Shown: positions 1 to 64,000 of the stretch, in pieces
How the letters are laid out: each line of letters opens with the position of its first letter
How positions within the stretch are numbered: the first letter of the stretch is position 1
From: Janibacter endophyticus
Lineage (GTDB): Bacteria; Actinomycetota; Actinomycetes; Actinomycetales; Dermatophilaceae
Assembly (NCBI RefSeq): GCF_016888335.1
Contig: NZ_JAFEJG010000004.1
Coordinates: 248,001-312,000, forward strand
Direction: 5' to 3'
DNA: 64,000 bases
Made by a program: the position numbers and the translations under genes
Notes under the pieces: model-generated
Databases searched by the model: none
What the model saw: only the letters and a program-made list of their open reading frames with translations
What the model was told of the DNA's origin: nothing

Positions 1-241
1 CCGCCGCCGGGAGCGCGTCGGTGATGACCTCCGGCGTGATGTCGGCACTCGACGCGGTGCGGGGGCGGCTGATGTGCGTCGTCGTCGCCTGGGGGTCGGA
101 GGCATCGGCGAGCGAGCGGAGCACCGCCTGGTCGACGGCCCGGGCGTACGTGGGCGCGAAGGCCGCGCACGTCGCGACGAGCGCGGCGAGGAGGACGAGG
201 GCGACCGCCTGACCCCGGCGGTGACGCAGCGCTGCGCGCAC
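1..241 (-). CDS. ABC transporter permease, FtsX-like (5' end only)
   Basis: Reading the minus strand from a GTG at 241, an open frame runs for 80 codons to the window edge without a stop. A good Shine-Dalgarno (AAGGAGGA) lies just upstream of the GTG. The start is a short Arg/His basic stretch followed by a hydrophobic helix (VALVLLAALVATCAAFAPTY). A polar extracytoplasmic segment then begins. This is the usual N-terminus of FtsX/MacB-type permeases that work with a separate ATPase. It is divergent from the padR-ATPase-permease operon and shares its intergenic region, so PadR may also control it. The rest of the gene lies outside the window, so the family call rests on the N-terminus and context. 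Confidence 0.6.
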   Translation of the reverse strand, partial: MRAALRHRRGQAVALVLLAALVATCAAFAPTYARAVDQAVLRSLADASDPQATTTHISRPRTASSADITPEVITDALPAA

Positions 242-317
242 CCGCTCCTCCTTCGCTCGACGTGGGCCGACCTGGGCGCACACTACGCCTCGCCTCGCCC
301 CGCTCGAGGCCGACGTC

Positions 318-375
318 TTGCCACCGGCGACATACCGGGTATACCGTCCGCTCAACGCCGGTGCATACCGGGTAT
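318..375 (+). promoter_or_regulatory. padR promoter with two PadR-type dyads
   Basis: Two identical 11-bp dyads, ATACCGGGTAT, lie at 332-342 and 365-375 with centres 33 bp apart (about three helical turns). ATAC...GTAT dyads are typical operators of PadR-family repressors. A plausible promoter overlaps the first dyad: TTGCCA at 318-323 and TATACC at 340-345, with a 16-bp spacer. This fits autorepression of the padR operon, and the divergent permease gene could share the control. The promoter assignment is by inspection only. Confidence 0.6.
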
Positions 376-396
376 GGGGGGACGAAGGGGGACAAG

Positions 397-1038
397 ATGT
401 CGGTTCGACTGGGGTTGCTGGCACTGCTCGACGAGCAGCCGATGTACGGCGCGCAGCTGCGCGCGGAGTTCGAGTCCCGCACGGGCGGCACCTGGCCGCT
501 GAACATCGGGCAGGTCTACACCACGCTGAGCCGCCTCGAGCGCGACGGGCTCGTCGTCCAGCGGGGCGGCCCCGACGACGACGGCCGGATCACCTACGCG
601 CTCACCCCCGCCGGCCACGACGAGGTCGTCGCCTGGTGGGCGACGCCCGTCGTCCGCGACACGACACCGCGCGACGAGCTCGTCATCAAGCTCGCGCTGG
701 CCGTCACCGCGCCCGGGGTCGACGTCGAGCAGGTCGTCCAGACCCAGCGCACCGCGAGCCTGCGCGCGCTGCGCGACCTCACCCGGCTCAAGCAGCAGGC
801 CCACGCCGCGGAGCGCGAGCGGATCGCCGACGACGAGACCGCGCGGCTCGGGCGCACCGAGCTCGCCTGGGTGCTCGTCCTGGAGAACCTCATCTTCGCC
901 GCGGAGGGCGAGGTCCGCTGGCTCGACCACGTCGAGGCCCGGCTGGCCCGCGAGGCGACCCTCCCCCAGCCCGCAGCGTCCACCCCTTCGCCCACCGCCG
1001 ACGAGACCCAGACCGAGACCACCGAGGTGGCCCGATGA
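397..1038 (+). CDS. PadR family transcriptional regulator
   Basis: Product of 213 aa. An N-terminal PadR winged helix (residues about 1-85) contains MSVRLGLLALLDEQPMYG and the wing region ITYALTPAGHDEV. A helical C-terminal dimerisation domain (Vir_act_alpha-like) follows, then a Thr/Glu-rich tail. ATG 397 was chosen because it follows a purine-rich GAAGGGGGA and begins exactly where PadR homologues start; longer in-frame reading upstream would cross the operator. The stop overlaps the ATPase start (ATGA), so the two are translationally coupled. PadR proteins usually repress adjacent efflux pumps in response to a drug or phenolic ligand; the ligand here is unknown. Confidence 0.9.
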   Translation: MSVRLGLLALLDEQPMYGAQLRAEFESRTGGTWPLNIGQVYTTLSRLERDGLVVQRGGPDDDGRITYALTPAGHDEVVAWWATPVVRDTTPRDELVIKLALAVTAPGVDVEQVVQTQRTASLRALRDLTRLKQQAHAAERERIADDETARLGRTELAWVLVLENLIFAAEGEVRWLDHVEARLAREATLPQPAASTPSPTADETQTETTEVAR

Positions 1039-1769
1039 CCCCACCGCTGCTCCAGATCACCGACGCCACCCGGGTCCACGGCGAGGGTGACGCCGCCGTC
1101 CACGCCCTGCGCGGCGTGAGCCTGACCGTCATGCCGGGCGAGCTCGTCGCCGTCATGGGTCCGAGCGGGTCGGGCAAGTCGACCCTGCTCAACCTCGCCG
1201 GCGGCCTCGACCGGCCGACCTCCGGCACCGTCGTCGTCGACGGCCAGGACCTCGGCTCGCTCGGCGCGAAGGGGATCGCCCAGGTGCGACGCCGCTCCAT
1301 CGGCGTCGTCTTCCAGGACTACAACCTCATCCCCTCGCTCACCGGCGCGGAGAACGTGGCCCTCCCCCTCGAGCTCGACGGCGCGAGCGTGCGCTCCGCC
1401 CGACGCTCGGCCCGCGAGGCGCTCGGCCTCATGGGCCTGCAAGAGCTCTCCGACCGTTACCCGGACACGATGTCCGGTGGCCAGCAGCAGCGCGTCGCCA
1501 TCGCCCGCGCCCTCGTCGGCGGCCGCCGGCTCGTCCTCGCCGACGAGCCGACCGGCGCGCTCGACAGCCAGACCGGCGAGGACGTCCTCCGGGTGCTCCG
1601 CGAGCGCTGCGACGCCGGCGCCGCCGGCCTGCTCGTGACCCACGAGGCGCGGCACGCGGCGTGGGCCGACCGGGTGGTCTTCATCCGCGACGGCCTCATC
1701 ACCGACACCACCGGCCCGGTCACCGGTGTCGAAGACCTCCTCACGGGGGTAGCAGGCGGCCCACGATGA
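1035..1769 (+). CDS. ABC transporter ATP-binding protein (LolD/MacB type)
   Basis: Product of 244 aa. Walker A is GPSGSGKST (about residues 42-50), the Q-loop is VVFQDYNLIPSLT, the signature is MSGGQQQRVAIARAL and Walker B with D-loop is LVLADEPTGALDS. The QDYNLIPSLT segment and small size are typical of the LolD/MacB/FtsE-like subfamily that partners FtsX-fold permeases. It overlaps padR by 3-4 nt at its start and the permease by 4 nt at its end, forming one translational unit. It should supply the mechanotransmission ATPase for the downstream permease in drug or lipid export. The substrate cannot be read from the sequence. Confidence 0.93.
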   Translation: MTPPLLQITDATRVHGEGDAAVHALRGVSLTVMPGELVAVMGPSGSGKSTLLNLAGGLDRPTSGTVVVDGQDLGSLGAKGIAQVRRRSIGVVFQDYNLIPSLTGAENVALPLELDGASVRSARRSAREALGLMGLQELSDRYPDTMSGGQQQRVAIARALVGGRRLVLADEPTGALDSQTGEDVLRVLRERCDAGAAGLLVTHEARHAAWADRVVFIRDGLITDTTGPVTGVEDLLTGVAGGPR

Positions 1770-4639
1770 GCACCACGCTGTCCCCGTACCGGGAGGAGGC
1801 TGCCGCAGGGGGTCAGCCTCCTCCCACCCCTCCCGCCCGCTCGGGCGGCCTCGCCGGGTGGCGCTCGTCCTGGCGCGTCGCCCTGCGGATGGCTCGCCGG
1901 GACGTCCGGCGCCACCGTGGGCGCAGCCTCGTCGTGCTCCTCATGGTCGGCCTGCCCGCGATGCTCGTCGTCGCGGCGATGACGATCGCCGCGACGAGCC
2001 AGGTCACCGGCGCCGAGAAGATCCCGCGGGCCCTGGGGAGCACCCAGGCAGCGATCAGTGGCCCGGTGCCCGAGAAGATCAGCCAGGGCCCCGACCCCGT
2101 GTCGGGTTACGGCAGCACCGGCGGGTCCGGCGACGCCACCCCGATCCCCGGCTTCGAGGACGGGGGCACCGCCTTCGACAACGCCGAGGCGATCGGCCGG
2201 CTCGTCGACGGGCGCGCCGTCCCGTACACCGTCGGCGAGACCCGGGTCCAGGTGGGCGACCGGGTCCGGACGCTCCAGAGCCTGGCGATCGGCGACCCCG
2301 GTGGAGTCGGCGACAAGGTCACCTTGGTCTCCGGGCGGTGGCCGAGCGCGCCGGGTGAGGTCCTCCTGTCCCCCTCCGCGGTCGACGGCGGGCTGCCCTC
2401 GAGCGGCCGGCTCACGCAGGTGGCGGCGAAGGGGGAGTCGCTCGAGGTCGTCGGGACGGCCCGGGCCGTCGGCGAGTGGGGGACGCGCTTCGAGCTCGTG
2501 ACGACCACCCCGCTGTGGGCCGACAGCTGGGACCAGGGCTGGCTCGTCGACCGCGAGACGCCGGTGACCTGGGCGGAGGTCCAGGAGCTCAACGCCTACG
2601 GCCTGCCCGTCATGAGCGCCGAGGTCCTGCGCAACCCGCCGTCGATCGGCGAGCTCGACCCGCAGATCGCCGACCAGGAGCAGTTCGGGCAGGCCCGCGC
2701 GTCGATGGCCTACGCCCTCCTCGGCGGGGTGCTCGTCATCCTGCTCACGCTGCTCATCGGCCCGGCCTTCGCGGTGAGCGCGGCCCGGCAACGGCGCACG
2801 CTCGCCCTGGCCGCCGCCAACGGCGCGACGACACCCCAGCTGCGGCGCACCGTCCTCGCCCAGGCGCTCGTCCTCGGCGGGCTGAGCGCGGCGCTCGCCG
2901 TCGTGCTCGGGGTGCTCGCGGCCATCGCCTTCGTCCTGGTCGCCGAGGACCGCGAGTGGATGACGACCGGACCGCTCGACATCCCCTGGGGCCAGGTGGC
3001 CGGGGTCGTCGCCGTCGCCGTCATCAGCTCGGTGACCGCCGCACTCCTCCCCGCCGCCCGCCTCGGGCGGCTCGACATCGTCGGCACGATGAAGGGCGTC
3101 CACGTACCCCCGCCGCCGAACCGGCTCCTCCCCGTCGGCGGGATCCTGCTCGCCGCGGTCGGCGGGTGGGCGATCATCACCGGCGCGCAGACGACCGGCA
3201 CCGAGACCCAGATCCTCGCCGGTGCCGTCGCGCTCATCGTCGGCGCGCTGCTCACCGTCCCGACCGTCCTCCACCTCCTCGGCAAGGTCGGCGGGCACCT
3301 GCCGCTCCCGCTTCGCCTGGCGACGCGTGACCTCGCCCGGCACCGCTCGCGCAGCGCCCCGACGATCGCGGCCGTCCTCGCCGGCACGGCGGCCCTGACG
3401 ATCGGGCTCGTCGGCGCGACGTCGGACAACGCGCAGCGGCGTCAGCAGTACCTGCCGCAGACGATCGTCGGCGAGGCGTCGGTCTACGACATCGGGCCCG
3501 ACGCCGGCGCCACCGCCGCCTCGCTCGAGCGGTACCGCGCGGCCGTGCCCGACCTACGCTTCGCCCCGACGTGGGTCGTGAGCAACGACCCCGGCACATC
3601 GGGGAGCGGCGTCCCCTTCATCGCTGCCCGGCCGGTGGGCTGCACGCCGGAGCAGACCTTCCGCGACCGCGAGTGGGAGGCGAGGCAGCAGGCGAGTGCG
3701 CCTCCGGATGTGGAGAGCCACCCCGCGGACCTGTCCTCGCCCTGCCAGCTCGTCGGCGAGACGAGCGGCACCGGGCGCTCGGTCCGCGTCCTTGACGCCG
3801 ACGAGATCGTCCGGCGCATGGGGCTGACCGGCGCCGAGGCCGAGACCGTCCGGGGCGGCGGTGCCGTCCTCATGACGCTCCCCTCGGACAAGGGGCTCGT
3901 CACCGACGGCTCCGTCAACGTCGTCTACGGCCTCCGCACCGGCGGGGACGCGTACGCGGAGGACGCGCGCCTCACCGACGTCACGACGGTCGACCTGCCG
4001 GTGGTCACCCGAGAGCACGACCGCGACTCGATGCCGCGCAGCCTGATGTCGGGACTCCTCGTGCCGCGCGAGGCGGCCGAGGAGCACGGATGGGCCCTCA
4101 CCGGCGCCGGGCTCGCCGTCTACTCGCCGAGCGGGCCGCTGACCGATCTGCAGGAGGAGCGGCTCGTCGCCGCGGCGGGAGGCGAAGGCCAGGTGGCCGT
4201 CGAGCGCGGCTTCGTCAACGAGCTGTGGATGGTCATGGCGGTGCTCCTCGGGATCTTCACCGCGCTGCTGCTCGTCGTGACGCTCACGTCGGCGGCGCTC
4301 AGCCTCGCCGAGCAGGAGCGCGACCAGGCGACCCTCTCCGCGGTCGGTGCCTCGCGCGGGACCCGGCGGATCATGGCGGGGGCGCAGGCATGGCTCCTCG
4401 CGCTCGTCGGCGTCGTCCTCGGGATCGCCGTCGGGCTCGTGCCGGGCATCGCGATCACCTACCCGCTGACCGGCATGTCGTGGGACCCCGCGAGCGGTGC
4501 CGCCACGACGAGCGAGCCGACGACGGTCATCCCGTGGCTCGTCCTGCTCGCGATGGCGGCGGTCGTCCCGGCCGTCGCCGGCCTGCTCGCCACCCTCGCC
4601 GTCCGCGGCGACCCCACCGCCACCCGCCGTAGCACCTGA
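1766..4639 (+). CDS. ABC transporter permease, FtsX/MacB family
   Basis: Product of 957 aa with the two-module FtsX layout. An N-terminal helix (about residues 45-65, LVVLLMVGLPAMLVVAAM) precedes a large extracytoplasmic domain. A helix cluster around residues 345-460 includes VLVILLTLLIGPAFAVSA. A second extracytoplasmic domain is followed by C-terminal helices ending near residue 945. ATG 1766 overlaps the ATPase stop and gives the basic-then-hydrophobic start expected. It should pair with the upstream ATPase, with PadR controlling the operon. The large external domains suggest substrate handling at the cell surface rather than simple pumping. Confidence 0.88.
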   Translation: MSTTLSPYREEAAAGGQPPPTPPARSGGLAGWRSSWRVALRMARRDVRRHRGRSLVVLLMVGLPAMLVVAAMTIAATSQVTGAEKIPRALGSTQAAISGPVPEKISQGPDPVSGYGSTGGSGDATPIPGFEDGGTAFDNAEAIGRLVDGRAVPYTVGETRVQVGDRVRTLQSLAIGDPGGVGDKVTLVSGRWPSAPGEVLLSPSAVDGGLPSSGRLTQVAAKGESLEVVGTARAVGEWGTRFELVTTTPLWADSWDQGWLVDRETPVTWAEVQELNAYGLPVMSAEVLRNPPSIGELDPQIADQEQFGQARASMAYALLGGVLVILLTLLIGPAFAVSAARQRRTLALAAANGATTPQLRRTVLAQALVLGGLSAALAVVLGVLAAIAFVLVAEDREWMTTGPLDIPWGQVAGVVAVAVISSVTAALLPAARLGRLDIVGTMKGVHVPPPPNRLLPVGGILLAAVGGWAIITGAQTTGTETQILAGAVALIVGALLTVPTVLHLLGKVGGHLPLPLRLATRDLARHRSRSAPTIAAVLAGTAALTIGLVGATSDNAQRRQQYLPQTIVGEASVYDIGPDAGATAASLERYRAAVPDLRFAPTWVVSNDPGTSGSGVPFIAARPVGCTPEQTFRDREWEARQQASAPPDVESHPADLSSPCQLVGETSGTGRSVRVLDADEIVRRMGLTGAEAETVRGGGAVLMTLPSDKGLVTDGSVNVVYGLRTGGDAYAEDARLTDVTTVDLPVVTREHDRDSMPRSLMSGLLVPREAAEEHGWALTGAGLAVYSPSGPLTDLQEERLVAAAGGEGQVAVERGFVNELWMVMAVLLGIFTALLLVVTLTSAALSLAEQERDQATLSAVGASRGTRRIMAGAQAWLLALVGVVLGIAVGLVPGIAITYPLTGMSWDPASGAATTSEPTTVIPWLVLLAMAAVVPAVAGLLATLAVRGDPTATRRST

Positions 4640-4731
4640 GGACGACGGCAGCCCCGCCCCGGGTCGAGGGAGCAGCGCACGTCCAGGCGGTCGCGATCAC
4701 CTCGACCCGGCGGGACCGGGGTCGGTGACGG

Positions 4732-6393
4732 TCAGTCGGCGAGCTCTCCGGCCATCGCCCGACCGGCCGTGCGGCCGGAGAAGATGCACCCACCGAGGAA
4801 TGTCCCCTCGAGCGCCCGGTAGCCGTGCACGCCACCGCCGCCGAAGCCCGCGGCCTCGCCCGCGGCGAAGAGCCCCTTGACCGGCCGGCCGTCGTGGCCG
4901 AGCACCCGCGCCGACAGGTCGGTCTCGAAGCCGCCGAGGGTCTTGCGCGAGAGGATGTGCAGCTTGACGCCGACGAGCGGCCCGCGCTTGGGGTCGGTGA
5001 TCTTGTGCGGCGGGAAGGCGCGCTTGCTCAGCTTGTCGCCGCGGTAGCGCCCGGCGACCTCCATCGCCGCGAGCTGCGCGTCCTTGCTGAAGGCGTTGTC
5101 GAGCTGGCCGTCGCGCGCGTCGATCTGTCGGGCGATCTCGGTGGCGTCGAGCTCGGGGTCGTCGTCCTCGCGCAGCGCGTTCATCTTCGCGACGAGCTCC
5201 TCGACGGTGTCGGCGGTGACCCAGTCGACGCCCTTGTCCATGAAGGCCTGGACCGACGGGTACACGGGCGTGACCGGCCGGCGGGCCACGGCCCGGAGGT
5301 CCTTGTCGGTGAGGTCGAGGTTCTGCTCCGAGCCGGAGAGGGCGAACTCCTTGCCCGCGATGGTCCGGTTCGTGATGAACCACGAGTGGTCGTGCCCGGT
5401 CTGACGAAGGTGCTTCAGCGTGCCGAGGGTGTCGTAGCCGGGGAAGAGCGGGGCGGGGAGCCGCTTGCCCTCCGCGTCGAACCACATCGAGCTCGGGCCG
5501 GGGAGGATGCGGATCGCGTGGCCGGGCCAGATCGGGTCCCAGTTGCGCACCCCCTCGACGTAGTGCCACATGCGGTCGCGGTTGATGATCCGGCCACCCG
5601 CCTCCTCGGTGATCGCGATCATCCGACCGTCGACGTAGGCCGGTACGCCGGTGATCATCCGTCGGGGTGCGCCCCCGAGTCGCTCCGGCCAGTTCTCCCG
5701 GACGAGGTCGTGGTTGCCGCCGATGCCGCCGCTCGCGACGAGCACGGCGTCGGCGCGCAGCTCGAAGTCGCCCACCCGGTCACGGTTGCTCGCCTCACCG
5801 CGCGGGTGGTGGTCGGGCGCGAGCACGGTCCCTCGGACGCCGACGACCGCGCCATCCTCGGTGACGATCTCGTCGACGCGGTGGCGGTGGGCGTAGGTGA
5901 CCAGACCCGACTCCTTAGCCTTCGCGACCCGCTCGACGAAGGGGGCGGCCACGCCCGGTCCGGTACCCCAGGTGATGTGGAAGCGCGGGACGGAGTTGCC
6001 GTGGCCGTCGGCCGTGCCGTCGCCGCGCTCGGCCCAGCCGACGATCGGGAACCAGCGCATGCCCTGCTGGTGCAGCCAGGAGCGCTTCTCCCCGGCGGCG
6101 AAGTCGACGTACGCCTCGGCCCAGCGGCGCGGCCAGTGGTCCTCGTCGCGGTCGAAGCCGGCGGTCCCCATCCAGTCACGCATCGCCAGCTCGTGGCTGT
6201 CCGTGATGCCCATCCGGCGCTGCTCGGGGCTGTTGACGAAGAGCAGGCCGCCGAAGGACCAGTGCGCCTGGCCGCCGATGTTGGCCTCGGACTCCTGGTC
6301 GACGAGGATCACGCGGCGGCCCGCGTCGGTGAGCTCTGCGGTGGCGACCAGGCCGGCGAGGCCATGACCCACGACGATGACATCTGCGTCCAT
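4732..6393 (-). CDS. FAD-binding dehydrogenase (fumarate reductase/KstD-like flavoprotein)
   Basis: Product of 553 aa. The N-terminal dinucleotide-binding motif is VIVVGHGLAGLVATAEL, and the C-terminal FAD loop is GGGGVHGYRALEGTFLGGC. Between them lies the FAD-binding_2 fold seen in 3-ketosteroid dehydrogenases and fumarate-reductase-like proteins. Segments such as GGQAHWSFGGLLFV and HITWGTGPGVAAPFVERV match the actinobacterial 'FAD-binding dehydrogenase' family of about 550 aa whose substrate is usually unassigned. ATG 6393 was chosen because it directly precedes the dinucleotide fold. It is divergent from the metallophosphoesterase gene (83 nt between starts). Steroid specificity cannot be claimed. 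Confidence 0.85.
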   Translation of the reverse strand: MDADVIVVGHGLAGLVATAELTDAGRRVILVDQESEANIGGQAHWSFGGLLFVNSPEQRRMGITDSHELAMRDWMGTAGFDRDEDHWPRRWAEAYVDFAAGEKRSWLHQQGMRWFPIVGWAERGDGTADGHGNSVPRFHITWGTGPGVAAPFVERVAKAKESGLVTYAHRHRVDEIVTEDGAVVGVRGTVLAPDHHPRGEASNRDRVGDFELRADAVLVASGGIGGNHDLVRENWPERLGGAPRRMITGVPAYVDGRMIAITEEAGGRIINRDRMWHYVEGVRNWDPIWPGHAIRILPGPSSMWFDAEGKRLPAPLFPGYDTLGTLKHLRQTGHDHSWFITNRTIAGKEFALSGSEQNLDLTDKDLRAVARRPVTPVYPSVQAFMDKGVDWVTADTVEELVAKMNALREDDDPELDATEIARQIDARDGQLDNAFSKDAQLAAMEVAGRYRGDKLSKRAFPPHKITDPKRGPLVGVKLHILSRKTLGGFETDLSARVLGHDGRPVKGLFAAGEAAGFGGGGVHGYRALEGTFLGGCIFSGRTAGRAMAGELAD

Positions 6394-6476
6394 GGCAGAT
6401 GAGCCTACCCGCGGGTAACCGATCTCGACCAGGCGCCCCACCCGATCGGTCCGCCGCCCCGCCTACGATCGCGGAG

Positions 6477-8021
6477 ATGTCTCATCTCGGCCGGCTCCGC
6501 GCCGCGGCGACCCGAGCCCTCCTCGCGGCCGCCGTCGTCGTCCTCGCCACGCTCGGCGGCATCGTCGCGACGGTCGTCGTGCCGACGACGGTGAGCACCG
6601 ACTACTACACCGCCGACGTGCGCCTCTCCCCGTCGTGGTCGGACCGCTCGTCCATCGGCGTCGAGACGATCGTCGGCGGCGCGTCTGCCCGCTTCACCGG
6701 GCTCGCGCCGGGCATCGAGGTCTCGCCGCAGGTCCGTCCGGAGATCTCCGACGTCGTCTCGGGCGGCGACGTCAGCACGACCAAGCTCGTCGTCAGCCAG
6801 GCAGAGCGAGAGCGGGTCATCGCGGAGGCGGCGAAGGGGGTGGCCGTGCGCTTCGTCGGGGGGTCGGTCCTCGCGGCTGGTCTCCCGCTCGTCGGGTACG
6901 CGCTGTGGCGCCACCGTCGGCCGACGGTGCGAGCGATCGCGGCGACCGGGGTCGCCTGGGTGGTGACCTGCGCGGTGAGCGGGCTCGGCGCCCAGCAGAC
7001 CTACCGTGCCGAGCGCTTCACCGAGCTCGAGGCCACCGGGCTGCTGCGCCTCGCCGCGGACAACCGGACGATCTTCGCCGACGTCGAGACCCGCGCCGGC
7101 CAGGCGACCCCGTACCTGCGCAACCTCCTCGCGCTCTCCTCGGCACTGCGCTCGGAGTACGCCCCGGCGACCTCCACGACGCAGGACGCGCTGACGGTCA
7201 TGCTCGTCTCCGACATCCACTCCTCGAACCAGTACGCGCTGATGCGCACCGTCGTCGAGGAGCAGAGTGTCGATCTCGTCGTCGACACCGGGGACCTCAT
7301 CAACCTCGGCCGGGTCGAGGAGCTGCGGCTCTCGCGCCTCGCCCGCGGCATCGAGTCGCTCGAGGTCCCGTACGTCTTCGTCCGCGGCAACCACGACGCG
7401 TCCTCCCCGACCGACACCGCCCTGCTCGACGAGCTCGCCGAGGTCGACAACGTCTACCTGCCCGAACCGAGCGACGGCACGTACCGCGAGATCGAGGTCG
7501 ACGGGCTGCGTCTGGCCGGATTCAACGACCCCCGGTACTACGGCGACTCCGACGACGGCACGACCGACGCCCAGAGCGAGGCCCGTGACCGGTGGGTCGA
7601 GGCGCTCGGCGAGGCGGCCCCGCCCGACCTCATGCTCAGCCACGAGGCCCCCGCGGTCGACGGTGCGCCGGGGCGCATCCGGGTGCACGGCCACGGCCAC
7701 CATCCCGGCCTTGACGGCAGCCGGGTCGCGCTCGGGACCTTCACCGGCGGAGGGACGCTGTCTCACTTCCGGCTCGACCCGGCCGACGAGGAGCTCGTCG
7801 GGCAGCCGAGCAGCTTCGACCTGCTGACCTTCGACGAGGGCTGCCAGGCCGGCACGCTGACCCGCTACCAGTACCGCGCGATCATCGAGGGGCGTCCGAG
7901 CATGGACCGGATCTCGGTGATCAACGCGGGCCGGGTCGCCGAGCCCGCCGAGGAGGGCCGGACCTGCGGCGCAGGGGGAGTATCGGTCCGGCCGCTCGGG
8001 GACCAGCCCACCGACGGCTGA
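6477..8021 (+). CDS. Membrane-anchored metallophosphoesterase
   Basis: Product of 514 aa. Hydrophobic helices lie near residues 13-37 (ALLAAAVVVLATLGGIVATVV), with two more between about 120 and 175. A calcineurin-like phosphoesterase domain fills the C-terminal half. Metal-binding motifs appear in order: LVSDIHSS (DxH), DTGDLINLG (GD), FVRGNHDAS (GNHD) and VHGHGHH (GHxH). The residues expected for a dinuclear centre are therefore all present. With the N-terminal helices, the active domain probably faces outside the membrane. ATG 6477 begins a standard signal-anchor; earlier in-frame codons encode Pro/Arg-rich sequence with no signal character. The substrate is unknown. Confidence 0.88.
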   Translation: MSHLGRLRAAATRALLAAAVVVLATLGGIVATVVVPTTVSTDYYTADVRLSPSWSDRSSIGVETIVGGASARFTGLAPGIEVSPQVRPEISDVVSGGDVSTTKLVVSQAERERVIAEAAKGVAVRFVGGSVLAAGLPLVGYALWRHRRPTVRAIAATGVAWVVTCAVSGLGAQQTYRAERFTELEATGLLRLAADNRTIFADVETRAGQATPYLRNLLALSSALRSEYAPATSTTQDALTVMLVSDIHSSNQYALMRTVVEEQSVDLVVDTGDLINLGRVEELRLSRLARGIESLEVPYVFVRGNHDASSPTDTALLDELAEVDNVYLPEPSDGTYREIEVDGLRLAGFNDPRYYGDSDDGTTDAQSEARDRWVEALGEAAPPDLMLSHEAPAVDGAPGRIRVHGHGHHPGLDGSRVALGTFTGGGTLSHFRLDPADEELVGQPSSFDLLTFDEGCQAGTLTRYQYRAIIEGRPSMDRISVINAGRVAEPAEEGRTCGAGGVSVRPLGDQPTDG

Positions 8022-8035
8022 GTCTCGGTCTCAGG

Positions 8036-8917
8036 TCACCCGAGCACGGACCACTGCGCCATGACCTTGAGGTCGAGCCCGCACGTCAGCCGACGCGGCT
8101 CGCTGAAGGACCGCGCCACCCGGCGCTCGTAGGTGTGACCGGCAGCCGTGACCCGGACCGTCCACTCCCCCTCCCCGGCCGGTTCGGCGGTGACCGCCTC
8201 GACCTGCGCCAGGCTCACCCCTTGGCCCGCCATGACGTCGTGGACACCCACCTGCTCGGGGGCATCCCAGACCGTCCGGCCGCGCCAGCGGGTAAGGTCG
8301 ACCGCGCCGTCGAGGTGGGCGATGACGACGTCGGGCGCTGAGGTGCCGTCGAGCCGTCCGTACATGGAGCCCTCGGGGAGGATCGCGACGTTGCCGGCGA
8401 AGCGGTCGCCGCCGAGATGCGTTGTCTCCCAGACCGATCCGGGCAGGACGTCGTCGAGGACCCGGGCGACGAGGCGGCCCTCGACGGCGCAGCAGGGGTC
8501 CTTCTTCCCGTGGCAGCAGACGAGGATCACGGGGTCGGTGCACACCTCCGGCGCGGCCGCGCAGAGCTCCTCGAAGCGCTCGGCGAGGGCCACGAGATCG
8601 GCCGGCTCGGACCACTCGTGGCGAGCCACGCGGCCGTTCGTCGAGTCGACGAGGTAGACCGGCCACGGCGCGACGAAGTCGTCGACCCGGCCGTGGGGGC
8701 GGATGAGCTGCAGGCGCGCCTGGACGGCGTCGAGCGCGCGGACGAGCGGTGGTCGCACGTCGAGCACGGGGGGCGTCGTGGCGGCCTTGTCGGTCCACGG
8801 GCCGGGGTGGCCGACGAGCATCCAGCGAGGCGCGGGCACCGCCGTGCCGATCGGCGCGTCAGCACGCTCGGCGGCCGCGATCGAGCACCGCCAGCGGGAG
8901 TCATGGTGCGTGGTCAT
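8036..8917 (-). CDS. Sucrase/ferredoxin-like family protein (thioredoxin-fold [2Fe-2S] type)
   Basis: Product of 293 aa. The diagnostic segment LVCCHGKKDPCCAVEG near residues 135-150 matches the HGxxDxCC motif of the sucrase/ferredoxin-like family. These are thioredoxin-fold proteins, some of which carry a [2Fe-2S] cluster. Further cysteines at the N-terminus (RWRCS) and C-terminus (LTCGLD) could help ligand a cluster. It is the last gene of a minus-strand unit, only 11 nt after the stop of the JmjC/cupin oxygenase. This suggests a redox role next to that Fe(II) enzyme, which is inference. ATG 8917 is the first start that gives the family's usual N-terminus. Confidence 0.8.
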   Translation of the reverse strand: MTTHHDSRWRCSIAAAERADAPIGTAVPAPRWMLVGHPGPWTDKAATTPPVLDVRPPLVRALDAVQARLQLIRPHGRVDDFVAPWPVYLVDSTNGRVARHEWSEPADLVALAERFEELCAAAPEVCTDPVILVCCHGKKDPCCAVEGRLVARVLDDVLPGSVWETTHLGGDRFAGNVAILPEGSMYGRLDGTSAPDVVIAHLDGAVDLTRWRGRTVWDAPEQVGVHDVMAGQGVSLAQVEAVTAEPAGEGEWTVRVTAAGHTYERRVARSFSEPRRLTCGLDLKVMAQWSVLG

Positions 8918-8928
8918 CGCCACCGACC

Positions 8929-10188
8929 CTACGAGGGCACCGAGGGCGAAGGGGTGGCCGGGGGCCTCGGCGTCGCGAGCCCCGCGACGACGAGGCGGCG
9001 GGCGAGATCGGCGCCGATGTCGGCGGCGTCGAGCGAACCATCGGCGAGGAGCCGGACGACCGCGGGCCGATCCGCCTCGGCGACCGTCAGCCGACCGAGC
9101 CGGCTGCGGAGCACGCCGTCGCGGACCTCGGCGCCGAGGTGCTCCCGCAGGTCGATCCGCCACCCGGAGGGATCGGCCTCGAGGGCGGCGAGCGCCTCGA
9201 CGGAGCGGACGGGCGAGACGGGGGCGGCCCGGCCGCTGCGCCCGCGGGCGGAGAGCCGGTCGGCGACGACCTGCTCGTCGAGCTGGTCGAGCGCGGAGCG
9301 GAGCGCGTCACGGACCTCGTCGACGCGCCCGGCGTACGTGGCGGGGTCGGCCAGGTCGACCCCGAGGGGCAGCGAGCGCCGGGACGACACGTCGTCGAGC
9401 AGCCCCGCGCGGAGCGACCCGATGACCTCGTCGAGGACGTGCTCGCCGTGCCAGGTGTGGATGCCGAGGGTGAGGTGGGTGCTCACGCCACCGCGCGCGG
9501 TCGCCGCGTGCAGCCAGCCCCGCGGCAGGTAGAGGACGTCGCCGGGCGCCAGGGTCGCCTCCAGGTGCGGCGCCCGATCGGCTTGTGCCGCAACGGCATC
9601 GGCGCGCTCCCCCCACGGCTGCGAGCGCAGCGGGTGATCGTGGACCGGGGCGTGGATGCGCCAGTGCTTCTCGCCCGAGATCTGCACGACGAAGACGTCG
9701 TGCACGTCGTAGTGGGCAGAGAAGCCGGTGCTCTGCGCCGGGGTGACGTAGGCGTTGGCCTGCACGGGGTGCCCGAGGTCGTCGGAGAGCTCGGCGACGA
9801 GCCGGCGGACCGGCTCCCAGGTCCGGTGCAGCGCCTGGAGCACGATCGTGTGCCCGTCGGCGAAGAGGCGGAGCAGCTCGTCGTCGGCGACCTGGTCGCC
9901 GATCGTCGCGCCGACGCCGGCTGCGCGGGTGAAGGCGCGATCGGGCAGCGTGCGGCCGCCCTTGGCGACCCGGACGAAGGGGACGCGCAGGCCGCGCTGC
10001 GAGAGCAGCTCGTCGACGGCGGCGTTGTCGAGGACGTCGTCGAACGCCGCGCCGTGAGCGGCAGCGGGTCGCTCGGCCGCGCGGACGAGCAGTGGCGCCT
10101 CGCCCCAGCGCTGCGCGAAGGTGTCCCGGTCGGGGACGAGTCGGGCCAGGCCGGTCGGGTGACCGGCCTGGCCCCAGCGTGCGGTCAC
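8929..10188 (-). CDS. JmjC/cupin-4 family Fe(II)/2-oxoglutarate oxygenase (ribosomal-oxygenase-like)
   Basis: Product of 419 aa. The cupin-4/JmjC core has the metal-binding HxD in GFSAHYDVHDVF (His159, Asp161) and the distal His in LYLPRGWLHAA (His227). A dimerisation region follows, then a C-terminal winged-helix-like segment (RPAVVRLLADGSLDAADIG). This order matches the RoxA/YcfD-MINA53 ribosomal oxygenases, which hydroxylate protein side chains. The GTG start at 10188 lies 6 nt after the stop of the Asp/Gly repeat peptide gene, so the two are probably translated together. The peptide may be its substrate, but a ribosomal protein target is equally possible from family knowledge. Confidence 0.85.
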   Translation of the reverse strand: MTARWGQAGHPTGLARLVPDRDTFAQRWGEAPLLVRAAERPAAAHGAAFDDVLDNAAVDELLSQRGLRVPFVRVAKGGRTLPDRAFTRAAGVGATIGDQVADDELLRLFADGHTIVLQALHRTWEPVRRLVAELSDDLGHPVQANAYVTPAQSTGFSAHYDVHDVFVVQISGEKHWRIHAPVHDHPLRSQPWGERADAVAAQADRAPHLEATLAPGDVLYLPRGWLHAATARGGVSTHLTLGIHTWHGEHVLDEVIGSLRAGLLDDVSSRRSLPLGVDLADPATYAGRVDEVRDALRSALDQLDEQVVADRLSARGRSGRAAPVSPVRSVEALAALEADPSGWRIDLREHLGAEVRDGVLRSRLGRLTVAEADRPAVVRLLADGSLDAADIGADLARRLVVAGLATPRPPATPSPSVPS

Positions 10189-10194
10189 GCCCGG

Positions 10195-10572
10195 TCAGAG
10201 ACCGCGCTCGACGGGGGCCGCCCCGCCGCTCGCGGGGTCGGCGCCACCGTCGGCACCACCATCAGCACCCGCGTCGCCGACCGGGCCGGCGCCACCGTCG
10301 GCACCACCGTCGGCACCCGCGTCGCCACCGGCCCCGCCGTCGGCACCACCATCAGCACCCGCGTCGCCACCGGCCCCGCCGTCAGCACCACCGTCCGCGC
10401 CGGCGTCACCGGCCCCGCCGTCAGCACCACCGTCCGCGCCGGCGTCACCGGCGCCACCATCGGCACCGCCGTCCGCGCCGCCATCGGCGCCCGCGTCACC
10501 GTCCGCAGCCGTCGTGGGGACGCCGCCGAGCGCCTCGTCCGTGGGGACCGTCTCGTCGTTGGGGAGAGTCAT
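10195..10572 (-). CDS. Asp/Gly/Ala repeat peptide, candidate substrate of the adjacent oxygenase
   Basis: Product of 125 aa with an acidic N-terminus MTLPNDETVPTDEALGG and then six units that each begin DAGADGGADGGA. The units are spaced 13-17 residues apart, and the tail is Pro/Ala/Gly-rich. There is no signal peptide, Cys, Lys or aromatic residue. ATG 10572 follows AGGCTGACC, a fair ribosome binding site. The N-terminal segment ends in Leu-Gly-Gly, like a double-glycine leader, and the repeat block would be the core. The repeats are also visible in the DNA at about 10240-10500, so copy number may vary. The Asp-rich turns could bind cations. No function is recognised; the peptide-substrate idea comes from its position directly before an Fe(II) oxygenase. 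Confidence 0.7.
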   Translation of the reverse strand: MTLPNDETVPTDEALGGVPTTAADGDAGADGGADGGADGGAGDAGADGGADGGAGDAGADGGADGGAGGDAGADGGADGGAGGDAGADGGADGGAGPVGDAGADGGADGGADPASGGAAPVERGL

Positions 10573-10709
10573 GGTCAGCCTCCGTCTTTCGTCGGGGTTC
10601 GTCGCGACCCGCAGGATCGGGTCGGACGCCGTGCCCTCCCCGTTGTACTCGCTCGAGCGCCCCCTCGGTGGCTTGGCCGCCCCCCTTCGTCGGCGCGTAG
10701 GGTCAAGAC
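10573..10709. promoter_or_regulatory. Divergent promoter region between repeat-peptide operon and enoyl-reductase-like gene
   Basis: A 137-nt gap between two divergent starts. It must hold the promoter of the minus-strand repeat-peptide operon and that of the plus-strand saccharopine-dehydrogenase-like gene. I see one CGAAGGGG octamer (as CCCCTTCG at about 10684) but no clear operator dyad or strong -35/-10 pair. Confidence 0.3.
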
Positions 10710-11978
10710 ATGCCTCAGACCCCCCGTGACCTCGACGTCGTCCTCTTCGGCGCGACCGGATTCGTCGGCGAGCTCACCGCCGCACACCTGCGCGACCACG
10801 CCCCCGAGGGGCTCCGCGTCGCCCTCGCCGGGCGCTCGCGCGCCAAGCTCGACTCCGTCGCCGACCGCCTCGGCGGGGCTGCTGCGGGCTGGGAGCGCGT
10901 TGTCATCGACGCCGGTGACGGCGCCGCCTGGGACGAGCTCGCCGCCCGCACCAAGGTCGTCGCGACGACCGTCGGCCCCTACGTCCGCTACGGCCGCGAG
11001 GTCGTCCGCGCGTGCGCCGAGGCGGGTACCCACTACTGCGACCTCACCGGCGAGCTGCTCTTCGTCCGTGACGCCGCCGACGCCTTCCACGAGGTCGCCC
11101 AGAGCACCGGGGCCAAGATCGTCCCCTCGTGCGGCTTCGACTCCATCCCCTCCGACCTCGGAGTCCTCGCGACCGCCGAGGCGGCCAAGGAGCGCGGCCA
11201 CGGCGAGCTGCTGAGCACCACCCTCTTCGTCCGGCGGCTCAAGGGCGGCCTGAGCGGCGGCACCATCGACTCGATGCGCCAGCAGGCGATCATGGCCCGC
11301 GAGGACAAGGTGGCCCGCCGCGCCGTCGCCGACCCCTACGGCCTGTCCCCCGACCGGTCCGCCGAGCCGAGCGGCCGCGAGGGGCTGCCCGCCGACACCC
11401 CGCCGCGCCCCTCCGGCCCGCTGGCAAAGATCACCAAGGCACTCCCCGTCCGGCGCGCCGACGACGGCAGCTGGACGGGCCCCTTCGTCATGGCGTCGTA
11501 CAACACCCGCGTCGTCCGCCGCTCCAACGCCCTGCTCGGCTATGCCTACGGGCGCGGCTTCCGCTACCAGGAGGTCACCGACTTCGGGCGCTCGCTCAAG
11601 GCCCCGGTCATGGCGACCGGCATGACCGCCGGGCTCCTCGGCCTCGTCGCGGGCATGTCCTTCGGCCCCACCCGCACGCTGCTCGACAAGGCCCTCCCGG
11701 CCCCGGGCGAGGGTCCGAGCGCCGAGGACCGGGCCAAGGGTCGCTTCGCCATGGAGGTCGTCGCGCAGACCACCTCGGGCACCGAGGTGCGTACGACTGT
11801 CGCGGCCCCGTACGACCCGGGCTACAACGGCACGGCGATCATGCTCGGCCAGGCCACGCTGAGCCTCGCCGGGGACGAGCTCGACGGCGAGGGCGGCGTG
11901 CTCACCCCCGCGGTGGCCCTCGGCGACCACCTCATCGCGCGGCTGCGCCGCTTCGGCTTCACCATCGAGACCGCCTGA
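10710..11978 (+). CDS. Saccharopine-dehydrogenase-like NAD(P) oxidoreductase (trans-acting enoyl reductase family)
   Basis: Product of 422 aa. The N-terminal Rossmann motif is VVLFGATGFVGELTAAHL. The family segments THYCDLTGE and KIVPSCGFDSIPSDLG follow near residues 110-145. These are characteristic of the actinobacterial saccharopine-dehydrogenase-like family that includes the mycobacterial trans-acting enoyl reductase Rv2953. Family members act on lipid or polyketide intermediates, but most have no assigned substrate. A central Pro-rich linker and a hydrophobic segment near residue 310 (MTAGLLGLVAGMSFGPT) suggest membrane contact. The gene stands alone and ends at a hairpin. Confidence 0.85.
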   Translation: MPQTPRDLDVVLFGATGFVGELTAAHLRDHAPEGLRVALAGRSRAKLDSVADRLGGAAAGWERVVIDAGDGAAWDELAARTKVVATTVGPYVRYGREVVRACAEAGTHYCDLTGELLFVRDAADAFHEVAQSTGAKIVPSCGFDSIPSDLGVLATAEAAKERGHGELLSTTLFVRRLKGGLSGGTIDSMRQQAIMAREDKVARRAVADPYGLSPDRSAEPSGREGLPADTPPRPSGPLAKITKALPVRRADDGSWTGPFVMASYNTRVVRRSNALLGYAYGRGFRYQEVTDFGRSLKAPVMATGMTAGLLGLVAGMSFGPTRTLLDKALPAPGEGPSAEDRAKGRFAMEVVAQTTSGTEVRTTVAAPYDPGYNGTAIMLGQATLSLAGDELDGEGGVLTPAVALGDHLIARLRRFGFTIETA

Positions 11979-11986
11979 CCTGGCGC

Positions 11987-12020
11987 CCGGCAGGTCCCCT
12001 CGGGGAGGGCGACCTGCCGG
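11987..12020. terminator. Bidirectional hairpin terminator
   Basis: Perfect 10-bp arms, CCGGCAGGTC at 11987-11996 and GACCTGCCGG at 12011-12020, with a 14-nt loop. It lies between the stops of two convergent genes (11978 plus, 12042 minus). No T-run is present, as is common in high-GC actinobacteria. Confidence 0.7.
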
Positions 12021-12041
12021 AGTCGGGCGAAGGGGGGAGCG

Positions 12042-13127
12042 TCAGCCCTCGATCGGGCGCGCCTCGGGGACAGGGGCGTCCACGCCGTAGACCTCGACCG
12101 GCTTGTGCCAGGACTGGGTCTCGTAGCGGGTGACCCACCCCATCGAGGTGTAGAGACCGTCGGCGCCGGTGGGGCTGTCGGCGTCGACCTCGAGCGCGAC
12201 CCGGTTGCGTCCGCGGTCGAGGGCATCGCGGATCACGGTGCGCAGCAACGCCTTTGCGACCCCGCGCCCGCGCGAGAGGCGATGCACCCCGATGTAGTCG
12301 ATGTAGCTGCCGGCGAGCCCGTCGGCGTCGGGCGGGAGCACCGACGAGACGACCGCGCCGCCCGGGACCCAGCCGTCGCTGCCCGCCGGGGCGTCGTCGA
12401 CGGTGATCTCGGCGATCCACCAGTGGTCCCACCGGTGCCCGGTCACCTCGCGCTGCCGGGTCAGGAACTCGGGGAAGGACTCTCGGTAGGAGTTGAAGTG
12501 GTCCGCGAAGGACTCCTCGAGCATCCGGTGCACGGTCTGGAGGTCCTTGGCGACCGGCATCCCGTCCTCGTGGGTGGCGACGCGGCGCACGACGACGCCC
12601 TCACGCGGACCGGGCAGGTCGGCGTCGGCCGACGTCACGGGACGGCTCATCTGCAGCCAGGTCCGGGTCTGCTCGAAGCCGGCGGCAGCGAGCCGGCGCT
12701 GGAGGTCCGCGTCGTCGGCGTGGACGCTCACGTGGAGCTGGGTGCCGCCGAGCCCGCGCAGCCCGGCCACCTCGACACCAGCCTCGGCCGCCCAGGCGAG
12801 CAGGGCCTCCGCGACGGCATCTCCGCCGGGCAGGTCCGGGGCGACGGTGAGGTCGACGTTCGTGCGGCCGCCGGCGCGGTCGTGCACACGCACCCAGGCG
12901 AGCGGGGCCGGGCCGTGCTCGGCGAGGACGACGAGCTGGCGCCGGGTCCACGACCCCGGCCCGGCGACCTCCATCGCGACCTCGTCCTCGCCGACCGAGC
13001 CCGACCCGGCGACGGCCTGCTTGGCGGCGGTCGCGAGGGCAGCCAGGCCGCGCACATCCTCCGGTCCCGGTGCTCGCGCGGTGAGGCCGGGCGGGAGGGC
13101 GGGCGACGGCAGGTACGGGCTGCTCAT
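12042..13127 (-). CDS. GNAT family N-acetyltransferase with two GNAT-like domains
   Basis: Product of 361 aa. The C-terminal GNAT domain has the acetyl-CoA loop DYIGVHRLSRGRGVAKALL (RGRGVA is the Q/RxxGxG/A motif) and the beta-5/alpha-4 region VALEVDADSPTGADGLYTSMGW. The N-terminal half is a weaker GNAT-like repeat. This tandem layout is shared with mycothiol synthase and related actinobacterial acetyltransferases. I do not call it mshD, because the single clear acetyl-CoA loop and the FADHFNSYRESFPEFL segment fit a broader family. ATG 13127 is the most upstream start before intergenic sequence. It is divergent from a DUF2993-like gene. Confidence 0.8.
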   Translation of the reverse strand: MSSPYLPSPALPPGLTARAPGPEDVRGLAALATAAKQAVAGSGSVGEDEVAMEVAGPGSWTRRQLVVLAEHGPAPLAWVRVHDRAGGRTNVDLTVAPDLPGGDAVAEALLAWAAEAGVEVAGLRGLGGTQLHVSVHADDADLQRRLAAAGFEQTRTWLQMSRPVTSADADLPGPREGVVVRRVATHEDGMPVAKDLQTVHRMLEESFADHFNSYRESFPEFLTRQREVTGHRWDHWWIAEITVDDAPAGSDGWVPGGAVVSSVLPPDADGLAGSYIDYIGVHRLSRGRGVAKALLRTVIRDALDRGRNRVALEVDADSPTGADGLYTSMGWVTRYETQSWHKPVEVYGVDAPVPEARPIEG

Positions 13128-13196
13128 CCCACGATCCTCCCAGCCTGGCCGCCCGACGGCCCGCTTCCCGGGTGTGCGAGGCCGCACACTGGGCCC

Positions 13197-13889
13197 ATGA
13201 GAGAGGTCGCAGCCCGAGGGCGGGTGCGCTGGCGTGACGTCGGGCTGGGCGTCCTCGGCACCCTCGTCGCGATCGGGGTCGCTGTCGCCCTCCTCGTCCT
13301 GTCGTTGCCGACGGTGGGCGACCAGAGCGAGCCGGCTCCCCTCCCCGCAGGGGTGCCCCCGACGCCGACCCGACCCAGCGACCTCGGCGAGGACGAGACC
13401 TGGTTCGCCCGGGCAGACCTCGCGACCGAACTCGTCGAGACGCCCGACGGCCCGCTGCACGACGTCGACGCCGAGGGCACCGGCGTGCGCGTGGGGGTCG
13501 ACGGGGTCCGCGCCGAGACGCTCGAGGTCCGGGCGACCCTGCCCTTCGCCACGGCGGCCGAGCAGATCGGCGCAGGGGTGACTCTGGCCGACGCCGGCGG
13601 CAACCGGGTGCGAGTCACCCGGACGACCAGCATCGCGGGACGCGACGTCACGGTCTCCGGCACGGGCTCGGTGCGGGTCGAGGACGGGCGGCTGGTGATC
13701 CAGCCCCGCACCGTGGACCTCGGCCCGGACTGGCTCTCCTCGCGCGTGTCGGGCGCCGCCGAGGACCTCATCACCGTGCGGCACACCGTGCAGGGGCTGC
13801 CGGAGGGTACGCGGCTGCGCTCGATCTCGGTGCAGGACAAGGGATTCGCGGTCCAGCTCTCGGGCCGCGACGTGCGCCTCTCCGGCTAG
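13197..13889 (+). CDS. DUF2993/LmeA-like secreted or membrane-anchored protein
   Basis: Product of 230 aa. A basic N-terminus (MREVAARGRVRWRD) and one hydrophobic helix at about residues 17-37 precede a Pro-rich linker. A beta-rich domain follows that resembles DUF2993, with alternating VRVGVDGVRAETLEVRATL strands. DUF2993 includes LmeA, a phosphoinositide-binding periplasmic protein of mycobacteria linked to lipoglycan maturation. The length and single anchor fit that family. The equivalent role here is inference. Its stop overlaps by 4 nt the end of the convergent broken flavoprotein gene. Confidence 0.65.
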   Translation: MREVAARGRVRWRDVGLGVLGTLVAIGVAVALLVLSLPTVGDQSEPAPLPAGVPPTPTRPSDLGEDETWFARADLATELVETPDGPLHDVDAEGTGVRVGVDGVRAETLEVRATLPFATAAEQIGAGVTLADAGGNRVRVTRTTSIAGRDVTVSGTGSVRVEDGRLVIQPRTVDLGPDWLSSRVSGAAEDLITVRHTVQGLPEGTRLRSISVQDKGFAVQLSGRDVRLSG

Positions 13890-15003
13890 CTGCGCCGACG
13901 CGCCCGGACGAGCGTGGCCGCAGCGGCCGAGACCCCCACGGCGCCGGCGGCGACGCTGCGCCGACGACGCCGCGCCCGTCCCGGGTCGGCGATCGCCGCG
14001 GCGATCCGGCGCGCATCGATCGCCAGCTCGCGGAACATGCCCGAGATCGGGTTGGTGAAGCCGGTGAACCACAGGCCGGCCGCGCCCGCGGGGTTCACCG
14101 CGCCATGCACGACCGGGCGGCCGTCGGCACCGAGGACGCCGAGGTGACCGACGAGCGGCTCGAGCCCCTGCCGGTAGCCGGTCGCGAGGAGCACGACGTC
14201 GGGCTGCAGCCGTCGCCCGTCGACGAGAACGACGTCCGCGCCCTCGAAGGACGCGATCGCCGGGACAGGCACGACGGCACCGCGCCGGATGTCGCGGCCT
14301 GGAGCCGCGCGACCGGGTCGACGACCGCCGTCGGCAGGTGCCGGACGAGGATGCCCTTGAGCTGGGCGGAGGTGCCGAGCGAGGAACGACGCAGGATGTG
14401 CGGGGGCGTCCGGACGGCGATCCACACCTGGGCGACGCCGTGCTCGTGCAGGTCGGTCGCGATCTCTGCGCCGGTGTTCCCGATGCCGACGACGAGCACC
14501 GCGCGCCCCGAGTACGGTGCGCCGTTGCGGTAGTCCTTGGCATGGACCACCCCACCGGTGAAGCCCTCCATCCCGGGCCACGTCGGCTCGGCCGGGGTGT
14601 GGTTGTAGCCGGTCGCGACGACGACGTGCTCCGCGGCCAGCTCGCCCTCGGAGGTGCGGACCACCCACCGCCCCGTGGGCCCTTCGCCCGGGTCCACCCG
14701 GTCGACGTTCACGCCGGTGCGCACGTCGATCTGGTGGTGGCGGGCGTACTGCTCGAGGTAGTCGACGACGTGCTGCCGGCCGATCCAGCGGCCGTAGCGA
14801 CGGGGGATCCGCAGCCCGGGCAGGCTCGAGAGCCGCGCGGGGGTGTGCAGGTGCAGCCGGTCGTAGTGGTGGCGCCAGGCGTGGCCGACGGCGTCGGCCT
14901 TCTCGAGGACGACGACCCGGCGTCCCTCGCGCTGGCAGGCCGCCGCGGCGGCGAGACCGCCGGGGCCGGCTCCGATGACGACGACGTCGTGCGTGGTGGG
15001 CAT
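13886..15003 (-). pseudogene. Broken flavin-containing monooxygenase-like NAD(P)/FAD oxidoreductase
   Basis: The 5' part (from ATG 15003) reads VVVIGAGPGGLAAAAACQ (FAD motif), then AVLVVGIGNTGAEIATDL (NADPH motif), and makes family sense down to LPTAVVDPVARLQ near 14300. From there the matching sequence continues in another frame as RRGAVVPVPAIASFEG, LLATGYRQGLEPLVGHLGV and WFTGFTNPISGMFREL, ending at 13886. The frames differ. In homologues I would expect some 30-40 residues between VVDPVARL and the PVPAI strand, so a small deletion with frameshift near 14270-14310 is likely. As written, the 5' frame runs to 14095 with no sensible C-terminus, so the enzyme is probably inactive unless the assembly is wrong here. 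Confidence 0.75.
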
Positions 15004-15060
15004 GCGGCCGATGCTACTCAGCGGTCACAACTGCGGCGGCGCGCTGCAGCGGGCGCCGCA

Positions 15061-15873
15061 TCACGGGATGAGGCGGCGCCCCCGGTCGGCGTACTGCGGC
15101 TCCTTCTTGCCGAAGGAGGCCTCCCGCGCACGCTTGGTGTTCGCCGCGACGAGCAGGCTGAGCTGCTCGACCCGCTCCCGGGCGAAGGTCCTCCGCGGGC
15201 CGCGGTGCCACGTCCCGTTGAAGAGCCGCTTGGCCGCCGCGAGCGAGTCGGGGCTACGGGTCAGCAGCTCGTCGACGAAGGCCTGGGCCCGCTCGTGCGG
15301 GTCGATGGTCGCCTCGGTCGCGAGGCCGATCCGCACGGCCTCCTCGCCGTCGAGCACCTGCCCGGTCATCGTCAGCTTCTTCGCGACGTCCATCCCGACC
15401 TGCTCGGAGAGCGACTGGATGCCGCTCATGTCGGGGATGAGACCCCAGCGGCTCTCGAGGACCGACCAGCGGGCGTCGGGCGCGGTGATCCGGAAGTCGG
15501 CACCGAGGGCGATCTGCACCCCGCCACCGAGACAGTTGCCGTGCACCGCGGCGACGACCGGCACGGGCAGCCGTCGGTAGGCCCAGCACGCCTCCTGGAA
15601 GGTGTTGGTCCCCCGCCACGGCCGCGGCACGAAGGCCTTGCCAATCCCCGCCGGGTCCTTGAGGACCGACCCGAAGTCGAGGCCGGCGCAGAACGAGTCG
15701 CCTTCTCCCGCAAGGATGACCGCACGCAGCGAGCGGTCCCGGCCGAGCTCGCGGGCCGCGCCGACGAGACCGTCGAGCATGCCGAGGGTCAGCGCGTTGA
15801 GCTTGTCGGGGCGGTTGAGCCGGACGGTCGCGACGCCGCCGTCGCGCGTGGTGGTGACGAAGGGGGTGGCCAT
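15061..15873 (-). CDS. Enoyl-CoA hydratase/isomerase (crotonase) family protein
   Basis: Product of 270 aa. The crotonase oxyanion-hole segments are DSFCAGLDFGSV and GNCLGGGVQIALGADFRI. At the second catalytic position the motif is GLIPDMSG, an Asp where classical hydratases have Glu. That residue is seen in isomerase-like or atypical crotonases, so hydratase activity is not certain. Length is normal for the family. ATG 15873 is 42 nt from the divergent GTG of the beta-propeller gene, so their promoters overlap. Confidence 0.85.
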   Translation of the reverse strand: MATPFVTTTRDGGVATVRLNRPDKLNALTLGMLDGLVGAARELGRDRSLRAVILAGEGDSFCAGLDFGSVLKDPAGIGKAFVPRPWRGTNTFQEACWAYRRLPVPVVAAVHGNCLGGGVQIALGADFRITAPDARWSVLESRWGLIPDMSGIQSLSEQVGMDVAKKLTMTGQVLDGEEAVRIGLATEATIDPHERAQAFVDELLTRSPDSLAAAKRLFNGTWHRGPRRTFARERVEQLSLLVAANTKRAREASFGKKEPQYADRGRRLIP

Positions 15874-15915
15874 GCCCGTCAGCGTAGGTGGCCGGCTGTG
15901 GCTACCGTCGGGATC

Positions 15916-16953
15916 GTGAGCATCGACACCGGCAGAGACCGCACCCTGTGGATCGGCAGCTACACGGGCGAGATGGGCCAGGGCGAAGGGGTGAGCCGCC
16001 TCCCCCCGGGCGCCTCGGCTCCCGAGCCGGTCGACCTCGACGTACCGTCGCCGAGCTGGCTCGTCGACGTCGGGACGGGCGTCCTCGCCGTGAGCGAGGC
16101 CGACCCCGGGCTCGTCACCCGGGTCGGGGACGACGGAGAGAGCGGCGCCGGCCAGCCCACGGGCAGCGGGTGGCCCTGCCACGCGGCGGTGCTCTCGCCC
16201 ACCCTCCTGGCCGTCGCGCACTACGGCCCCGGCACGGTCACCGCGCTCGGCCTCGACGATGGACGACCGGGCGAGGTCGTCACGACGATCGACCTCTCCG
16301 GCCGCCCCCTCGGCCCGCAGGCCGACCGGCAGGACGGCTCGCACCCCCACCAGGTCGTCTTCGACGAGACCACCGACGAGCTGCTCGTCCCCGACCTCGG
16401 CGCCGATGTCGTGCACCGGATCCCGGTGCGCGGCAACGAGATCGGGCCGCCGGAGCGGGATGCGGTGACGATGCCGCCGGGCTTCGGGCCCCGCCACCTC
16501 GTCCTGACCGGCGACCTCATGGTCGTCGTCGGCGAGCTGAGCAGCGAGCTGTGGGTCGGCCGGCGTGACGATGGCTCTCCCTCTGGCTGGAGCGCCGTCG
16601 GCACGACGTCGACGCTCCTCCACCCCTTCGACCCGGTGGGCTCGAGCGACCCGGACGTCGGCAACCTGCCCTCGGCGATCCGGCTCGAGGGCGATGTCAT
16701 CGCGCTCGGCAACCGGGGCGCCGACCGGGTCTCGCTGCTGCGTCTCGACCATGCCACGGGCACGCTCAGCCCGATCACCGAGGTGCCCGCTCACGGCGAG
16801 TGGCCACGCGACCTGTTCCTCGACGGGGACGACGTCTGGGTGGCGTGCGAGCGCGCACACCGGGTGACCCGGGTGCGGTGGCGGGGAGCGCAGGCCGGCA
16901 CGCTCATCGGTGCGTGGCCGGCCGGGTCACCCACAGCGTTGCTCCTGCGGTGA
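15916..16953 (+). CDS. Lactonase-family seven-bladed beta-propeller protein
   Basis: Product of 345 aa. It starts LWIGSYTGEMGQGEGVSRL, the typical opening of the 6-phosphogluconolactonase-type (YbhE/Pgl) propeller family. Repeated blade signatures include HPHQVVFDETTDELLVPDLG and GFGPRHLVLTGDLMVVVGEL. The GSHPHQVVF segment is the family hallmark. GTG 15916 gives the canonical N-terminus. Whether it hydrolyses 6-phosphogluconolactone or another lactone cannot be decided from the sequence. It is followed directly by a strong hairpin. Confidence 0.82.
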   Translation: MSIDTGRDRTLWIGSYTGEMGQGEGVSRLPPGASAPEPVDLDVPSPSWLVDVGTGVLAVSEADPGLVTRVGDDGESGAGQPTGSGWPCHAAVLSPTLLAVAHYGPGTVTALGLDDGRPGEVVTTIDLSGRPLGPQADRQDGSHPHQVVFDETTDELLVPDLGADVVHRIPVRGNEIGPPERDAVTMPPGFGPRHLVLTGDLMVVVGELSSELWVGRRDDGSPSGWSAVGTTSTLLHPFDPVGSSDPDVGNLPSAIRLEGDVIALGNRGADRVSLLRLDHATGTLSPITEVPAHGEWPRDLFLDGDDVWVACERAHRVTRVRWRGAQAGTLIGAWPAGSPTALLLR

Positions 16954-16959
16954 CACGAC

Positions 16960-16990
16960 GACGGCCCGCACCCCACGGGCGCGGGCCGTC
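16960..16990. terminator. Bidirectional hairpin terminator
   Basis: Perfect 10-bp arms GACGGCCCGC (16960-16969) and GCGGGCCGTC (16981-16990) with an 11-nt loop. It lies between the convergent propeller gene (stop 16953) and the Pro-rich membrane protein gene (stop 17002). Confidence 0.75.
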
Positions 16991-17001
16991 GGCAGCGAGG
17001 A

Positions 17002-17652
17002 TCAGCGTTCGGCGATGAAGGCCTCGAGTGCGGCAGCCACCTCCGCGGGCGGCGCATCGCCCGTGGCGAGGATCACCTGACCACCCTCCGTCCGGGCGCA
17101 CTGGGTCAGCTGCTGGTGGGTCCCGCACAGTGCGTCACCGACCGTCTCCTCCTCCGACCACAGGCTCTGCAAGCCCTCCGTCATGCCGGGCAGGTCGTTC
17201 AGCAGGACGATCGAGAGGCGCTCCCCGTCCTTCTCGTAGGCCCCGAGCTCCCCGCCACCCGCCGGCACGCCGGTAGGTGCCTCGACCTTCTGCCAGCCGT
17301 CGAACTCCTCCGGCAGAGTGCTCGCGCCCCCGGCAGTCCCGCTCGTCGTCTCGGACGTCGGCTCGGTCGTCGCGCTCGACGACGTCGTCGGGGTCTCTGC
17401 CGGGTCGCCGTCGTCGCTCCTCAGGAGCAGCGCGGCGCCGCCGCAGCACAGCAGGAGGAGCAGCACCGATGCGACGAGCACGCCGATGACGACCTTCGAC
17501 AGGCCGCTCCGCTTCGGGGCGCCGGGCGGTGCGCTGCCGTACGGGTTCGGCTGACCGGGCTGCTCCGGGTAGCCGTACGGACCGCTGCCCGGACCCTGAC
17601 CGGGCGGCGGTGGGACGTTCGGACCGTTGGGTCCCCCTGCGATGTAGGACAT
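17002..17652 (-). CDS. Pro-rich, single-pass membrane protein of unknown function
   Basis: Product of 216 aa. Residues 1-50 are a cytoplasmic Pro/Gly/Asn-rich region (NVPPPPGQGPGSGPYG). A strong helix at about 52-76 (VVIGVLVASVLLLLLCCGGAA) follows, then a Thr/Ser-rich linker. The small extracytoplasmic domain contains two Cys (ALCGTHQQLTQCART) that could form a disulphide. This layout is common for actinobacterial envelope proteins of unknown function. The start could also be three codons upstream (17661); neither candidate has a clear ribosome binding site. Confidence 0.75.
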   Translation of the reverse strand: MSYIAGGPNGPNVPPPPGQGPGSGPYGYPEQPGQPNPYGSAPPGAPKRSGLSKVVIGVLVASVLLLLLCCGGAALLLRSDDGDPAETPTTSSSATTEPTSETTSGTAGGASTLPEEFDGWQKVEAPTGVPAGGGELGAYEKDGERLSIVLLNDLPGMTEGLQSLWSEEETVGDALCGTHQQLTQCARTEGGQVILATGDAPPAEVAAALEAFIAER

Positions 17653-17804
17653 GCTCGCCATGCTGGCACAGACGACACGAGGCGGGGCCCCCTGCGGCCC
17701 CGCCTCGCACGATGCGCCCCCCCTGCGGCGCGAGCCCCACGCTAGGGAGGTCCGACGAGGACGTCGATGGGGAGAATTACCCATGCCGGGTCCACAATCT
17801 CCCG

Positions 17805-19025
17805 GTGCCCACATCGCCCGGCGGACCCCCTTCGCCCCTCCTGACGCCCCGTCGCACCGCGGCGGCGATGGTCGCGCTCGTCCTCGGCGGCTTCGGGATC
17901 GGCACGACCGAGTTCGTCACGATGGGCCTGCTCCCCGAGATCGCCGAGGGCATCGACGTGAGCATCCCCGCGGCCGGGCACACGATCAGCGCCTATGCGC
18001 TCGGTGTCGTCGTCGGCGCCCCGACGATCGCCGTCCTCGGGACCCGGGTGCCGCGACGGGCGATGCTCGTCGCGCTCATGGCGCTCTTCGTCCTCGGCAA
18101 CGCGGCGAGCGCCCTGGCCGGCAGCTACGCGTTGCTCTCCGCGGCTCGCTTCCTCGCCGGGATCCCCCACGGCGCCTTCTTCGCCGTCGCCTCGATCGTC
18201 GCCGTCGACCTGGCCGCCCCGGGCCGCGGCGGGCGCGCGGTGAGCCAGGTGATGCTCGGCATCCCGCTCGCCACCGTCGTCGGAGTCCCCACCGCGACCT
18301 GGCTCGGGCAGCAGCTCGGCTGGCGCAGCGCCTACTGGGCCGTCGTCGTCGTCGGGGTCGCCACGGTCGCGCTCGTGCTCACGGCCGTGCCCCGCCTCGA
18401 GGCCGACGAAGGGGCGAGCGCCCGTACCGAGCTGGCCGCCTTCCGCTCCGCGCAGCTCTGGCTCACCCTGCTCGTCGGGGCGATCGGCTTCGGCGGCATG
18501 TTCTCGATGTACAGCTACATCTCGCCGATGCTGCGTCACGAGACCGGGGTCGCCGCGTCGACCGTGCCCGTCTTCCTCCTCGTCTTCGGCATCGCGAGCG
18601 TCATCGGCACGATCGTCGGCGGGCGGCTCGTCGACCGCTCGGTCCTGCGCAGCGTCGTCGGGACTGCCCTCTCGCTCGCGGCGAGCCTCGTCCTCGTCGC
18701 GCTCTCCGCCGGGTCGGTCGTCCTCGTCTCGGCGGCCGTCTTCCTCGCGTCGGCGAGCGCGTCGGTCTTCGTCCTCGCGCTCCAGCTGCGCCTCATGTCC
18801 GTCGCCGGCCCGGCCCGCACGCTCGGGGCCGCCGGCAACCACGCGGCGCTCAACATCGCCAACGCCGTCGGTGCCTGGCTCGGCGGCGCGGTCATCGCCG
18901 CGGGCTGGGGCTGGCGCGCGCCGAGCGCGGTCGGCTCGCTGCTCGCCCTCGCCGGGCTGGCGATCCTCGGGCTCTCGGTGCTGCTGCACCGACGCGACGC
19001 CCGGGCTGAGAGCCTGGGTGCATGA
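17805..19025 (+). CDS. MFS transporter (DHA1-type, arabinose efflux permease family)
   Basis: Product of 406 aa with about 12 hydrophobic segments. The opening VALVLGGFGIGTTEFVTMGLLPEIA carries the GTTEF signature of the AraJ/YdhP-type DHA1 subfamily. The loop 2-3 and motif-C regions (ARFLAGIPHGAFFAVASIVA, MLGIPLATVVGVP) are also present. GTG 17805 gives the short Pro-rich cytoplasmic start. The stop overlaps the next ATG (ATGA), coupling it to a GNAT gene. Likely a proton-driven exporter of sugars or drugs; the substrate is not evident. Confidence 0.88.
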   Translation: MPTSPGGPPSPLLTPRRTAAAMVALVLGGFGIGTTEFVTMGLLPEIAEGIDVSIPAAGHTISAYALGVVVGAPTIAVLGTRVPRRAMLVALMALFVLGNAASALAGSYALLSAARFLAGIPHGAFFAVASIVAVDLAAPGRGGRAVSQVMLGIPLATVVGVPTATWLGQQLGWRSAYWAVVVVGVATVALVLTAVPRLEADEGASARTELAAFRSAQLWLTLLVGAIGFGGMFSMYSYISPMLRHETGVAASTVPVFLLVFGIASVIGTIVGGRLVDRSVLRSVVGTALSLAASLVLVALSAGSVVLVSAAVFLASASASVFVLALQLRLMSVAGPARTLGAAGNHAALNIANAVGAWLGGAVIAAGWGWRAPSAVGSLLALAGLAILGLSVLLHRRDARAESLGA

Positions 19026-19507
19026 GCCAGCACATCCGCGAGGCGACGCCCGACGACGTCCCCGCCATCCTCCGACTCGTCCGTGAGCTCGCCGAGTACG
19101 AGCGCGAGCCCGACGCGGTCGAGGCGACCGAGGAGTCGTTCCGGTCGACGATGTTCCCGGCGCAGGGGGACCCGACGGTCTTCGGTCACGTCGGCGAGGT
19201 CGACGGCGAGGTCGTCGGCATCGCGATCTGGTTCCTCAGCTTCTCCACCTGGACCGGGACCAACGGCATCTGGCTAGAGGACCTGTACGTCACCCCTTCG
19301 CAACGGGGGACGGGACTCGGCAAGGCGCTCCTCGCGACCCTGGCCCGGGTCTGCGTCGAGCGCGGCTACCGCCGCCTCGAGTGGACCGTCCTCGACTGGA
19401 ACGCCCCCTCGATCGCCTTCTACCGCTCCCTCGGCGCCGTCCCGATGGACGAGTGGACGACCAACCGCCTCGCCGGCGACGCCCTCACCGACCTCGGCAT
19501 CCCCTGA
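19022..19507 (+). CDS. GNAT family N-acetyltransferase (diamine acetyltransferase-like)
   Basis: Product of 161 aa. The acetyl-CoA-binding loop is DLYVTPSQRGTGLGKALLATL (RGTGLG) with the C-terminal motif LDWNAPSIAFYRSLGAVPM. The FSTWTGTNGIWLEDLYV segment is characteristic of the spermidine/diamine and thialysine N-acetyltransferase (SSAT) subgroup. The ATG overlaps the MFS stop by 4 nt, so export and acetylation may serve one compound. It ends at a strong hairpin. Confidence 0.87.
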   Translation: MSQHIREATPDDVPAILRLVRELAEYEREPDAVEATEESFRSTMFPAQGDPTVFGHVGEVDGEVVGIAIWFLSFSTWTGTNGIWLEDLYVTPSQRGTGLGKALLATLARVCVERGYRRLEWTVLDWNAPSIAFYRSLGAVPMDEWTTNRLAGDALTDLGIP

Positions 19508-19549
19508 GGCCGGGCGAAGGGGTGGCCGGCTCACCCCTTCGTCCCGGCC
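19508..19549. terminator. Hairpin terminator built from an inverted octamer pair
   Basis: Left arm 19508-19524 and right arm 19532-19549 pair over 17 bp with one bulged base and a 7-nt loop. The core of the left arm is CGAAGGGGTG and of the right arm CACCCCTTCG, an inverted pair of the over-represented octamer. It starts 1 nt after the GNAT stop and precedes ppdK. Confidence 0.75.
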
Positions 19550-19650
19550 GTACCGCTCACGGGAACCCCGACGACACGCCCGGGCGTGACGGTGCGACGA
19601 TGGACCCACGGACCCGCGGGCGCACCGACGCGCCAGGACGAGGAGCAGCG

Positions 19651-22380
19651 ATGACGCAGCAGCAGTACGTGTACATGTTCAGCGAGGGCGACCGGGACCA
19701 GAAGGATCTCCTCGGTGGCAAGGGGGCGAACCTTGCCGAGATGGTCAAGCTCGGCCTGCCCGTGCCCCCCGGCTTCACCATCTCCACCAATGCCTGCCGC
19801 GCCTACCTCTCGGAGGGCAAGGTCCCGCCCGAGGTCCGTGTCGAGGTCACCCGCAGCGTCCGCGACGTCGAGGACCAGATCGGCCGGCACCTCGGTGACT
19901 CCGAGGAGCCGCTGCTGCTCTCCGTGCGCTCCGGCGCGAAGTTCTCCATGCCCGGCATGATGGAGACCGTCCTCAACGTCGGCCTCAACGACGACACCGT
20001 CGGCCCGCTCGCGGACTTCGCCGGCGACGAGCGCTTCGCGTGGGACTCCTACCGCCGCCTCATCCAGATGTTCGGCAAGACCGTGCTCGACATCGACTCC
20101 GACCTCTTCTCCGACGCGCTCGACGCCCGCAAGGAGGCCGCCGGCGTCACCGCCGACATCGACCTCGACGCCGAGCAGCTCAAGGCCCTCGTCAAGGAGT
20201 ACAAGGAGATCGTCGAGCGCAAGACGGGCACGCCCTTCCCGCAGAGCCCCCGCAAGCAGCTCGACATGGCCATCGAGGCGGTCTTCCGCTCCTGGAACAC
20301 CGAGCGCGCCCGGCTCTACCGCCGCCGCGAGCGCATCCCGGACGACCTCGGCACCGCCGTGAACGTCCAGGCGATGGTCTTCGGCAACCTCGCCGACGCC
20401 TCTGGCACCGGCGTCTGCTTCACCCGTGACCCCTCCTCCGGCCACTCCGGCGTGTACGGCGACTACCTCGCCAACGCGCAGGGTGAGGACGTCGTCGCGG
20501 GCATCCGCAACACCCTGCCCCTCGCCGAGCTCGAGAAGCTCGACAAGTCGGCCTACCGCGAGCTCCGCAGCGCGATGCGGCGCCTCGAGACCCACTACCG
20601 CGACCTGTGCGACATCGAGTTCACCATCGAGCGCGGTCACCTGTGGATGCTCCAGACGCGCGTCGGCAAGCGCACGCCCGCTGCCGCCTTCCGCGTCGCG
20701 ACGCAGCTCGTCGACGAGGCCCTCATCACGATGGACGAGGCGCTCGAGCGGGTCACCGGCGAGCAGCTCAACCAGCTGCTCTTCCCGCAGTTCGACCCCG
20801 AGGCCGAGCGCGTCCTCCTCGCGACCGGCATGGGCGCCTCCCCCGGCGCCGCCGTCGGCGAGGTCGCCTTCGACAACGAGTCCGCGACGAGCCGCAAGGC
20901 CGACGGCCACGACGTCATCCTCGTCCGCCGCGAGACCTCGCCCGAGGACCTCCCGGGCATGATCGCCGCCGTCGGCGTGCTCACCGCCCGTGGCGGCAAG
21001 ACCTCGCACGCGGCCGTCGTCGCCCGCGGCATGGGCATGTGCGCCGTCGTCGGCGCCGACGACCTCGTCGTCGACGTCGCGCACAAGCAGATCCGCGTCG
21101 GCGAGCGGGTCATCAACGAGGGCGACGTCATCGCCATCGACGGCAAGAGCGGCGAGGTCTTCCTCGGCGACGTCCCCGTCGTCGACTCCCCCGTCATGAC
21201 CTACATCTCCGACGGGCTCGAGGCGGCCAAGGCCGCGTCCGACGGTGACGTCGAGACCGACGAGCTCCTCGACGCCGTCCACCGGCTGCTCACCCACGCC
21301 GACGACCGTCGTCGCCTGCGGGTGCGCGCCAACGCCGACACCGGCGAGGACGCCGAGCGCGCCCGCGCCCGCGGCGCGGAAGGCATCGGTCTGTGCCGCA
21401 CGGAGCACCAGTTCCTCGGCGACCGCCGCAAGAACATCGAGGCCGTCATCGTCGCCGAGACCGACGAGGACCGTCAGGCCGCCTTCGACGAGCTGCTCCC
21501 GCTGCAGCGCGCCGACTTCATCGAGCTGCTCGCCGCGATGGACGGGCTGCCGACGACGATCCGCCTCATCGACCCGCCGCTCCACGAGTTCCTCCCGAAC
21601 ATCACCGACCTCTCGGTCGAGGTGGCGCTCGCCGAGGAGCGCGGCGAGAGCGGGCCCGAGCTGGAGCGCGCCAAGGTGCTCCTCGAGGCGGTGCGCCGGA
21701 CCCACGAGCAGAACCCCATGCTCGGCCTGCGCGGGGTCCGCCTCGGCCTGCGCTTCCCGGGGCTCTTCGCGCTGCAGATCCGGGCGATCGGCGAGGCCGT
21801 CGTCGAGCTGCGCAAGCAGGGCAAGGACCCGCAGCCGGAGATCATGGTCCCGCTCATCGGGTCGGTCCGTGAGCTCTACCTCGTCCGGGGCGAGGCCGAG
21901 GAGATCCTCGCCGAGATCGGCAAGACCTCCGGCGAGGCGCTCGACGTGCCGATCGGCTGCATGATCGAGCTCCCGCGCGCGGCCCTCACCGCCCGCCGGA
22001 TCGCCCATGCCGCCGACTTCTTCTCCTTCGGCACGAACGACCTCACCCAGACCACGTGGGGCTTCAGCCGCGACGACGTCGAGACCGAGTTCTTCCCGGC
22101 CTACTTCGACAACGGCGTCCTGACGATCTCCCCCTTCGAGACGCTCGACGAGTACGGCGTGGGCCGCCTCGTCGAGATCGGCGTCGAGGGTGGGCGCAGC
22201 GTCAAGGAGAACCTCAAGACCGGCGTCTGCGGTGAGCACGGCGGCGACCCCGAGTCGATCCACTTCTTCCACCGGACCGGGCTCGACTACGTCAGCTGCT
22301 CCCCCTTCCGCGTGCCGGTCGCCCGGCTCGAGGCGGGACGCGCCGCCGTGATGACGCGGGACGCTTCGAGCACCGCCTGA
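19651..22380 (+). CDS. ppdK: Pyruvate, phosphate dikinase
   Basis: Product of 909 aa, close to the usual length. It interconverts pyruvate, ATP and Pi with phosphoenolpyruvate, AMP and PPi. The N-terminal ATP-grasp domain starts GGKGANLAEMVKLGLPVPPG. The swivelling phosphohistidine domain has TARGGKTSHAAVVARG with the catalytic His at about residue 453. The C-terminal TIM barrel has GCMIELPRAALTARRIA, FFSFGTNDLTQTTWGFSRDD and the catalytic Cys at about 883 in DYVSCSPFRVP. ATG 19651 has a clear AGGAG 7-8 nt upstream. Strong hairpins on both sides suggest it is monocistronic. It gives the organism a reversible route between pyruvate and PEP in the cytoplasm. Confidence 0.97.
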   Translation: MTQQQYVYMFSEGDRDQKDLLGGKGANLAEMVKLGLPVPPGFTISTNACRAYLSEGKVPPEVRVEVTRSVRDVEDQIGRHLGDSEEPLLLSVRSGAKFSMPGMMETVLNVGLNDDTVGPLADFAGDERFAWDSYRRLIQMFGKTVLDIDSDLFSDALDARKEAAGVTADIDLDAEQLKALVKEYKEIVERKTGTPFPQSPRKQLDMAIEAVFRSWNTERARLYRRRERIPDDLGTAVNVQAMVFGNLADASGTGVCFTRDPSSGHSGVYGDYLANAQGEDVVAGIRNTLPLAELEKLDKSAYRELRSAMRRLETHYRDLCDIEFTIERGHLWMLQTRVGKRTPAAAFRVATQLVDEALITMDEALERVTGEQLNQLLFPQFDPEAERVLLATGMGASPGAAVGEVAFDNESATSRKADGHDVILVRRETSPEDLPGMIAAVGVLTARGGKTSHAAVVARGMGMCAVVGADDLVVDVAHKQIRVGERVINEGDVIAIDGKSGEVFLGDVPVVDSPVMTYISDGLEAAKAASDGDVETDELLDAVHRLLTHADDRRRLRVRANADTGEDAERARARGAEGIGLCRTEHQFLGDRRKNIEAVIVAETDEDRQAAFDELLPLQRADFIELLAAMDGLPTTIRLIDPPLHEFLPNITDLSVEVALAEERGESGPELERAKVLLEAVRRTHEQNPMLGLRGVRLGLRFPGLFALQIRAIGEAVVELRKQGKDPQPEIMVPLIGSVRELYLVRGEAEEILAEIGKTSGEALDVPIGCMIELPRAALTARRIAHAADFFSFGTNDLTQTTWGFSRDDVETEFFPAYFDNGVLTISPFETLDEYGVGRLVEIGVEGGRSVKENLKTGVCGEHGGDPESIHFFHRTGLDYVSCSPFRVPVARLEAGRAAVMTRDASSTA

Positions 22381-22386
22381 CGAGGG

Positions 22387-22430
22387 ACGACGAAGGCCCG
22401 CACCCTGCGAGGGGTGCGGGCCTTCGTCGT
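22387..22430. terminator. Very strong hairpin terminator after ppdK
   Basis: Perfect 19-bp arms at 22387-22405 and 22412-22430 with a 6-nt loop (TGCGAG), starting 6 nt after the ppdK stop. The arms begin ACGACGAAGG and end CCTTCGTCGT. No T-run follows. The convergent small gene ends at 22483, so the hairpin can serve both strands. Confidence 0.85.
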
Positions 22431-22482
22431 GCCGGTCGGGCTGAGGCGGCCGGCGGGGAGGGAGGTTCCCGAAGGGGGAGGC

Positions 22483-22728
22483 TCAGCGGGTGTGCGTCAC
22501 GACCGGGACGTAGCGGTCGGAGCGACGGGCCAGCTGGAAGTCGTCCTGCGCGGACTTCTTGGCGCGCGAGGAGGAGCGGAGCAGCTCGAGGCGCTCGGTC
22601 TTCGTGGCGCCCTGCTCCATGAGGGAGAGCTCGTGCGCCATGCGGAGCATGTCGGCGTCCATGCCGGCACCGAGGTGGCGGGTCGAGGGGTCGCGGCGGG
22701 TCATGAGGGTGTTCAGCCAGTTCGTCAT
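22483..22728 (-). CDS. Small conserved-looking protein, function unknown
   Basis: Product of 81 aa, hydrophilic and basic at the C-terminus (LRSSSRAKKSAQ, ARRSDRY), with a Met-rich central helix (GMDADMLRMAHELSLMEQG). No signal or membrane segment. ATG 22728 has AGAGG very close upstream; a GTG at 22764 would add 12 residues. It is divergent from the LysR gene across an unusually AT-rich gap, the usual position of a LysR target. No family recognised. Confidence 0.6.
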   Translation of the reverse strand: MTNWLNTLMTRRDPSTRHLGAGMDADMLRMAHELSLMEQGATKTERLELLRSSSRAKKSAQDDFQLARRSDRYVPVVTHTR

Positions 22729-22811
22729 GACCTCTATGGTTGCGCCTTCATCTACTAACCACAAGTTGCTGTTTCTTAGCGATCATTAAGTACTACTGAT
22801 ATGTTCTGGGC
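22729..22811. promoter_or_regulatory. AT-rich divergent intergenic region, likely LysR operator/promoter
   Basis: This 83-nt gap is strikingly AT-richer than the rest of the window (runs such as TTGCTGTTTCTTAGCG and ATTAAGTACTACTGATATG). It lies between a small minus-strand gene and a LysR-type regulator. LysR proteins usually bind such divergent regions at T-N11-A motifs and autoregulate. Several T-N11-A positions exist here, as chance allows in AT-rich DNA, so I do not pick one. Confidence 0.45.
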
Positions 22812-23717
22812 GTGATCGACATCCATCGGCTGCGGATCTTCTTGTCCGTCGTGGCCTCTGGCTCCATCAACGCTGCGGCCGATCACCTCGGGATGTCCGG
22901 CAGCGCAGTCAGTCAGCACATGACGGCGTTGCAGAAGGAGACCGGCCTCACACTCTTCGAGCGCCACGGGCGCGGGATCGAGCCCACCGCGGCCGCCCGG
23001 ACCCTTGCCGCCGAGAGCGAGCGGCTCATGGCCGAGGTCAAGCGTCTCGACTCGGTCGTCACCGACCTGCGCGAGGGCAGCACCGGCTCGCTGTCCATCG
23101 GCTACTTCGCCTCGGCCGGCTCGCTGTGGATGCCCACGCTGGCCAAGAAGCTCCAGGCCGAGATGCCCGGCCTCGTCCTCGAGATGGTCCTCACCGAGGG
23201 CTACCCGCCCGGCGAGTCCCCGCCCGTCGACCTCGACGTCATGCCCGACGACCCCCGCGAGACGCTCCGCCCGGGCTACGGGATGCGACGACTCGTGCGC
23301 GACCCCTTCGTCGCCCTCGTACCCGCCGGCCACCGGCTCGCGGGCCGACGCTCGGTCCCGATGATCGAGCTCGCCGAGGAGTCGTGGATCAGCAGCGACA
23401 TCTCCGCCGGGATCACCGAGAGCCTCATCGCCCGCGCCTGCGCGGCCGCCGGCTTCCGCCCGCGCTACACCGTCGAGGCGCAGGACCACTACACGGCCAC
23501 CGCCTTCGTCGCCGCCGGCGTCGGCGTCGCCGTCATCCCCCAGCTCGCGAGCCGCACGCGGGTACCGACGAGCGTGCGCCGGCTGCGGCTGACCAGCCCC
23601 AGCCCGACGCGAGACATCGTGGCGCTCACGGCCCCGGGAGCGCGCTCCAACCCGGCCGCGGTCCGGGCGGTCGAGCTGCTCACCGAGATCGCGACAGCGT
23701 CGCGCAAGGACCGCTGA
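22812..23717 (+). CDS. LysR family transcriptional regulator
   Basis: Product of 301 aa. The N-terminal winged helix-turn-helix is HRLRIFLSVVASGSINAAAD, then HLGMSGSAVSQHMTALQKE and LFERHGRG. A linker helix and a LysR substrate-binding domain (LSIGYFASAGSLWMPTL, then FVAAGVGVAVIPQLAS) follow. The ArgP/IciA-like IAARACAAAGF-type segment appears as SLIARACAAAGFRPRYTVE. GTG 22812 is the natural start. It probably controls the divergent small gene and itself. The inducer is unknown. Confidence 0.92.
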   Translation: MIDIHRLRIFLSVVASGSINAAADHLGMSGSAVSQHMTALQKETGLTLFERHGRGIEPTAAARTLAAESERLMAEVKRLDSVVTDLREGSTGSLSIGYFASAGSLWMPTLAKKLQAEMPGLVLEMVLTEGYPPGESPPVDLDVMPDDPRETLRPGYGMRRLVRDPFVALVPAGHRLAGRRSVPMIELAEESWISSDISAGITESLIARACAAAGFRPRYTVEAQDHYTATAFVAAGVGVAVIPQLASRTRVPTSVRRLRLTSPSPTRDIVALTAPGARSNPAAVRAVELLTEIATASRKDR

Positions 23718-24012
23718 CCCTCAGAGCACCAGCGGCGGGACCCCCGACTGCAGGACGCTCGCCGCTGTGCCCGCGAGCAGGACCGACATCGTGAGGGACG
23801 CCGCGAGGCCGGAGACGGCCCGCCCACCGTCGTAGAAGATCGGATCGCATGGCGATCCTCCGCTCCCGGCAGGGCTGAGGGCCGGGCCGATCGTGTCCGA
23901 CCCCTCGCGACCTCGAGCGGGGCGACGACGGGGCGGCTCTGACCCGAACAGAACTCCTGAGCCGGGCCCTGAGCTCCGCCCGTGCGCCAGGCGGGGCCAT
24001 AGGGTGACGTCC
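23718..24012. other. Gap before nadE with no convincing gene
   Basis: A 295-nt gap. On the minus strand a good Shine-Dalgarno (GGAGG, 23857-23861) precedes an ATG at 23850, but that frame soon turns Arg/Pro-rich and runs into the antisense of lysR. An adjacent frame encodes a hydrophobic stretch (SLTMSVLLAGTAASVLQSG) ending at 23721. Together they could be a frameshifted small membrane protein, but I would not annotate a gene on this alone. Confidence 0.25.
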
Positions 24013-26154
24013 ATGAGCGCCGACGACGCCCGCGACTTCCGCAACCTCTACCGGCACGGCTTCGCCCGGGTCGCCGCCTGCACCCTCCCGGTCACCCAGG
24101 CGGACCCCTTCGCCAACGCCGACGCGACCGTGGGCATCGTGCGCGAGCTCCACGACGACGGGGTGTCGGTAGCCGTCTTCCCCGAGCTCGGACTCACCGG
24201 CTACGCCATCGACGACCTCCTGCTCCAGGACGTGCTGCTGCGCGACGTCGAGCAGGCGATCCTTCGCCTCGCCGCCGCGACCGAGGACCTGCGGCCGCTC
24301 ATCGCCGTGGGCGCTCCCCTGCGTCACCGCAACCGGCTCTACAACTGCGCCGTGCTCATCCAGGGCGGCGGCGTCCTCGGCATCGCCCCCAAGTCGTACC
24401 TGCCCAACTACCGCGAGTTCTACGAGAAGCGGCACTTCGCGGAGGGCGCGGGGGTCGTCGACGAGTGGTTCCGCCCCAGCTACCTCACCGGCGACGACGC
24501 GGGGCCGCTCGACGGGGTCCCCTTCGGCACCGACCTGCTCGTCCACGTCGACGACGTGCCCGGCCTCGTCGTCCACGCCGAGGTCTGCGAGGACATGTGG
24601 GTGCCGGTGCCCCCGAGCCACGAGGCGGCCCTGGCCGGCGCGACCGTGCTGCTCAACCTCTCGGCCTCCCCCATCACCGTCGCCCGCGCCGACGACCGGC
24701 ACCTGCTCACCCGTTCCGCGTCGATGCGCTGCAACGCGGCCTACCTCTACGCCGCCGCGAGCGAGGGCGAGTCGAGCACCGACCTCTCGTGGGACGGCCA
24801 GACGATGGTCTACGAGATGGGCGACCTGCTCGGTGAGTCCGAGCGCTTCCCCGCCGGGCCGCGACGGACCGTCGTCGACGTCGACGTCGACCGGCTGCGC
24901 CAGGAGCGGCTGCGGCAGGGCAGCTTCGACGACAACGCCGTCGCGCTGGGGATCGGTGACGACGCCACCGGGGGCGGCTACCGCGACCTCCACCTCGACC
25001 TCCACCCGCCCACCGGGGACCTCGGGCTGCGGCGGCACCTCGACCGTTACCCCTTCGTCCCGGACGACGAGGCCCGCCTCGCCCAGGACTGCTACGAGGC
25101 CTACAACATCCAGGTCTCCGGTCTCGAGCAGCGGCTGCGCGCGATCGCGTCCGACACCTGGCAGCCGAAGATCGTCATCGGCGTCAGCGGCGGGCTCGAC
25201 TCGACCCACGCGCTGCTCGTCGCGGTCAAGGCGATGGACCGGCTGGACCGGCCGCGCACCGACGTCATCGGCATCACGATGCCCGGCTTCGCGACCTCGG
25301 ACCGCACCAGGACCAACGCGATCGCCCTCATGGAGTCCCTCGGGATCACCTGGGATGAGCTCGACATCAAGCCCGCGGCCGAGCAGATGCTGCTGGCGAT
25401 GGGGCACCCCTTCGGCGAGGCGGCCGCCGCCGGGACGGCCGTGGACGACATGGACGAAGGGGTCTTCGACGTCACCTTCGAGAACGTCCAGGCCGGCCTG
25501 CGCACGGACTACCTCTTCCGGATCGCCAACCAGCGCAGCGGGATCGTGCTCGGCACCGGCGACCTCTCCGAGCTGGCCCTGGGCTGGTGCACCTACGGCG
25601 TCGGTGACCAGATGTCGCACTACGGCGTCAACGCCGGTGTGCCCAAGACCCTCATGCAGCACCTCGTGCGCTGGGTCGCCGACTCCGGGCAGCTCGAGGA
25701 GAGCGCGGCGGCGACGCTCATCGACGTGCTCGGCACGGAGATCTCACCCGAGCTCGTGCCGAGCAAGGAGGAGCGGCCGCAGTCGACGCAGGACAAGATC
25801 GGGCCCTACTCGCTGCAGGACTTCACGCTCTACCACGTGCTGCGGCGCGGGTACCGGCCGAGCAAGATCGCCTTCCTCGCCGAGCAGGCGTGGGCGGACG
25901 CGGCGCGCGGCGAGTGGCCCTCGTCGGTCTCGGAGGCCGACCGGGTCGCCTACGACCTCGCGACGATCCGGAGGTGGCTGCTCGTCTTCGTGCAGCGCTT
26001 CTTCGACAACCAGTTCAAGCGGTCGGCGCTGCCCAACGGACCCAAGGTCGTGCCGGGTGGCACCCTGTCGCCACGCGGTGACTGGCGGATGCCGAGCGAC
26101 TCCGAGGCTCGCCGGTGGATCGCCGACGTCGAGGACAACGTCCCGACGTCGTGA
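24013..26154 (+). CDS. nadE: Glutamine-dependent NAD+ synthase
   Basis: Product of 713 aa. The last step of NAD biosynthesis: deamido-NAD + ATP + glutamine to NAD. The N-terminal nitrilase-fold glutaminase domain (about 1-290) has the Glu-Lys-Cys triad in [29 protein letters not shown] and [12 protein letters not shown]. The C-terminal synthetase domain has the P-loop [14 protein letters not shown] and downstream [17 protein letters not shown]. Length and order match the large two-domain bacterial NadE found in mycobacteria. ATG 24013 gives the family start. No operon partners. Confidence 0.96.
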
Positions 26155-26191
26155 GACCGACCACGGTCGACGCCACGGAGCCTCGACGGGA

Positions 26192-26479
26192 CTACTTGAT
26201 GCCGAGGGAGTCCTTGCCCTGCGGGGAGTCGACCTCTTCGCGGGTGTACGAGCCGTAGCCCATGAGCGAGAGGACGCGGCCGACGATCAGGCTGAGCACC
26301 ACGATGCCGATCGCGACGTAGAGCAGCGTCCAGTTGAGCATGACGACGGCGATCGTGCCGAGGAGGAACCCGAGGAAGGCGATCCCGACGCCGGCCCACA
26401 TGGCCGTGCTGTGACCGTGACCGATGTCCTCGACGGAGTGCGGACCGGAGGGGGGCGCAGACATCTTCGCGTGGCTCAT
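26192..26479 (-). CDS. HGxxPAAW-family small membrane protein
   Basis: Product of 95 aa. The segment [15 protein letters not shown] carries the HGxSxAxW-type motif of a small actinobacterial membrane-protein family (HGxxPAAW). Two hydrophobic helices follow ([18 protein letters not shown] and [20 protein letters not shown]), then a short polar tail. ATG 26479 gives the usual hydrophilic start. Function unknown; in many actinobacteria homologues sit near tryptophan biosynthesis genes, which is not the case here. Confidence 0.8.
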
Positions 26480-26582
26480 GAGGCCATCATCCCACGCCGA
26501 TCCGGCTCGCCGCTGGCCCCTCGGCACGTGGCCTGCGAGCGATGCCCAACCCTCACCCGCCGCACCCCGGCAGCGGCCTGAC

Positions 26583-28112
26583 TCAGCGGAGGTCGGCGCG
26601 GCGGATCTTGCCGTTGGCAGTGCGCGGGAGTGCGTCCACGACCCGCACCTCGCGCGGGCACTTGTACGCGGCCAGGTGCTCGCGGGCGTGGGCGAGGACG
26701 GCGTCGGGCAACGACGACCGGTCGGTCCCCTCGACCGGGACGACGACCGCCGTCACCAGGCTCACCCCTTCGCCCTTGTCGACGGCGACGACCGCGACCT
26801 CGGCGACGCCCGGGCAGGACGCGACGACGCTCTCGACCTCGGCCGGCGAGACGCGGTAGCCCATGGCGTTCATGACGTCGTCGGCGCGACCCTCGTACGT
26901 GAGATAGCCATCGACGTCGATGCGCACGAGGTCGGCACTGACGAACCACTCGCCGTGGAAGACCTCCGCGTCCGCCTCCGGCCGCTGCCAGTAGCCGAGC
27001 ATCAGCCCGGGGTCGCTGCGGTGCACGGCCAGCCGACCCAGCTCACCGGGAGCCACCTCGCGGTCGAGCGTGTCGGGGTCGAGCGCGACGACCCGGCGCC
27101 CCGGCTGGGCCCGCCCGGGGCTCCCCGGACGCACCGGGGTCGACGGCCCGGTGCTCACGAAGGTGCTGATCTCGCTCATCCCGAGCGACTCGTAGAGCGG
27201 CCTCCCCGTCGCCTCCTGCCAGCCCTCGAGGACCGTGCGGGGCAGCGCCTCGCCGGCGACGAGCCCGTGCCGCAGCGCGCCGAGGTCCCACGTCGTGGGG
27301 TCGCCGTGGCGCAGGAGGTGCCGGTACACGCCGGGCACCGCGGCGAAGATCGTCGCCCCCGTGGCCGCGACGAGCCGCGGCCAGACGAGGCCGTCGCGCG
27401 GGCCGTCGTAGACGACCGCGGTCGCTCCCTTCGCCCACGGGTCGGTGAGACCGACGCCGAGGGTGTACGTCCAGTTGAGCGCTCCGGCATGGAGCATGAC
27501 GTCGTCCGCGCGCAGCCCGTGCCAGCCGTCGTGCATCGGTCGGCGACCCCAGGCCGAGCGGTGCGCGTGGAGGACACCCTTCGGACGGCCGGTGGTGCCG
27601 GAGGTGTACGTCATGAACGCCGGCGCGTCGGGGTCGGTCTCGACGGGAGCGAAGGGGGTGACCTCAGGGGCCGGGGCTCCGTCGACGTCATCGGCGAGGA
27701 GCACCGGCATCCCGTCCGGGATCGTCACCGGCAGTGCCGGGTCGAGGACGACCGCGCGGGCGCCCGAGTCGGCGAGGATCCAGTCGATCTCCTCGACGGT
27801 CAGCTGAGACGAGGTCGGCACCGCCACCAGGCCCGCGGCCATCGCACCGAAGAAGGCGAAGGGGAAGGCCGCCCGGTTACCCATCCGCAGGAGCACCCGG
27901 TCGCCGCGGTCCAGCCCGAGGTCGGCGAGCCGGCGGGCGCACTCCCCGACCGCCTGGTCGACCTCGGCGAAGGTCCACCGGCTCGCGTCGAGCGGCCCGT
28001 CGGCCGGCGCCTCGTGGACGACGACGAGGGCATCCTTGCCGGGGTGCGCGGCCGCCGGGTCGGTGACGCAGTACCGCGCCATCGAGAACGGCGTGGCGAC
28101 CGGCTCCGTCAC
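26583..28112 (-). CDS. AMP-dependent acyl-CoA synthetase/ligase (benzoate-CoA ligase-like)
   Basis: Product of 509 aa. The adenylation motif is MTYTSGTTGRPKGVLHAH, with YESLGMSE, the hinge region YLTYEGRADDVMNAMGYRVS and the catalytic-lysine motif PRTANGKIRRADLR. The GYRVSPAEVE tail resembles benzoate-CoA and 2-aminobenzoate-CoA ligases. The substrate is an acid not deducible from sequence. GTG 28112 starts 1 nt after the aminotransferase stop. It is the last gene of a five-gene minus-strand operon (31242-32216 first), where it could activate the acid produced upstream. Confidence 0.85.
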   Translation of the reverse strand: MTEPVATPFSMARYCVTDPAAAHPGKDALVVVHEAPADGPLDASRWTFAEVDQAVGECARRLADLGLDRGDRVLLRMGNRAAFPFAFFGAMAAGLVAVPTSSQLTVEEIDWILADSGARAVVLDPALPVTIPDGMPVLLADDVDGAPAPEVTPFAPVETDPDAPAFMTYTSGTTGRPKGVLHAHRSAWGRRPMHDGWHGLRADDVMLHAGALNWTYTLGVGLTDPWAKGATAVVYDGPRDGLVWPRLVAATGATIFAAVPGVYRHLLRHGDPTTWDLGALRHGLVAGEALPRTVLEGWQEATGRPLYESLGMSEISTFVSTGPSTPVRPGSPGRAQPGRRVVALDPDTLDREVAPGELGRLAVHRSDPGLMLGYWQRPEADAEVFHGEWFVSADLVRIDVDGYLTYEGRADDVMNAMGYRVSPAEVESVVASCPGVAEVAVVAVDKGEGVSLVTAVVVPVEGTDRSSLPDAVLAHAREHLAAYKCPREVRVVDALPRTANGKIRRADLR

Positions 28113-28113
28113 G

Positions 28114-29466
28114 TCAGCGGACGTAGGAGTCGGCGACGCTCAGCGCGTCGTCGAGGATCGCCAGACCCTCCCGGGCGTCGTCGTCGCTGATGACGCACGG
28201 CGGCACGACGTGGGTGCGGTTGAAGTGGACGAAGGGCCACAGCCCCCGCTCCTTGCACGCCGCCCCGAAGGCTGCCATCGGCGCTGCCGCCTCGCCTGAG
28301 GCGTTGTACGGCACGAGCGGCTCGCGGGTCTCCCGGTCGCGGACCAGCTCGACGGCCCAGAACGTCGCCATGCCACGCACCTCGCCCACGGACGGGTGCC
28401 TCTCGGCGATCTCCGCCAGCCCCGGCCCGATGACCTCGGCGCCGACCCGCTCGGAGTGGGCGATCACCCCTTCGTCCTCGAAGATCCGCATCGACGCGAC
28501 CGCGGACGCGCACGCCAGCGGGTGGCCCTGGTACGTCAGCCCGCCCGGGTACGGACGGTCGGCGAAGGTCTCCCGGATCGCCTGCGAGACAAGGACACCG
28601 CCGAGGGGGACGTAGCCTGAGTTGACCCCCTTGGCGAAGGTGATGAGGTCTGGCGTCACGCCCCAACGCTGGATCGCGAACCACTCGCCGCAGCGGGCGA
28701 AGCCGGACATCACCTCGTCGGCGATCATCACGATGCCGTGCTCGTCGCAGATCGCGCGGACGCCCGCGAGGTAGCCCTCCGGCGGCACGAGGATGCCGTT
28801 GGTGCCGACGACGGTCTCGAGGATGATCGCCGCGATCGTGCCCGGACCCTCGACCGCGATGACGTCGCGCAGGTGCTGCAGGGCACGCCCGCACTCCTGC
28901 TCCTCGCTCGTCGCGTGGAAGGCGCTGCGGTAGAGGTACGGCCCCCAGTAGCGGACGACCCCGGGCATGCCCGGCTCGCTCGCCCAGCGTCGAGGGTCAC
29001 CGGTGAGCGCGATGGCCCCGGCCGTCGCCCCGTGGTAGCTGCGGTAGGCGGCGAGGACCTTGTGCCGGCCGGTGTGGATGCGGGCCATGCGGAGCGCGTT
29101 CTCGTTGGCCTCGGCGCCGCCGTTGGTGAAGAACACGTGGTCGAGGTCGCCGGGCGAGCGCTCGGCGAGCATCCGCGCCGCCTCGGAGCGCATGTCCTGC
29201 GCGAAGCCCGGCGCGAGCGTCGTCATCCGGCCGGCCTGCTCCTGGATCGCGGCGACGAGCCGCGGGTGCTGGTAGCCGATGTTGACGTTCACGAGCTGAC
29301 TGGAGAAGTCGAGGAACTCCCGCCCGTCGTAGTCGGTGAACCGCACCCCTTGCGCCGACGCGATCGGCAGCGGGTCGATCTGCTCCTGCGCCGACCACGA
29401 GTGGAAGACGTGGGCGCGGTCGAGCTCGTGGACGTCAGTGCCGGACAGCTCGGGTAGGTCGCTCAT
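28114..29466 (-). CDS. Class III PLP-dependent aminotransferase
   Basis: Product of 450 aa. PLP-fold markers are FFTNGGAEANENALRMARI, the substrate segment VIADEVMSGFARCGEW and the Schiff-base lysine in ITFAKGVNSGYVPLGGV. The layout resembles omega-amino acid:pyruvate or taurine:pyruvate aminotransferases. It probably converts a beta- or omega-amino acid to an aldehyde/oxo acid. The next gene upstream, 13 nt away, is an aldo/keto reductase that could reduce the aldehyde, and the CoA ligase gene follows 1 nt after its stop. The substrate is inference. Confidence 0.87.
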   Translation of the reverse strand: MSDLPELSGTDVHELDRAHVFHSWSAQEQIDPLPIASAQGVRFTDYDGREFLDFSSQLVNVNIGYQHPRLVAAIQEQAGRMTTLAPGFAQDMRSEAARMLAERSPGDLDHVFFTNGGAEANENALRMARIHTGRHKVLAAYRSYHGATAGAIALTGDPRRWASEPGMPGVVRYWGPYLYRSAFHATSEEQECGRALQHLRDVIAVEGPGTIAAIILETVVGTNGILVPPEGYLAGVRAICDEHGIVMIADEVMSGFARCGEWFAIQRWGVTPDLITFAKGVNSGYVPLGGVLVSQAIRETFADRPYPGGLTYQGHPLACASAVASMRIFEDEGVIAHSERVGAEVIGPGLAEIAERHPSVGEVRGMATFWAVELVRDRETREPLVPYNASGEAAAPMAAFGAACKERGLWPFVHFNRTHVVPPCVISDDDAREGLAILDDALSVADSYVR

Positions 29467-29479
29467 ACCCGCAGGCTAG

Positions 29480-30316
29480 TCACAGCTCCTCGTGATGGTC
29501 AGGGTCGGCGTCGAAGAGGCGCCCGTCGGGGCGGCCGAGGGCGCTGATCGCGTCGACCTCGGCCTCGGTGAGCGCCACCGAGGCGGCCGCGAGGTTGTCG
29601 CGCTGCCGCTGCGGGTCGGCCGACTTCGGCAACGGCATGGCACCGAGCGAGACCTGCCACGCGAGCACCGCCTGCCCGGGCGAGATCCCGTGCGCCTCGG
29701 CCGCCGCCGTCACCGCCGGCTCCTCGAAGAGGTCGCCGCCCCGTGCGATCGGCGACCACGACTGGGTGAGGATCCCGCGCTCGGAGTCCGCCGCCCGCAT
29801 CTCCTCCTGGGGGAGGTACGGGTGCAGCTCGATCTGGTTGGCGAAGGGGGTGACACCGGTGGCCTCGATGATCCGGTCGAGGTGGTGGACGTGGAAGTTG
29901 CTCACCCCGATGTGTCGCACGAGGCCCCGTTCCCGGGCCTCGATGAGCCCCTCCCACGCGGCGAGGTACTCGTCGCGCGACGGGTTGGGCCAGTGGATGA
30001 GCACGCTGTCGACGACCTCGAGGTCCATGACCTGGAGGGTCGTCTCGACGCAGCGGCGAGCGCCTCGGTGGTCGCGCCCGGGGACCTTCGTCTGGACCCA
30101 GACGTCCTCGCGCGGCAGCCCGCTCTGCTGGAGCGCCTCGGCGACCTCGCGCTCGTTGCGGTAGTTCACCGCGGTGTCGACGAAGCGGTAGCCGGCCTCG
30201 AGCGCCGAGCGCATCGCCGCGACGCCGTCGCTCCCGCGCAGCGGGTAGGTGCCGAGACCGATGGCGGGCAGCTCGACGTCAGGGGCGGAGGGCAGCGGTC
30301 GGGTCGGGATGCTCAT
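29480..30316 (-). CDS. Aldo/keto reductase
   Basis: Product of 278 aa. The catalytic tetrad is visible: Asp and Tyr in FVDTAVNYRNE, Lys in VWVQTKVPG and His in SVLIHWPNP. The NADPH-binding end has PKSADPQRQRDNL (Lys-Ser-x-x-x-x-Arg type). The short form (under 290 aa) fits the AKR5/2,5-diketogluconate reductase-like group. ATG 30316 lies 23 nt after the crotonase stop. Third gene of the five-gene operon. Confidence 0.9.
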   Translation of the reverse strand: MSIPTRPLPSAPDVELPAIGLGTYPLRGSDGVAAMRSALEAGYRFVDTAVNYRNEREVAEALQQSGLPREDVWVQTKVPGRDHRGARRCVETTLQVMDLEVVDSVLIHWPNPSRDEYLAAWEGLIEARERGLVRHIGVSNFHVHHLDRIIEATGVTPFANQIELHPYLPQEEMRAADSERGILTQSWSPIARGGDLFEEPAVTAAAEAHGISPGQAVLAWQVSLGAMPLPKSADPQRQRDNLAAASVALTEAEVDAISALGRPDGRLFDADPDHHEEL

Positions 30317-30339
30317 GGGTCCAACGTAGCCGCGTGCAC

Positions 30340-31245
30340 CTACGGGACGATCTCGTCCCGCTCGTCCCACGGGGCGAAGGCGGGCAGCTCCGAGGCCTTG
30401 CCGGTGAACTCCGGGTCCCGCTTCTCGAGGAACGCGGCGACGCCCTCCTTGCCGTCGCCCATCGACGTCTGCTGCATCGCGATCGACTCGACGGCGTGCG
30501 CGTCGAAGGGGTGGGTGGCGGCGGAGTTGCGGTAGACCATCCACCGCGTGAGCGCCGTCGCGACGGGCGAGCGCCCGGCGACGAGCCGCAGTGCCAGCTC
30601 GCGGGCGGCGGGCAGGAGGTCCTCGGGCTCGTGGACGGAGCGGAGGTAGCCGATCTCCTGCATCTGCTCGGCCGTGCGGATCTCGGCGGTGTAGAAGAGC
30701 TCGAGCGCGGACTCGACCCCGACGACCCGCGGCAGGAACCACGAGCTCGCCGCCTCCGGCACGATGCCGAGCCGGCCGAAGACGAAACCGATCCGGGCCT
30801 TCGTCGACGCGAGCCGGAAGTCCATCGCGCACGGCATCGTCGCGCCGATCCCCACGGCCGGGCCGTTGATCGCGGCGATGACGGGCTTGGTGCAGCGGAA
30901 GATCGCGAGCGTCACCTTGCCGCCGGTGTCACGGATGCCGTCGAGCAGCTCCGGGTCGAGGGGCCGCTCCCGGATGTCGGCGGGCGTCGCGGTCCGCTCC
31001 TCGTCGATCCCGAAGACGTTGCCCTCGCTCGAGAGGTCCATCCCGGCGCAGAAGGCCCGCCCGGCCCCGGTGACGATGACGACCTTGGCGTCGTCGTCCA
31101 CGCTGACCCGCCCGAAGACGTCGATGAGCTCCTCGTGCATCCGCACGGTGAAGGCGTTCATCGCCTCGGGCCGGTCGAGGGTGATCGTCGCGATCCCGTC
31201 CCCGTCGACCTCGTAGGTGAGGGTCTCGTACGTCATGCCGCTCAT
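30340..31245 (-). CDS. Enoyl-CoA hydratase/isomerase family protein
   Basis: Product of 301 aa. Crotonase motifs are RAFCAGMDLSSEGN, INGPAVGIGATMPCAMDFRL and FGRLGIVPEAASSWFLPR. The second catalytic Glu (GIVPEA) is present, so hydratase activity is plausible. The insert after the first oxyanion motif and the longer C-terminus fit the actinobacterial crotonase subgroup of about 300 aa. ATG 31245 overlaps the stop of the nitronate monooxygenase-like gene by 4 nt. Second gene of the operon. Confidence 0.9.
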   Translation of the reverse strand: MSGMTYETLTYEVDGDGIATITLDRPEAMNAFTVRMHEELIDVFGRVSVDDDAKVVIVTGAGRAFCAGMDLSSEGNVFGIDEERTATPADIRERPLDPELLDGIRDTGGKVTLAIFRCTKPVIAAINGPAVGIGATMPCAMDFRLASTKARIGFVFGRLGIVPEAASSWFLPRVVGVESALELFYTAEIRTAEQMQEIGYLRSVHEPEDLLPAARELALRLVAGRSPVATALTRWMVYRNSAATHPFDAHAVESIAMQQTSMGDGKEGVAAFLEKRDPEFTGKASELPAFAPWDERDEIVP

Positions 31246-32216
31246 GCGCTCGCCTCTCCGAGGACCGTGAGGAGGTCCCCCTTCGCCTGCTCGTACTCGT
31301 CGGCCAGCCGGTCGACGAGCTGGGCCACCGGGACGACGTCGTCGATGGCGGCCACGCCCTGCCCAGCGGACCAGATGTCGCGCCAGGCCTTGTGCTCCTT
31401 CGCCTCGGACGCATGGGGGTTCGTCACGTGGTGCAAGTCGACCCGCTCGGGCTGGGCGAGCCGCTCGGGGTCGAGCCCGGCCGCGACGATCGACCCGCGG
31501 AGGAAGCTCGCGGGGATCGAGGAGATCGACGGCGTGTAGACGATCTCCTGCGCCGTGTGGGTCGTGAGCATCTGCTTGTAGTCGTCGCCGACCATCGCCT
31601 CCTCGGTCGCGAGGAAGCGGGTGCCCATGTACGCGAGGTCGGCCCCGGCCGCCTGGGCGGCGAGGACGTCGCGGCCGGTCGACAGCGCACCGGCGAGCAG
31701 CAGCGTCCCGTCCCAGACACGGCGCACGTCCGCGACGAGGGCGAAGGGGTTGATCGCACCGGCGTGCCCGCCGGCACCGGCGGAGACGACGATGATCCCG
31801 TCGACGCCGGCCTCCGCGGCCTTGGCCGCGTGGTGGGCGCCGGTGACGTCGTGGAAGACGAGGCCGCCGTAGGAGTGGACGGCGTCGACGACCTCGCGGG
31901 CGGCGCCGAGGCTGGTGATGACGAGCGGCACCTTGTGGGCCACTATCCGCTCGAGGTCGGCCTCGATCCGCGCGTTGGTCCGGTGGACGATGAGGTTGAC
32001 GCCGTAGGGAGCCGTCTCAGGGGCCGCGAGCGCCTCGTCGATTTCCGTGAGCCACTCGTCGAAGCCCTCGGTGGTGCGCTGGTTGAGCGCCGGGAAGGTC
32101 CCGAGGACACCGGCGCGGCAGGCCCCGATGACGAGGTCGGGCCCGGAGGCGAGGAACATCGGGGAGGCCACGACGGGCAGGCGGAGCCTTCCGCGGAGCT
32201 GTGCTGGGAGCGTCAT
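31242..32216 (-). CDS. Nitronate monooxygenase/enoyl-ACP-reductase II-like FMN protein
   Basis: Product of 324 aa with an FMN-binding TIM-barrel. The family signatures are LPVVASPMFLASGPDLV at the start, GVNLIVHRTN, and VVSAGAGGHAGAINPFALV with the conserved GGHAG loop. Closely related proteins lie in actinobacterial fatty-acid or sterol degradation clusters, where the nitronate monooxygenase label is nominal. ATG 32216 lies 38 nt from the divergent membrane-protein start. It is the first gene of the five-gene operon, whose promoter must be in that short gap. Confidence 0.87.
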   Translation of the reverse strand: MTLPAQLRGRLRLPVVASPMFLASGPDLVIGACRAGVLGTFPALNQRTTEGFDEWLTEIDEALAAPETAPYGVNLIVHRTNARIEADLERIVAHKVPLVITSLGAAREVVDAVHSYGGLVFHDVTGAHHAAKAAEAGVDGIIVVSAGAGGHAGAINPFALVADVRRVWDGTLLLAGALSTGRDVLAAQAAGADLAYMGTRFLATEEAMVGDDYKQMLTTHTAQEIVYTPSISSIPASFLRGSIVAAGLDPERLAQPERVDLHHVTNPHASEAKEHKAWRDIWSAGQGVAAIDDVVPVAQLVDRLADEYEQAKGDLLTVLGEASA

Positions 32217-32254
32217 GGCCTCATGCTCGCATCATCGCTGGCATCCTTGCTCCC

Positions 32255-33580
32255 GTGGTCAGAGCGTGGGGGGCGGTCGCGGACGCGACCTCGGTGGTGC
32301 GGCACGGGCTGCGGCTGCTGTGGGACTGGTGGCCGACGCTGCTGACGATCTTCCTCTTCGGGCAGGCCGTGCGGGCCGGTGCGCTGTGGGGCGCGATGCA
32401 GCTGACGGAGGTCAGTCCGCTTGCCGGGGCCCTCCTCGTCCCGCTCGCCCCGCTCGCGACGGTTGCCGCGCTCATCCTCGCCCTGCGCGTGCTCTCCCCG
32501 TCGCTGCGGTGGGCGAGCTTCCAGGAGTCGGCCGAAGGGGTGTCCGCCGACGGCGGGTCGGCCGGCCGGGCGGCGCGCACGACGGTCGTCGAGGACCGGC
32601 TGGCGCTGCTCGCCGCGACGATCCTGCCGTTCTTCGCCGTCTACGCGGCGCAGGGCTACCTCAAGGAGGACACCCGCCAGTTCCTCAACGAGACGGCGGC
32701 CGACGAGTTCTACAACAACGCCGACTTCTGGCAGGGGACGGGGTCGACGAACTTCGAGCGGGTGGGCATCGCCGAAGGGTGGTGGTTCTGGGGGTCGGTC
32801 GCGGTCGCCTTCACCCTGCGCTGGATGATCGGGCGCCTCGGGCTGCCGAGGAAGCACACGGGATGGGGCTGGGTCGCCGCCTACGTCGAGGTGGCGTGGG
32901 TGACCCTCTTCGCGACCGGTGCGCTGAACCAGATCGACTCGTGGAAGGCCTGGTTGATGAACCGCCAGGCGGCGGTGAGCGCCCAGGACCAGTACGAGGA
33001 GGTCACCCAGGTCGTCGGCGCGCCGATGGAGCTCTTCAACCGGGTCGCGGGCTGGCTCGGCGGTGCCATCGGCCAGGCCGATGCCATCCTGCTGGTCCCG
33101 CTGTCGTGGCTGACCGTCGGCGCCGTCGTCTACGGTCGCTCGCTCTCCCAGATCGAGCAGGGCGAGCCCGGCTCGTGGACGAGGCGCTGGGCAGCCCGCA
33201 CGGAGCGGATGCCCGGCCTCTTCCGCAAGCTCGGCGGCGAGATGGCGGCCGGGCCGGTCGGTCGCTTCAAGGGTCTCTCGAACGCGGTCCGGACCTTCGC
33301 CCGGGCGGGCCTGGCCCCGATGCTCCTCTTCTGCATCGTCTTCGTCCTCGCGAAGCAGGCCGAGGTCGGGACTGCGTGGCTGATCCGTGAGGCGGTCGGG
33401 CCGCAGGAGCCCGGGATCATGCAGTGGGTCGCGCCCTACCTGGGGCTCATCCGGCGCGGGGTCTACACCGTGCTCATGGTGGCCCTGCTCGCGGCGGCGA
33501 TCGACCGGATCCTCCGGCCGGACCCACGGGCCGAGGAGGAGCCGGAGGGGCTCACCGCCGAGGCAGCTCCACCTCGATGA
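32255..33580 (+). CDS. Multi-pass membrane protein of unknown function
   Basis: Product of 441 aa with about six hydrophobic segments. They include WWPTLLTIFLFGQAVRAGAL, a Leu/Ala-rich pair near residues 60-95, and TVLMVALLAAAIDRIL near the C-terminus. A polar loop has several Trp (EGWWFWG) and Asn/Glu (NETAADEFYNNADFW). GTG 32255 avoids overlap with the divergent operon; an earlier in-frame start at 32201 would read through that gene's start. It converges on and overlaps by 29 nt a three-gene set of anchored proteins. No family recognised. Confidence 0.75.
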   Translation: MVRAWGAVADATSVVRHGLRLLWDWWPTLLTIFLFGQAVRAGALWGAMQLTEVSPLAGALLVPLAPLATVAALILALRVLSPSLRWASFQESAEGVSADGGSAGRAARTTVVEDRLALLAATILPFFAVYAAQGYLKEDTRQFLNETAADEFYNNADFWQGTGSTNFERVGIAEGWWFWGSVAVAFTLRWMIGRLGLPRKHTGWGWVAAYVEVAWVTLFATGALNQIDSWKAWLMNRQAAVSAQDQYEEVTQVVGAPMELFNRVAGWLGGAIGQADAILLVPLSWLTVGAVVYGRSLSQIEQGEPGSWTRRWAARTERMPGLFRKLGGEMAAGPVGRFKGLSNAVRTFARAGLAPMLLFCIVFVLAKQAEVGTAWLIREAVGPQEPGIMQWVAPYLGLIRRGVYTVLMVALLAAAIDRILRPDPRAEEEPEGLTAEAAPPR

Positions 33581-34175
33581 CGGTGGGGTGCTCCCACCAG
33601 ATCCGCACCCGCTCCGGCACGGCGTCTCCCGCGGTGATGACGTCGGCCACCGTCGACCACGACTCCGGGCGTGGGGTGTCGCTCTCCTGACCGCGCCCCT
33701 CGATGAGGGCCGCCTGCGGACCGACCGCCCCGCTGTTGAGGCACGGAGAAGACTTCACCGCGCCCTGCTGGAGCCCGGTGCTGCTGTAGGGGAACTCTCG
33801 GCCCTGCGTGTCGATGATCTCGAGCTGGCAGCCCAGGATGACGTCGTCGGTGGGGGCCTTGAGGTCGAGCTCGACCCGCCAGAGCGCGGTCCCACCCGGC
33901 CCGGCGCCGGGGACGTCCTCGTCGTTGTAGTCGCGGACGACGGTCGTGGGCTCGACCGCGGTGACCGTCACCCCGACGTCGCGGACGTGCTTGCCGCTGC
34001 GGTCCTGCCACTCCTGGCTCAGCCGCACGGTCTCGCCGAGGGCCACGCCCTGGACGTCGTGGGGGCCGTACGGGTACCAGAAGTGGACCATCCGGCTGCT
34101 CGACGCGACGACGGCGAGCAGCACGGCGACGGGCAGGAGGATCAGGCCCCAGCGGTTGCGTCGGACCCAGCTCAC
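33552..34175 (-). CDS. Membrane-anchored protein of unknown function (third of a set)
   Basis: Product of 207 aa. A basic start (VSWVRRNRWG) precedes one helix (LILLPVAVLLAVVASSS). An extracytoplasmic beta-rich domain contains VTVTAVEPTTVV and two Cys (ILGCQLEI, SSPCLNSG) that could pair. It reads like a DUF4352/Ig-type domain but I cannot confirm that. GTG 34175 overlaps the stop of the preceding gene. The end overlaps the convergent multi-pass gene by 29 nt. Confidence 0.7.
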   Translation of the reverse strand: MSWVRRNRWGLILLPVAVLLAVVASSSRMVHFWYPYGPHDVQGVALGETVRLSQEWQDRSGKHVRDVGVTVTAVEPTTVVRDYNDEDVPGAGPGGTALWRVELDLKAPTDDVILGCQLEIIDTQGREFPYSSTGLQQGAVKSSPCLNSGAVGPQAALIEGRGQESDTPRPESWSTVADVITAGDAVPERVRIWWEHPTVIEVELPRR

Positions 34176-34783
34176 CGGTCCTCCCCCGTCGTCTCGCCCA
34201 TGGTCGCGAGCGGGATCGGGACCGGCTCCGTGACGGCCGCCCACGCGGCCACCTGCTCCTCACCGATCTCCAGCGGGACGACCGCCTGGTCGTCCCAGCG
34301 CTCGTCCTGGTCGGTCCAGCGCAGGACGAGCTCTGCGTCGGGGATCGGCTCCTCGGGGATCTCGACGACGACCTGGCAGCGCATGGGGACGCCGGCGATC
34401 ACCCCCTTGCACGTCGACGTGCCCCGCCCGAGCCTCCACGTCCGTCCGTCGCTCGAGCGGACCCTGACCTCGCTGATGCCCGCGTCGCGCCGGGAGGGCA
34501 CGAGGTCGACGTCGGCGATGACCCACAGCCCGGGCGACAGCTTCGCCTCGGTGATGCCTGACCAGGCCTTCGCCCCGGAGACCTCCGTGACGGTGACGTC
34601 ACCGATCCGCAGGTGCGCGGGCTCGCCGACGGCCACGTGGCGCTCGAAGGGCTGCTGCCCCACGGGACCCGCCGAGGGCAGGCGGTCCTCGACGACCCGG
34701 CCCACGGCGAGCGCGACGAGGACGAGAGCCCCGGCGCCGAGCTGCTGGCCTCGACGCCCCCAGCGGGACGACGCGGTGGTCAT
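34172..34783 (-). CDS. Membrane-anchored protein of unknown function (second of a set)
   Basis: Product of 203 aa. An Arg-containing start and one hydrophobic helix (LGAGALVLVALAVGRVV) precede an external domain with DVTVTEVSGAKAW, VIADVDLVPSRR and two Cys (TSTCKGVIAGVPMRCQVVV). The domain layout resembles its neighbours at both sides. ATG 34783 overlaps the stop of the first gene by 4 nt and its own stop overlaps the third gene, so all three are likely made together. Confidence 0.7.
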   Translation of the reverse strand: MTTASSRWGRRGQQLGAGALVLVALAVGRVVEDRLPSAGPVGQQPFERHVAVGEPAHLRIGDVTVTEVSGAKAWSGITEAKLSPGLWVIADVDLVPSRRDAGISEVRVRSSDGRTWRLGRGTSTCKGVIAGVPMRCQVVVEIPEEPIPDAELVLRWTDQDERWDDQAVVPLEIGEEQVAAWAAVTEPVPIPLATMGETTGEDR

Positions 34784-35442
34784 GACGAGCTCCCGTCGGC
34801 CGGCGGGTCGGCGTAGGCGTCGACCTGCTTCACCGGGAGATCGAGATGGGTGAGCGGCGCGGGGTCCAGCCAGCCCTCGGTGTCCTGCAGGGTGCTCTGC
34901 CGGAAGGTGAAGCTGCGGACCTGCACGCGCACCGTCTCCGGCACCGCCCGCTCGTGGCGGTGCCAGATCCACGCGACCGGGTAGGTGATCCCCGGGGAGA
35001 CGGTGCTCATCCGCGTGGCGTCGTCGGCGAGGTGCGGGACCGGGTCGGCGAGCACCGCGTCGGCCGGCTCGGCGATCTGCGGTGCGCCCGCGTAACGCTC
35101 GAGCCCGTCGAGGTCGACGAGCCGGACCGCCTGGGTGAGCTCGCCCTCGGTGAGCGTCTCGTCGGTCGTGCTCTCGACGGTGCCGAAGACGAGGAGGTAC
35201 TGACCGTCCTCGGACTCGGTGAAGCCCTTGCCCGGCCGGGTCGAGGCGCTGACCCGGTCGATCGTGATGTCGAGCGGACCGGTCTCGAGGACCGCGCCCA
35301 CCTCGCCCTTCGGGGGTGGCTCGGGCTCAGCGTCGGCCCACCCGCCGAAGGGGGCGGAGAGGACGAGTGCCGTGCCCGCGACGTAGGTGCCGAGCTGCTT
35401 GGTCGAGCGGGACCGGAGCCAGCCGATGGCTGTGCCCCGCAT
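34780..35442 (-). CDS. Membrane-anchored or secreted protein of unknown function (first of a set)
   Basis: Product of 220 aa. The N-terminal helix is LGTYVAGTALVLSAPFGGWADA, possibly a signal sequence. A beta-rich domain begins with LDITIDRVSASTRPG and contains GQYLLVFGTVESTTDETL, the pattern of extracytoplasmic ligand-free Ig-like domains. No Cys in the domain, unlike its two partners. ATG 35442 was chosen as the start with the shortest basic N-region; in-frame starts farther upstream exist. A set of three dyads at 31-bp spacing lies 100-180 nt upstream. Confidence 0.68.
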   Translation of the reverse strand: MRGTAIGWLRSRSTKQLGTYVAGTALVLSAPFGGWADAEPEPPPKGEVGAVLETGPLDITIDRVSASTRPGKGFTESEDGQYLLVFGTVESTTDETLTEGELTQAVRLVDLDGLERYAGAPQIAEPADAVLADPVPHLADDATRMSTVSPGITYPVAWIWHRHERAVPETVRVQVRSFTFRQSTLQDTEGWLDPAPLTHLDLPVKQVDAYADPPADGSSS

Positions 35443-35543
35443 GCCCGCGTCGTCGCCCCCGGTCGCCCCCACGGCGCACAGCATATGGACACCGTGGCGA
35501 CGGGGCGACCGGCGCACAGCCGATGGAGGCGCCCCCTTTGTGC

Positions 35544-35623
35544 GCACGAACCAAGGCTCGTGCCCGTTATTCAGGTACGAGCCTTGGCTCGTGCGGCTTG
35601 TTCAGGTACGAGCCTTGGCTCGT
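35544..35623. repeat. Three dyads at exact 31-bp spacing, operator-like
   Basis: Three inverted repeats centred at 35553.5, 35584.5 and 35615.5. The two downstream copies share ACGAGCCTTGGCTCGT (7-bp arms, 2-bp centre) inside an identical 28-nt unit. The first copy is in the opposite orientation and has one changed base. The constant 31-bp spacing (three helical turns) suggests cooperative protein binding on one DNA face. They sit in the 212-nt gap upstream of the three anchored-protein genes and downstream of the SDR operon, so an operator or a tandem terminator are both possible. Confidence 0.6.
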
Positions 35624-35654
35624 GCGGCGGGTCGAGGGCGAAGGGGTGGCCAGC

Positions 35655-36575
35655 TCAGTTCGTCGAGCTGCCGCCCGCGGCGTTCATGGCTCGCTGCATG
35701 ACGCCCCAGTACCCGCTCGGCGTGACCCGGGCGAGGACGTCGAGGCCCTTGGCGTCGTTGCCGATGAGCAGGCGGCGGCGCCGCGCGATGAGCGCCTCGA
35801 CGATCTCCTCGCCGGCCTTGTCCGCCGGGTACTTCAGCATCTTGGCGAAGGCCTTCTGTCCCTGCGCGGCCTCGGCTGGGTCGACGTCCGCGCCGACCCG
35901 GGCGTTCGTCGCGATGTTCGTCCTGATGCCGCCGGGGTGCACCGAGGTCACCCCGACCGACCGTCCCTCCGCGGACAGCTCGCTCGCGAGCGACTCGAGG
36001 AACCCGCGATGCCCGAACTTGCTCGTGCTGTACGCCGTCTGCCCGGCCGGACCGACGAGCCCGAAGAGGCTGGAGAGGCCGACGACCTGACCCTCGCCGT
36101 TCTCGAGCATGATCGGCAGCAGCGCCCGGGTGAGCCGGATCGGCGTGTGGAGGTTGATCTCCATGAGCCAGTCGAAGTCGTCCTCCGTCGTCTGGAGGAA
36201 GCGGCCACCGAGCGCGACGCCGGCGTTGTTGACGAGCACTCGCACGTCGGGGTGGGCGTCACCCAGCCGGGCGCCGAGGGTCGTCACGGCGTCACGGTCG
36301 GCGAGGTCGACCACGTAGGGCGTCACGGTGACACCGGGCGCCTCTGCGGCGATCGTCTCGCCCACGCGGGCCAGCCCGTCGGCGTCGACGTCGATGATCG
36401 CGACGTGGGCACCGCGACGGGCCAGGCCCCGGGCGACGTGCTCGCCCATGCCACCCGCGGCGCCGGTGACGACCGCGGTCGAGCCGGCGACCTCGAGTGC
36501 CGGGCGGCTCTCGCCGGTGACGGCACCCGTCACTGCGTCCGCGACCGTCGAGACGACCGAGCCGAGCGGGTTCAT
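35655..36575 (-). CDS. Short-chain dehydrogenase/reductase (SadH-like)
   Basis: Product of 306 aa. The cofactor motif is VVTGAAGGMGEHVARGLA, followed by VLVNNAGVALGG, a catalytic Ser in VGLSSLFGL, and YSTSKFGHRGF with the YxxxK pair. SDR markers are complete. The N-terminal 28 residues form an amphipathic extension. It overlaps the monooxygenase stop by 4 nt and ends a four-gene minus-strand operon. The neighbours match the mymA-lipR-sadH gene set of mycobacteria, where SadH is this type of SDR; the equivalence is inference. Confidence 0.9.
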   Translation of the reverse strand: MNPLGSVVSTVADAVTGAVTGESRPALEVAGSTAVVTGAAGGMGEHVARGLARRGAHVAIIDVDADGLARVGETIAAEAPGVTVTPYVVDLADRDAVTTLGARLGDAHPDVRVLVNNAGVALGGRFLQTTEDDFDWLMEINLHTPIRLTRALLPIMLENGEGQVVGLSSLFGLVGPAGQTAYSTSKFGHRGFLESLASELSAEGRSVGVTSVHPGGIRTNIATNARVGADVDPAEAAQGQKAFAKMLKYPADKAGEEIVEALIARRRRLLIGNDAKGLDVLARVTPSGYWGVMQRAMNAAGGSSTN

Positions 36576-38167
36576 GCAGGTACCTCCACGATGGTGTCAC
36601 CGAGCGAGTCGTCGGTGTTGCTCGACGATCCTGGCAGCTCGAGACGTGCGGGTGCGGACGCGCCCCTCGGCAGGGTGACCGGACCGGCGCCCTTCGGCAC
36701 GAAGTGCATGTCCTCGGTGACGTCCGCCCGGCGGAAGACGATCGTGTCCTTGACGTAGTTCTGCGGCATCGTCCACGGCGCGCGGTCGCCGGCCTTGGGG
36801 AAGGCGCCGATCGAGCGCTGGATGTAGCCGGCGGTGAGGTCGAGGATCGGGGCAGCGGTCATCCCTTCGGGCGCGACAGGCACGGCCACGCCGTACCCGT
36901 GGTCGCGCATGTGCCGGATGAGGCGGGCGACGTAGCGGCTCACGAGGTCGGCGCGCAGCGTCCATGACGCGTTGGTGTAGCCGACGGTCATCGAGACGTT
37001 GGGCACCCCGCCCAGCATGAGACCGCGGTAGGCGAAGGTCTCCGCGAGCGGCACATCGGCGCCGTCGAGACGGAAGTCGATGCCCCCGAGGGCCTTGAGC
37101 CGCAGGCCCGTCGCGGTGACAACGATGTCGGCCTCGACGACCCGGCCGTCGGTGAGGCGGACCCCTTCGGGCACGAAGCGGTCGATGTGGCCGGTGACGA
37201 CCTCGGCCCGGCCCTCCTGGATGACCTCGAAGAGGTCGCCGCCACGCACGGCACACAGGCGCTGGTCCCACACGTCGTAGGGCGGCGTGAAGTGCTCGTC
37301 GATGACACCTTGGGGCAGGTGCCGCCTGAGGTCGTGCATGACGAGCGCGTTCGCCGCCTTCGGCCGGACCCGGGAGAGCTGGTAGAGGAAGCCCTGCATG
37401 CCGACGTTCTTCACCCGGGCGATGCGGTGGACCGCCTGGGGAGGCAGCGCCTTGCGCAGGCCCTGGACGACGACGTCCTCGCCCGGCACCTGGAAGACAT
37501 AGCTCGGGGTGCGCTGGAGCATCGTCGTCGTCGTCGCGGTCTGCGCGATCGCGGGGACCAGGCTGACGGCGGTGGCCCCCGACCCGATGACGACGACCCG
37601 CTTGCCGGCGTGGTCGAGCCCCTCGGGCCAGAGCTGCGGGTGGACGATCTCCCCGGCGAAGTCCTCGGTGCCGACGAAGCCGGCGTCGTGCGGCGACTCG
37701 TAGTCGTAGTAGCCGGACCCGAGGTGGAGGTATCCGGTGCGGATCGTCCGCTCGCCCTCGGCCGTGCGCACCGTCACCGTCCAGCGCTGCTCCGGCGTCG
37801 ACCACTCGGCCCCGACGACCGTGCAGCCGTAACGGATCCGCCGGTCGATCCCGGCGTCACGCGCCGTCGCGCGGATGTAGTCGAGGATCTCGTCGCCGTC
37901 GGCGATGGCCTGCGCGCTCGTCCATGGGCGGAAGGGGAAGGACAGCGTGTACATGTCCGAGTCGGAGCGCACGCCGGGGTAGCGGAAGAGGTCCCACGTG
38001 CCCCCGCTCGCCTCCCGACCCTCGAGGACGACGTAGTCGATCCCGGGGTTGGCCTCCTGGATGCGGTACGCCGCGCCGATGCCGGAGAGCCCCGCGCCGA
38101 CGACGAGGACCTCGACCTCCTCGGGGAGGGTGCTGCCGGCAGCGGCTGCGTCGGGAGTGATGGTCAC
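36572..38167 (-). CDS. Flavin-containing/Baeyer-Villiger-type monooxygenase (MymA-like)
   Basis: Product of 531 aa. Two Rossmann motifs, VLVVGAGLSGIGAAYRIQ (FAD) and VVVIGSGATAVSLVPAIA (NADPH), flank the fingerprint FAGEIVHPQLWP. The latter fits FxGxxxHxxxW(P/D) exactly, the marker of Baeyer-Villiger monooxygenases. It should use NADPH and O2 to oxygenate a ketone or similar. ATG 38167 lies 15 nt after the esterase stop. A Baeyer-Villiger product would be an ester, which fits the adjacent esterase gene. Confidence 0.9.
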   Translation of the reverse strand: MTITPDAAAAGSTLPEEVEVLVVGAGLSGIGAAYRIQEANPGIDYVVLEGREASGGTWDLFRYPGVRSDSDMYTLSFPFRPWTSAQAIADGDEILDYIRATARDAGIDRRIRYGCTVVGAEWSTPEQRWTVTVRTAEGERTIRTGYLHLGSGYYDYESPHDAGFVGTEDFAGEIVHPQLWPEGLDHAGKRVVVIGSGATAVSLVPAIAQTATTTTMLQRTPSYVFQVPGEDVVVQGLRKALPPQAVHRIARVKNVGMQGFLYQLSRVRPKAANALVMHDLRRHLPQGVIDEHFTPPYDVWDQRLCAVRGGDLFEVIQEGRAEVVTGHIDRFVPEGVRLTDGRVVEADIVVTATGLRLKALGGIDFRLDGADVPLAETFAYRGLMLGGVPNVSMTVGYTNASWTLRADLVSRYVARLIRHMRDHGYGVAVPVAPEGMTAAPILDLTAGYIQRSIGAFPKAGDRAPWTMPQNYVKDTIVFRRADVTEDMHFVPKGAGPVTLPRGASAPARLELPGSSSNTDDSLGDTIVEVPA

Positions 38168-38182
38168 GGATGGGCTCCCTCG

Positions 38183-39244
38183 TCAGACGCCGAGACCGAC
38201 GCGCAGGGCGCCGATCAGCTCGGTCTGGCAGCGACGGCCGAGGTCGACCGCGCCGATGTTGATGAAGGGGTGGACGGCGTCCTCGTGGACGCGCAGGGTG
38301 ACCGGGACGCCGGCGGCACGCAGCGCCTCGGCGTAGGCGACCCCTTCGTCGCGAAGGGGGTCCCAGCCGGCCACGGCGACGTAGGCCGGGGGCAGGCCGG
38401 ACAGATCGTTGGCGAGCAGGGGTGAGGCGCGCGGGTCCGTGCGGTCGTGGTTGCCGAGGTAGTGCTGCTCGTACCAGTCCATGTTGGTCTGGGTCAGGAA
38501 GTAGCCCTCGGCGAAGGTGGTGGCCGACGGGTAGTCGGTCGAGAAGTCGGTCGCCGGGACGACGAGCGCCTGGAAGGCCGGCATGGGGGTGCCCTCGTCC
38601 CGGGTCACCTGGCAGACGACGGCGGAGAGGTTGCCGCCCGCGGAGTCGCCGGCGACGGCGATCCGATCAGGGTCGATGCCGTGCTCCCCGGCGTGCTCGC
38701 GCAGCCAGCGGAACGCCTCGACCGAGTCCTCGACCGCGGCCGGAAAGGGGTGCTCCGGAGCGAGCCGGTAGTCGACGTTGAGTACGGCGACCTCGGCACC
38801 GACGCAGATCCGGCGGCAGACGACGTCGTGGGTCTCGACGTCGCCGAGCACCCAGCCGCCGCCGTGGAGGTAGACGACGGCGGCCATCGGCTGCGTCGAT
38901 CCCTTGGACGCGCGGGCGGGACGCGGCGGCAGGTAGAGCCGGGCGCCGAAGCGGTCCGCGATCCGCACGTCGGTCACACCGCCCACCTCGGGCGACTCCC
39001 CGGCGAAGATCCACGACTCCGACTTCAGGGCGGCCCGGGCCTCGGGCACCGGCATCTCGTCGAGCTCCTTGGCGGGCAGGCGGTTGAGCACGGCCAGCCC
39101 GACCTGGAGGTCGGGGTCGAGGCGTTGGCCGTCGACGATCTCAGGGCGGCCGGCGATGGCGCGGCGAACGCGCACCGGCAGCCCGAGGAGAGCCATGAAG
39201 GCGGCGCGCTGGGCGCGCTCGGCACCGGTGGGGCGGTAGTCCAT
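38183..39244 (-). CDS. Alpha/beta hydrolase, hormone-sensitive-lipase family esterase
   Basis: Product of 353 aa. HSL-family oxyanion motif VVYLHGGGWVLGD, nucleophile elbow VAGDSAGGNLSAV, acid residue region VAGWDPLRDEG and catalytic His in EDAVHPFINI. The triad is complete. The first about 90 residues are the cap region. ATG 39244 was chosen over in-frame starts farther upstream, which read through Arg-rich non-conserved sequence. It probably hydrolyses an ester or lactone formed by the neighbouring monooxygenase. Confidence 0.88.
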   Translation of the reverse strand: MDYRPTGAERAQRAAFMALLGLPVRVRRAIAGRPEIVDGQRLDPDLQVGLAVLNRLPAKELDEMPVPEARAALKSESWIFAGESPEVGGVTDVRIADRFGARLYLPPRPARASKGSTQPMAAVVYLHGGGWVLGDVETHDVVCRRICVGAEVAVLNVDYRLAPEHPFPAAVEDSVEAFRWLREHAGEHGIDPDRIAVAGDSAGGNLSAVVCQVTRDEGTPMPAFQALVVPATDFSTDYPSATTFAEGYFLTQTNMDWYEQHYLGNHDRTDPRASPLLANDLSGLPPAYVAVAGWDPLRDEGVAYAEALRAAGVPVTLRVHEDAVHPFINIGAVDLGRRCQTELIGALRVGLGV

Positions 39245-39293
39245 GCCGTCGAGTCTCGCACCCGGGGAGGCACCGCGTGCCGGGTCCGCGACC

Positions 39294-40133
39294 TCAGGCG
39301 GCATGTCGCTCGACCTGCCCTCGCGCGAAGGTCTCCGCCGCGACCCGGACGACGAGCTCGGGGTCGTCGATCTGGGGGCAGTGCCCGCAGTGCGGCAGGC
39401 TGACGTGCTCTGCCCGGGGCATGCGCTCCCGGGCGATCCGGGCCTGAGAGGGCAGGAGCAGCCGGTCGGTGTCGCCCCACGCGACGGTCGTCGGCACCCT
39501 GGGTCGCTCGTCGCTGTCGACACCGTCGATGTAGCGCAGCCAGGGCGCGCGCAGGAAGTGTGGCCAGAAGCCAGGCGCGCGGCGGAGGTTCATCGCGTCG
39601 CCGTAGGCGACCTCGGGCGTCACCTTGTCGGGGTGGACGTACAGCAGGCGCAGGGTGAGCCGGCGCAGCCAGGCGCGGTCGGAGGCGGCCCGGACGACCC
39701 GACGGGGCATGAGGGCCGAGACCTTGAGCAGGAAGAGCGCGAAGGCGACCCACGGCAGATGACGAAGGGGGACGAAACCGGCCGGGGAGAGCGCCGTCGC
39801 CGAGCGCACGGACCGGTTGGCGGCGAGCTGGAGTGCCATGAGGCCGCCGAGGGAGTTGCCGATGACGTGCGGCCGGTCGAGCCCGAGCTCGGCGAAGAGC
39901 CGCTCGAGCTGGCGCACGGTGCTCGGTACGGAGGCGACGTCGGGCCGACGAGGCATCGGCGAGCGGCCGAAGCCGGGGAGGTCGAGGGTGATGACCTCGT
40001 GGCCCGCGGCACGCAGAAGCTCGGGGATCTGCCCCCACGCCTCGCGCCGGTGGCCAATGCCGTGGACGAGCACGACCGGCTCGCCGGAGCCGGCGCGGTC
40101 GTAGTCGATCGTCGTGGAGGTGCTGCGCGCCAT
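39294..40133 (-). CDS. Alpha/beta-fold hydrolase
   Basis: Product of 279 aa. Alpha/beta hydrolase markers are VVLVHGIGHRREAW (oxyanion), DLPGFGRSP, the nucleophile elbow HVIGNSLGGLMAL (Ser), the acid region AWGDTDRLL and a catalytic His in LPHCGHCPQIDDPE. The cap is basic and hydrophobic (LLKVSALMPRRVV), so it may touch membrane. ATG 40133. First gene of the minus-strand four-gene unit (49 nt to the esterase). Confidence 0.87.
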   Translation of the reverse strand: MARSTSTTIDYDRAGSGEPVVLVHGIGHRREAWGQIPELLRAAGHEVITLDLPGFGRSPMPRRPDVASVPSTVRQLERLFAELGLDRPHVIGNSLGGLMALQLAANRSVRSATALSPAGFVPLRHLPWVAFALFLLKVSALMPRRVVRAASDRAWLRRLTLRLLYVHPDKVTPEVAYGDAMNLRRAPGFWPHFLRAPWLRYIDGVDSDERPRVPTTVAWGDTDRLLLPSQARIARERMPRAEHVSLPHCGHCPQIDDPELVVRVAAETFARGQVERHAA

Positions 40134-40169
40134 GGGCGCGAGGCTACCCGTCGGTCACCACACGAGCCG

Positions 40170-40206
40170 CCGCCCCGCTCACGTGCTCAGCACGTGGACG
40201 GGGCGG
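40170..40206. terminator. Hairpin terminator after the cupin gene
   Basis: Arms CCGCCCCG (40170-40177) and CGGGGCGG (40199-40206), with inner CACGTGCT/AGCACGTG pairing after a 2-nt mismatch. It lies between the stop of the minus-strand cupin gene (40223) and the start of the hydrolase operon (40133), so it likely ends the ahpF-cupin transcripts. Confidence 0.65.
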
Positions 40207-40222
40207 TGGCGCGAGGAAGGGA

Positions 40223-40639
40223 TCAGTGCTCGGGGTCGTCCGACTTCAGTTGGTGGACGGTGCCGTGCTCGTGCTCGGGCGGACCGTAGATCGAGTAGAC
40301 CTTGAGCGGCTCGGTGCCGACGTTGGTGACGTTGTGCCACGACCCGGCCGGGACGAGGATCGCTTCGTCGTCGCCGACGGTCCGCTCGAAGGTCAGCTGG
40401 TCCTCGGCGGGACCCATCTGGACCTTGCCCTCGCCGGACTCGACGCGCAGGAACTGGTCGTGTCCCTCGTGGACCTCCAGGCCGATGTCGTCGCCGGGCG
40501 CGATGGCCATGACGGTCATCTGGAGGAACTTCCCGGTCCACAGCGTGGTGCGGTACGTGGAGTTCTCCAGCGTGGCCCGCTCGATGTTCACGACGTAGGG
40601 CTTCGGGCCCTGGTCGGTGGGCTCGGACGAGATGGTCAT
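40223..40639 (-). CDS. Small cupin-domain protein
   Basis: Product of 138 aa. A single cupin with motif 1 in GLEVHEGHDQFLRVESGEG (HxH/E-type metal ligands) and motif 2 in ILVPAGSWHNVTNVG. It matches the mannose-6-phosphate-isomerase-like small cupins of bacteria. ATG 40639 follows TAGGAGGT, a strong Shine-Dalgarno. It lies 77 nt downstream of ahpF on the same strand, so it may be co-transcribed and oxidative-stress linked. The catalytic role is unknown. Confidence 0.85.
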   Translation of the reverse strand: MTISSEPTDQGPKPYVVNIERATLENSTYRTTLWTGKFLQMTVMAIAPGDDIGLEVHEGHDQFLRVESGEGKVQMGPAEDQLTFERTVGDDEAILVPAGSWHNVTNVGTEPLKVYSIYGPPEHEHGTVHQLKSDDPEH

Positions 40640-40716
40640 CTAGTACCTCCTGGGTGGTGGGGCGGTCCTCCGCCGTCCCCTGTGGTGCGACGGAGGAGCC
40701 TCGAAGGGGTCGTGCC

Positions 40717-42402
40717 TCAGGCTCGCACGCCGGCGGTGTCCGGCACGTCGGTCGGGTCGGAGTCGATCGGGTCGCCGTCGGCGATCTTCGTCGCGGCGGT
40801 CGTGCTCTCACCGGCCGGGGCCGAGGTGCGGATGAGGTGGTCGAAGGCCGACAGCGCCGCGGTCGAGCCGGCGCCGAGGGCGACGACGATCTGCTTGTAC
40901 GGCGTGACGGTCGCGTCGCCGGCGGCGAAGACGCCCGGCATGCTCGTCGCGCCGCGCTCGTCGATGACGATCTCGCCGCGCTCGCTCAGCTCGACGGCGC
41001 TGCCCTGCAGCCACTCGGTGTTGGGCAGCAGGCCGATCTGGACGAAGACACCGTCGAGGTCGGTGGTGACCGCCTCGCCGCCGATGCGGGGCTCGTGGAC
41101 CAGTCCGACGACCTTGCCGCCGTCGCCGACGACCTCGATGGTCTTGCGACCGAGCTCGATGTCGACGTTGGGCAGGCTGCGGAGCTTGCGCTGCAGCACC
41201 TCGTCGGCGCGCATCTCGTCGAGGAACTCGACGACGGTCACGTGGCCGACGACGCCGGCGAGGTCGATCGCGGCCTCGACACCGGAGTTGCCACCACCGA
41301 TGACGGCGACGTTCTTGCCCTTGAAGAGGGGTCCGTCGCAGTGGGGGCAGAAGGTGACGCCCTTGTTGCGGTACTCGTCCTCACCGGGGACACCCATGGT
41401 GCGCCAGCGGGCACCGGTCGCGAGGATGACCGAGCGGGCGCGCAGGGTGGCGCCGGAGGCGAGGTCGACGGTGACGAGGCCGTCGGCGCCGGCCTCGGTG
41501 ATGCCGGAGGCGGACTGACCCTTGATGAGGTCGATGTCGTAGTCGTGGACGTGCCGCTCGAGGTCCGCGGCGAGGGTCGGGCCGTCGGTCTTCGAGGTGC
41601 CGATGAGGTTCTCGATCGACATCGTGTCGTTGACCTGGCCGCCGAAGCGCTCGGCGACGAGGCCGGTGCGGATCCCCTTGCGGGCCGCGTAGATCGCGGC
41701 TGAGGCGCCGGCGGGGCCACCACCGAGGACGAGCACCTCGTAGGGCTCACGCTCGGAGAGCGCCGCCGCGGCGGCCTGCGAGCCGGTGCCGCCGGTGACC
41801 TCGTCGAGCTTGGCGAGGATCTCGGAGAGCTCCATCCGGCCGGAGGCGAAGGACCCGCCGTTGAGCGTGACCGTCGGGACGGCCATGATGCCCTCGCGGT
41901 CGATCTCGTCCTGGAAGAGGGAGCCCTCGACGACGGTGTGGGTGACGCCGGGGTTGAGCACGGCGAGCGCGTCGAGCGCCTGGACGACCGTCGGGCAGTT
42001 CTGGCAGGTGAGCGACATGTACGTCACGAAGTGGTGCTCGCCGGTCACAGCGCGGGCCGCCGCGAGGGTGGCCTCGTCCTCCTTGACCGGGTGCCCGCCG
42101 ACCTGGAGCAGGGCGAGGACGAGGGAGGAGAACTCCTTGCCGAGCGGCAGCCCGGCGAAGGTCACGGCGACCTCCGGGGCACCGCCGCGCTGGATCTTGA
42201 AGCCGGGGGCCCGCTCGACGAGGTCGGCGGGCTCGGCCTCGCGCAGCGTCACGAGGGGGTGCATCTCGGCGATCTCGGCGAGCAGCTCACGCAGCTCGGT
42301 CGACTTCGGCCGCTCGTCGTAGGCGGCGATGAGCTCGACCGGCTCCTTGAGGTTGTCGAGGAGGGACTTCAGCTGACCAGCGAGAGCGGCATCGAGAGCC
42401 AC
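40717..42402 (-). CDS. ahpF: Alkyl hydroperoxide reductase subunit F
   Basis: Product of 561 aa. The N-terminal thioredoxin-like domain has LTCQNCPTVVQAL. The C-terminal thioredoxin-reductase-like domain has VLVLGGGPAGASAAIYAA (FAD), VTFCPHCDGP (redox CxxC) and VAVIGGGNSGVEAAIDLA (NAD(P)H). This order is diagnostic of AhpF, which passes electrons to AhpC. Two octamer-containing or GC hairpins separate it from ahpC (210-nt gap), so ahpF may have its own promoter or be made at a reduced level by read-through. Cytoplasmic. Confidence 0.93.
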   Translation of the reverse strand: MALDAALAGQLKSLLDNLKEPVELIAAYDERPKSTELRELLAEIAEMHPLVTLREAEPADLVERAPGFKIQRGGAPEVAVTFAGLPLGKEFSSLVLALLQVGGHPVKEDEATLAAARAVTGEHHFVTYMSLTCQNCPTVVQALDALAVLNPGVTHTVVEGSLFQDEIDREGIMAVPTVTLNGGSFASGRMELSEILAKLDEVTGGTGSQAAAAALSEREPYEVLVLGGGPAGASAAIYAARKGIRTGLVAERFGGQVNDTMSIENLIGTSKTDGPTLAADLERHVHDYDIDLIKGQSASGITEAGADGLVTVDLASGATLRARSVILATGARWRTMGVPGEDEYRNKGVTFCPHCDGPLFKGKNVAVIGGGNSGVEAAIDLAGVVGHVTVVEFLDEMRADEVLQRKLRSLPNVDIELGRKTIEVVGDGGKVVGLVHEPRIGGEAVTTDLDGVFVQIGLLPNTEWLQGSAVELSERGEIVIDERGATSMPGVFAAGDATVTPYKQIVVALGAGSTAALSAFDHLIRTSAPAGESTTAATKIADGDPIDSDPTDVPDTAGVRA

Positions 42403-42566
42403 GGGATGCTCCTATACGAGACGAGAGGTGCGAGGAAAAAGAAGAGGTGTGGGGGAAGTGAGCCGGGTGACGGGGCCGCCCGGAGGAGCATCAAGAGGAC
42501 CGGAGGGCGCTCAGCGCCCGAGGACCTCAGCTCCGAGGGCGGCTCCGTCGCCCGGCAGACTCGGCG

Positions 42567-42598
42567 GGGCGAAGGGGGGAACGGACCCCCCTTCGCCC
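42567..42598. terminator. Octamer-based hairpin between ahpC and ahpF
   Basis: Perfect 13-bp arms GGGCGAAGGGGGG (42567-42579) and CCCCCCTTCGCCC (42586-42598), loop AACGGA. Both arms contain the over-represented octamer. It starts 14 nt after the ahpC stop on the minus strand and could attenuate transcription into ahpF. A smaller GGGCGC/GCGCCC hairpin follows near 42508-42520. Confidence 0.7.
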
Positions 42599-42612
42599 GG
42601 GGGTAGGCGAGA

Positions 42613-43182
42613 TCAGATCTTGCCGACGAGGTCCAGACCCGGGGTGAGGGTGTCCTCGCCCTCTTCCCACTTGGCCGGGCAGACCTGGCCGGGGTTGTTG
42701 CGGACGTACTGGGCGGCCTTGACCTTGCGGACGAGCTCGGAGGCGTTGCGGCCGATGCCCTCGGCGGTGACCTCGGCGAACTGGATGATGCCGTCGGGGT
42801 CGACGAGGAAGGTGCCACGGTTGGCCAGGCCCTCGTCCTCGCGGAGGATCTCGAAGGCGCGGGAGATCTTGCCGGTCGGGTCGCCGAGCATCGGGTAGCC
42901 GATCTTGCCGATGGTCTCGGAGGTCTCGTGCCACGCCTTGTGGGTGAAGTGCGTGTCGGTGGAGACGGAGAAGACCTCGACACCCATGCCCTGGAGCGCC
43001 TCGTAGTGGTCGGCCAGGTCGCCGAGCTCGGTCGGGCAGACGAAGGTGAAGTCAGCCGGGTAGAAGAAGAAGATCGCCCACTTGCCGGCGATGTCCTCGC
43101 TCGAGAAGTCCTTGAACTCCCCACCGACGAAACCGGTGGCCTGGAAGGGCTTGATCTGGGTGTTGATCAGCGACATGTGCAC
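42613..43182 (-). CDS. ahpC: Alkyl hydroperoxide reductase subunit C (2-Cys peroxiredoxin)
   Basis: Product of 189 aa, the normal AhpC size. Peroxidatic Cys in [12 protein letters not shown] and resolving Cys in [11 protein letters not shown], so a typical 2-Cys peroxiredoxin. It reduces H2O2 and organic hydroperoxides with AhpF as reductant. ATG 43182 follows GAGGAG. It has its own upstream promoter with two dyads. No oxyR is adjacent. Confidence 0.97.
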
Positions 43183-43216
43183 TCCTCATGTATGTGGGGG
43201 CCCGTGTCCCGGACCC

Positions 43217-43244
43217 GTTCCTTCTTTGGAACGATTCCAGAATA
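43217..43244 (-). promoter_or_regulatory. ahpC promoter with two overlapping dyads
   Basis: On the minus strand a -10-like TATTCT lies at 43244-43239. Immediately downstream are GGAA-CGA-TTCC (43228-43238) and GTTCC-TTCTTT-GGAAC (43217-43232), two dyads sharing the GGAAC block. Their place over the expected transcription start suggests a repressor or redox-regulator site. I see no good -35. The binding protein is unknown. Confidence 0.5.
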
Positions 43245-43280
43245 GCCGATCGAGCGCACCGATGCGAATCGGGGTTCCGC

Positions 43281-43321
43281 ACAGGCGAATCCGGCTCGCG
43301 TGCCTCGCGGGACTCGCCTGT
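43281..43321 (-). terminator. Hairpin after the exonuclease gene
   Basis: Arms ACAGGCGA (43281-43288) and TCGCCTGT (43314-43321), with further partial pairing inside (TCC/GGA-type). It lies 38 nt after the exonuclease stop on the minus strand and before the ahpC promoter, so it insulates the two units. Confidence 0.55.
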
Positions 43322-43359
43322 CCCGTCACCCGGCTGACGGCTCGCGACGCCCGGCCGGG

Positions 43360-44064
43360 TCAGGTGCTGCGGACCGCCCTGAGCGTCAGCGGCTTGCGCG
43401 ATCGCAACGAGAGCTCGGCCGTCTGCGCGAGGTAGAGCTCGGCGCAGGCGAGCGCATCGGTGAGCGGCTCGTGCGCCCGGTAGCGGGGCAGCCCGTAGCG
43501 CTCCCGCGCTGCCCACAGCCGCAGGGCCCCGGGCCGGGGCTCGGCCACCGCCCCGACCCCCTCGGTGACGAGCCGGTGCTGCAGCGCGAGCGTGTCGACG
43601 CTCGTCGTGAGGAGCGGCACCCCGAAGGCCCTCCGGCAGGCGGCCGCGAGGAAGTCGGTCTCGATGCTCGCGTGGTGCGCCAGGAGCACCCGCCCCGCGA
43701 GCGCCTGCAGGACCTCACCGAGCGCCTCCACCGGGGGCACCCCTTCGGCCAGGTCGTCGTCGGTCAGCCCGTGGATCGTCGCGGACTGGCCGACCTCGGC
43801 GTCGGCCCGGAGCACGACGCGCCTGGCCCCGGCGAGGTCGATCACCTCGCCGTCGACGGGGATCCACCCGATGGCAAGGACGTGGTCGCGGGAGGTGTCG
43901 AGACCCGTGGTCTCGATGTCGATGGCCAGCAGCGGCAACGACTCCACGGGTGTGCTCGGCTCGGGGAGGGGGGTCAACAGGTAGTCACGAAGGGGTCCCG
44001 GCGGCGTCTTGTCGGCGGCTGCGGTCCGCTGCCGCTCGAGCGAGCGCACTCTGCCGAAGATCAT
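43360..44064 (-). CDS. DnaQ-like 3'-5' exonuclease (RNase T/PolC epsilon family)
   Basis: Product of 234 aa. Exo I motif LLAIDIETTGLDTSRDHVL (DxE), Exo II region LLAHHASIETDFLAAA and Exo III HEPLTDALACAELY (HxxxxD), so the DEDDh set is present. The N-terminal 45 residues are an Arg-rich extension. It overlaps by 4 nt the end of the cNMP/CBS/DUF294 gene. That pair recurs in many bacteria near acetate permease genes; whether it acts on nucleic acid in signalling or repair is unknown. Confidence 0.88.
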   Translation of the reverse strand: MIFGRVRSLERQRTAAADKTPPGPLRDYLLTPLPEPSTPVESLPLLAIDIETTGLDTSRDHVLAIGWIPVDGEVIDLAGARRVVLRADAEVGQSATIHGLTDDDLAEGVPPVEALGEVLQALAGRVLLAHHASIETDFLAAACRRAFGVPLLTTSVDTLALQHRLVTEGVGAVAEPRPGALRLWAARERYGLPRYRAHEPLTDALACAELYLAQTAELSLRSRKPLTLRAVRST

Positions 44065-45938
44065 GAGTAGTGCTGCGCCGGGTAGCGCTGCGCCAGGGCC
44101 TGCTGGGCCCGGCGCACCGTCTGGAAGGCGGCCCGCAACGACCGCTGCTCCAACGCAGTGAGCTCGTCAGGGCTGATCCGCGAGTCCGGGGTCAGCCCGG
44201 CCCTCGTCTGCCGGGCCTGGTGCTCGAGCCGGACCTGCGAGATCAGCTCCAGCGCGTGGACCAGGCTCCCTGCCGTGGTCTCGCTCATCGCCCCGCACCG
44301 ACCCGCGGCGAGCAGCCGCGAGCGGGTGCTCACCGATGCGAGCCCGTTGCCGAGCGCGTGCACCCGCGCCAGGTCGACGATGGCGCCGATGCCGCCCCGC
44401 TTGAGGTCGAGCGTGTCCTTGTGCTCGCCGGCCTTGGCGAGGACGAAGCCGCGGAAGAAGCCGAGCGGTGGCTCGTTGAGCACCGCCTGCTTGGCCAGAT
44501 GGGCGAGGAAGAGCGTCCCCTGCGGGGCCCGTGCGGTGACCTCGGCGGTCAGCGCCTCGTGCAGCCCGCGGTCACCCGCCAGCGGCCGGGAGTCGAAGAA
44601 GATGCTCGCGGTGAGGACGGCGTCGCTGACCGGCTGCTCGATCCACTGCCGGAACTCGCGGCGCCACCCGCTGAGGCGTTGCCGCCAGCGCGGGTTCGAG
44701 GCCATCACGTCGCCGTCGCACCTCGGGTATCCCGCGGTCTCGAGCCCGGTGACGACCCGCTCGGCCAGTGCCGCGACGTACTCCTCCGCACCCTCGGGAG
44801 CGTCGTCGGCGACGATCACGGCGTGGTCCTGGTCGCTCCCGAGGGCCTGCTCGTGACGGGCCTTCGACCCGAGGACCATCCAGCAGTAGGAGGGGGCCGG
44901 TCCCCACCCTTCGGCCTCCAGCTCGGCCTCGACCAGGGCGATGATGCGGCGCTCGACGGCGTCACCGACCGCGGTCACCATCCGGGTGATGTCCCCGGCG
45001 CTGACCTCCTGCTCGACGAGCTGGTCGACGATCCGCGGGAGCCGGGCGGCGACGGCCGCGACCCCCGCGACGTCGGTCTGCTTGGCGACGTCACCCGCGA
45101 CGTAGACGGCGCTGACCCGCTCGAGACGCATGAGGTCGGTCGTCGTCACCATGCCGATCGGACGCCCACCCTCGACGACGGGCAGGTGGTGGATGTTGGC
45201 CTGCGTCATCGTCAGCAGCAGCTCGAGGGCCGAGGCGTCGGCGTCGGCGACGAGCGGGTCGGGCGTCATGACCTCGTCGACCGGTCGTGCCGGGTCGAGG
45301 CCCTCGGCGACGACGCGCCGGCGCAGGTCACGGTCGGTGAGGATGCCGACGAGCCGCTCGCCGTCGAGCACGAGCAGGCTCGAGACGCCTTCGGCCGTCA
45401 TCTCCTGGGCCGCCTCGGCGATCGCCGCACCGAGCGGCACCGTCACCGGCTCGCGGCGCGCGACCTCGCGCGCCGACACCCGCAGGATCGCCTCCCCGTG
45501 GCCGGTGGACCGGGTCCCCGTCGCCGTCGGGCGGAGCCGGTCGGTGCGCTCCATGTCGAAGTGGTCGGCGAACCGGGGGTAGGCGCCCGAGAGCTCGTGG
45601 AAGACCGCGGCCGGCAGGTGGAGCGCGAGCGTGTCCTCCATCGCGACGACGTCGAAGCGTGACGGGTTGCCGCCGACGAGCGTCGTCGAGCCCGCCGTCG
45701 TGCCCTCGGCGCCCTGGCGGACCAGACCACCGTCGGCGTCCCGGATCTCGATCGCGCCCGACCGCACGAGGTAGAGATCATCGGAGTCGCGGCCCACGGC
45801 CATGAGGTGGCTGCCACGGCGGTAGTAGCGCGAGGTCATCCGGCGCGGCAGCGAGCGGCGCACCGACTCGGGCAGGGCGTCGAAGGGCGCGTGCCGGCTG
45901 AGGAAGTCGGCGACCTCGGCGAGCTCGGTGTCGGCCAT
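44061..45938 (-). CDS. cNMP-binding, tandem CBS and DUF294 nucleotidyltransferase-like signalling protein
   Basis: Product of 625 aa. In order: a cyclic-nucleotide-binding domain (about 15-130, SRYYRRGSHLMAVGRDSDDL), two CBS domains (about 155-275, LVGILTDRDLRRRV and RPIGMVTTTDLMRLE), a DUF294 nucleotidyltransferase-like domain (VLGSKARHEQALGSDQDHA, the GS...E...SDxD pattern) and a C-terminal helical DUF294 domain. It could sense adenine nucleotides and modify a partner. It forms a coupled pair with the exonuclease downstream. ATG 45938 is the family start. Confidence 0.9.
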   Translation of the reverse strand: MADTELAEVADFLSRHAPFDALPESVRRSLPRRMTSRYYRRGSHLMAVGRDSDDLYLVRSGAIEIRDADGGLVRQGAEGTTAGSTTLVGGNPSRFDVVAMEDTLALHLPAAVFHELSGAYPRFADHFDMERTDRLRPTATGTRSTGHGEAILRVSAREVARREPVTVPLGAAIAEAAQEMTAEGVSSLLVLDGERLVGILTDRDLRRRVVAEGLDPARPVDEVMTPDPLVADADASALELLLTMTQANIHHLPVVEGGRPIGMVTTTDLMRLERVSAVYVAGDVAKQTDVAGVAAVAARLPRIVDQLVEQEVSAGDITRMVTAVGDAVERRIIALVEAELEAEGWGPAPSYCWMVLGSKARHEQALGSDQDHAVIVADDAPEGAEEYVAALAERVVTGLETAGYPRCDGDVMASNPRWRQRLSGWRREFRQWIEQPVSDAVLTASIFFDSRPLAGDRGLHEALTAEVTARAPQGTLFLAHLAKQAVLNEPPLGFFRGFVLAKAGEHKDTLDLKRGGIGAIVDLARVHALGNGLASVSTRSRLLAAGRCGAMSETTAGSLVHALELISQVRLEHQARQTRAGLTPDSRISPDELTALEQRSLRAAFQTVRRAQQALAQRYPAQHYS

Positions 45939-46000
45939 GCCCTCATCGTGGCAGCCGAGGCTCGGCTGCCGCCGGGCTACGCACGAACCTGCGGATCCCC

Positions 46001-47521
46001 TCAGGTCGAGTGAGTCACCCGGCCCGCGACGAGGGTGGCGACGGGCCGGGTCTCGCGCAGGCGTGCGGCGGCCTCGGCAGACCCCGATCGTCGAGGCGCC
46101 CTCGGGTGCTCGTCGAGCAGCACGAGGTCCCCCGGCCCGCCGATGGCCAGGGCGGCGATCCCGTCGGTCGACGCGGCGAGAGCCTCGGCGACCGTGAGCG
46201 CCTCCGTGGGTGACCACGGCTCGCGGTCGTCGGCGCTGCGGTGGACGGCGGCGGCCGCCGCGAGCCACGGGTCGAGCGGTGAGACGGGCGCGTCCGACCC
46301 GAGGCGCAGCTCGACCCCGGCGTCGCGCATCGAGCCGAAGGCGAAGGCCCGGTCCATGCGGTCCGGCCACAGCTGGAGCGAGGTGTCGCGGTCGTCGAGC
46401 AGGTGCGCCGGCTGCACGCTCGCGCGCACGCCGAGGACCGCCATCCGCGGGAGGTCCTCGAGCCGGACGAGCTGGGCGTGCTCGATCGCGCCCCGCGCGC
46501 CGGTGGCCTCGAACGCGTCGAGCACCTCCGCCACCGCCGCGTCGCCGATCGCGTGGATCGCGGCCTCGAGCCCGGCAGCGTGCGCGCGGGTCATGAGGTC
46601 GACGAGCTCCGCGGGGTCGACGTTGCGCTTGCCGCGCGGGAAGGCCGGGTCGGGCGTCCCGGCAAAGGGCTCGCAGCACCAGGCCGTGCGGGTGTTGAGC
46701 GAGCCGTCGCTGATGACCTTGAGCGGGCCCATGGTCACGAGGCCGTGAGCGTCGAGGACGTCACCGGTGCGGTGGCCGGCCTCGATGACGTGGTCCAGCC
46801 CGGCCGGGTACGTCGCGGGGCGGACGCGCAGCCGGTCCAGCCCCTCGGAGACCCGCCACGGCCACTCGACGAAGCCGTCGTGGAACTCCATGTCGACGAT
46901 CCCGACGACGCCCTTCGCCGCAGCGTTGTGCTGCGCGGTCTCGGCGGCCTCTCGCGCTCGGTCCGGGTGGGTCGGGAGCTCGCCGAGGCGGAAGTAGATC
47001 TCGAACCACTCGTCCTCGTCGATCGAGCCCGGCCGCGGCTCGACCCCGAGCAGGCCGTACGCGGCGGTGCTCAGCCAGCCCGCGTGGCAGTCGCCGCTGA
47101 TGAGGACGGTCGGGCGGGCGCCGACGACGGCGTCAAGCTCGGCGGTGCTCGGCATCCGCGACCACTGCCCGAGGCGGAAGCCGAAGCCCTGGAGCACCTC
47201 CCCCACGACGGGGGCGTCCGGGCCGTCGAGGTGCGCGCGGATCCGGGCGAGGACGGCGTCTGGGCCGTCCGTGCCGCTGACGTCGAGGCGGCCGACGACA
47301 CCCTCCCACTGAGCCATGTGGACGTGCGCGTCCCACAGCCCCGGCATCGCCCAGCGGCCACCGGCGTCGACCAGCTCGGCCCCGGCGGTGGGGAGGCCAG
47401 GACCGATCTCGGTGATGACGCCGTCGGTGATGCGCAGGTCGACGGTGGCCGCGTCGAGGTCGGGCCGGGCAGCGGCGAGGTCGACGAGACGGACGTCCCG
47501 GACGACGGACGAGGTGCTCAT
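46001..47521 (-). CDS. Amidohydrolase family protein (YtcJ-like)
   Basis: Product of 506 aa. The amidohydrolase-3 layout has the N-terminal metal motif LWDAHVHMAQ, then ISDGSLNTRTAW, AAIHAIGDAAVAEVL and the distal Asp in LRLGSDAPVSPLDPW. It matches the YtcJ/exoenzyme-like group of about 500-540 aa, whose substrates are mostly unknown (cyclic amides or formamides). ATG 47521. It lies 62 nt upstream of the cNMP/CBS gene on the same strand and may be co-transcribed. Confidence 0.85.
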   Translation of the reverse strand: MSTSSVVRDVRLVDLAAARPDLDAATVDLRITDGVITEIGPGLPTAGAELVDAGGRWAMPGLWDAHVHMAQWEGVVGRLDVSGTDGPDAVLARIRAHLDGPDAPVVGEVLQGFGFRLGQWSRMPSTAELDAVVGARPTVLISGDCHAGWLSTAAYGLLGVEPRPGSIDEDEWFEIYFRLGELPTHPDRAREAAETAQHNAAAKGVVGIVDMEFHDGFVEWPWRVSEGLDRLRVRPATYPAGLDHVIEAGHRTGDVLDAHGLVTMGPLKVISDGSLNTRTAWCCEPFAGTPDPAFPRGKRNVDPAELVDLMTRAHAAGLEAAIHAIGDAAVAEVLDAFEATGARGAIEHAQLVRLEDLPRMAVLGVRASVQPAHLLDDRDTSLQLWPDRMDRAFAFGSMRDAGVELRLGSDAPVSPLDPWLAAAAAVHRSADDREPWSPTEALTVAEALAASTDGIAALAIGGPGDLVLLDEHPRAPRRSGSAEAAARLRETRPVATLVAGRVTHST

Positions 47522-47648
47522 CCTGCCGACCCTAGACTCGCCGACGTACGTTCGCGGACCTGGGCGGGGACGCCGGCCTCGAGCCACCCCTTCGCCCACC
47601 CGCGCCACCCCGTGATCGACCCGGATCGCGGGGGGCTAGATTCCGCGC

Positions 47649-48622
47649 GTGACCGCGACCCCCGAGCTCGAGATCGCCCTGCCACGGCGGCGGCGACGGT
47701 TCGTCCAGCACCCGGTCGCCTCCGTGCTCGTCGGGGCGATGCTCTTCGGCACCGCGGGCGTCGCGCAGGGTTTCGCCGCGGTGGACGCCTCCCCCGTCGC
47801 GGTGGGAGCGATGCGGCTCGCCGCAGGGGCGCTGGTCGTCACCGCCTTCGTCATGAGCAGAGGCGTGACGCTCCGGCACGTCGTCGGGATGTGGCGGGCC
47901 AAGGCCACGCTCGTGGCCGCCGCGGGGGCCGCGGCCTACCAGCCCTTCTTCTTCGGTGGCATCGGCCTGGCGGGCGTACCGCTGGGCACGCTCGTCGCCG
48001 TCGGCAGCGCACCCGTGGCCACGGGCCCATCGCCTGGCTCGTCCTGCGCGAGCGCCCCACCCGGCACTGGGCGATCGCCACTTTCGTGTGCGTCGCCGGG
48101 CTCGCACTCCTCACCGGCGCGGGCACCGGTCGCTCCGCGCTGCTCGGCATGCTCCTCGCCCTCGGTGCGGGCGCGTCGATCGCCACCTTCAGCGTCGCCG
48201 CCAAGCGGATGCTGCTGCGCGGGGTGAGCACCCCCGAGGTGCTCGCCTCGACCTTCCTCCTCGGGTCGCGCGTCATGCTCCCGGTTGCCGCCGTCCTCGG
48301 CATCGGATGGGTCGCCACCGCGCCCGGCCTGGCGCTCACCGTCTGGCTGGGCGTCGCGACGATGGGCCTGGCCAACGTGCTCTACACGCGCGGCCTCGGC
48401 GGGCTGCCCGCACCGACGGCCGCGACGCTCACCCTCACCGACCCGCTCACCGCAACGTTGCTCGGCTGGCTCCTGCTCGGCCAGGCCCTCGCGCCGCTGG
48501 GCTGGGCCGGGCTGGCGGTCCTCTTCGCGGGGCTGGTCCTCCAGGGCGTCTGGGCCAGCCGCCGACCGCGACCGGCTCACGTCACCCCCGACCCAGCCCT
48601 CCCCCCTTCGCCGATAGCGTGA
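47649..48622 (+). pseudogene. EamA/RhaT-type DMT transporter with a frameshift
   Basis: From GTG 47649 the frame encodes the first EamA half (VGAMLFGTAGVAQGF, AYQPFFFGGIGLAGVPLGTL) to APVATG near 48024. The natural continuation, IAWLVLRERPTRHW, then ATFSVAAKRMLLRG and LTLTDPLTATLLGWLLLGQ, is in a different frame and runs to 48622. One missing base in the C-run around 48024-48030 explains it. Ten-helix EamA proteins need both halves, so the transporter is probably lost unless this is a sequencing error. The 3' end overlaps the next gene's GTG by 4 nt. Confidence 0.85.
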
Positions 48623-49197
48623 GCGACGTGGACCTCCTCGTCGTCGCCGCCATCGAGGCCGAGGCCGCCTATGTGCCGGCCGGGCTGCCCCTGCTCGTCA
48701 CCGGCGTCGGCAAGACCCTCGCCGCCGTGCAGGTGACGCGGACGCTCGCGACCCACCCGCACCGGGACCGCCTCACCGTCGTCAACATCGGCACGGCGGG
48801 TGCGCTGCGGGACGGGCTGGCGGGGACCTTCGAGATCGGGACGGTGCTCAACCACGACCTCTCCGCCGAACCCATCCGACGGCTCGGGCTCGACCCGCGG
48901 GAGCGGCTCGTCATCGACGAGAGCCTGCCGACGACGCTCGCCAGCGGTGACCTCTTCGTCACCGATCCCGCGGTCCGCGCCCGGCTCGCCGAGCGCGCTG
49001 ACCTCGTCGACATGGAGGGCTACGCGATCGCCCTCGCGTGCGAGGAGATGGGTGTCCCGCTGCGAATGGTCAAGCACGTCAGCGACAACGCCGACGAGAC
49101 CGCCCACGACTGGTCGGCCGCGGTCGACGGGTGCGCCCGGGAGCTCGGCGCGTGGCTGCACGACCTCGTGGAATCCGACGGCGCCGCCCGGAGTTGA
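48619..49197 (+). CDS. Nucleoside phosphorylase/MTA-SAH nucleosidase-like protein
   Basis: Product of 192 aa. It starts LLVVAAIEAEAAYVP and contains TVVNIGTAGALRDGL and the active-site segment LVDMEGYAIALACEEMGVP (Met-Glu nucleoside site). The fold is that of MTAN and futalosine hydrolase. At 192 aa it is shorter than MTAN (about 230), closer to the small actinobacterial group. GTG 48619 overlaps the broken EamA gene end. It probably cleaves a purine nucleoside in the cytoplasm. Confidence 0.82.
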   Translation: MSDVDLLVVAAIEAEAAYVPAGLPLLVTGVGKTLAAVQVTRTLATHPHRDRLTVVNIGTAGALRDGLAGTFEIGTVLNHDLSAEPIRRLGLDPRERLVIDESLPTTLASGDLFVTDPAVRARLAERADLVDMEGYAIALACEEMGVPLRMVKHVSDNADETAHDWSAAVDGCARELGAWLHDLVESDGAARS

Positions 49198-49204
49198 GGG
49201 GAGC

Positions 49205-49615
49205 ATGATGGCGACGATCTACGGGTACGAGAGGTACGAGCGGGCGCGGGGCTTCTTCGAGGACGGGCAGTACCTCGACGCCGCCCGCGAGCTCGAGGAG
49301 CTTTTTACCGACGTGGCTGCCGCCCGCGCCGAGGCGACCGACACGGACCCCGTCGGGCACGGTCTCGCCGAGCCCCGGCTCCTGCTCGCCCGCGCCTACT
49401 TCCACTCCGCCCAGCTGCGCCGCGCCGAGGAGGCCGCCCGCCAGGTCATCGACGAGGACCCGCAGGATGCCTACGCGCACCTGCTCCTCGGTCGCACCCT
49501 CGAGCGCGTCGGCCGCAAGGCCGAGGCGAAGGGGCCGCTGCGCATGGCCGAACTGCTCGGCGGGTACACCTCGTCCGGCGGCCCGACGACCGACGTCACC
49601 GACGACGCGATCTGA
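49205..49615 (+). CDS. Tetratricopeptide-repeat protein
   Basis: Product of 136 aa. At least two TPR units are visible: RARGFFEDGQYLDAARELEE and LLARAYFHSAQLRRAEEAAR followed by DAYAHLLLGRTLERVGRK. TPR residues (W/L-x-x-G/A-x-x-Y, A at 20, 27) fit. ATG 49205 follows GAGGGGAG. It lies 7 nt after the nucleosidase stop, so same operon. A small adaptor; partners unknown. Confidence 0.85.
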   Translation: MMATIYGYERYERARGFFEDGQYLDAARELEELFTDVAAARAEATDTDPVGHGLAEPRLLLARAYFHSAQLRRAEEAARQVIDEDPQDAYAHLLLGRTLERVGRKAEAKGPLRMAELLGGYTSSGGPTTDVTDDAI

Positions 49616-49654
49616 GCGCGGCCCCGTCGACCGGCCCGCGGTCCGGTCCGCGGA

Positions 49655-51058
<1,404 letters not shown>

Positions 51059-51093
51059 ACCCGCGACGCTACGCGCCTCCTGGGCGAAGGGGG

Positions 51094-51744
51094 TCAGCCG
51101 GCGGGGGCGGGTTCGGGCGCCCTGGCGAGCCGCCCGGCGGCCGAGGCGATGCCGAGCCAGGTGTGCCGGTTGCCGGCCCAGCACCAACCGACCTTCGGCG
51201 CGCCGTCGCGCTCCTTGCCTCCGTCACGCTCGGCACCGCCGCTGATCCAGATCGCGGGGGTGCGCTTGTCGAGGCCGAGGCCGGCCTTCTTCGGCTTGCG
51301 CGAGGCGATCGTCATGAAGCAGTGGTTCGGCTCGAGCTGGGACGGGTCCTGGAGCAGCCACGAGATGCCCTCGCTGATCGTCAGCGGGGTGCGACCGCGG
51401 CCGAGGATCTCCGGCAACGCCTCCTCGGGGCTCCAGTCGCGCAGGTCGTCACCCCGCTCGACGCCCTTGAGCACGTACATCAGCGCGTCCGGCACCTTGA
51501 CCTCGGCGATGGGAGCGAACTGCGCGAGGTCGGTCATGTCCGGCACGACGAAGCCTGGCTTGCCGACGCGGGTCAGCAGCGGCGCCAGCCGTGCCGCCGG
51601 CACGAGCGACGGGTGGATGACGAGCGTCCCTGTGCACGCCAGAAGGTCGCCCCCGACCATCTCGACGAGCTCCTCCTCGTCGCGACCGGTCAGCTCCTCG
51701 AGACCGAGGTCGAGGAGCCGGTCGAGCTGCTGGGCGATGAACAT
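51094..51744 (-). CDS. DUF5701-like protein
   Basis: Product of 216 aa. Features include [39 protein letters not shown] and an aromatic, Cys-containing C-terminal segment [19 protein letters not shown]. This matches the actinobacterial DUF5701 family as I recall it; no catalytic motif is evident. No signal or membrane segment. ATG 51744. Same strand as fumC and 35 nt upstream of it, so possibly co-transcribed; the LOG gene precedes it by 16 nt. Confidence 0.7.
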
Positions 51745-51760
51745 GCGTCCAGTCTCGTCC

Positions 51761-52360
51761 TCAGCTGCCGGGGCGCAAAATACAGGTCTCCCCCGCGCTC
51801 GCCCGCTCCGCCAGCCCCTCGAGGGCCGCCTCGAGCGTCGCGGCGACGACGACGTCCTCGAGACTGGCCTCGGAGACGAAACCCGCCTCGTAGATACCCC
51901 GCAGCGCGGAGAGCAGCGGCTGCCAGAACCCCTGGCCGCTGCCCGTGTGAGCGTCGAGCAGGGCGATCGGCGTCGAGTGCAGCCCGATCTGCCGCCACGT
52001 CCACACCTCGAAGAACTCCTCCAGCGTCCCGATCCCGCCGGGCAGCACGAGGAAGGCATCGGCGTGCTCGGCCATGCGCGCCTTGCGCTCGTGCATCGAG
52101 TCGACGACGTGCAGCTCGGTGAGGTCCTGACGACCCCACTCCCGGTCGACCATGAAGCCCGGGATGATCCCGACGACCTCGCCCCCTTCGCCCAGCGCGC
52201 CGTCGGCCAGGGCGCCCATGAGGCCGCTGCCGCCCCCGCCGTAGACCACCCGGATCCCGCGACGGGCCAGGCCCGCCCCGACCTCCCGGGCGACGTCGAG
52301 CAGCGCCGAGTCGGTGCCCGGGCTCGACGCGCAGAAGACGCAAATGCTGCGAAGGCTCAC
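51761..52360 (-). CDS. LOG family protein (cytokinin riboside 5'-monophosphate phosphoribohydrolase)
   Basis: Product of 199 aa. The family signatures are SICVFCASSPG, VVYGGGGSGLMGALADGAL and FLVLPGGIGTLEEFFEVW (PGGxGTxxE). LOG enzymes cleave nucleoside 5'-monophosphates to base and ribose 5-phosphate. GTG 52360 gives the family start; more upstream in-frame codons encode unrelated sequence. First gene of the LOG-DUF5701-fumC group on the minus strand. Confidence 0.93.
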   Translation of the reverse strand: MSLRSICVFCASSPGTDSALLDVAREVGAGLARRGIRVVYGGGGSGLMGALADGALGEGGEVVGIIPGFMVDREWGRQDLTELHVVDSMHERKARMAEHADAFLVLPGGIGTLEEFFEVWTWRQIGLHSTPIALLDAHTGSGQGFWQPLLSALRGIYEAGFVSEASLEDVVVAATLEAALEGLAERASAGETCILRPGS

Positions 52361-52433
52361 CCGCCAACGATAGGCGTGCGTCACAACCCCACCCCTGACG
52401 ACCGGCACCGGGGCTGAGGCTCCTCGTGGACCC

Positions 52434-52525
52434 GTGACGCGCGGTCAGACGAAGCGGCTGGTCGCCATCCTCTTCCTCGCCAACGTCGTGAACTTCTACG
52501 ACCGGACGATCCCGGCCGTCCCTCT
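52434..52525 (+). pseudogene. MFS transporter remnant (N-terminus only)
   Basis: From GTG 52434 the frame reads TKRLVAILFLANVVNFYDRT, the start and first helix of a spinster-type MFS transporter (LLFLANVVNFYDR is typical), then IPAV. After about 30 codons the similarity stops and the frame becomes Arg/Pro-rich, ending at 52670. The rest of the about 400-aa transporter is absent. This is a truncated relic left after deletion, next to inverted repeats at 52548-52594 and 52742-52768. Confidence 0.7.
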
Positions 52526-52547
52526 TCGCCGGGGCCGGCTACCCCAG

Positions 52548-52594
52548 CCGTGGCCGAGAAACCGTGCCACGACCGAGATTCTTCTCGGCCACGG
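52548..52594. repeat. 13-bp inverted repeat next to the MFS remnant
   Basis: Perfect arms CCGTGGCCGAGAA (52548-52560) and TTCTCGGCCACGG (52582-52594) with a 21-nt loop. It lies where the MFS remnant loses similarity. It could be a terminator or a scar of the deletion event. No target-site duplication is visible. Confidence 0.5.
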
Positions 52595-52741
52595 TCCACC
52601 CAGGCGGTCCGGGCACGACTTTGCGGCCAGCGGACGAGGCGACGGGCCGACCCCGCGTCACGCGAGCTGATCCCCCTTCGCCCGGCACCCCTTCGCCCGG
52701 CAATGTTCCTGGAACCCGACAACGGTTCCCGGGTGAAACGC

Positions 52742-52768
52742 ACCTTTATCGGATAACCCGATAAAGGT
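52742..52768 (-). terminator. Hairpin terminator after pcm
   Basis: Perfect 11-bp arms ACCTTTATCGG (52742-52752) and CCGATAAAGGT (52758-52768), loop ATAAC. The right arm touches the pcm stop codon. AT-rich arms are unusual for this window. Confidence 0.6.
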
Positions 52769-53370
52769 CAGTCCTCCACGAGCGGGACGAAGCGGTAGGC
52801 GCCGTGCTCGGACGTCGACACGGCGCCGTCCTCCCCCTTCGTGACGCGGACCATGCGGCCCGCGACGGGGACGACCAGGCGGCCGCCCGGGGCCAGCTGG
52901 TCGATAAGGCTCGTCGGCAGGGCGTTGGCCATGGCGGAGACGAGGATCCGGTCGAAGGGGGCGAGGCCGGGGGCGCCGAGGACGCCGGGGGCGGCAAGCA
53001 TCACCTCGGCCCACGGCCGCTGCGTCCGCGCGAGGTTGCCTGCTCCCCACTCCGCGAGCTCGGCGATCCGCTCGACCCCGACCACCTGAGCGTCCGGGCC
53101 GACGAGGTGAGCGAGCAGCGCCGTCGTCCAGCCCGACCCGGCGCCGACGTCGAGGACCCGCTGCCCCGGCGACACCTCGAGCAGGGTGAGCATCGCCCGG
53201 ACCGTCCGCGGCTGCGAGCTCGTCTGCCCCTGACCGATCGGCAGCGGCCCGTCGTGACCGCACCGGGTGAGCTCCCCGGGCCGCAGGAAGTCGGCCCGCG
53301 GCGTGGCCCGGAAGGCCTCGTCCAGCGTGCGTTCGGCCGAATCCCGGACACCGTCCGGCATGGGTGACAT
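52768..53370 (-). CDS. pcm: Protein-L-isoaspartate O-methyltransferase
   Basis: Product of 200 aa. PCMT markers: FLRPGELTRCGHDGPLPIGQ, QTSSQPRTVRAMLTLLE and the SAM motif RVLDVGAGSGWTTALLAHLVG, then FDRILVSAMANALP and LAPGGRLVVPV. It methylates isoaspartyl residues to start protein repair. The Cys/His segment before the SAM motif differs from classical Pcm, but the QTxSQPxxV signature is present. Start may be 53361, 53370 or 53379 (three in-frame ATGs). Divergent from the interrupted fadD with 54 nt between. Confidence 0.85.
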   Translation of the reverse strand: MSPMPDGVRDSAERTLDEAFRATPRADFLRPGELTRCGHDGPLPIGQGQTSSQPRTVRAMLTLLEVSPGQRVLDVGAGSGWTTALLAHLVGPDAQVVGVERIAELAEWGAGNLARTQRPWAEVMLAAPGVLGAPGLAPFDRILVSAMANALPTSLIDQLAPGGRLVVPVAGRMVRVTKGEDGAVSTSEHGAYRFVPLVED

Positions 53371-53424
53371 GCTGCCCATCATCCTCGGCAACGGCGCCGG
53401 GGACCGCCGAAGGGGCAGATCGAC

Positions 53425-55299
53425 GTGACGGCCACCTCTCCCCGGACCGCGACCGACGAGCGCATCGACGACCGCGTCCTCGACGAGCGCGAACCCAGCG
53501 TCGGCCACCTCATGCGCTGGCGCATCGCGCAGACCCCCGGCAACCCGGCCTTCAGCTAACCCGACGCCGCCGAGCAGTGGCACGGTCTGTGCTGGCGCGA
53601 GCTGGGCGCACGGGTCTGGCGGGTCGCGGCCGGCCTCGTCGACCTCGGCGTCGAGCCGCAGGGCCGGGTCGCGATCGCCTCCAGCACCCGGATCGAGTGG
53701 ATCCTCGGGGACTTCGCGGTCATGGTGGCCGGGGGCGCGACGACGACGATCTACCCGACGACGATCCCCCGCGACGTCGCCTTCATCCTCTCGGACTCGG
53801 GCGCGAGGGTCGTCGTCGCCGAGGACGTGGACCAGGTCACCAAGCTCCGCGAGATCCGTGCCGAGATCCCCGAGGTGCGCACCGTCGTCGTCATCGACGA
53901 GACCGGCGTCGACCTCGACGAGTGGGTGACGACCCTCGCCGCCGTCGAGGCCGTCGGTGCCGAGCGGCTCGCCGCGGAGCCCGGCCTCGTCGACGCCCGC
54001 ATCGACGCGTGCACCCCCGACGACCTCGCGACGATCATCTACACCTCGGGCACCACCGGCCGGCCGAAGGGGGTCCGCCTCACCCACGAGGCCTGGACCT
54101 ACCAGGGCGCGGCGATCAAGTCGCTCGACATCCTCCACGAGGACGACGTGCAGTACATGTGGCTGCCCCTGGCTCACGTCTTCGGCAAGCAGATCACCCT
54201 GCTGACCCTCGCGACCGGCATGTCGGTCGCCGTCGACGGCCGCCTCGAAAAGATCGCCGCCAACCTCGTGGTCGTCCGCCCCACCTTCATGTGCGCGGCC
54301 CCGCGGATCTTCGAGAAGGTCTACTCCAAGATCAGCCTGACGGCCGACGAAGGGGGCGCGAAGGCCAAGCTCTTCGCGTGGGCCAGCGGGGTCGCCCGCC
54401 GGTGGAGCGTCGAGGAGCAGGCGGGCCGCACCCCGTCGGCGGGGCTCAAGCTCCAGCACGCCCTCGCCGACAAGCTCGTCTTCTCGAAGATCCGGGAGCG
54501 CTTCGGTGGGCGGATCCGCTTCTTCATCTCCGGCTCGGCAGCGCTCAACGCCGACGTCGCCGCATGGTTCAACGGCGCGGGCGTGACGATCCTCGAGGGC
54601 TACGGGATGACCGAGACCTCGGCCTGCGCGACCGTCAACCGGCCCTACGCCAACCGGCTGGGCTCGGTCGGGTGGCCCGCGCCCCGCACCGAGATCCGGA
54701 TCGCCGAGGACGGCGAGATCCTCATGCGCGGCCCCGGGGTCATGCAGGGCTACCACAACAACCCCGAGGCGACCGCCGAGGCGCTCACCGAGGACGGCTG
54801 GCTGCACAGCGGTGACATCGGCGAGATCGACGAGCGCGGCTTCGTCCGCGTCACCGATCGCAAGAAGGACCTCTTCAAGACGAGCAACGGCAAGTACGTG
54901 GCGCCGAGCCAGGTCGAGTCGACCTTCAAGGGTCTGTGCCCCTACGTCGGCCAGATCCTCGTGCACGGGGCGGACCGCAACTTCGTCACCGCGCTCATCA
55001 CCCTCGACCCCGAGGCGATCCAGCCGTGGGCGGAGGCCAACGGGCTCGGCGACCGGGACTACACCGAGATCGTCTCGTCGGCGCAGGCCCGAGACATGGT
55101 GCAGTCCTACGTCGACGAGCTCAACGAGGGTCTCAACCGGTGGGAGCGCATCGGACGTTTCCGGATCCTCGACCACGACCTGACGGTCGAGGGCGGCGAG
55201 CTCACCCCGAGCCTGAAGCTGCGCCGCAAGGTCGTCGCCGAGCGCTACCAGGACGTCCTCGAGGACATGCACCTCGACCAGCAGGAGGCGCGCGCCTAG
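53425..55299 (+). pseudogene. Long-chain acyl-CoA synthetase (FadD15-like) with an in-frame stop
   Basis: A single frame from GTG 53425 to TAG 55299 encodes a complete 624-codon FadD15-type ligase, except that codon 45 is TAA (53557-53559). The context there is GNPAFS-stop-PDAAEQWHGLCW; homologues have Tyr (AFSYP), so TAC to TAA is likely. Downstream motifs are intact: IIYTSGTTGRPKGVRLTH, EGYGMTETSACATVN, GWLHSGDIGEID, VTDRKKDLFKTSNGKYV. The first restart codon after the stop is ATG 53722, which would drop about 99 residues. Probably inactivated recently, or a base-call error. Confidence 0.85.
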
Positions 55300-55300
55300 G

Positions 55301-56464
55301 GTGGCGAGGGTGGCCCGCCCCGATCTCACCGTCCTCGCCATCCCTGGCTTTGTCGGGGCGATGGCGACCGAGCTCGTCTGGCAGCGCCGCCACCCGCCGG
55401 CCCCCGGCGAGCACCGCGCCGGCGACTACGAGCTCCACGACACCATCGCCTCGCTGGCCATGGGCGTCGGGAGCCTGATCGCCCCCTTCGTCACGGCGCC
55501 GTTGCTGCGCCGTCTCGCCCCGGGCACCGGCCGATGGGGCACCGCGCTCCTCGCGGTCGGCGCGGGTGCCGCGGTCGCGACGACGGCCGCCGACGTCCTG
55601 CGGACGCGAAGGGAGCACGGCCGGCTGCCCGAGGCCGGCACCGTGCCTGGAGGGGTCAAGGACAGCGGGGTCGCCGTACGGTCGCGCGCCGACGCGCTCA
55701 CCCGGCTCACCCGGGGCACTGCGGTCGCCGCCGTCGCCTCCGCGGCGCTCGCGTCGGCCACCTTGTGGACCACCCAGACCTCCGCCGCCCGGCTGAGCCG
55801 GCACGCCCCCTTCGAGATCCGCGGCCGGTGGGTGCTGCCGCTGGCCGTCCTCGGCTGGGACGCCATCTACTACTGGAACCACCGGCTCGCCCACGAGGTC
55901 CGCAGGCTCTGGGCCGTCCACGTCGTCCACCACTCCAGCGAGCGGTACAACCTCTCGACCGCGCTACGCCAGCCGGTGGCCGAAGGGGTGACGATGGCCG
56001 TCCCGTACGGTCTCCTCGCCCTGCTCGGGCTGCCTCCGCGGGCCATCGAGGACGCGCGGGCGCTCAATCTCATCTACCAGTTCTGGATCCACACCGAGGC
56101 GATCCGCTCCATCGGCTGGCTCGAGCGGGTGCTCAACACCCCTTCGCACCACCGTGCGCACCACGGCAGCCAACGGCAGTACCTCGACATCAACCACGGC
56201 TCGATCCTCATCATCTGGGACAAGCTCTTCGGCACCTTCGAGCCTGAGGACGAGCCGGTGCGCTACGGGCTGACGCGCAACATCGAGAGCTTCGACCTCG
56301 CGACGATCGCGACCCACGAGTGGCAGGACATCGCGCGCGATGTGGCGTCGGCGCCGACGTGGTCGGACCGCTTCGGCTTCCTCCTCCGTGGGCCGGGGTG
56401 GGCCTACGAGCGGCGGGCCGAGCTCGCCGCTCCCGAGCCGGTCGCCACCCCGGTCGCGGCGTAG
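55301..56464 (+). CDS. Sterol desaturase/fatty acid hydroxylase superfamily protein
   Basis: Product of 387 aa. The histidine boxes that bind the di-iron centre are visible: NHRLAHEVRRLWAVHVVHHS (HxxxH and HxxHH), then SHHRAHHGS in RVLNTPSHHRAHHG. Membrane segments lie before and between them. It should hydroxylate or desaturate a lipid in the membrane. GTG 55301 starts 1 nt after the interrupted fadD stop; a second GTG is at 55310. Its operon partner being a fatty-acid CoA ligase fits a lipid role. Confidence 0.87.
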   Translation: MARVARPDLTVLAIPGFVGAMATELVWQRRHPPAPGEHRAGDYELHDTIASLAMGVGSLIAPFVTAPLLRRLAPGTGRWGTALLAVGAGAAVATTAADVLRTRREHGRLPEAGTVPGGVKDSGVAVRSRADALTRLTRGTAVAAVASAALASATLWTTQTSAARLSRHAPFEIRGRWVLPLAVLGWDAIYYWNHRLAHEVRRLWAVHVVHHSSERYNLSTALRQPVAEGVTMAVPYGLLALLGLPPRAIEDARALNLIYQFWIHTEAIRSIGWLERVLNTPSHHRAHHGSQRQYLDINHGSILIIWDKLFGTFEPEDEPVRYGLTRNIESFDLATIATHEWQDIARDVASAPTWSDRFGFLLRGPGWAYERRAELAAPEPVATPVAA

Positions 56465-56511
56465 GCGCGGGGGCCGGCGCACCGTCGCTCGAGCAGTGTG
56501 CGTGGTGACCC

Positions 56512-56608
56512 TCGGGTACGACGACCATTGCCGTGCCCCTTCGACGAGCAGCCCGCCAAGATCTGGGGATCCCGCTGTCGCTTCCTGACCAACGGTCGTC
56601 GTACCCGA
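56512..56608. repeat. 15-bp inverted repeat with 67-nt spacer
   Basis: Perfect arms TCGGGTACGACGACC (56512-56526) and GGTCGTCGTACCCGA (56594-56608). The 67-nt interior has no ORF. It lies in the 173-nt gap between two convergent genes (stops 56464 and 56638). A long stem transcript terminator or a small mobile-element-like relic are both possible. Confidence 0.55.
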
Positions 56609-56637
56609 CAGTCAACCTCCGTGCCCCGCCACGCCCG

Positions 56638-57432
56638 TCAGCGGATGGGCTGGCTGAAGACCTGCCGCGCGGCGTCGGCGGCCTCGGTGTCGCCGTCGAC
56701 AACCAGTGGCGACTCGTCGGCGCGCCCCCACATCCACAGGAGCAAGTCCTCGCCGCGCCCGGTGATCGTGGCCGCCGGCTCCCCGGCCGCGTCGGCCAGC
56801 CGGAGGTCGGCCTCGTCCACGTCGACGTCCTTGCGCGGGTCGTGCCCGGTGAAGCGCCCCAGGTCCACGGTGAGCGTCGGCCCGTCCGTGCAGACGAGCG
56901 CCACCTGCCGGCCGTCCCGGGCGAAGCTCCCCCACGGCGGGTTGCCGCCGAAGATCACCGTGATCGCCTCGTGCACCCCGTCCGCGGCGAGATCCGGGTC
57001 CACCGGGGCCCGCGCCCCGGTCGTCAGCTCGGCGTCGACCCGGTGGATCAACGCCTCGTGCGCCTGACGGCGGATCGTGAACCCCACCGTCTGGTCGTTC
57101 GACCACGACCACGCCTCGTCGGCCGGGCCTGCGAGGGCCAGCTGCGACTGGAGGTCCGCGGAGGACGCGTCGAAGAGGGCGAGCAGCGCGTCGTACCCCT
57201 CCGGGCGCTCCGGCTCCGGGTAGTCCTCGGGCGGGGTGGGTCGGTGCTCCACCACCCAGGCCCAGAAGTGCTGCACGTCCATCCCGAGGTGCCACAGCAG
57301 GTCGGCGGTGTCCCACTCGGGGCAGGACGGCACCCCTGCCGCCGGGTCAGCATCGGCCAGCACCTCGCGGAAGCGCGCTGCCTCGGTACGCAGGTGGTCG
57401 AGGTAGGCCGCGGTGGGCAGCAGGGTCGTCAT
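56638..57432 (-). CDS. Maleylpyruvate isomerase family, mycothiol-dependent (DinB-like) protein
   Basis: Product of 264 aa. The N-terminal DinB/MDMPI bundle begins with DHLRTEAARFREVLADADP and contains VPSCPEWDTADLLWHLG with metal-ligand His, plus RRQAHEALIHRVDAEL. The C-terminal about 90 residues form the MDMPI-C domain. Family members use mycothiol as thiol cofactor, which fits an actinobacterium. ATG 57432. Substrate not assigned. Confidence 0.85.
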   Translation of the reverse strand: MTTLLPTAAYLDHLRTEAARFREVLADADPAAGVPSCPEWDTADLLWHLGMDVQHFWAWVVEHRPTPPEDYPEPERPEGYDALLALFDASSADLQSQLALAGPADEAWSWSNDQTVGFTIRRQAHEALIHRVDAELTTGARAPVDPDLAADGVHEAITVIFGGNPPWGSFARDGRQVALVCTDGPTLTVDLGRFTGHDPRKDVDVDEADLRLADAAGEPAATITGRGEDLLLWMWGRADESPLVVDGDTEAADAARQVFSQPIR

Positions 57433-57533
57433 GGGCGCGACGCTACGCAGCCGGACGCGTCGCGTCACGCGGTGTGTCACCCCGCCTGGTGGTCGCTGGG
57501 CAGCAGGGGCGAAGGGGTGGAGGATGGCTCCTC

Positions 57534-58328
57534 GTGAGCACGATCGTCTTCTTCCACGCCCATCCCGACGACGAGGCGTCCGCGACCGCCGGCACGATGA
57601 TCCGGGCGACTCGCCAGGGCCACCGGGTGGTCGTCGTCTACGCGACGAACGGCGAGCACGGCCAGGCACCCGACCCTCTGCCCGAAGGGGTGAGCGTCGC
57701 CGAGCACCGTCGCGGCGAGGCCGAGGCGTCGGCCCGGGTGACGGGGACGGCCCGCGTGGCCTGGCTCGGGTACGGCGACTCCGGCATGGCGGGCTGGGAG
57801 CAGAACGCGCACGAGCGGTCCTTCCACTCCACCGATGTCGACGAGGCCGCGCGCCGGCTGGCCGAGGTCCTCGACGAGGAGCGGGCGGACGTGCTCGTCT
57901 CCTACGACTGGCACGGCGGCTACGGCCATCCCGACCACGTCAAGGTCCACCACGTCGCGAACCGCGCGCTCGAGCTCGCCGCCCACCGCCCCCCGCTGCT
58001 CGAGTCGACGATGAACCGCGACCACATGCGCGGCCTCATGGCGGCCGCCCGCGAGGCGGGCGCGAGCGAGGACGAGGCCTGGGACGTCGACGTCCCGATG
58101 CAGGACGGCAACCCGATCGGCACGCCCGAGGCGGAGCTGCACCACCGTGTCGACGTCCGCGACGTCATCGACCTCAAGCGGGCCGCGCTGGCCTGCCACG
58201 CGAGCCAGACGAGCGACGTCGGGATGATGCTCGCGATGCCCGAGGAGCACTTCCTCGCGGGCTTCGGCTTCGAGCACTACACCGAGCCGGGGCGCGAGCC
58301 AGGCATGGTCGAGGGCTGGCCCTTCTGA
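57534..58328 (+). CDS. PIG-L family deacetylase (MshB/Mca-like)
   Basis: Product of 264 aa. The zinc site is FFHAHPDDEASATAGTM (HPDDE) and HGGYGHPDHVKVHHV with the further His. PIG-L enzymes deacetylate N-acetylglucosamine-type substrates. Mycothiol pathway members MshB and Mca have this pattern at about 290 aa; I cannot separate those from a general PIG-L member. GTG 57534 follows GGAGG. Adjacent to the mycothiol-type DinB gene (divergent). Confidence 0.85.
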   Translation: MSTIVFFHAHPDDEASATAGTMIRATRQGHRVVVVYATNGEHGQAPDPLPEGVSVAEHRRGEAEASARVTGTARVAWLGYGDSGMAGWEQNAHERSFHSTDVDEAARRLAEVLDEERADVLVSYDWHGGYGHPDHVKVHHVANRALELAAHRPPLLESTMNRDHMRGLMAAAREAGASEDEAWDVDVPMQDGNPIGTPEAELHHRVDVRDVIDLKRAALACHASQTSDVGMMLAMPEEHFLAGFGFEHYTEPGREPGMVEGWPF

Positions 58329-58396
58329 CCCGCGGTGGAGGTGATCCGGGCGAACGGTGTGGATGACCTCGACCCGTCCCGCCCTGCGGAAAGAGG

Positions 58397-58425
58397 TCAG
58401 GCAAGCCTTACCTATCCGCTACTGT
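58397..58425 (+). promoter_or_regulatory. DtxR/IdeR-type iron box and -10 of the small-Cys-protein/ferritin genes
   Basis: TCAGGCAAGCCTTACCTAT at 58397-58415 matches the 19-bp DtxR/IdeR consensus at 13 positions, including both AGG/CCT half-sites. A -10-like TACTGT follows at 58420-58425, with a GTG 7-8 nt downstream at 58433, so the transcript is probably leaderless. An iron box upstream of ferritin is known in actinobacteria, where IdeR can activate ferritin; here it overlaps the core promoter, so the sign of regulation is uncertain. Confidence 0.7.
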
Positions 58426-58432
58426 GCTCGTC

Positions 58433-58636
58433 GTGGGCAAGAAGGTGAAGATCGGCAAGGTCAAGGTCAAGCAGAAGTGCTGCGTCTCGAAGAAGCGCTG
58501 CAGCAGCTGCCCCATCCGCCTGCTCGCCGAGGGCAAGATGCCCGCCGGTTACGCGGTCCACAAGCGCAAGCTCGTCACCGTCGAGGCCAAGGCGAAGGCC
58601 AAGGGGTCCAAGGACCGCTACCGCAAGGCGGCCTAG
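58433..58636 (+). CDS. Small Lys-rich, four-Cys protein under the iron box
   Basis: Product of 67 aa. It is strongly basic (GKKVKIGKVKVKQK) with a cluster KCCVSKKRCSSCP giving CC-x5-C-x2-C, then a second basic region and KAKAKGSKDRYRKAA. The Cys set could bind zinc, iron or a cluster; the charge suggests nucleic acid contact. GTG 58433 was chosen because it lies at the likely transcription start; GTG 58424 would add three residues inside the -10. It precedes ferritin by 9 nt. No function is recognised. Confidence 0.7.
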   Translation: MGKKVKIGKVKVKQKCCVSKKRCSSCPIRLLAEGKMPAGYAVHKRKLVTVEAKAKAKGSKDRYRKAA

Positions 58637-58645
58637 GCTCTCCCC

Positions 58646-59170
58646 ATGACGAACTCCCGCTTCGCCGACCAGCTCAATGCCCAGATCGGTGAGGAGCTCC
58701 TCGCCCACGCGCAGTACATCGCCGTCGCGGCGCACTACGACGCGCTGACGATGCCGCGGATGGCTGGCTTCTTCTTCCGGCAGGCCCGCGAGGAGCGCGA
58801 CCACGCGATGATGATGCTGCGCTATCTCCTCGACACCGACGCCGAGATCGAGATCCCCGCCGTCGCGGCCCCCCAGTCCCACTTCGACGGGATCGTCGCA
58901 CCGGTCGAGCTCGCCCTGGCCCAGGAGCGCAAGGTCACCGAGCAGATCCACGCGCTGACCCGGATCGCGCGGGACGAGAACGACTTCGCCGCCGAGCAGT
59001 TCATGCAGTGGTTCATCAAGGAGCAGGTCGAGGAGGTCGCGACGATGCAGGACCTGCTGACCGTCGTCGGCCGCTCCGAGGACGACATCAACGACGTCGA
59101 GACCTACGTCGAGCGCGAGCTCGGCGCGGGCGAGGCCGACGCCACCGCCCCGCCGGTCGCGGACGCCTGA
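58646..59170 (+). CDS. Ferritin (bacterial ferritin-like, BfrB type)
   Basis: Product of 174 aa. The ferroxidase-centre residues are visible: Glu in QIGEELLAHAQYI, Glu and His in AREERDHAM, Glu in LAQERKVTEQI and Gln/Glu in WFIKEQVEEV. No haem-binding Met as in bacterioferritin is clear, so ferritin is preferred. Stores iron as ferric oxide in a 24-mer in the cytoplasm. It is the second gene after the iron box, 9 nt from the small Cys-protein gene. Confidence 0.93.
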   Translation: MTNSRFADQLNAQIGEELLAHAQYIAVAAHYDALTMPRMAGFFFRQAREERDHAMMMLRYLLDTDAEIEIPAVAAPQSHFDGIVAPVELALAQERKVTEQIHALTRIARDENDFAAEQFMQWFIKEQVEEVATMQDLLTVVGRSEDDINDVETYVERELGAGEADATAPPVADA

Positions 59171-59175
59171 GCCCC

Positions 59176-59673
59176 TCAGGGGTAGAGCACCCGGAAGCGC
59201 TCGAGCACGACCGGCATGTCCGGGCGGAAGCCCCCGTGGGAGTGCTCGGCGAAGAACCGCTCGTGGTCGCGCCGCCACGACGCGAGCGTCCGCTCCCCCT
59301 CGCCCTCGGCGTGCGCGTGCGCCTCGTCCACCTCGGCGAAGGGGACGACGCTCACCTCGGTCGTCACGAGCAGCGCCCGCGGCCGACCGGCCCCGTCGAG
59401 GACGATGCCGAGCGTGCCGGGCTCGGGGAGCGCCTCACCCTCCGCCTCGTAGTCGGCCTGTGACGACGCGGTCGCCGTCTTCGTGCCGTCGAGCACGAGG
59501 GCGAGCAGCCGGTCCGCCTGCTCGGGGGTCGCACCGAAGGCCCAGGCCGGCGGCCGCAGCAGGCTCACCGGGTTCTCGCCCGTGTAGGTCGGGACCCCGG
59601 CGAGCTCGGCGTGCTGTCGCGCGACCTCCCAGAAGTGGTCGATCGCCTCGGTGCCCGTCGCGTCTGTCTCCAT
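59176..59673 (-). CDS. ASCH domain-containing protein
   Basis: Product of 165 aa. The ASCH fold is shown by LVLDGTKTATASSQADYEAEG (the GxKxxTxR/S-type motif) and ALLVTTEVSVVPFAEVDEAH, ending with a His-rich GGFRPDMPVVLERF. ASCH proteins bind RNA or modified nucleosides; one group are N4-acetylcytidine amidohydrolases. ATG 59673. Convergent with ferritin (5 nt) and 3 nt after the HAD gene, so co-transcribed with it. Confidence 0.87.
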   Translation of the reverse strand: METDATGTEAIDHFWEVARQHAELAGVPTYTGENPVSLLRPPAWAFGATPEQADRLLALVLDGTKTATASSQADYEAEGEALPEPGTLGIVLDGAGRPRALLVTTEVSVVPFAEVDEAHAHAEGEGERTLASWRRDHERFFAEHSHGGFRPDMPVVLERFRVLYP

Positions 59674-59676
59674 GGC

Positions 59677-60348
59677 TCAGCCTCCCACGGACCCGCTCGG
59701 CGTGACCCGGACGCGCCCCGCCTCGACGGAGAAGGTCACCTCGGCGAGCGAACCGACGACGAGGTCAGCCTCCAGCTCGTCGGCCGGGTGGTTCGTCGTC
59801 ACGGCGAGCACCGCGCACCCGGCGGCCCGCGCACCGGTGATGCCGCTCGGTGCGTCCTCGACGACGAGGCAGTCGGCCGGGTCTGCCCCGAGCCGCTGCG
59901 CGGCGACGACGAAGGGGTCGGGTGCGGGCTTGCCGCGGTCGACGTCCTCTATGGTCACCGTGGCGGTCGGCGGCGTGATGCCCGCGGCGCGCAGGCGCAC
60001 GTCGGCGAGCGGCCGGGTGGCGGAGGTGGCAATCGCCGAGAGCTCGTCGGGCAACGTCTCGAGAGCAGCGATCGCGCCGGGCAGGGCGACGACGTCGTCG
60101 ACGTCGGCGACCTCGATCTCCTCGATCCGGGCGAGCGCGGCGTCGGCGTCGACGTGCGGGGCGACGGCGGCGATGATCCCGGCGGCGGGCACGCCGTGGA
60201 AGCCCTGCAGCGCATACGGATCCACGTCATGCTCCTGCGCCCACCGCACCCAGGAGCGCAGCACCGAGCCGGTGGAGTCGACGAGCGTGCCGTCGTTGTC
60301 GAAGATCACGGCGGCGAAGGTCCGGTCGGCGAAGGGGTGATCGGTCAC
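59677..60348 (-). CDS. HAD-superfamily hydrolase (beta-phosphoglucomutase-like)
   Basis: Product of 223 aa. The DxDxT motif is AVIFDNDGTLVDSTGS, the Thr/Ser motif is AIATSATRPL, the Lys region is DRGKPAPDPFVVAA and the acid pair is CLVVEDAPSGITGA. The cap lies between motifs I and II. All catalytic elements are present. Typical phosphatase of sugar phosphates; the substrate is unknown. ATG 60348. First gene of a HAD-ASCH pair. Confidence 0.92.
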   Translation of the reverse strand: MTDHPFADRTFAAVIFDNDGTLVDSTGSVLRSWVRWAQEHDVDPYALQGFHGVPAAGIIAAVAPHVDADAALARIEEIEVADVDDVVALPGAIAALETLPDELSAIATSATRPLADVRLRAAGITPPTATVTIEDVDRGKPAPDPFVVAAQRLGADPADCLVVEDAPSGITGARAAGCAVLAVTTNHPADELEADLVVGSLAEVTFSVEAGRVRVTPSGSVGG

Positions 60349-60377
60349 CCCGCCACGCTACAAAAGCGCGACAGGCG

Positions 60378-61004
60378 TCATGGCGTCAGGAGACCTGCAC
60401 GCGCCGTGACGAACCAGCTCCACGGGGTCGCGATGCCGGCAGCGTCTCGGGCACTCAGGTCGGGCAGCTCGAAGCCTGCGGCGCTCAGCTCCGCCGGGAT
60501 GTCACGGTCCACATGACAGCCGCCGGCCACGCGACCCCACCAGCGCTGCATCCGCTGCTGACGCCGGGCCATGCGCGGGTCCGGCGAGAGCGAGTGCTCG
60601 ACGAGGTGCAGCGCGCCACCGGGACGCAGCACCCGGGCGGTCTCGGCGAGCGCCGAGGCCAGGTCGGGGATCGTGCACAGGGTCCACGTCGAGACGACGG
60701 CGTCGGCGCTGCCGTCGGGCAACGCGATCGAGGCACCGTCGATCCCGACGCGTTCCACGGGGCGTCCGAAGGCGGCCCGCCCCTCCGCCGACATCTCCCA
60801 GGCGAGGTCCGACGGCTCGATCGCGAGGACCCGGGTCACCCCTTCGCCGTAGTGCTCGAGGTTGCGCCCCGACCCGAAGCCCAGCTCGACGACCTCGCCG
60901 ACCACCGGTGCGCACGTCCGTGCCCGCCAACCGTCCGCGAGCGCACCGGAGCAGGTGAGGTCGACGACCCTCGGCACCACGCGCTCGTCCCACCAGCTGC
61001 CCAT
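60378..61004 (-). CDS. Class I SAM-dependent methyltransferase
   Basis: Product of 208 aa. Motif I is VVELGFGSGRNLEHYG and the later motifs are AIEPSDLAWEM, ADAVVSTWTLCTIPD and RVLRPGGALHLVEHS. This is the Methyltransf_11 pattern, similar to UbiE/phospholipid methyltransferase types. ATG 61004 is a few residues before the conserved WWDERVVPRVVD start. Divergent from the zinc-ribbon SDR gene (52 nt). Confidence 0.9.
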   Translation of the reverse strand: MGSWWDERVVPRVVDLTCSGALADGWRARTCAPVVGEVVELGFGSGRNLEHYGEGVTRVLAIEPSDLAWEMSAEGRAAFGRPVERVGIDGASIALPDGSADAVVSTWTLCTIPDLASALAETARVLRPGGALHLVEHSLSPDPRMARRQQRMQRWWGRVAGGCHVDRDIPAELSAAGFELPDLSARDAAGIATPWSWFVTARAGLLTP

Positions 61005-61056
61005 GCCGATGACGCTACGCCGGACCCCACCGTGAGGCGACATACCCTGGTCTGTC

Positions 61057-62679
61057 GTGACCACCCCTTCGCCCGACCCCGCCGAGCACCCGGGCATCGA
61101 CCCCGACGACCTGGCGACCACCCTGCGGGTCATCGGGATGCTCCACGAGCTGCCACCCGGCCACCCCCACATCGGGGAGGTCAAGCGGGCCAGCGGCACG
61201 ATGTACAACCGCGTCCGCAAGGCCGCCCGCCGCGCGGCCCGGCGGGCCGAGCGCGACCCGATGATCGCCCACGACGAGGCGATCCTCTCGCGCACCGCGA
61301 CGGGCTCGCCGCAGCGGATCGACGACGAGACGAAGGGGCTGCTCCTCACCGCGGGCGAAGGGAGCGGAGCTCACCTCTCCGAGGTGGGCGCCACGGAGGC
61401 CCACACGGAGCAGACGTTCGTCGGCGAGCTGCAGATCCCCCGTGGCTGCTACATCTGCCACGCCGACTACACGCTCGTCGACAGCTTCTACCACTGGCTG
61501 TGCCCCGAGTGCGCGCGCTCCAGCCAGGCCCGGCGGGACCAGGGCACCGACCTGCGCGGCCGGCGCGCCCTGCTCACCGGCGGCCGCGCGAAGATCGGCA
61601 TGTACATCGCGCTGCGCCTGCTCCGCGACGGCGCTGACCTGACGATCACGACGCGCTTCCCGCGCGACGCCGCCCGTCGCTTCGCCGAGCTGGCGGACAG
61701 CTCGGAGTGGCTCGACCGGCTGACGATCGTCGGCATCGACCTGCGCGACCCCACGCAGGTCGTCGCGCTCGCCGAGGAGGTCGCTGCCGGGGGTCCCCTC
61801 GACATCCTCGTCAACAACGCCTGCCAGACGGTGCGACGCACGCCCGGCGCGTACAGCCACATCGTCGACGGCGAGCAGGCCCCGCTCGACGGCGACGCCG
61901 CAAGGGTGCGCATGGTGACCTTCGACCGGATCAGCGATGCGCACCCCGCCGCGCTCGCGGGCACCCTGCGCGCTCACGCCGTCGCCCACCACGAGGACGA
62001 GATGGGCACGCACGACGTGGACCACACCTCCGCCGACGCCCGGGACATCGCCGCGCGCAGCGCCGCCGAGCTCACCTCGCTCGCCCTCACCGGCGGCCAG
62101 GCCTCGGTCGAGGCGCACCGGGCAGGGACCGCCATCGACGCCGGCGGGCTCGTCCCCGACGTCGTGCGGACCAACAGCTGGAAGCAGAAGGTCGACGAGG
62201 TCGACCCGCTCGAGATGCTCGAGGTCCAGCTGTGCAACCAGGTGGCGCCCTTCCTCCTCGTCTCGAAGCTGCGCGACTCGATGCGCGCGGCCGTCGCTCG
62301 TCGCCGTGAGGTCGTCGGTGACGCCGCCCGCGCCTACGTCGTCAACGTCTCGGCGATGGAGGGCCAGTTCTCCCGCCGCTACAAGGGGCCCGGCCACCCG
62401 CACACGAACATGGCCAAGGCGGCGCTCAACATGTTGACCCGCACGAGCGCGGGCGAGATGTTCGAGACCGACCGGATCCTCATGACCGCCGTCGACACCG
62501 GCTGGATCACCGACGAGCGTCCCCACGAGGAGAAGCTGCGCATCGCCGAGGAGGGCTGGCGCGCACCCCTCGACCTCGTCGACGGCGCGGCTCGCGTCTA
62601 CGACCCGATCGTCCGCGGCGAGCGCGGCGAGGACCTGTACGGGATCTTCCTCAAGAACTACGAGCCGTACGCCTGGTAG
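61057..62679 (+). CDS. SDR-fold oxidoreductase with N-terminal zinc ribbon
   Basis: Product of 540 aa. An Arg/Ala-rich helical N-terminus (YNRVRKAARRAARRAERD) precedes a four-Cys zinc ribbon (C131-x2-C134 ... C149-x2-C152, CYICHADYTL and WLCPECA). A Rossmann SDR domain follows, with LLTGGRAKIGMYIALRLL, LVNNACQT and NVSAMEGQFSRR. The catalytic position reads HTNMAKAAL, so the usual Tyr of YxxxK is Thr while Lys is kept. This SDR may therefore not be a classical dehydrogenase. GTG 61057. A terminator follows. Unknown substrate. Confidence 0.85.
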   Translation: MTTPSPDPAEHPGIDPDDLATTLRVIGMLHELPPGHPHIGEVKRASGTMYNRVRKAARRAARRAERDPMIAHDEAILSRTATGSPQRIDDETKGLLLTAGEGSGAHLSEVGATEAHTEQTFVGELQIPRGCYICHADYTLVDSFYHWLCPECARSSQARRDQGTDLRGRRALLTGGRAKIGMYIALRLLRDGADLTITTRFPRDAARRFAELADSSEWLDRLTIVGIDLRDPTQVVALAEEVAAGGPLDILVNNACQTVRRTPGAYSHIVDGEQAPLDGDAARVRMVTFDRISDAHPAALAGTLRAHAVAHHEDEMGTHDVDHTSADARDIAARSAAELTSLALTGGQASVEAHRAGTAIDAGGLVPDVVRTNSWKQKVDEVDPLEMLEVQLCNQVAPFLLVSKLRDSMRAAVARRREVVGDAARAYVVNVSAMEGQFSRRYKGPGHPHTNMAKAALNMLTRTSAGEMFETDRILMTAVDTGWITDERPHEEKLRIAEEGWRAPLDLVDGAARVYDPIVRGERGEDLYGIFLKNYEPYAW

Positions 62680-62758
62680 GCGTCCCTCCCTTCGCCCCTG
62701 GACGAGGCCTTGCCGGCTACGTCTCGTGGCGGGGGCACCACCTCGAGATGCTGCTGAC

Positions 62759-62790
62759 ACCACAAGGTGCTGCTGGCAACACCTTGTGGT
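62759..62790. terminator. Bidirectional hairpin terminator
   Basis: Perfect 11-bp arms ACCACAAGGTG (62759-62769) and CACCTTGTGGT (62780-62790), loop of 10 nt. It lies between the SDR stop and the convergent YbaK-type gene stop at 62790. Confidence 0.7.
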
Positions 62791-63296
62791 CAGGGGCGGC
62801 CGATGGGGGCGGTCGTCGCTGAGGTGAGGGCGACGAGGTCCGCGGGCGAGAGCTCGACGTCGAGACCACGGCGCCCGCCGCTGACGAGGACCGTGTCGTG
62901 GATCAGCGCGGACTCGTCGATCACGGTCCGCAACTCCCGCTTCTGCCCGAGCGGGGAGATGCCGCCGACGACGTAACCGGTGGTCCGCTCGGCGAGCGCA
63001 GGGTCGGCCATCGTGGCCTTCTTCGCACCGACGGCGGCGGCGAGCGCCTTGAGGTCGAGCTGCCCGGCGACCGGCACGACGGCGACGACGAGCCCGCGGT
63101 CACGCGGTAGGTCGGTCTGCGCGAGCAGGGTCTTGTAGACCCGGGCCGGGTCGACACCGAGAACCTCGGCCGCCTCGAGACCGTAGGACGCCGCGGCCGG
63201 GTCGTGCTCGTACGCACGCAGGGCGAAGGGGGTGCCGCTCGCCTTGAGCAGCCGGACGGCGGGCGTGCCGCCGGCCGGCGGCTTCTTCCGGCTCAG
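62790..63296 (-). CDS. YbaK/EbsC-type Cys-tRNA(Pro) deacylase
   Basis: Product of 168 aa. YbaK-family features: LLKASGTPFALRAYEHDP, VYKTLLAQTDLPRDRGLVVAVVPVAG, LDLKALAAAVGAKKATMADP and TGYVVGGISPLGQKREL. It hydrolyses mischarged Cys-tRNA(Pro). No ATG or GTG exists near the homologous start; the best start is CTG 63296, overlapping the stop of the preceding gene (CTGA). An ATG at 63410 would add a long Arg-rich stretch antisense in character and is rejected. So the start is uncertain, the product clear. Confidence 0.8.
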   Translation of the reverse strand: MSRKKPPAGGTPAVRLLKASGTPFALRAYEHDPAAASYGLEAAEVLGVDPARVYKTLLAQTDLPRDRGLVVAVVPVAGQLDLKALAAAVGAKKATMADPALAERTTGYVVGGISPLGQKRELRTVIDESALIHDTVLVSGGRRGLDVELSPADLVALTSATTAPIGRP

Positions 63297-63631
63297 AAGG
63301 AGCCGCCGCCGCCGATCCCCTTCGGCTCCTCGCCACCCTCCTCGCCGAGGCCTGCGGCGAGCACGGTGTAGACCGGGTGCTTCTCGATGTAGCTCTTGAT
63401 GAAGGGGCACGTCGGGATGACGCCCTTGCCCTGCTCGCGGACGTCGTCGAGCGCCCCCTTCGCCAGGGTCGAGCCGACCCCCTGACCCTTGAAGGCGTCC
63501 TCGACGATCGTGTGGGTGAGGTCGACGTCGTCGCCCTTCACCTCGTAGGTGACGAAGCCGGCGACCTGGCCGTCGACGACGGCCTCGTAGCGGGACTTGT
63601 CCTCGTTCTTGCGGAACTCGACAGCGCTCAT
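63293..63631 (-). CDS. GNAT family N-acetyltransferase (YjdJ/GNAT small group)
   Basis: Product of 112 aa. The pattern MSAVEFRKNEDKSRYEAV, AGFVTYEVKGDDVDLTHTIV and AFKGQGVGSTLAKGALDDV with PTCPFIKSYIEKHP matches the short GNAT-like family (DUF-type, NAT-fold, QGxGSxL). Length is at the upper end, with a Gly-rich tail (GIGGGGSF). ATG 63631. Same strand and overlapping the YbaK gene, 31 nt after the partial hydrolase. Confidence 0.87.
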   Translation of the reverse strand: MSAVEFRKNEDKSRYEAVVDGQVAGFVTYEVKGDDVDLTHTIVEDAFKGQGVGSTLAKGALDDVREQGKGVIPTCPFIKSYIEKHPVYTVLAAGLGEEGGEEPKGIGGGGSF

Positions 63632-63662
63632 GTCGTCATGGTGCCAGCCAGGTGACCGCCGG

Positions 63663-64000
63663 TCAGCGTTCAGCGACCACCCGGTCGAGCCAGGCGACGA
63701 GGTCCGCAGTGACCTCGTCACGGTTCGTCTCGTTGAACATCTCGTGCCGCCCGCCCGGGTAGATCTTCATCGTCACATCAGTGAGGCCCACCTTGACGAG
63801 CTGGTCGCGCACGCTCGTCACACCCTTCTCGCCACCGACGGGGTCCGCGGAGCCGGCGAGGAGGTAGACGGGCAGGTCCTTGCGGATCTTCGCCGGGTTG
63901 GCGTCGGGCGAGAGGGCGTTGAGACCGCCGAGCATGTCGGCGTAGAAGCCGGAGGTGAAGACGGCGCCGCAGGCGGGGTCGGCGATGTACTTGTCGACCT
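63663..64000 (-). CDS. Alpha/beta hydrolase (monoacylglycerol lipase-like), 3' part
   Basis: The gene runs off the window at its 5' end; 112 C-terminal residues are visible to the stop at 63663. The catalytic Asp is in VYLLAGSADPVGG and the His in YPGGRHEMFNETNRDEV, the usual serine-hydrolase C-terminus of lysophospholipase/monoacylglycerol-lipase proteins. The nucleophile is outside the window. It ends 31 nt before the small GNAT gene. Confidence 0.8.
   Translation of the reverse strand, partial: VDKYIADPACGAVFTSGFYADMLGGLNALSPDANPAKIRKDLPVYLLAGSADPVGGEKGVTSVRDQLVKVGLTDVTMKIYPGGRHEMFNETNRDEVTADLVAWLDRVVAER

Follow-up and report, generated by a model that had tools for sequence, protein, structure and literature searches.

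The familiar settings of JmjC hydroxylases are chromatin and ribosomes, and in animals the Asp and Asn residues that they hydroxylate lie mostly in ankyrin repeats. The locus described here, from a window of 64,000 nucleotides of Janibacter endophyticus (the whole stretch of DNA that was analysed), raises the question of what such an enzyme does when it is encoded directly behind a repeat peptide of Asp, Gly and Ala. The first-pass annotation had read three consecutive genes, the peptide, an oxygenase 6 nt on and a third gene 11 nt further, and this layout was confirmed, with all three on the minus strand. The features are:

10195..10572, minus strand: Asp/Gly/Ala repeat peptide, 125 aa, the presumed oxygenase substrate (precursor), recognized by its ORF, its repeats, GGAGG and counterparts upstream of relatives
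10513..10572, minus strand: leader-like N-terminal stretch of the peptide, its first 20 residues, acidic and ending LGGVPT
8929..10188, minus strand: JmjC_2 Fe(II)/2-oxoglutarate oxygenase, 419 aa, from Pfam and a modelled ribosomal-oxygenase fold
8932..9186, minus strand: C-terminal domain of the oxygenase, a candidate peptide-binding part, beta strands then helices, at the position of the NO66 winged helix
8036..8917, minus strand: Suc_Fer-like protein, 293 aa, presumed redox partner, with a modelled thioredoxin-like [2Fe-2S] ferredoxin domain at about residues 127-217

The oxygenase matches JmjC_2 of Pfam with an E of 4.8e-27 (94.4 bits against a cut-off of 22). Its HxD...H motif, earlier called complete, is indeed so: H159, D161 and H227, together with N145, Y147 and K174, are unchanged in 120/120 aligned rows, a few loci being entered twice in that alignment. 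K174 is presumably the 2-oxoglutarate lysine, by comparison with MINA53, and judging by these residues the Fe(II)/2-oxoglutarate site of the enzyme is intact. It models like NO66, the alignment (Z 27.6, 381 aligned, rmsd 5.7) taking in model residues 2-412 and covering the JmjC, dimerisation and winged-helix domains along NO66, domain names that partly follow PMC6006756.

Pairing of the oxygenase with Asp-rich peptides

In a phylum-wide sample of 296 Actinomycetota genomes, 41 JmjC_2 genes scored as being of the window oxygenase type, at a border of 190 bits against other JmjC_2 genes that was chosen post hoc (the nearest scores are 184 and 180 below it and 194 above). An Asp-rich peptide lies upstream in 39/39 oxygenase-type loci with enough upstream DNA and in 0/12 of the other JmjC_2 genes; these figures are made up of 38/38 and 0/10, plus L166, which has the peptide, and L199 and L192, which do not. 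The layout is also beyond chance, as an Asp-rich segment of 36 aa with a score of at least 4 was found within 700 nt upstream in 38/38 oxygenase-type loci, whereas of 2399 pieces taken at random from these loci only 75 contained one. Among the nearest relatives the peptide is upstream in 77/80, the other three being two loci at contig ends and one with an acidic peptide without clear repeats, and in near relatives it lies beside 25/26 oxygenase genes, the exception being L020, which has no Asp-rich peptide; the three sets of loci overlap in part, and the genomes share kinship, so that these counts are not independent. The first-pass annotation had held that peptide and oxygenase belong together unless orthologous oxygenases lacked the peptide, and on all three counts the claim stands. 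The pairing across the phylum is thus strongly supported. The cassette is present in about 13 percent of the sampled genomes (39/296, plus one more, G343), and the arrangement by which a RiPP is recognized, a gene for a presumed precursor next to that of its presumed modifying enzyme, was found at 39/39 assessable loci.

The peptides are of two main styles, DGGADGGA-like (first) and DGDATD/DADGTD-like (second), and those of L150 and L063 are acidic without clear repeats. In the oxygenase tree, whose root is uncertain, the other JmjC_2 genes have long branches and are placed between the two styles; L162, which has no Asp-rich peptide and is below the score cut, nevertheless lies among the second-style oxygenases. 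Some of the other JmjC_2 genes are preceded by short peptides of different kinds, and therefore a peptide before a JmjC_2 gene is not by itself a pointer to Asp.

A single first-style peptide query, run against 58 relatives, returned 28 matches at E <=0.01, in 18/58 relatives; this is not a census, since the window's own peptide and the second style both escaped it. Twenty-three of the 28 adjoin an oxygenase gene, including 10 of the 11 with E <1e-6. Of the five that do not, G002 accounts for two, both inserts in other proteins, and G028 for one, an arginine-rich frame; the remaining ones are in G041 (E 0.007) and G051 (E 0.009).

Peptide composition and the probable target

The window peptide carries six copies of DAGADGGADGGA, encoded in five different ways at the DNA level, with GGAGG six bases upstream of its ATG start codon. 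The six units have 78 differing sites over 15 pairs, all at third codon positions, which is necessarily so in units chosen for identical residues, and among DGGADGGA units, counted within genes, 340/374 are distinct in DNA. A chance reading frame was rejected because identical residues are spelt by different codons and recur across genera. The number of repeats varies between peptides, and this variation, together with identical repeats in different codons, argues that the protein sequence is under selection.

Composition was counted in 117 distinct cores, 87 of the first style and 30 of the second. Loci L002-L019, L027, L028 and L166 (whose oxygenase runs off the contig) were outside these counts, and L020 (no peptide), L182, L167, L083 and L094 (contig ends), L089, L168 and L171 (peptide present, ORF call unclean) and three duplicate sequences were dropped. 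Only D, G and A are found in every core; N is missing from 91, T from 18 and S from 11. The earlier proposal that Asp is the target gains indirect support from this, D being one of only three universal residues. NO66, MINA53 and YcfD, the JmjC ribosomal oxygenases, are like the present enzyme in Pfam family, in the full-length fold of the model and in the Fe(II)/2-oxoglutarate residues. NO66 and MINA53 modify His, whereas here the oxygenase is encoded with an Asp-rich, Arg-poor peptide, and His is missing from 30/117 cores and from the window peptide despite the HDGGA of many first-style peptides. His was therefore rejected as the common target, and that of NO66 is not general here.

The first-pass annotation had also seen a leader-like N-terminus ending Leu-Gly-Gly, and a double-glycine leader as a general trait was not supported. 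The LGG/IGG ending is common to three Janibacter loci (L029, L031 and L059), but another Janibacter genome, G002 (L003), and most other genera lack it, and no match to C39 peptidase (PF03412) was found in this genome at E <=0.001; a double-glycine export leader was rejected on these grounds. Many other lineages have instead an acidic N-terminal motif such as LTDEDIETV or LDDDDMTS. The pattern D-[DEAQN]-[DEQ]-[IM] occurs within the first 30 residues in 25/30 second-style and 17/87 first-style peptides, the other 70/87 of the first style being without it.

The explanation that we consider likely is a RiPP-like cassette in which the JmjC_2 oxygenase repeatedly oxidises Asp residues of the peptide, most probably by beta-hydroxylation, with the Suc_Fer-like protein as a [2Fe-2S] carrier. 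In many actinobacteria, then, the oxygenase directly behind a short Asp-rich peptide probably has that peptide as its substrate. The repeat peptide would be the substrate of the enzyme translated right after it; the oxygenase would bind the acidic N-terminal recognition stretch, perhaps via its C-terminal winged-helix-like domain, and would move along the Asp-Gly/Ala repeats, so that many Asp side chains become oxidised, most likely at the beta carbon. That domain has the order beta strands, then helices, and a search of NCBIfam for an RRE-like nature gave no match.

If the peptide is the substrate, the chemistry on Asp could instead go beyond simple hydroxylation, with desaturation, cross-linking or breakdown of its side chain or of the backbone, which we regard as unlikely. 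Macrocyclisation by 2-oxoglutarate enzymes is reportedly known in RiPP pathways, going by the title of a 2025 paper by Xia. A graspetide pathway (SmaO/SmaX) can take Asp on to aminomalonate, according to an excerpt of PMC13097080. Since the 117 peptides have no Cys, and Trp only seven times, in the second style, a cross-link would be confined to Asp, Gly, Ala or less constant residues. Against this reading, the nearest solved folds to the oxygenase, those of NO66, MINA53, YcfD and FIH, all belong to hydroxylases. It is less probable still that this is an ordinary ribosomal oxygenase whose hydroxylation target is a ribosomal protein, with the acidic peptide serving as regulator, mimic or decoy instead of substrate. 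Ribosomal oxygenases are the nearest in fold and sequence and the JmjC_2 match is the only one in this Janibacter endophyticus genome, but the sample's 12 other JmjC_2 genes have no Asp peptide, the oxygenase is patchy (present in 25/58 relatives), and an inhibitor or mimic has no obvious need for many near-identical units in variable number. That the peptide is an unmodified, acidic, disordered metal or ion buffer, with oxygenase and ferredoxin co-regulated for some other job, would suit its high acidity (Asp averages 17 percent in the first style and 27 percent in the second) but is very improbable, as the oxygenase, which follows it in almost every copy, is its one constant partner, and the single first-style query, blind to some peptides, found no clear stand-alone peptide in 58 relatives.

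The Suc_Fer-like protein and the neighbouring genes

Repeated oxidation of Asp by the oxygenase, as proposed here, may involve the third protein, which matches Suc_Fer-like in Pfam (E 3.5e-17, 63.5 bits against a cut-off of 34.9). Its description as a [2Fe-2S]-type protein is borne out by the model, which has a thioredoxin-like [2Fe-2S] ferredoxin domain (against an Aquifex [2Fe-2S] ferredoxin, Z 12.4, 87 aligned, rmsd 1.9). It shares this modelled fold with Apd1/Aim32 of the Suc_Fer family, and also the C-x8-C spacing, in which C134 and C143 are invariant in 42 rows. The ligand motif of Aim32 is CX8CXnHX3H, whereas here the second His is replaced by Asp in 105/113 rows and by Cys in 6, with 2 rows unread by the pattern. 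With HX3D or HX3C in place of HX3H, the protein was not filed with bis-His [2Fe-2S] proteins. The functions of Suc_Fer ferredoxins are described as poorly understood (PMC8482512, excerpt).

The three-gene unit of the first-pass annotation holds for most copies and not for all, a Suc_Fer gene being close by in 34/40 loci and not found in 6/40. It is also present in 17/33 relatives without the oxygenase, and thus Suc_Fer has other uses. In 63 diverse loci, with ORFs of at least 110 aa, the only widely recurring genes were those of the oxygenase (63) and Suc_Fer (52); at E <=1e-15 there was no further conserved neighbour among these ORFs, shorter genes being able to escape, and no protease or transporter recurred. 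Nothing consistent on the same strand took the place of Suc_Fer in 19 loci without an adjacent one. The 300 nt upstream of 116 peptides matched an IdeR/DmdR-like 19-base iron box no better than one base-shuffle of each, which speaks against iron control, and iron regulation was rejected on this result.

We infer for the Suc_Fer-like protein a ferredoxin role in the cassette: it would keep the oxygenase iron reduced, or serve the product otherwise. A flexible peptide rich in hydroxyaspartate would result, a poly-hydroxyaspartate that, speculatively, could bind hard cations, for example Fe(III) or Ca(II); since neither transporter nor protease genes recur next to the cassette, it probably stays in the cell. 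The fuller picture, to be taken as tentative, is of undescribed, phylum-wide ribosomal peptides whose JmjC-made beta-hydroxyaspartates form an intracellular ligand for hard metals, with a [2Fe-2S] partner managing the redox state of iron.

Relation to known systems and significance

PesHI is a multinuclear iron enzyme (MNIO) and not a JmjC protein. The likeness of PesHI and SmaO to the present proposal is beta-hydroxyaspartate on a ribosomal peptide, and the excerpts available (PMC13060819, PMC13097080) mention no work on Asp repeats, unlike what is proposed here. BipG resembles the enzyme proposed here as a JmjC-type oxygenase whose substrate is a ribosomal precursor, that of the RiPP biphenomycin, in which it hydroxylates ornithine (PMC12707348, excerpt); it differs in its ornithine target and in its multi-enzyme antibiotic cluster with transporter and protease, whereas here the peptide is repetitive and such genes do not recur. 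The corallotide graspetide (CorA/CorC) comes from a large precursor in which a 2-oxoglutarate enzyme oxidises every one of the repeated motifs, but according to the excerpt (PMC13097080) it needs a graspetide synthetase and its Lys is hydroxylated after cyclisation, and the genes that recur next to the present cassette include no such ligase.

Searches of the open literature gave no description of the cassette, apart from a remark on JmjC relatives in RiPP-like contexts. The exact strings DGGADGGA, EGPADGGA and PADGGA were absent from the papers searched and GADGGADG appeared only in an unrelated pig-breeding paper, and the main text of the decRiPPter paper (PMC7794033) has neither JmjC nor cupin. 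The cassette points to modified ribosomal peptides of a kind that is widespread and has apparently gone undescribed.

What the locus offers is a JmjC enzyme that gene order ties to an Asp peptide of simple and mostly repetitive make-up. If the proposal is true, multiple Asp hydroxylation would be testable with two or three small genes, and the RiPPs would gain a class that has neither protease nor transporter linked to it. The cassette might also explain a conserved job for Suc_Fer ferredoxins, and the polymer-like ligand would be a genetically encoded counterpart of the hydroxyaspartate siderophores.

Layout of the cassette and pairing of the peptide with the oxygenase

The window (G000, C4:248001-312000) belongs to a genome of 2.98 Mb, and the cassette within it consists of three genes on the same strand:

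10195-10572, (-) strand, repeat peptide gene, 125 aa, first of the three
8929-10188, (-) strand, oxygenase gene (JmjC_2 Fe(II)/2-oxoglutarate enzyme), 419 aa, 6 nt after the peptide gene
8036-8917, (-) strand, Suc_Fer-like gene, 293 aa, 11 nt after the oxygenase gene

The order and both gaps are as the first-pass annotation had described them. GGAGG is found six bases 5' of the peptide ATG, and the cassette is flanked upstream by a divergent saccharopine-dehydrogenase-like gene and downstream by a convergent metallophosphoesterase-like gene. In a search of GTDB genomes the nearest named oxygenase was from J. melonis (63 percent), and its match figures equal those of the same-genus genome G001, which points to Janibacter as the genus.

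A Pfam JmjC_2 search was carried out on 296 Actinomycetota genomes so that loci were not picked by their likeness to the window, and 48 of these genomes had a match. Three matches under the family cut-off were left out and 56 loci were taken for analysis. With a profile of the window oxygenase type, 40 loci (39 genomes) scored above 190 bits, 10 scored below this and six initially gave no match. A second pass that admitted genes running off the contig assigned L166 to the oxygenase type (299 bits) and L199 (180 bits) and L192 (19 bits) to the others, making 41 oxygenase-type loci, 2 of which reach the contig end upstream. Within 700 nt upstream, an Asp-rich reading in the same orientation was found at 39 of the 39 assessable oxygenase-type loci whereas it was found at 0 of the 12 other JmjC_2 genes of this phylum sample. 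Thus, the peptide and the oxygenase belong together, as had been proposed, and in this phylum-wide sample the peptide is not missing beside any assessable oxygenase of the type. An Asp-rich score of 4 was obtained at 38/38 tested oxygenase-type loci compared to 75/2399 random pieces of the same loci, and a score of 9 at 24/38 compared to 0/2399.

Among the 80 closest relatives in GTDB genomes, 77 have the repeat peptide, 2 have it cut by the contig end with the final residues still visible, and the remaining one, Arsenicicoccus L063, has a peptide that is acidic but lacks clear repeats. The oxygenase is present in 25 of 58 near-relative genomes, where the peptide lies beside 25 of 26 oxygenase genes; the phylum sample and these two sets overlap in part by genome and the genomes are related, so the pairing counts are not independent trials. 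The exception, L020 in genome G008, belongs to this oxygenase type but has no Asp peptide that can be recognised, and the second copy in G008, L026, has a second-style peptide.

Styles, composition and silent divergence of the repeat peptides

The first style has DGGADGGA as its base unit with a frequent alternation EGPADGGA...HDGGADGGA, and occurs, for example, in Janibacter, Arthrobacter, Streptomyces, and Geodermatophilus. The second style is denser (DGDATD, DADGTD, DSTDGTDGDS) and is found mostly outside the window's class and in a few genomes of its order. Asp residues are mostly spaced by 4 in first-style peptides and by 2 or 3 in second-style ones. Rarer forms occur at L022, L165, and L184, and the L150 peptide, like that of L063, is acidic with no clear repeats. 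No core (residues after the first 20) of the 117 distinct peptides lacks Asp, Gly, or Ala, while Asn is absent from 91 cores, His from 30, Glu from 26, Thr from 18, Pro from 12, and Ser from 11.

An acidic motif, for instance LTDEDIETV or LSDDDITT, opens most second-style peptides. The pattern D-[DEAQN]-[DEQ]-[IM] is found within the first 30 residues in 25/30 second-style and 17/87 first-style peptides (for example, MALDDDDMTS), and it looks like a candidate recognition sequence that was lost or changed in part of the first style. Eleven of the 117 peptides, from several genera, end in RG[LIV] (VERGL, AERGI, TERGL and similar), the C-terminus of the window peptide (10195-10215) being an example.

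Comparison of the six identical units of the window peptide in their 15 pairs gives 78 differing nucleotide sites, all in third positions; this share is forced because the units were chosen for identical residues, and what matters, as a sign of selection on the protein sequence, is the number of accumulated silent changes. In 62 frames with at least 3 units, the 374 DGGADGGA units comprise 340 different DNA sequences, counted frame by frame. Peptide length ranges from 64 to 134 aa across 15 Streptomyces loci. DGGADGGA-like inserts were also seen inside two other, larger proteins (L196 and L197) of G002, a genome of the window's genus, and these could be either linkers that arose by chance or additional substrates.

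The oxygenase and its Suc_Fer-like partner

The oxygenase profile matched NO66 (E 9.5e-33), MINA53, YcfD, and FIH among PDB sequences. In the model (pLDDT 91.7), residues 2-412 align with NO66 with Z 27.6 (381 aligned, rmsd 5.7), and N145, Y147, H159, D161, K174, and H227 are invariant in 120 aligned rows. The modelled C-terminal domain has strands and then helices, an order near that which PMC12710340 requires of an RRE; ribosomal oxygenases have their winged helix in the same place, and the domain may be either of the two.

The model of the third protein (pLDDT 93.1) has a thioredoxin-like [2Fe-2S] ferredoxin domain that aligns with the ferredoxin of Aquifex (Z 12.4, 87 aligned, rmsd 1.9), and all 42 rows keep C134 and C143 (C-x8-C). 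The Aim32 motif is given in PMC8482512 as CX8CXnHX3H, whereas in the Suc_Fer-like proteins here the position of its second His holds Asp in 105/113 rows and Cys in 6, with 2 rows unread. Considering ORFs of at least 110 aa at 63 diverse loci, wide recurrence is limited to the oxygenase (63) and Suc_Fer (52); the remaining common frames lie antisense to these two genes, and all else is in at most 5/63 loci. Suc_Fer is present at 34/40 oxygenase-type loci compared to 0/10 other JmjC_2 loci (L166 is outside this count, its sequence stopping before the gene's place) and at 61/80 of the closest relatives. Among the 58 relatives it is in 23/25 genomes with the oxygenase and in 17/33 without it (Fisher p 0.0013, kinship uncorrected), and both oxygenase-bearing genomes without it are incomplete. 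Since Suc_Fer occurs without the oxygenase and is absent from some loci, it is a partner with other uses and not an obligate member of the cassette.

Predicted chemistry and other JmjC_2-linked peptides

The best reading of these sequences is a RiPP-like cassette in which the oxygenase would oxidise Asp of the peptide repeatedly. A parallel case is FIH, whose JmjC-type hydroxylation targets Asn and Asp in ankyrin repeats. As beta-hydroxyaspartate is a ligand in siderophores, for example the potashchelins, it is plausible by analogy that the product is a putative hard-metal ligand, yet no enrichment of iron boxes was found upstream of the peptides. JmjC enzymes working on RiPP precursors are established by BipG (PMC12707348) and beta-hydroxyaspartate in RiPPs by PesHI (PMC13060819). 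A passage of PMC12710340, in which Asp repeats do not figure, notes RiPP-like contexts for bacterial proteins (JmjC, PF08007) that are homologous to some of the RRE-JmjC proteins of eukaryotes.

Short peptides of different kinds lie upstream of other JmjC_2 genes at L139, L142, and L170. The short ORFs just before the genes at L139 (G275) and L142 (G226) share the ending SDGND, differ in upstream sequence, and look like another JmjC-linked precursor family. At L170 (G337) a 35-aa RiPP-like peptide with a double glycine, MSDIQKNAPETASEEPGLEIEDEELEALSGGLEVI, is about 600 nt upstream. On the Streptomyces clavuligerus plasmid NZ_CP065235.1, an annotated cupin (L195:3935-5092) with 38 percent identity to window oxygenase residues 49-298 is preceded by a 48-aa peptide (L195:3697-3843) that begins in an acidic, leader-like way and contains the near-repeat IADNDPSDP/IADPDPFDP, and S9 peptidase and ABC transporter genes are nearby. 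Given the short peptides of other kinds before other JmjC_2 genes, the link between JmjC_2 and peptides may predate the Asp repeats and extend beyond them. Motif and keyword searches of open papers found no published account of the cassette, and one may exist elsewhere. The system would be RiPP-like, with an enzyme fold that is already known acting on a presumed substrate that is unusual.
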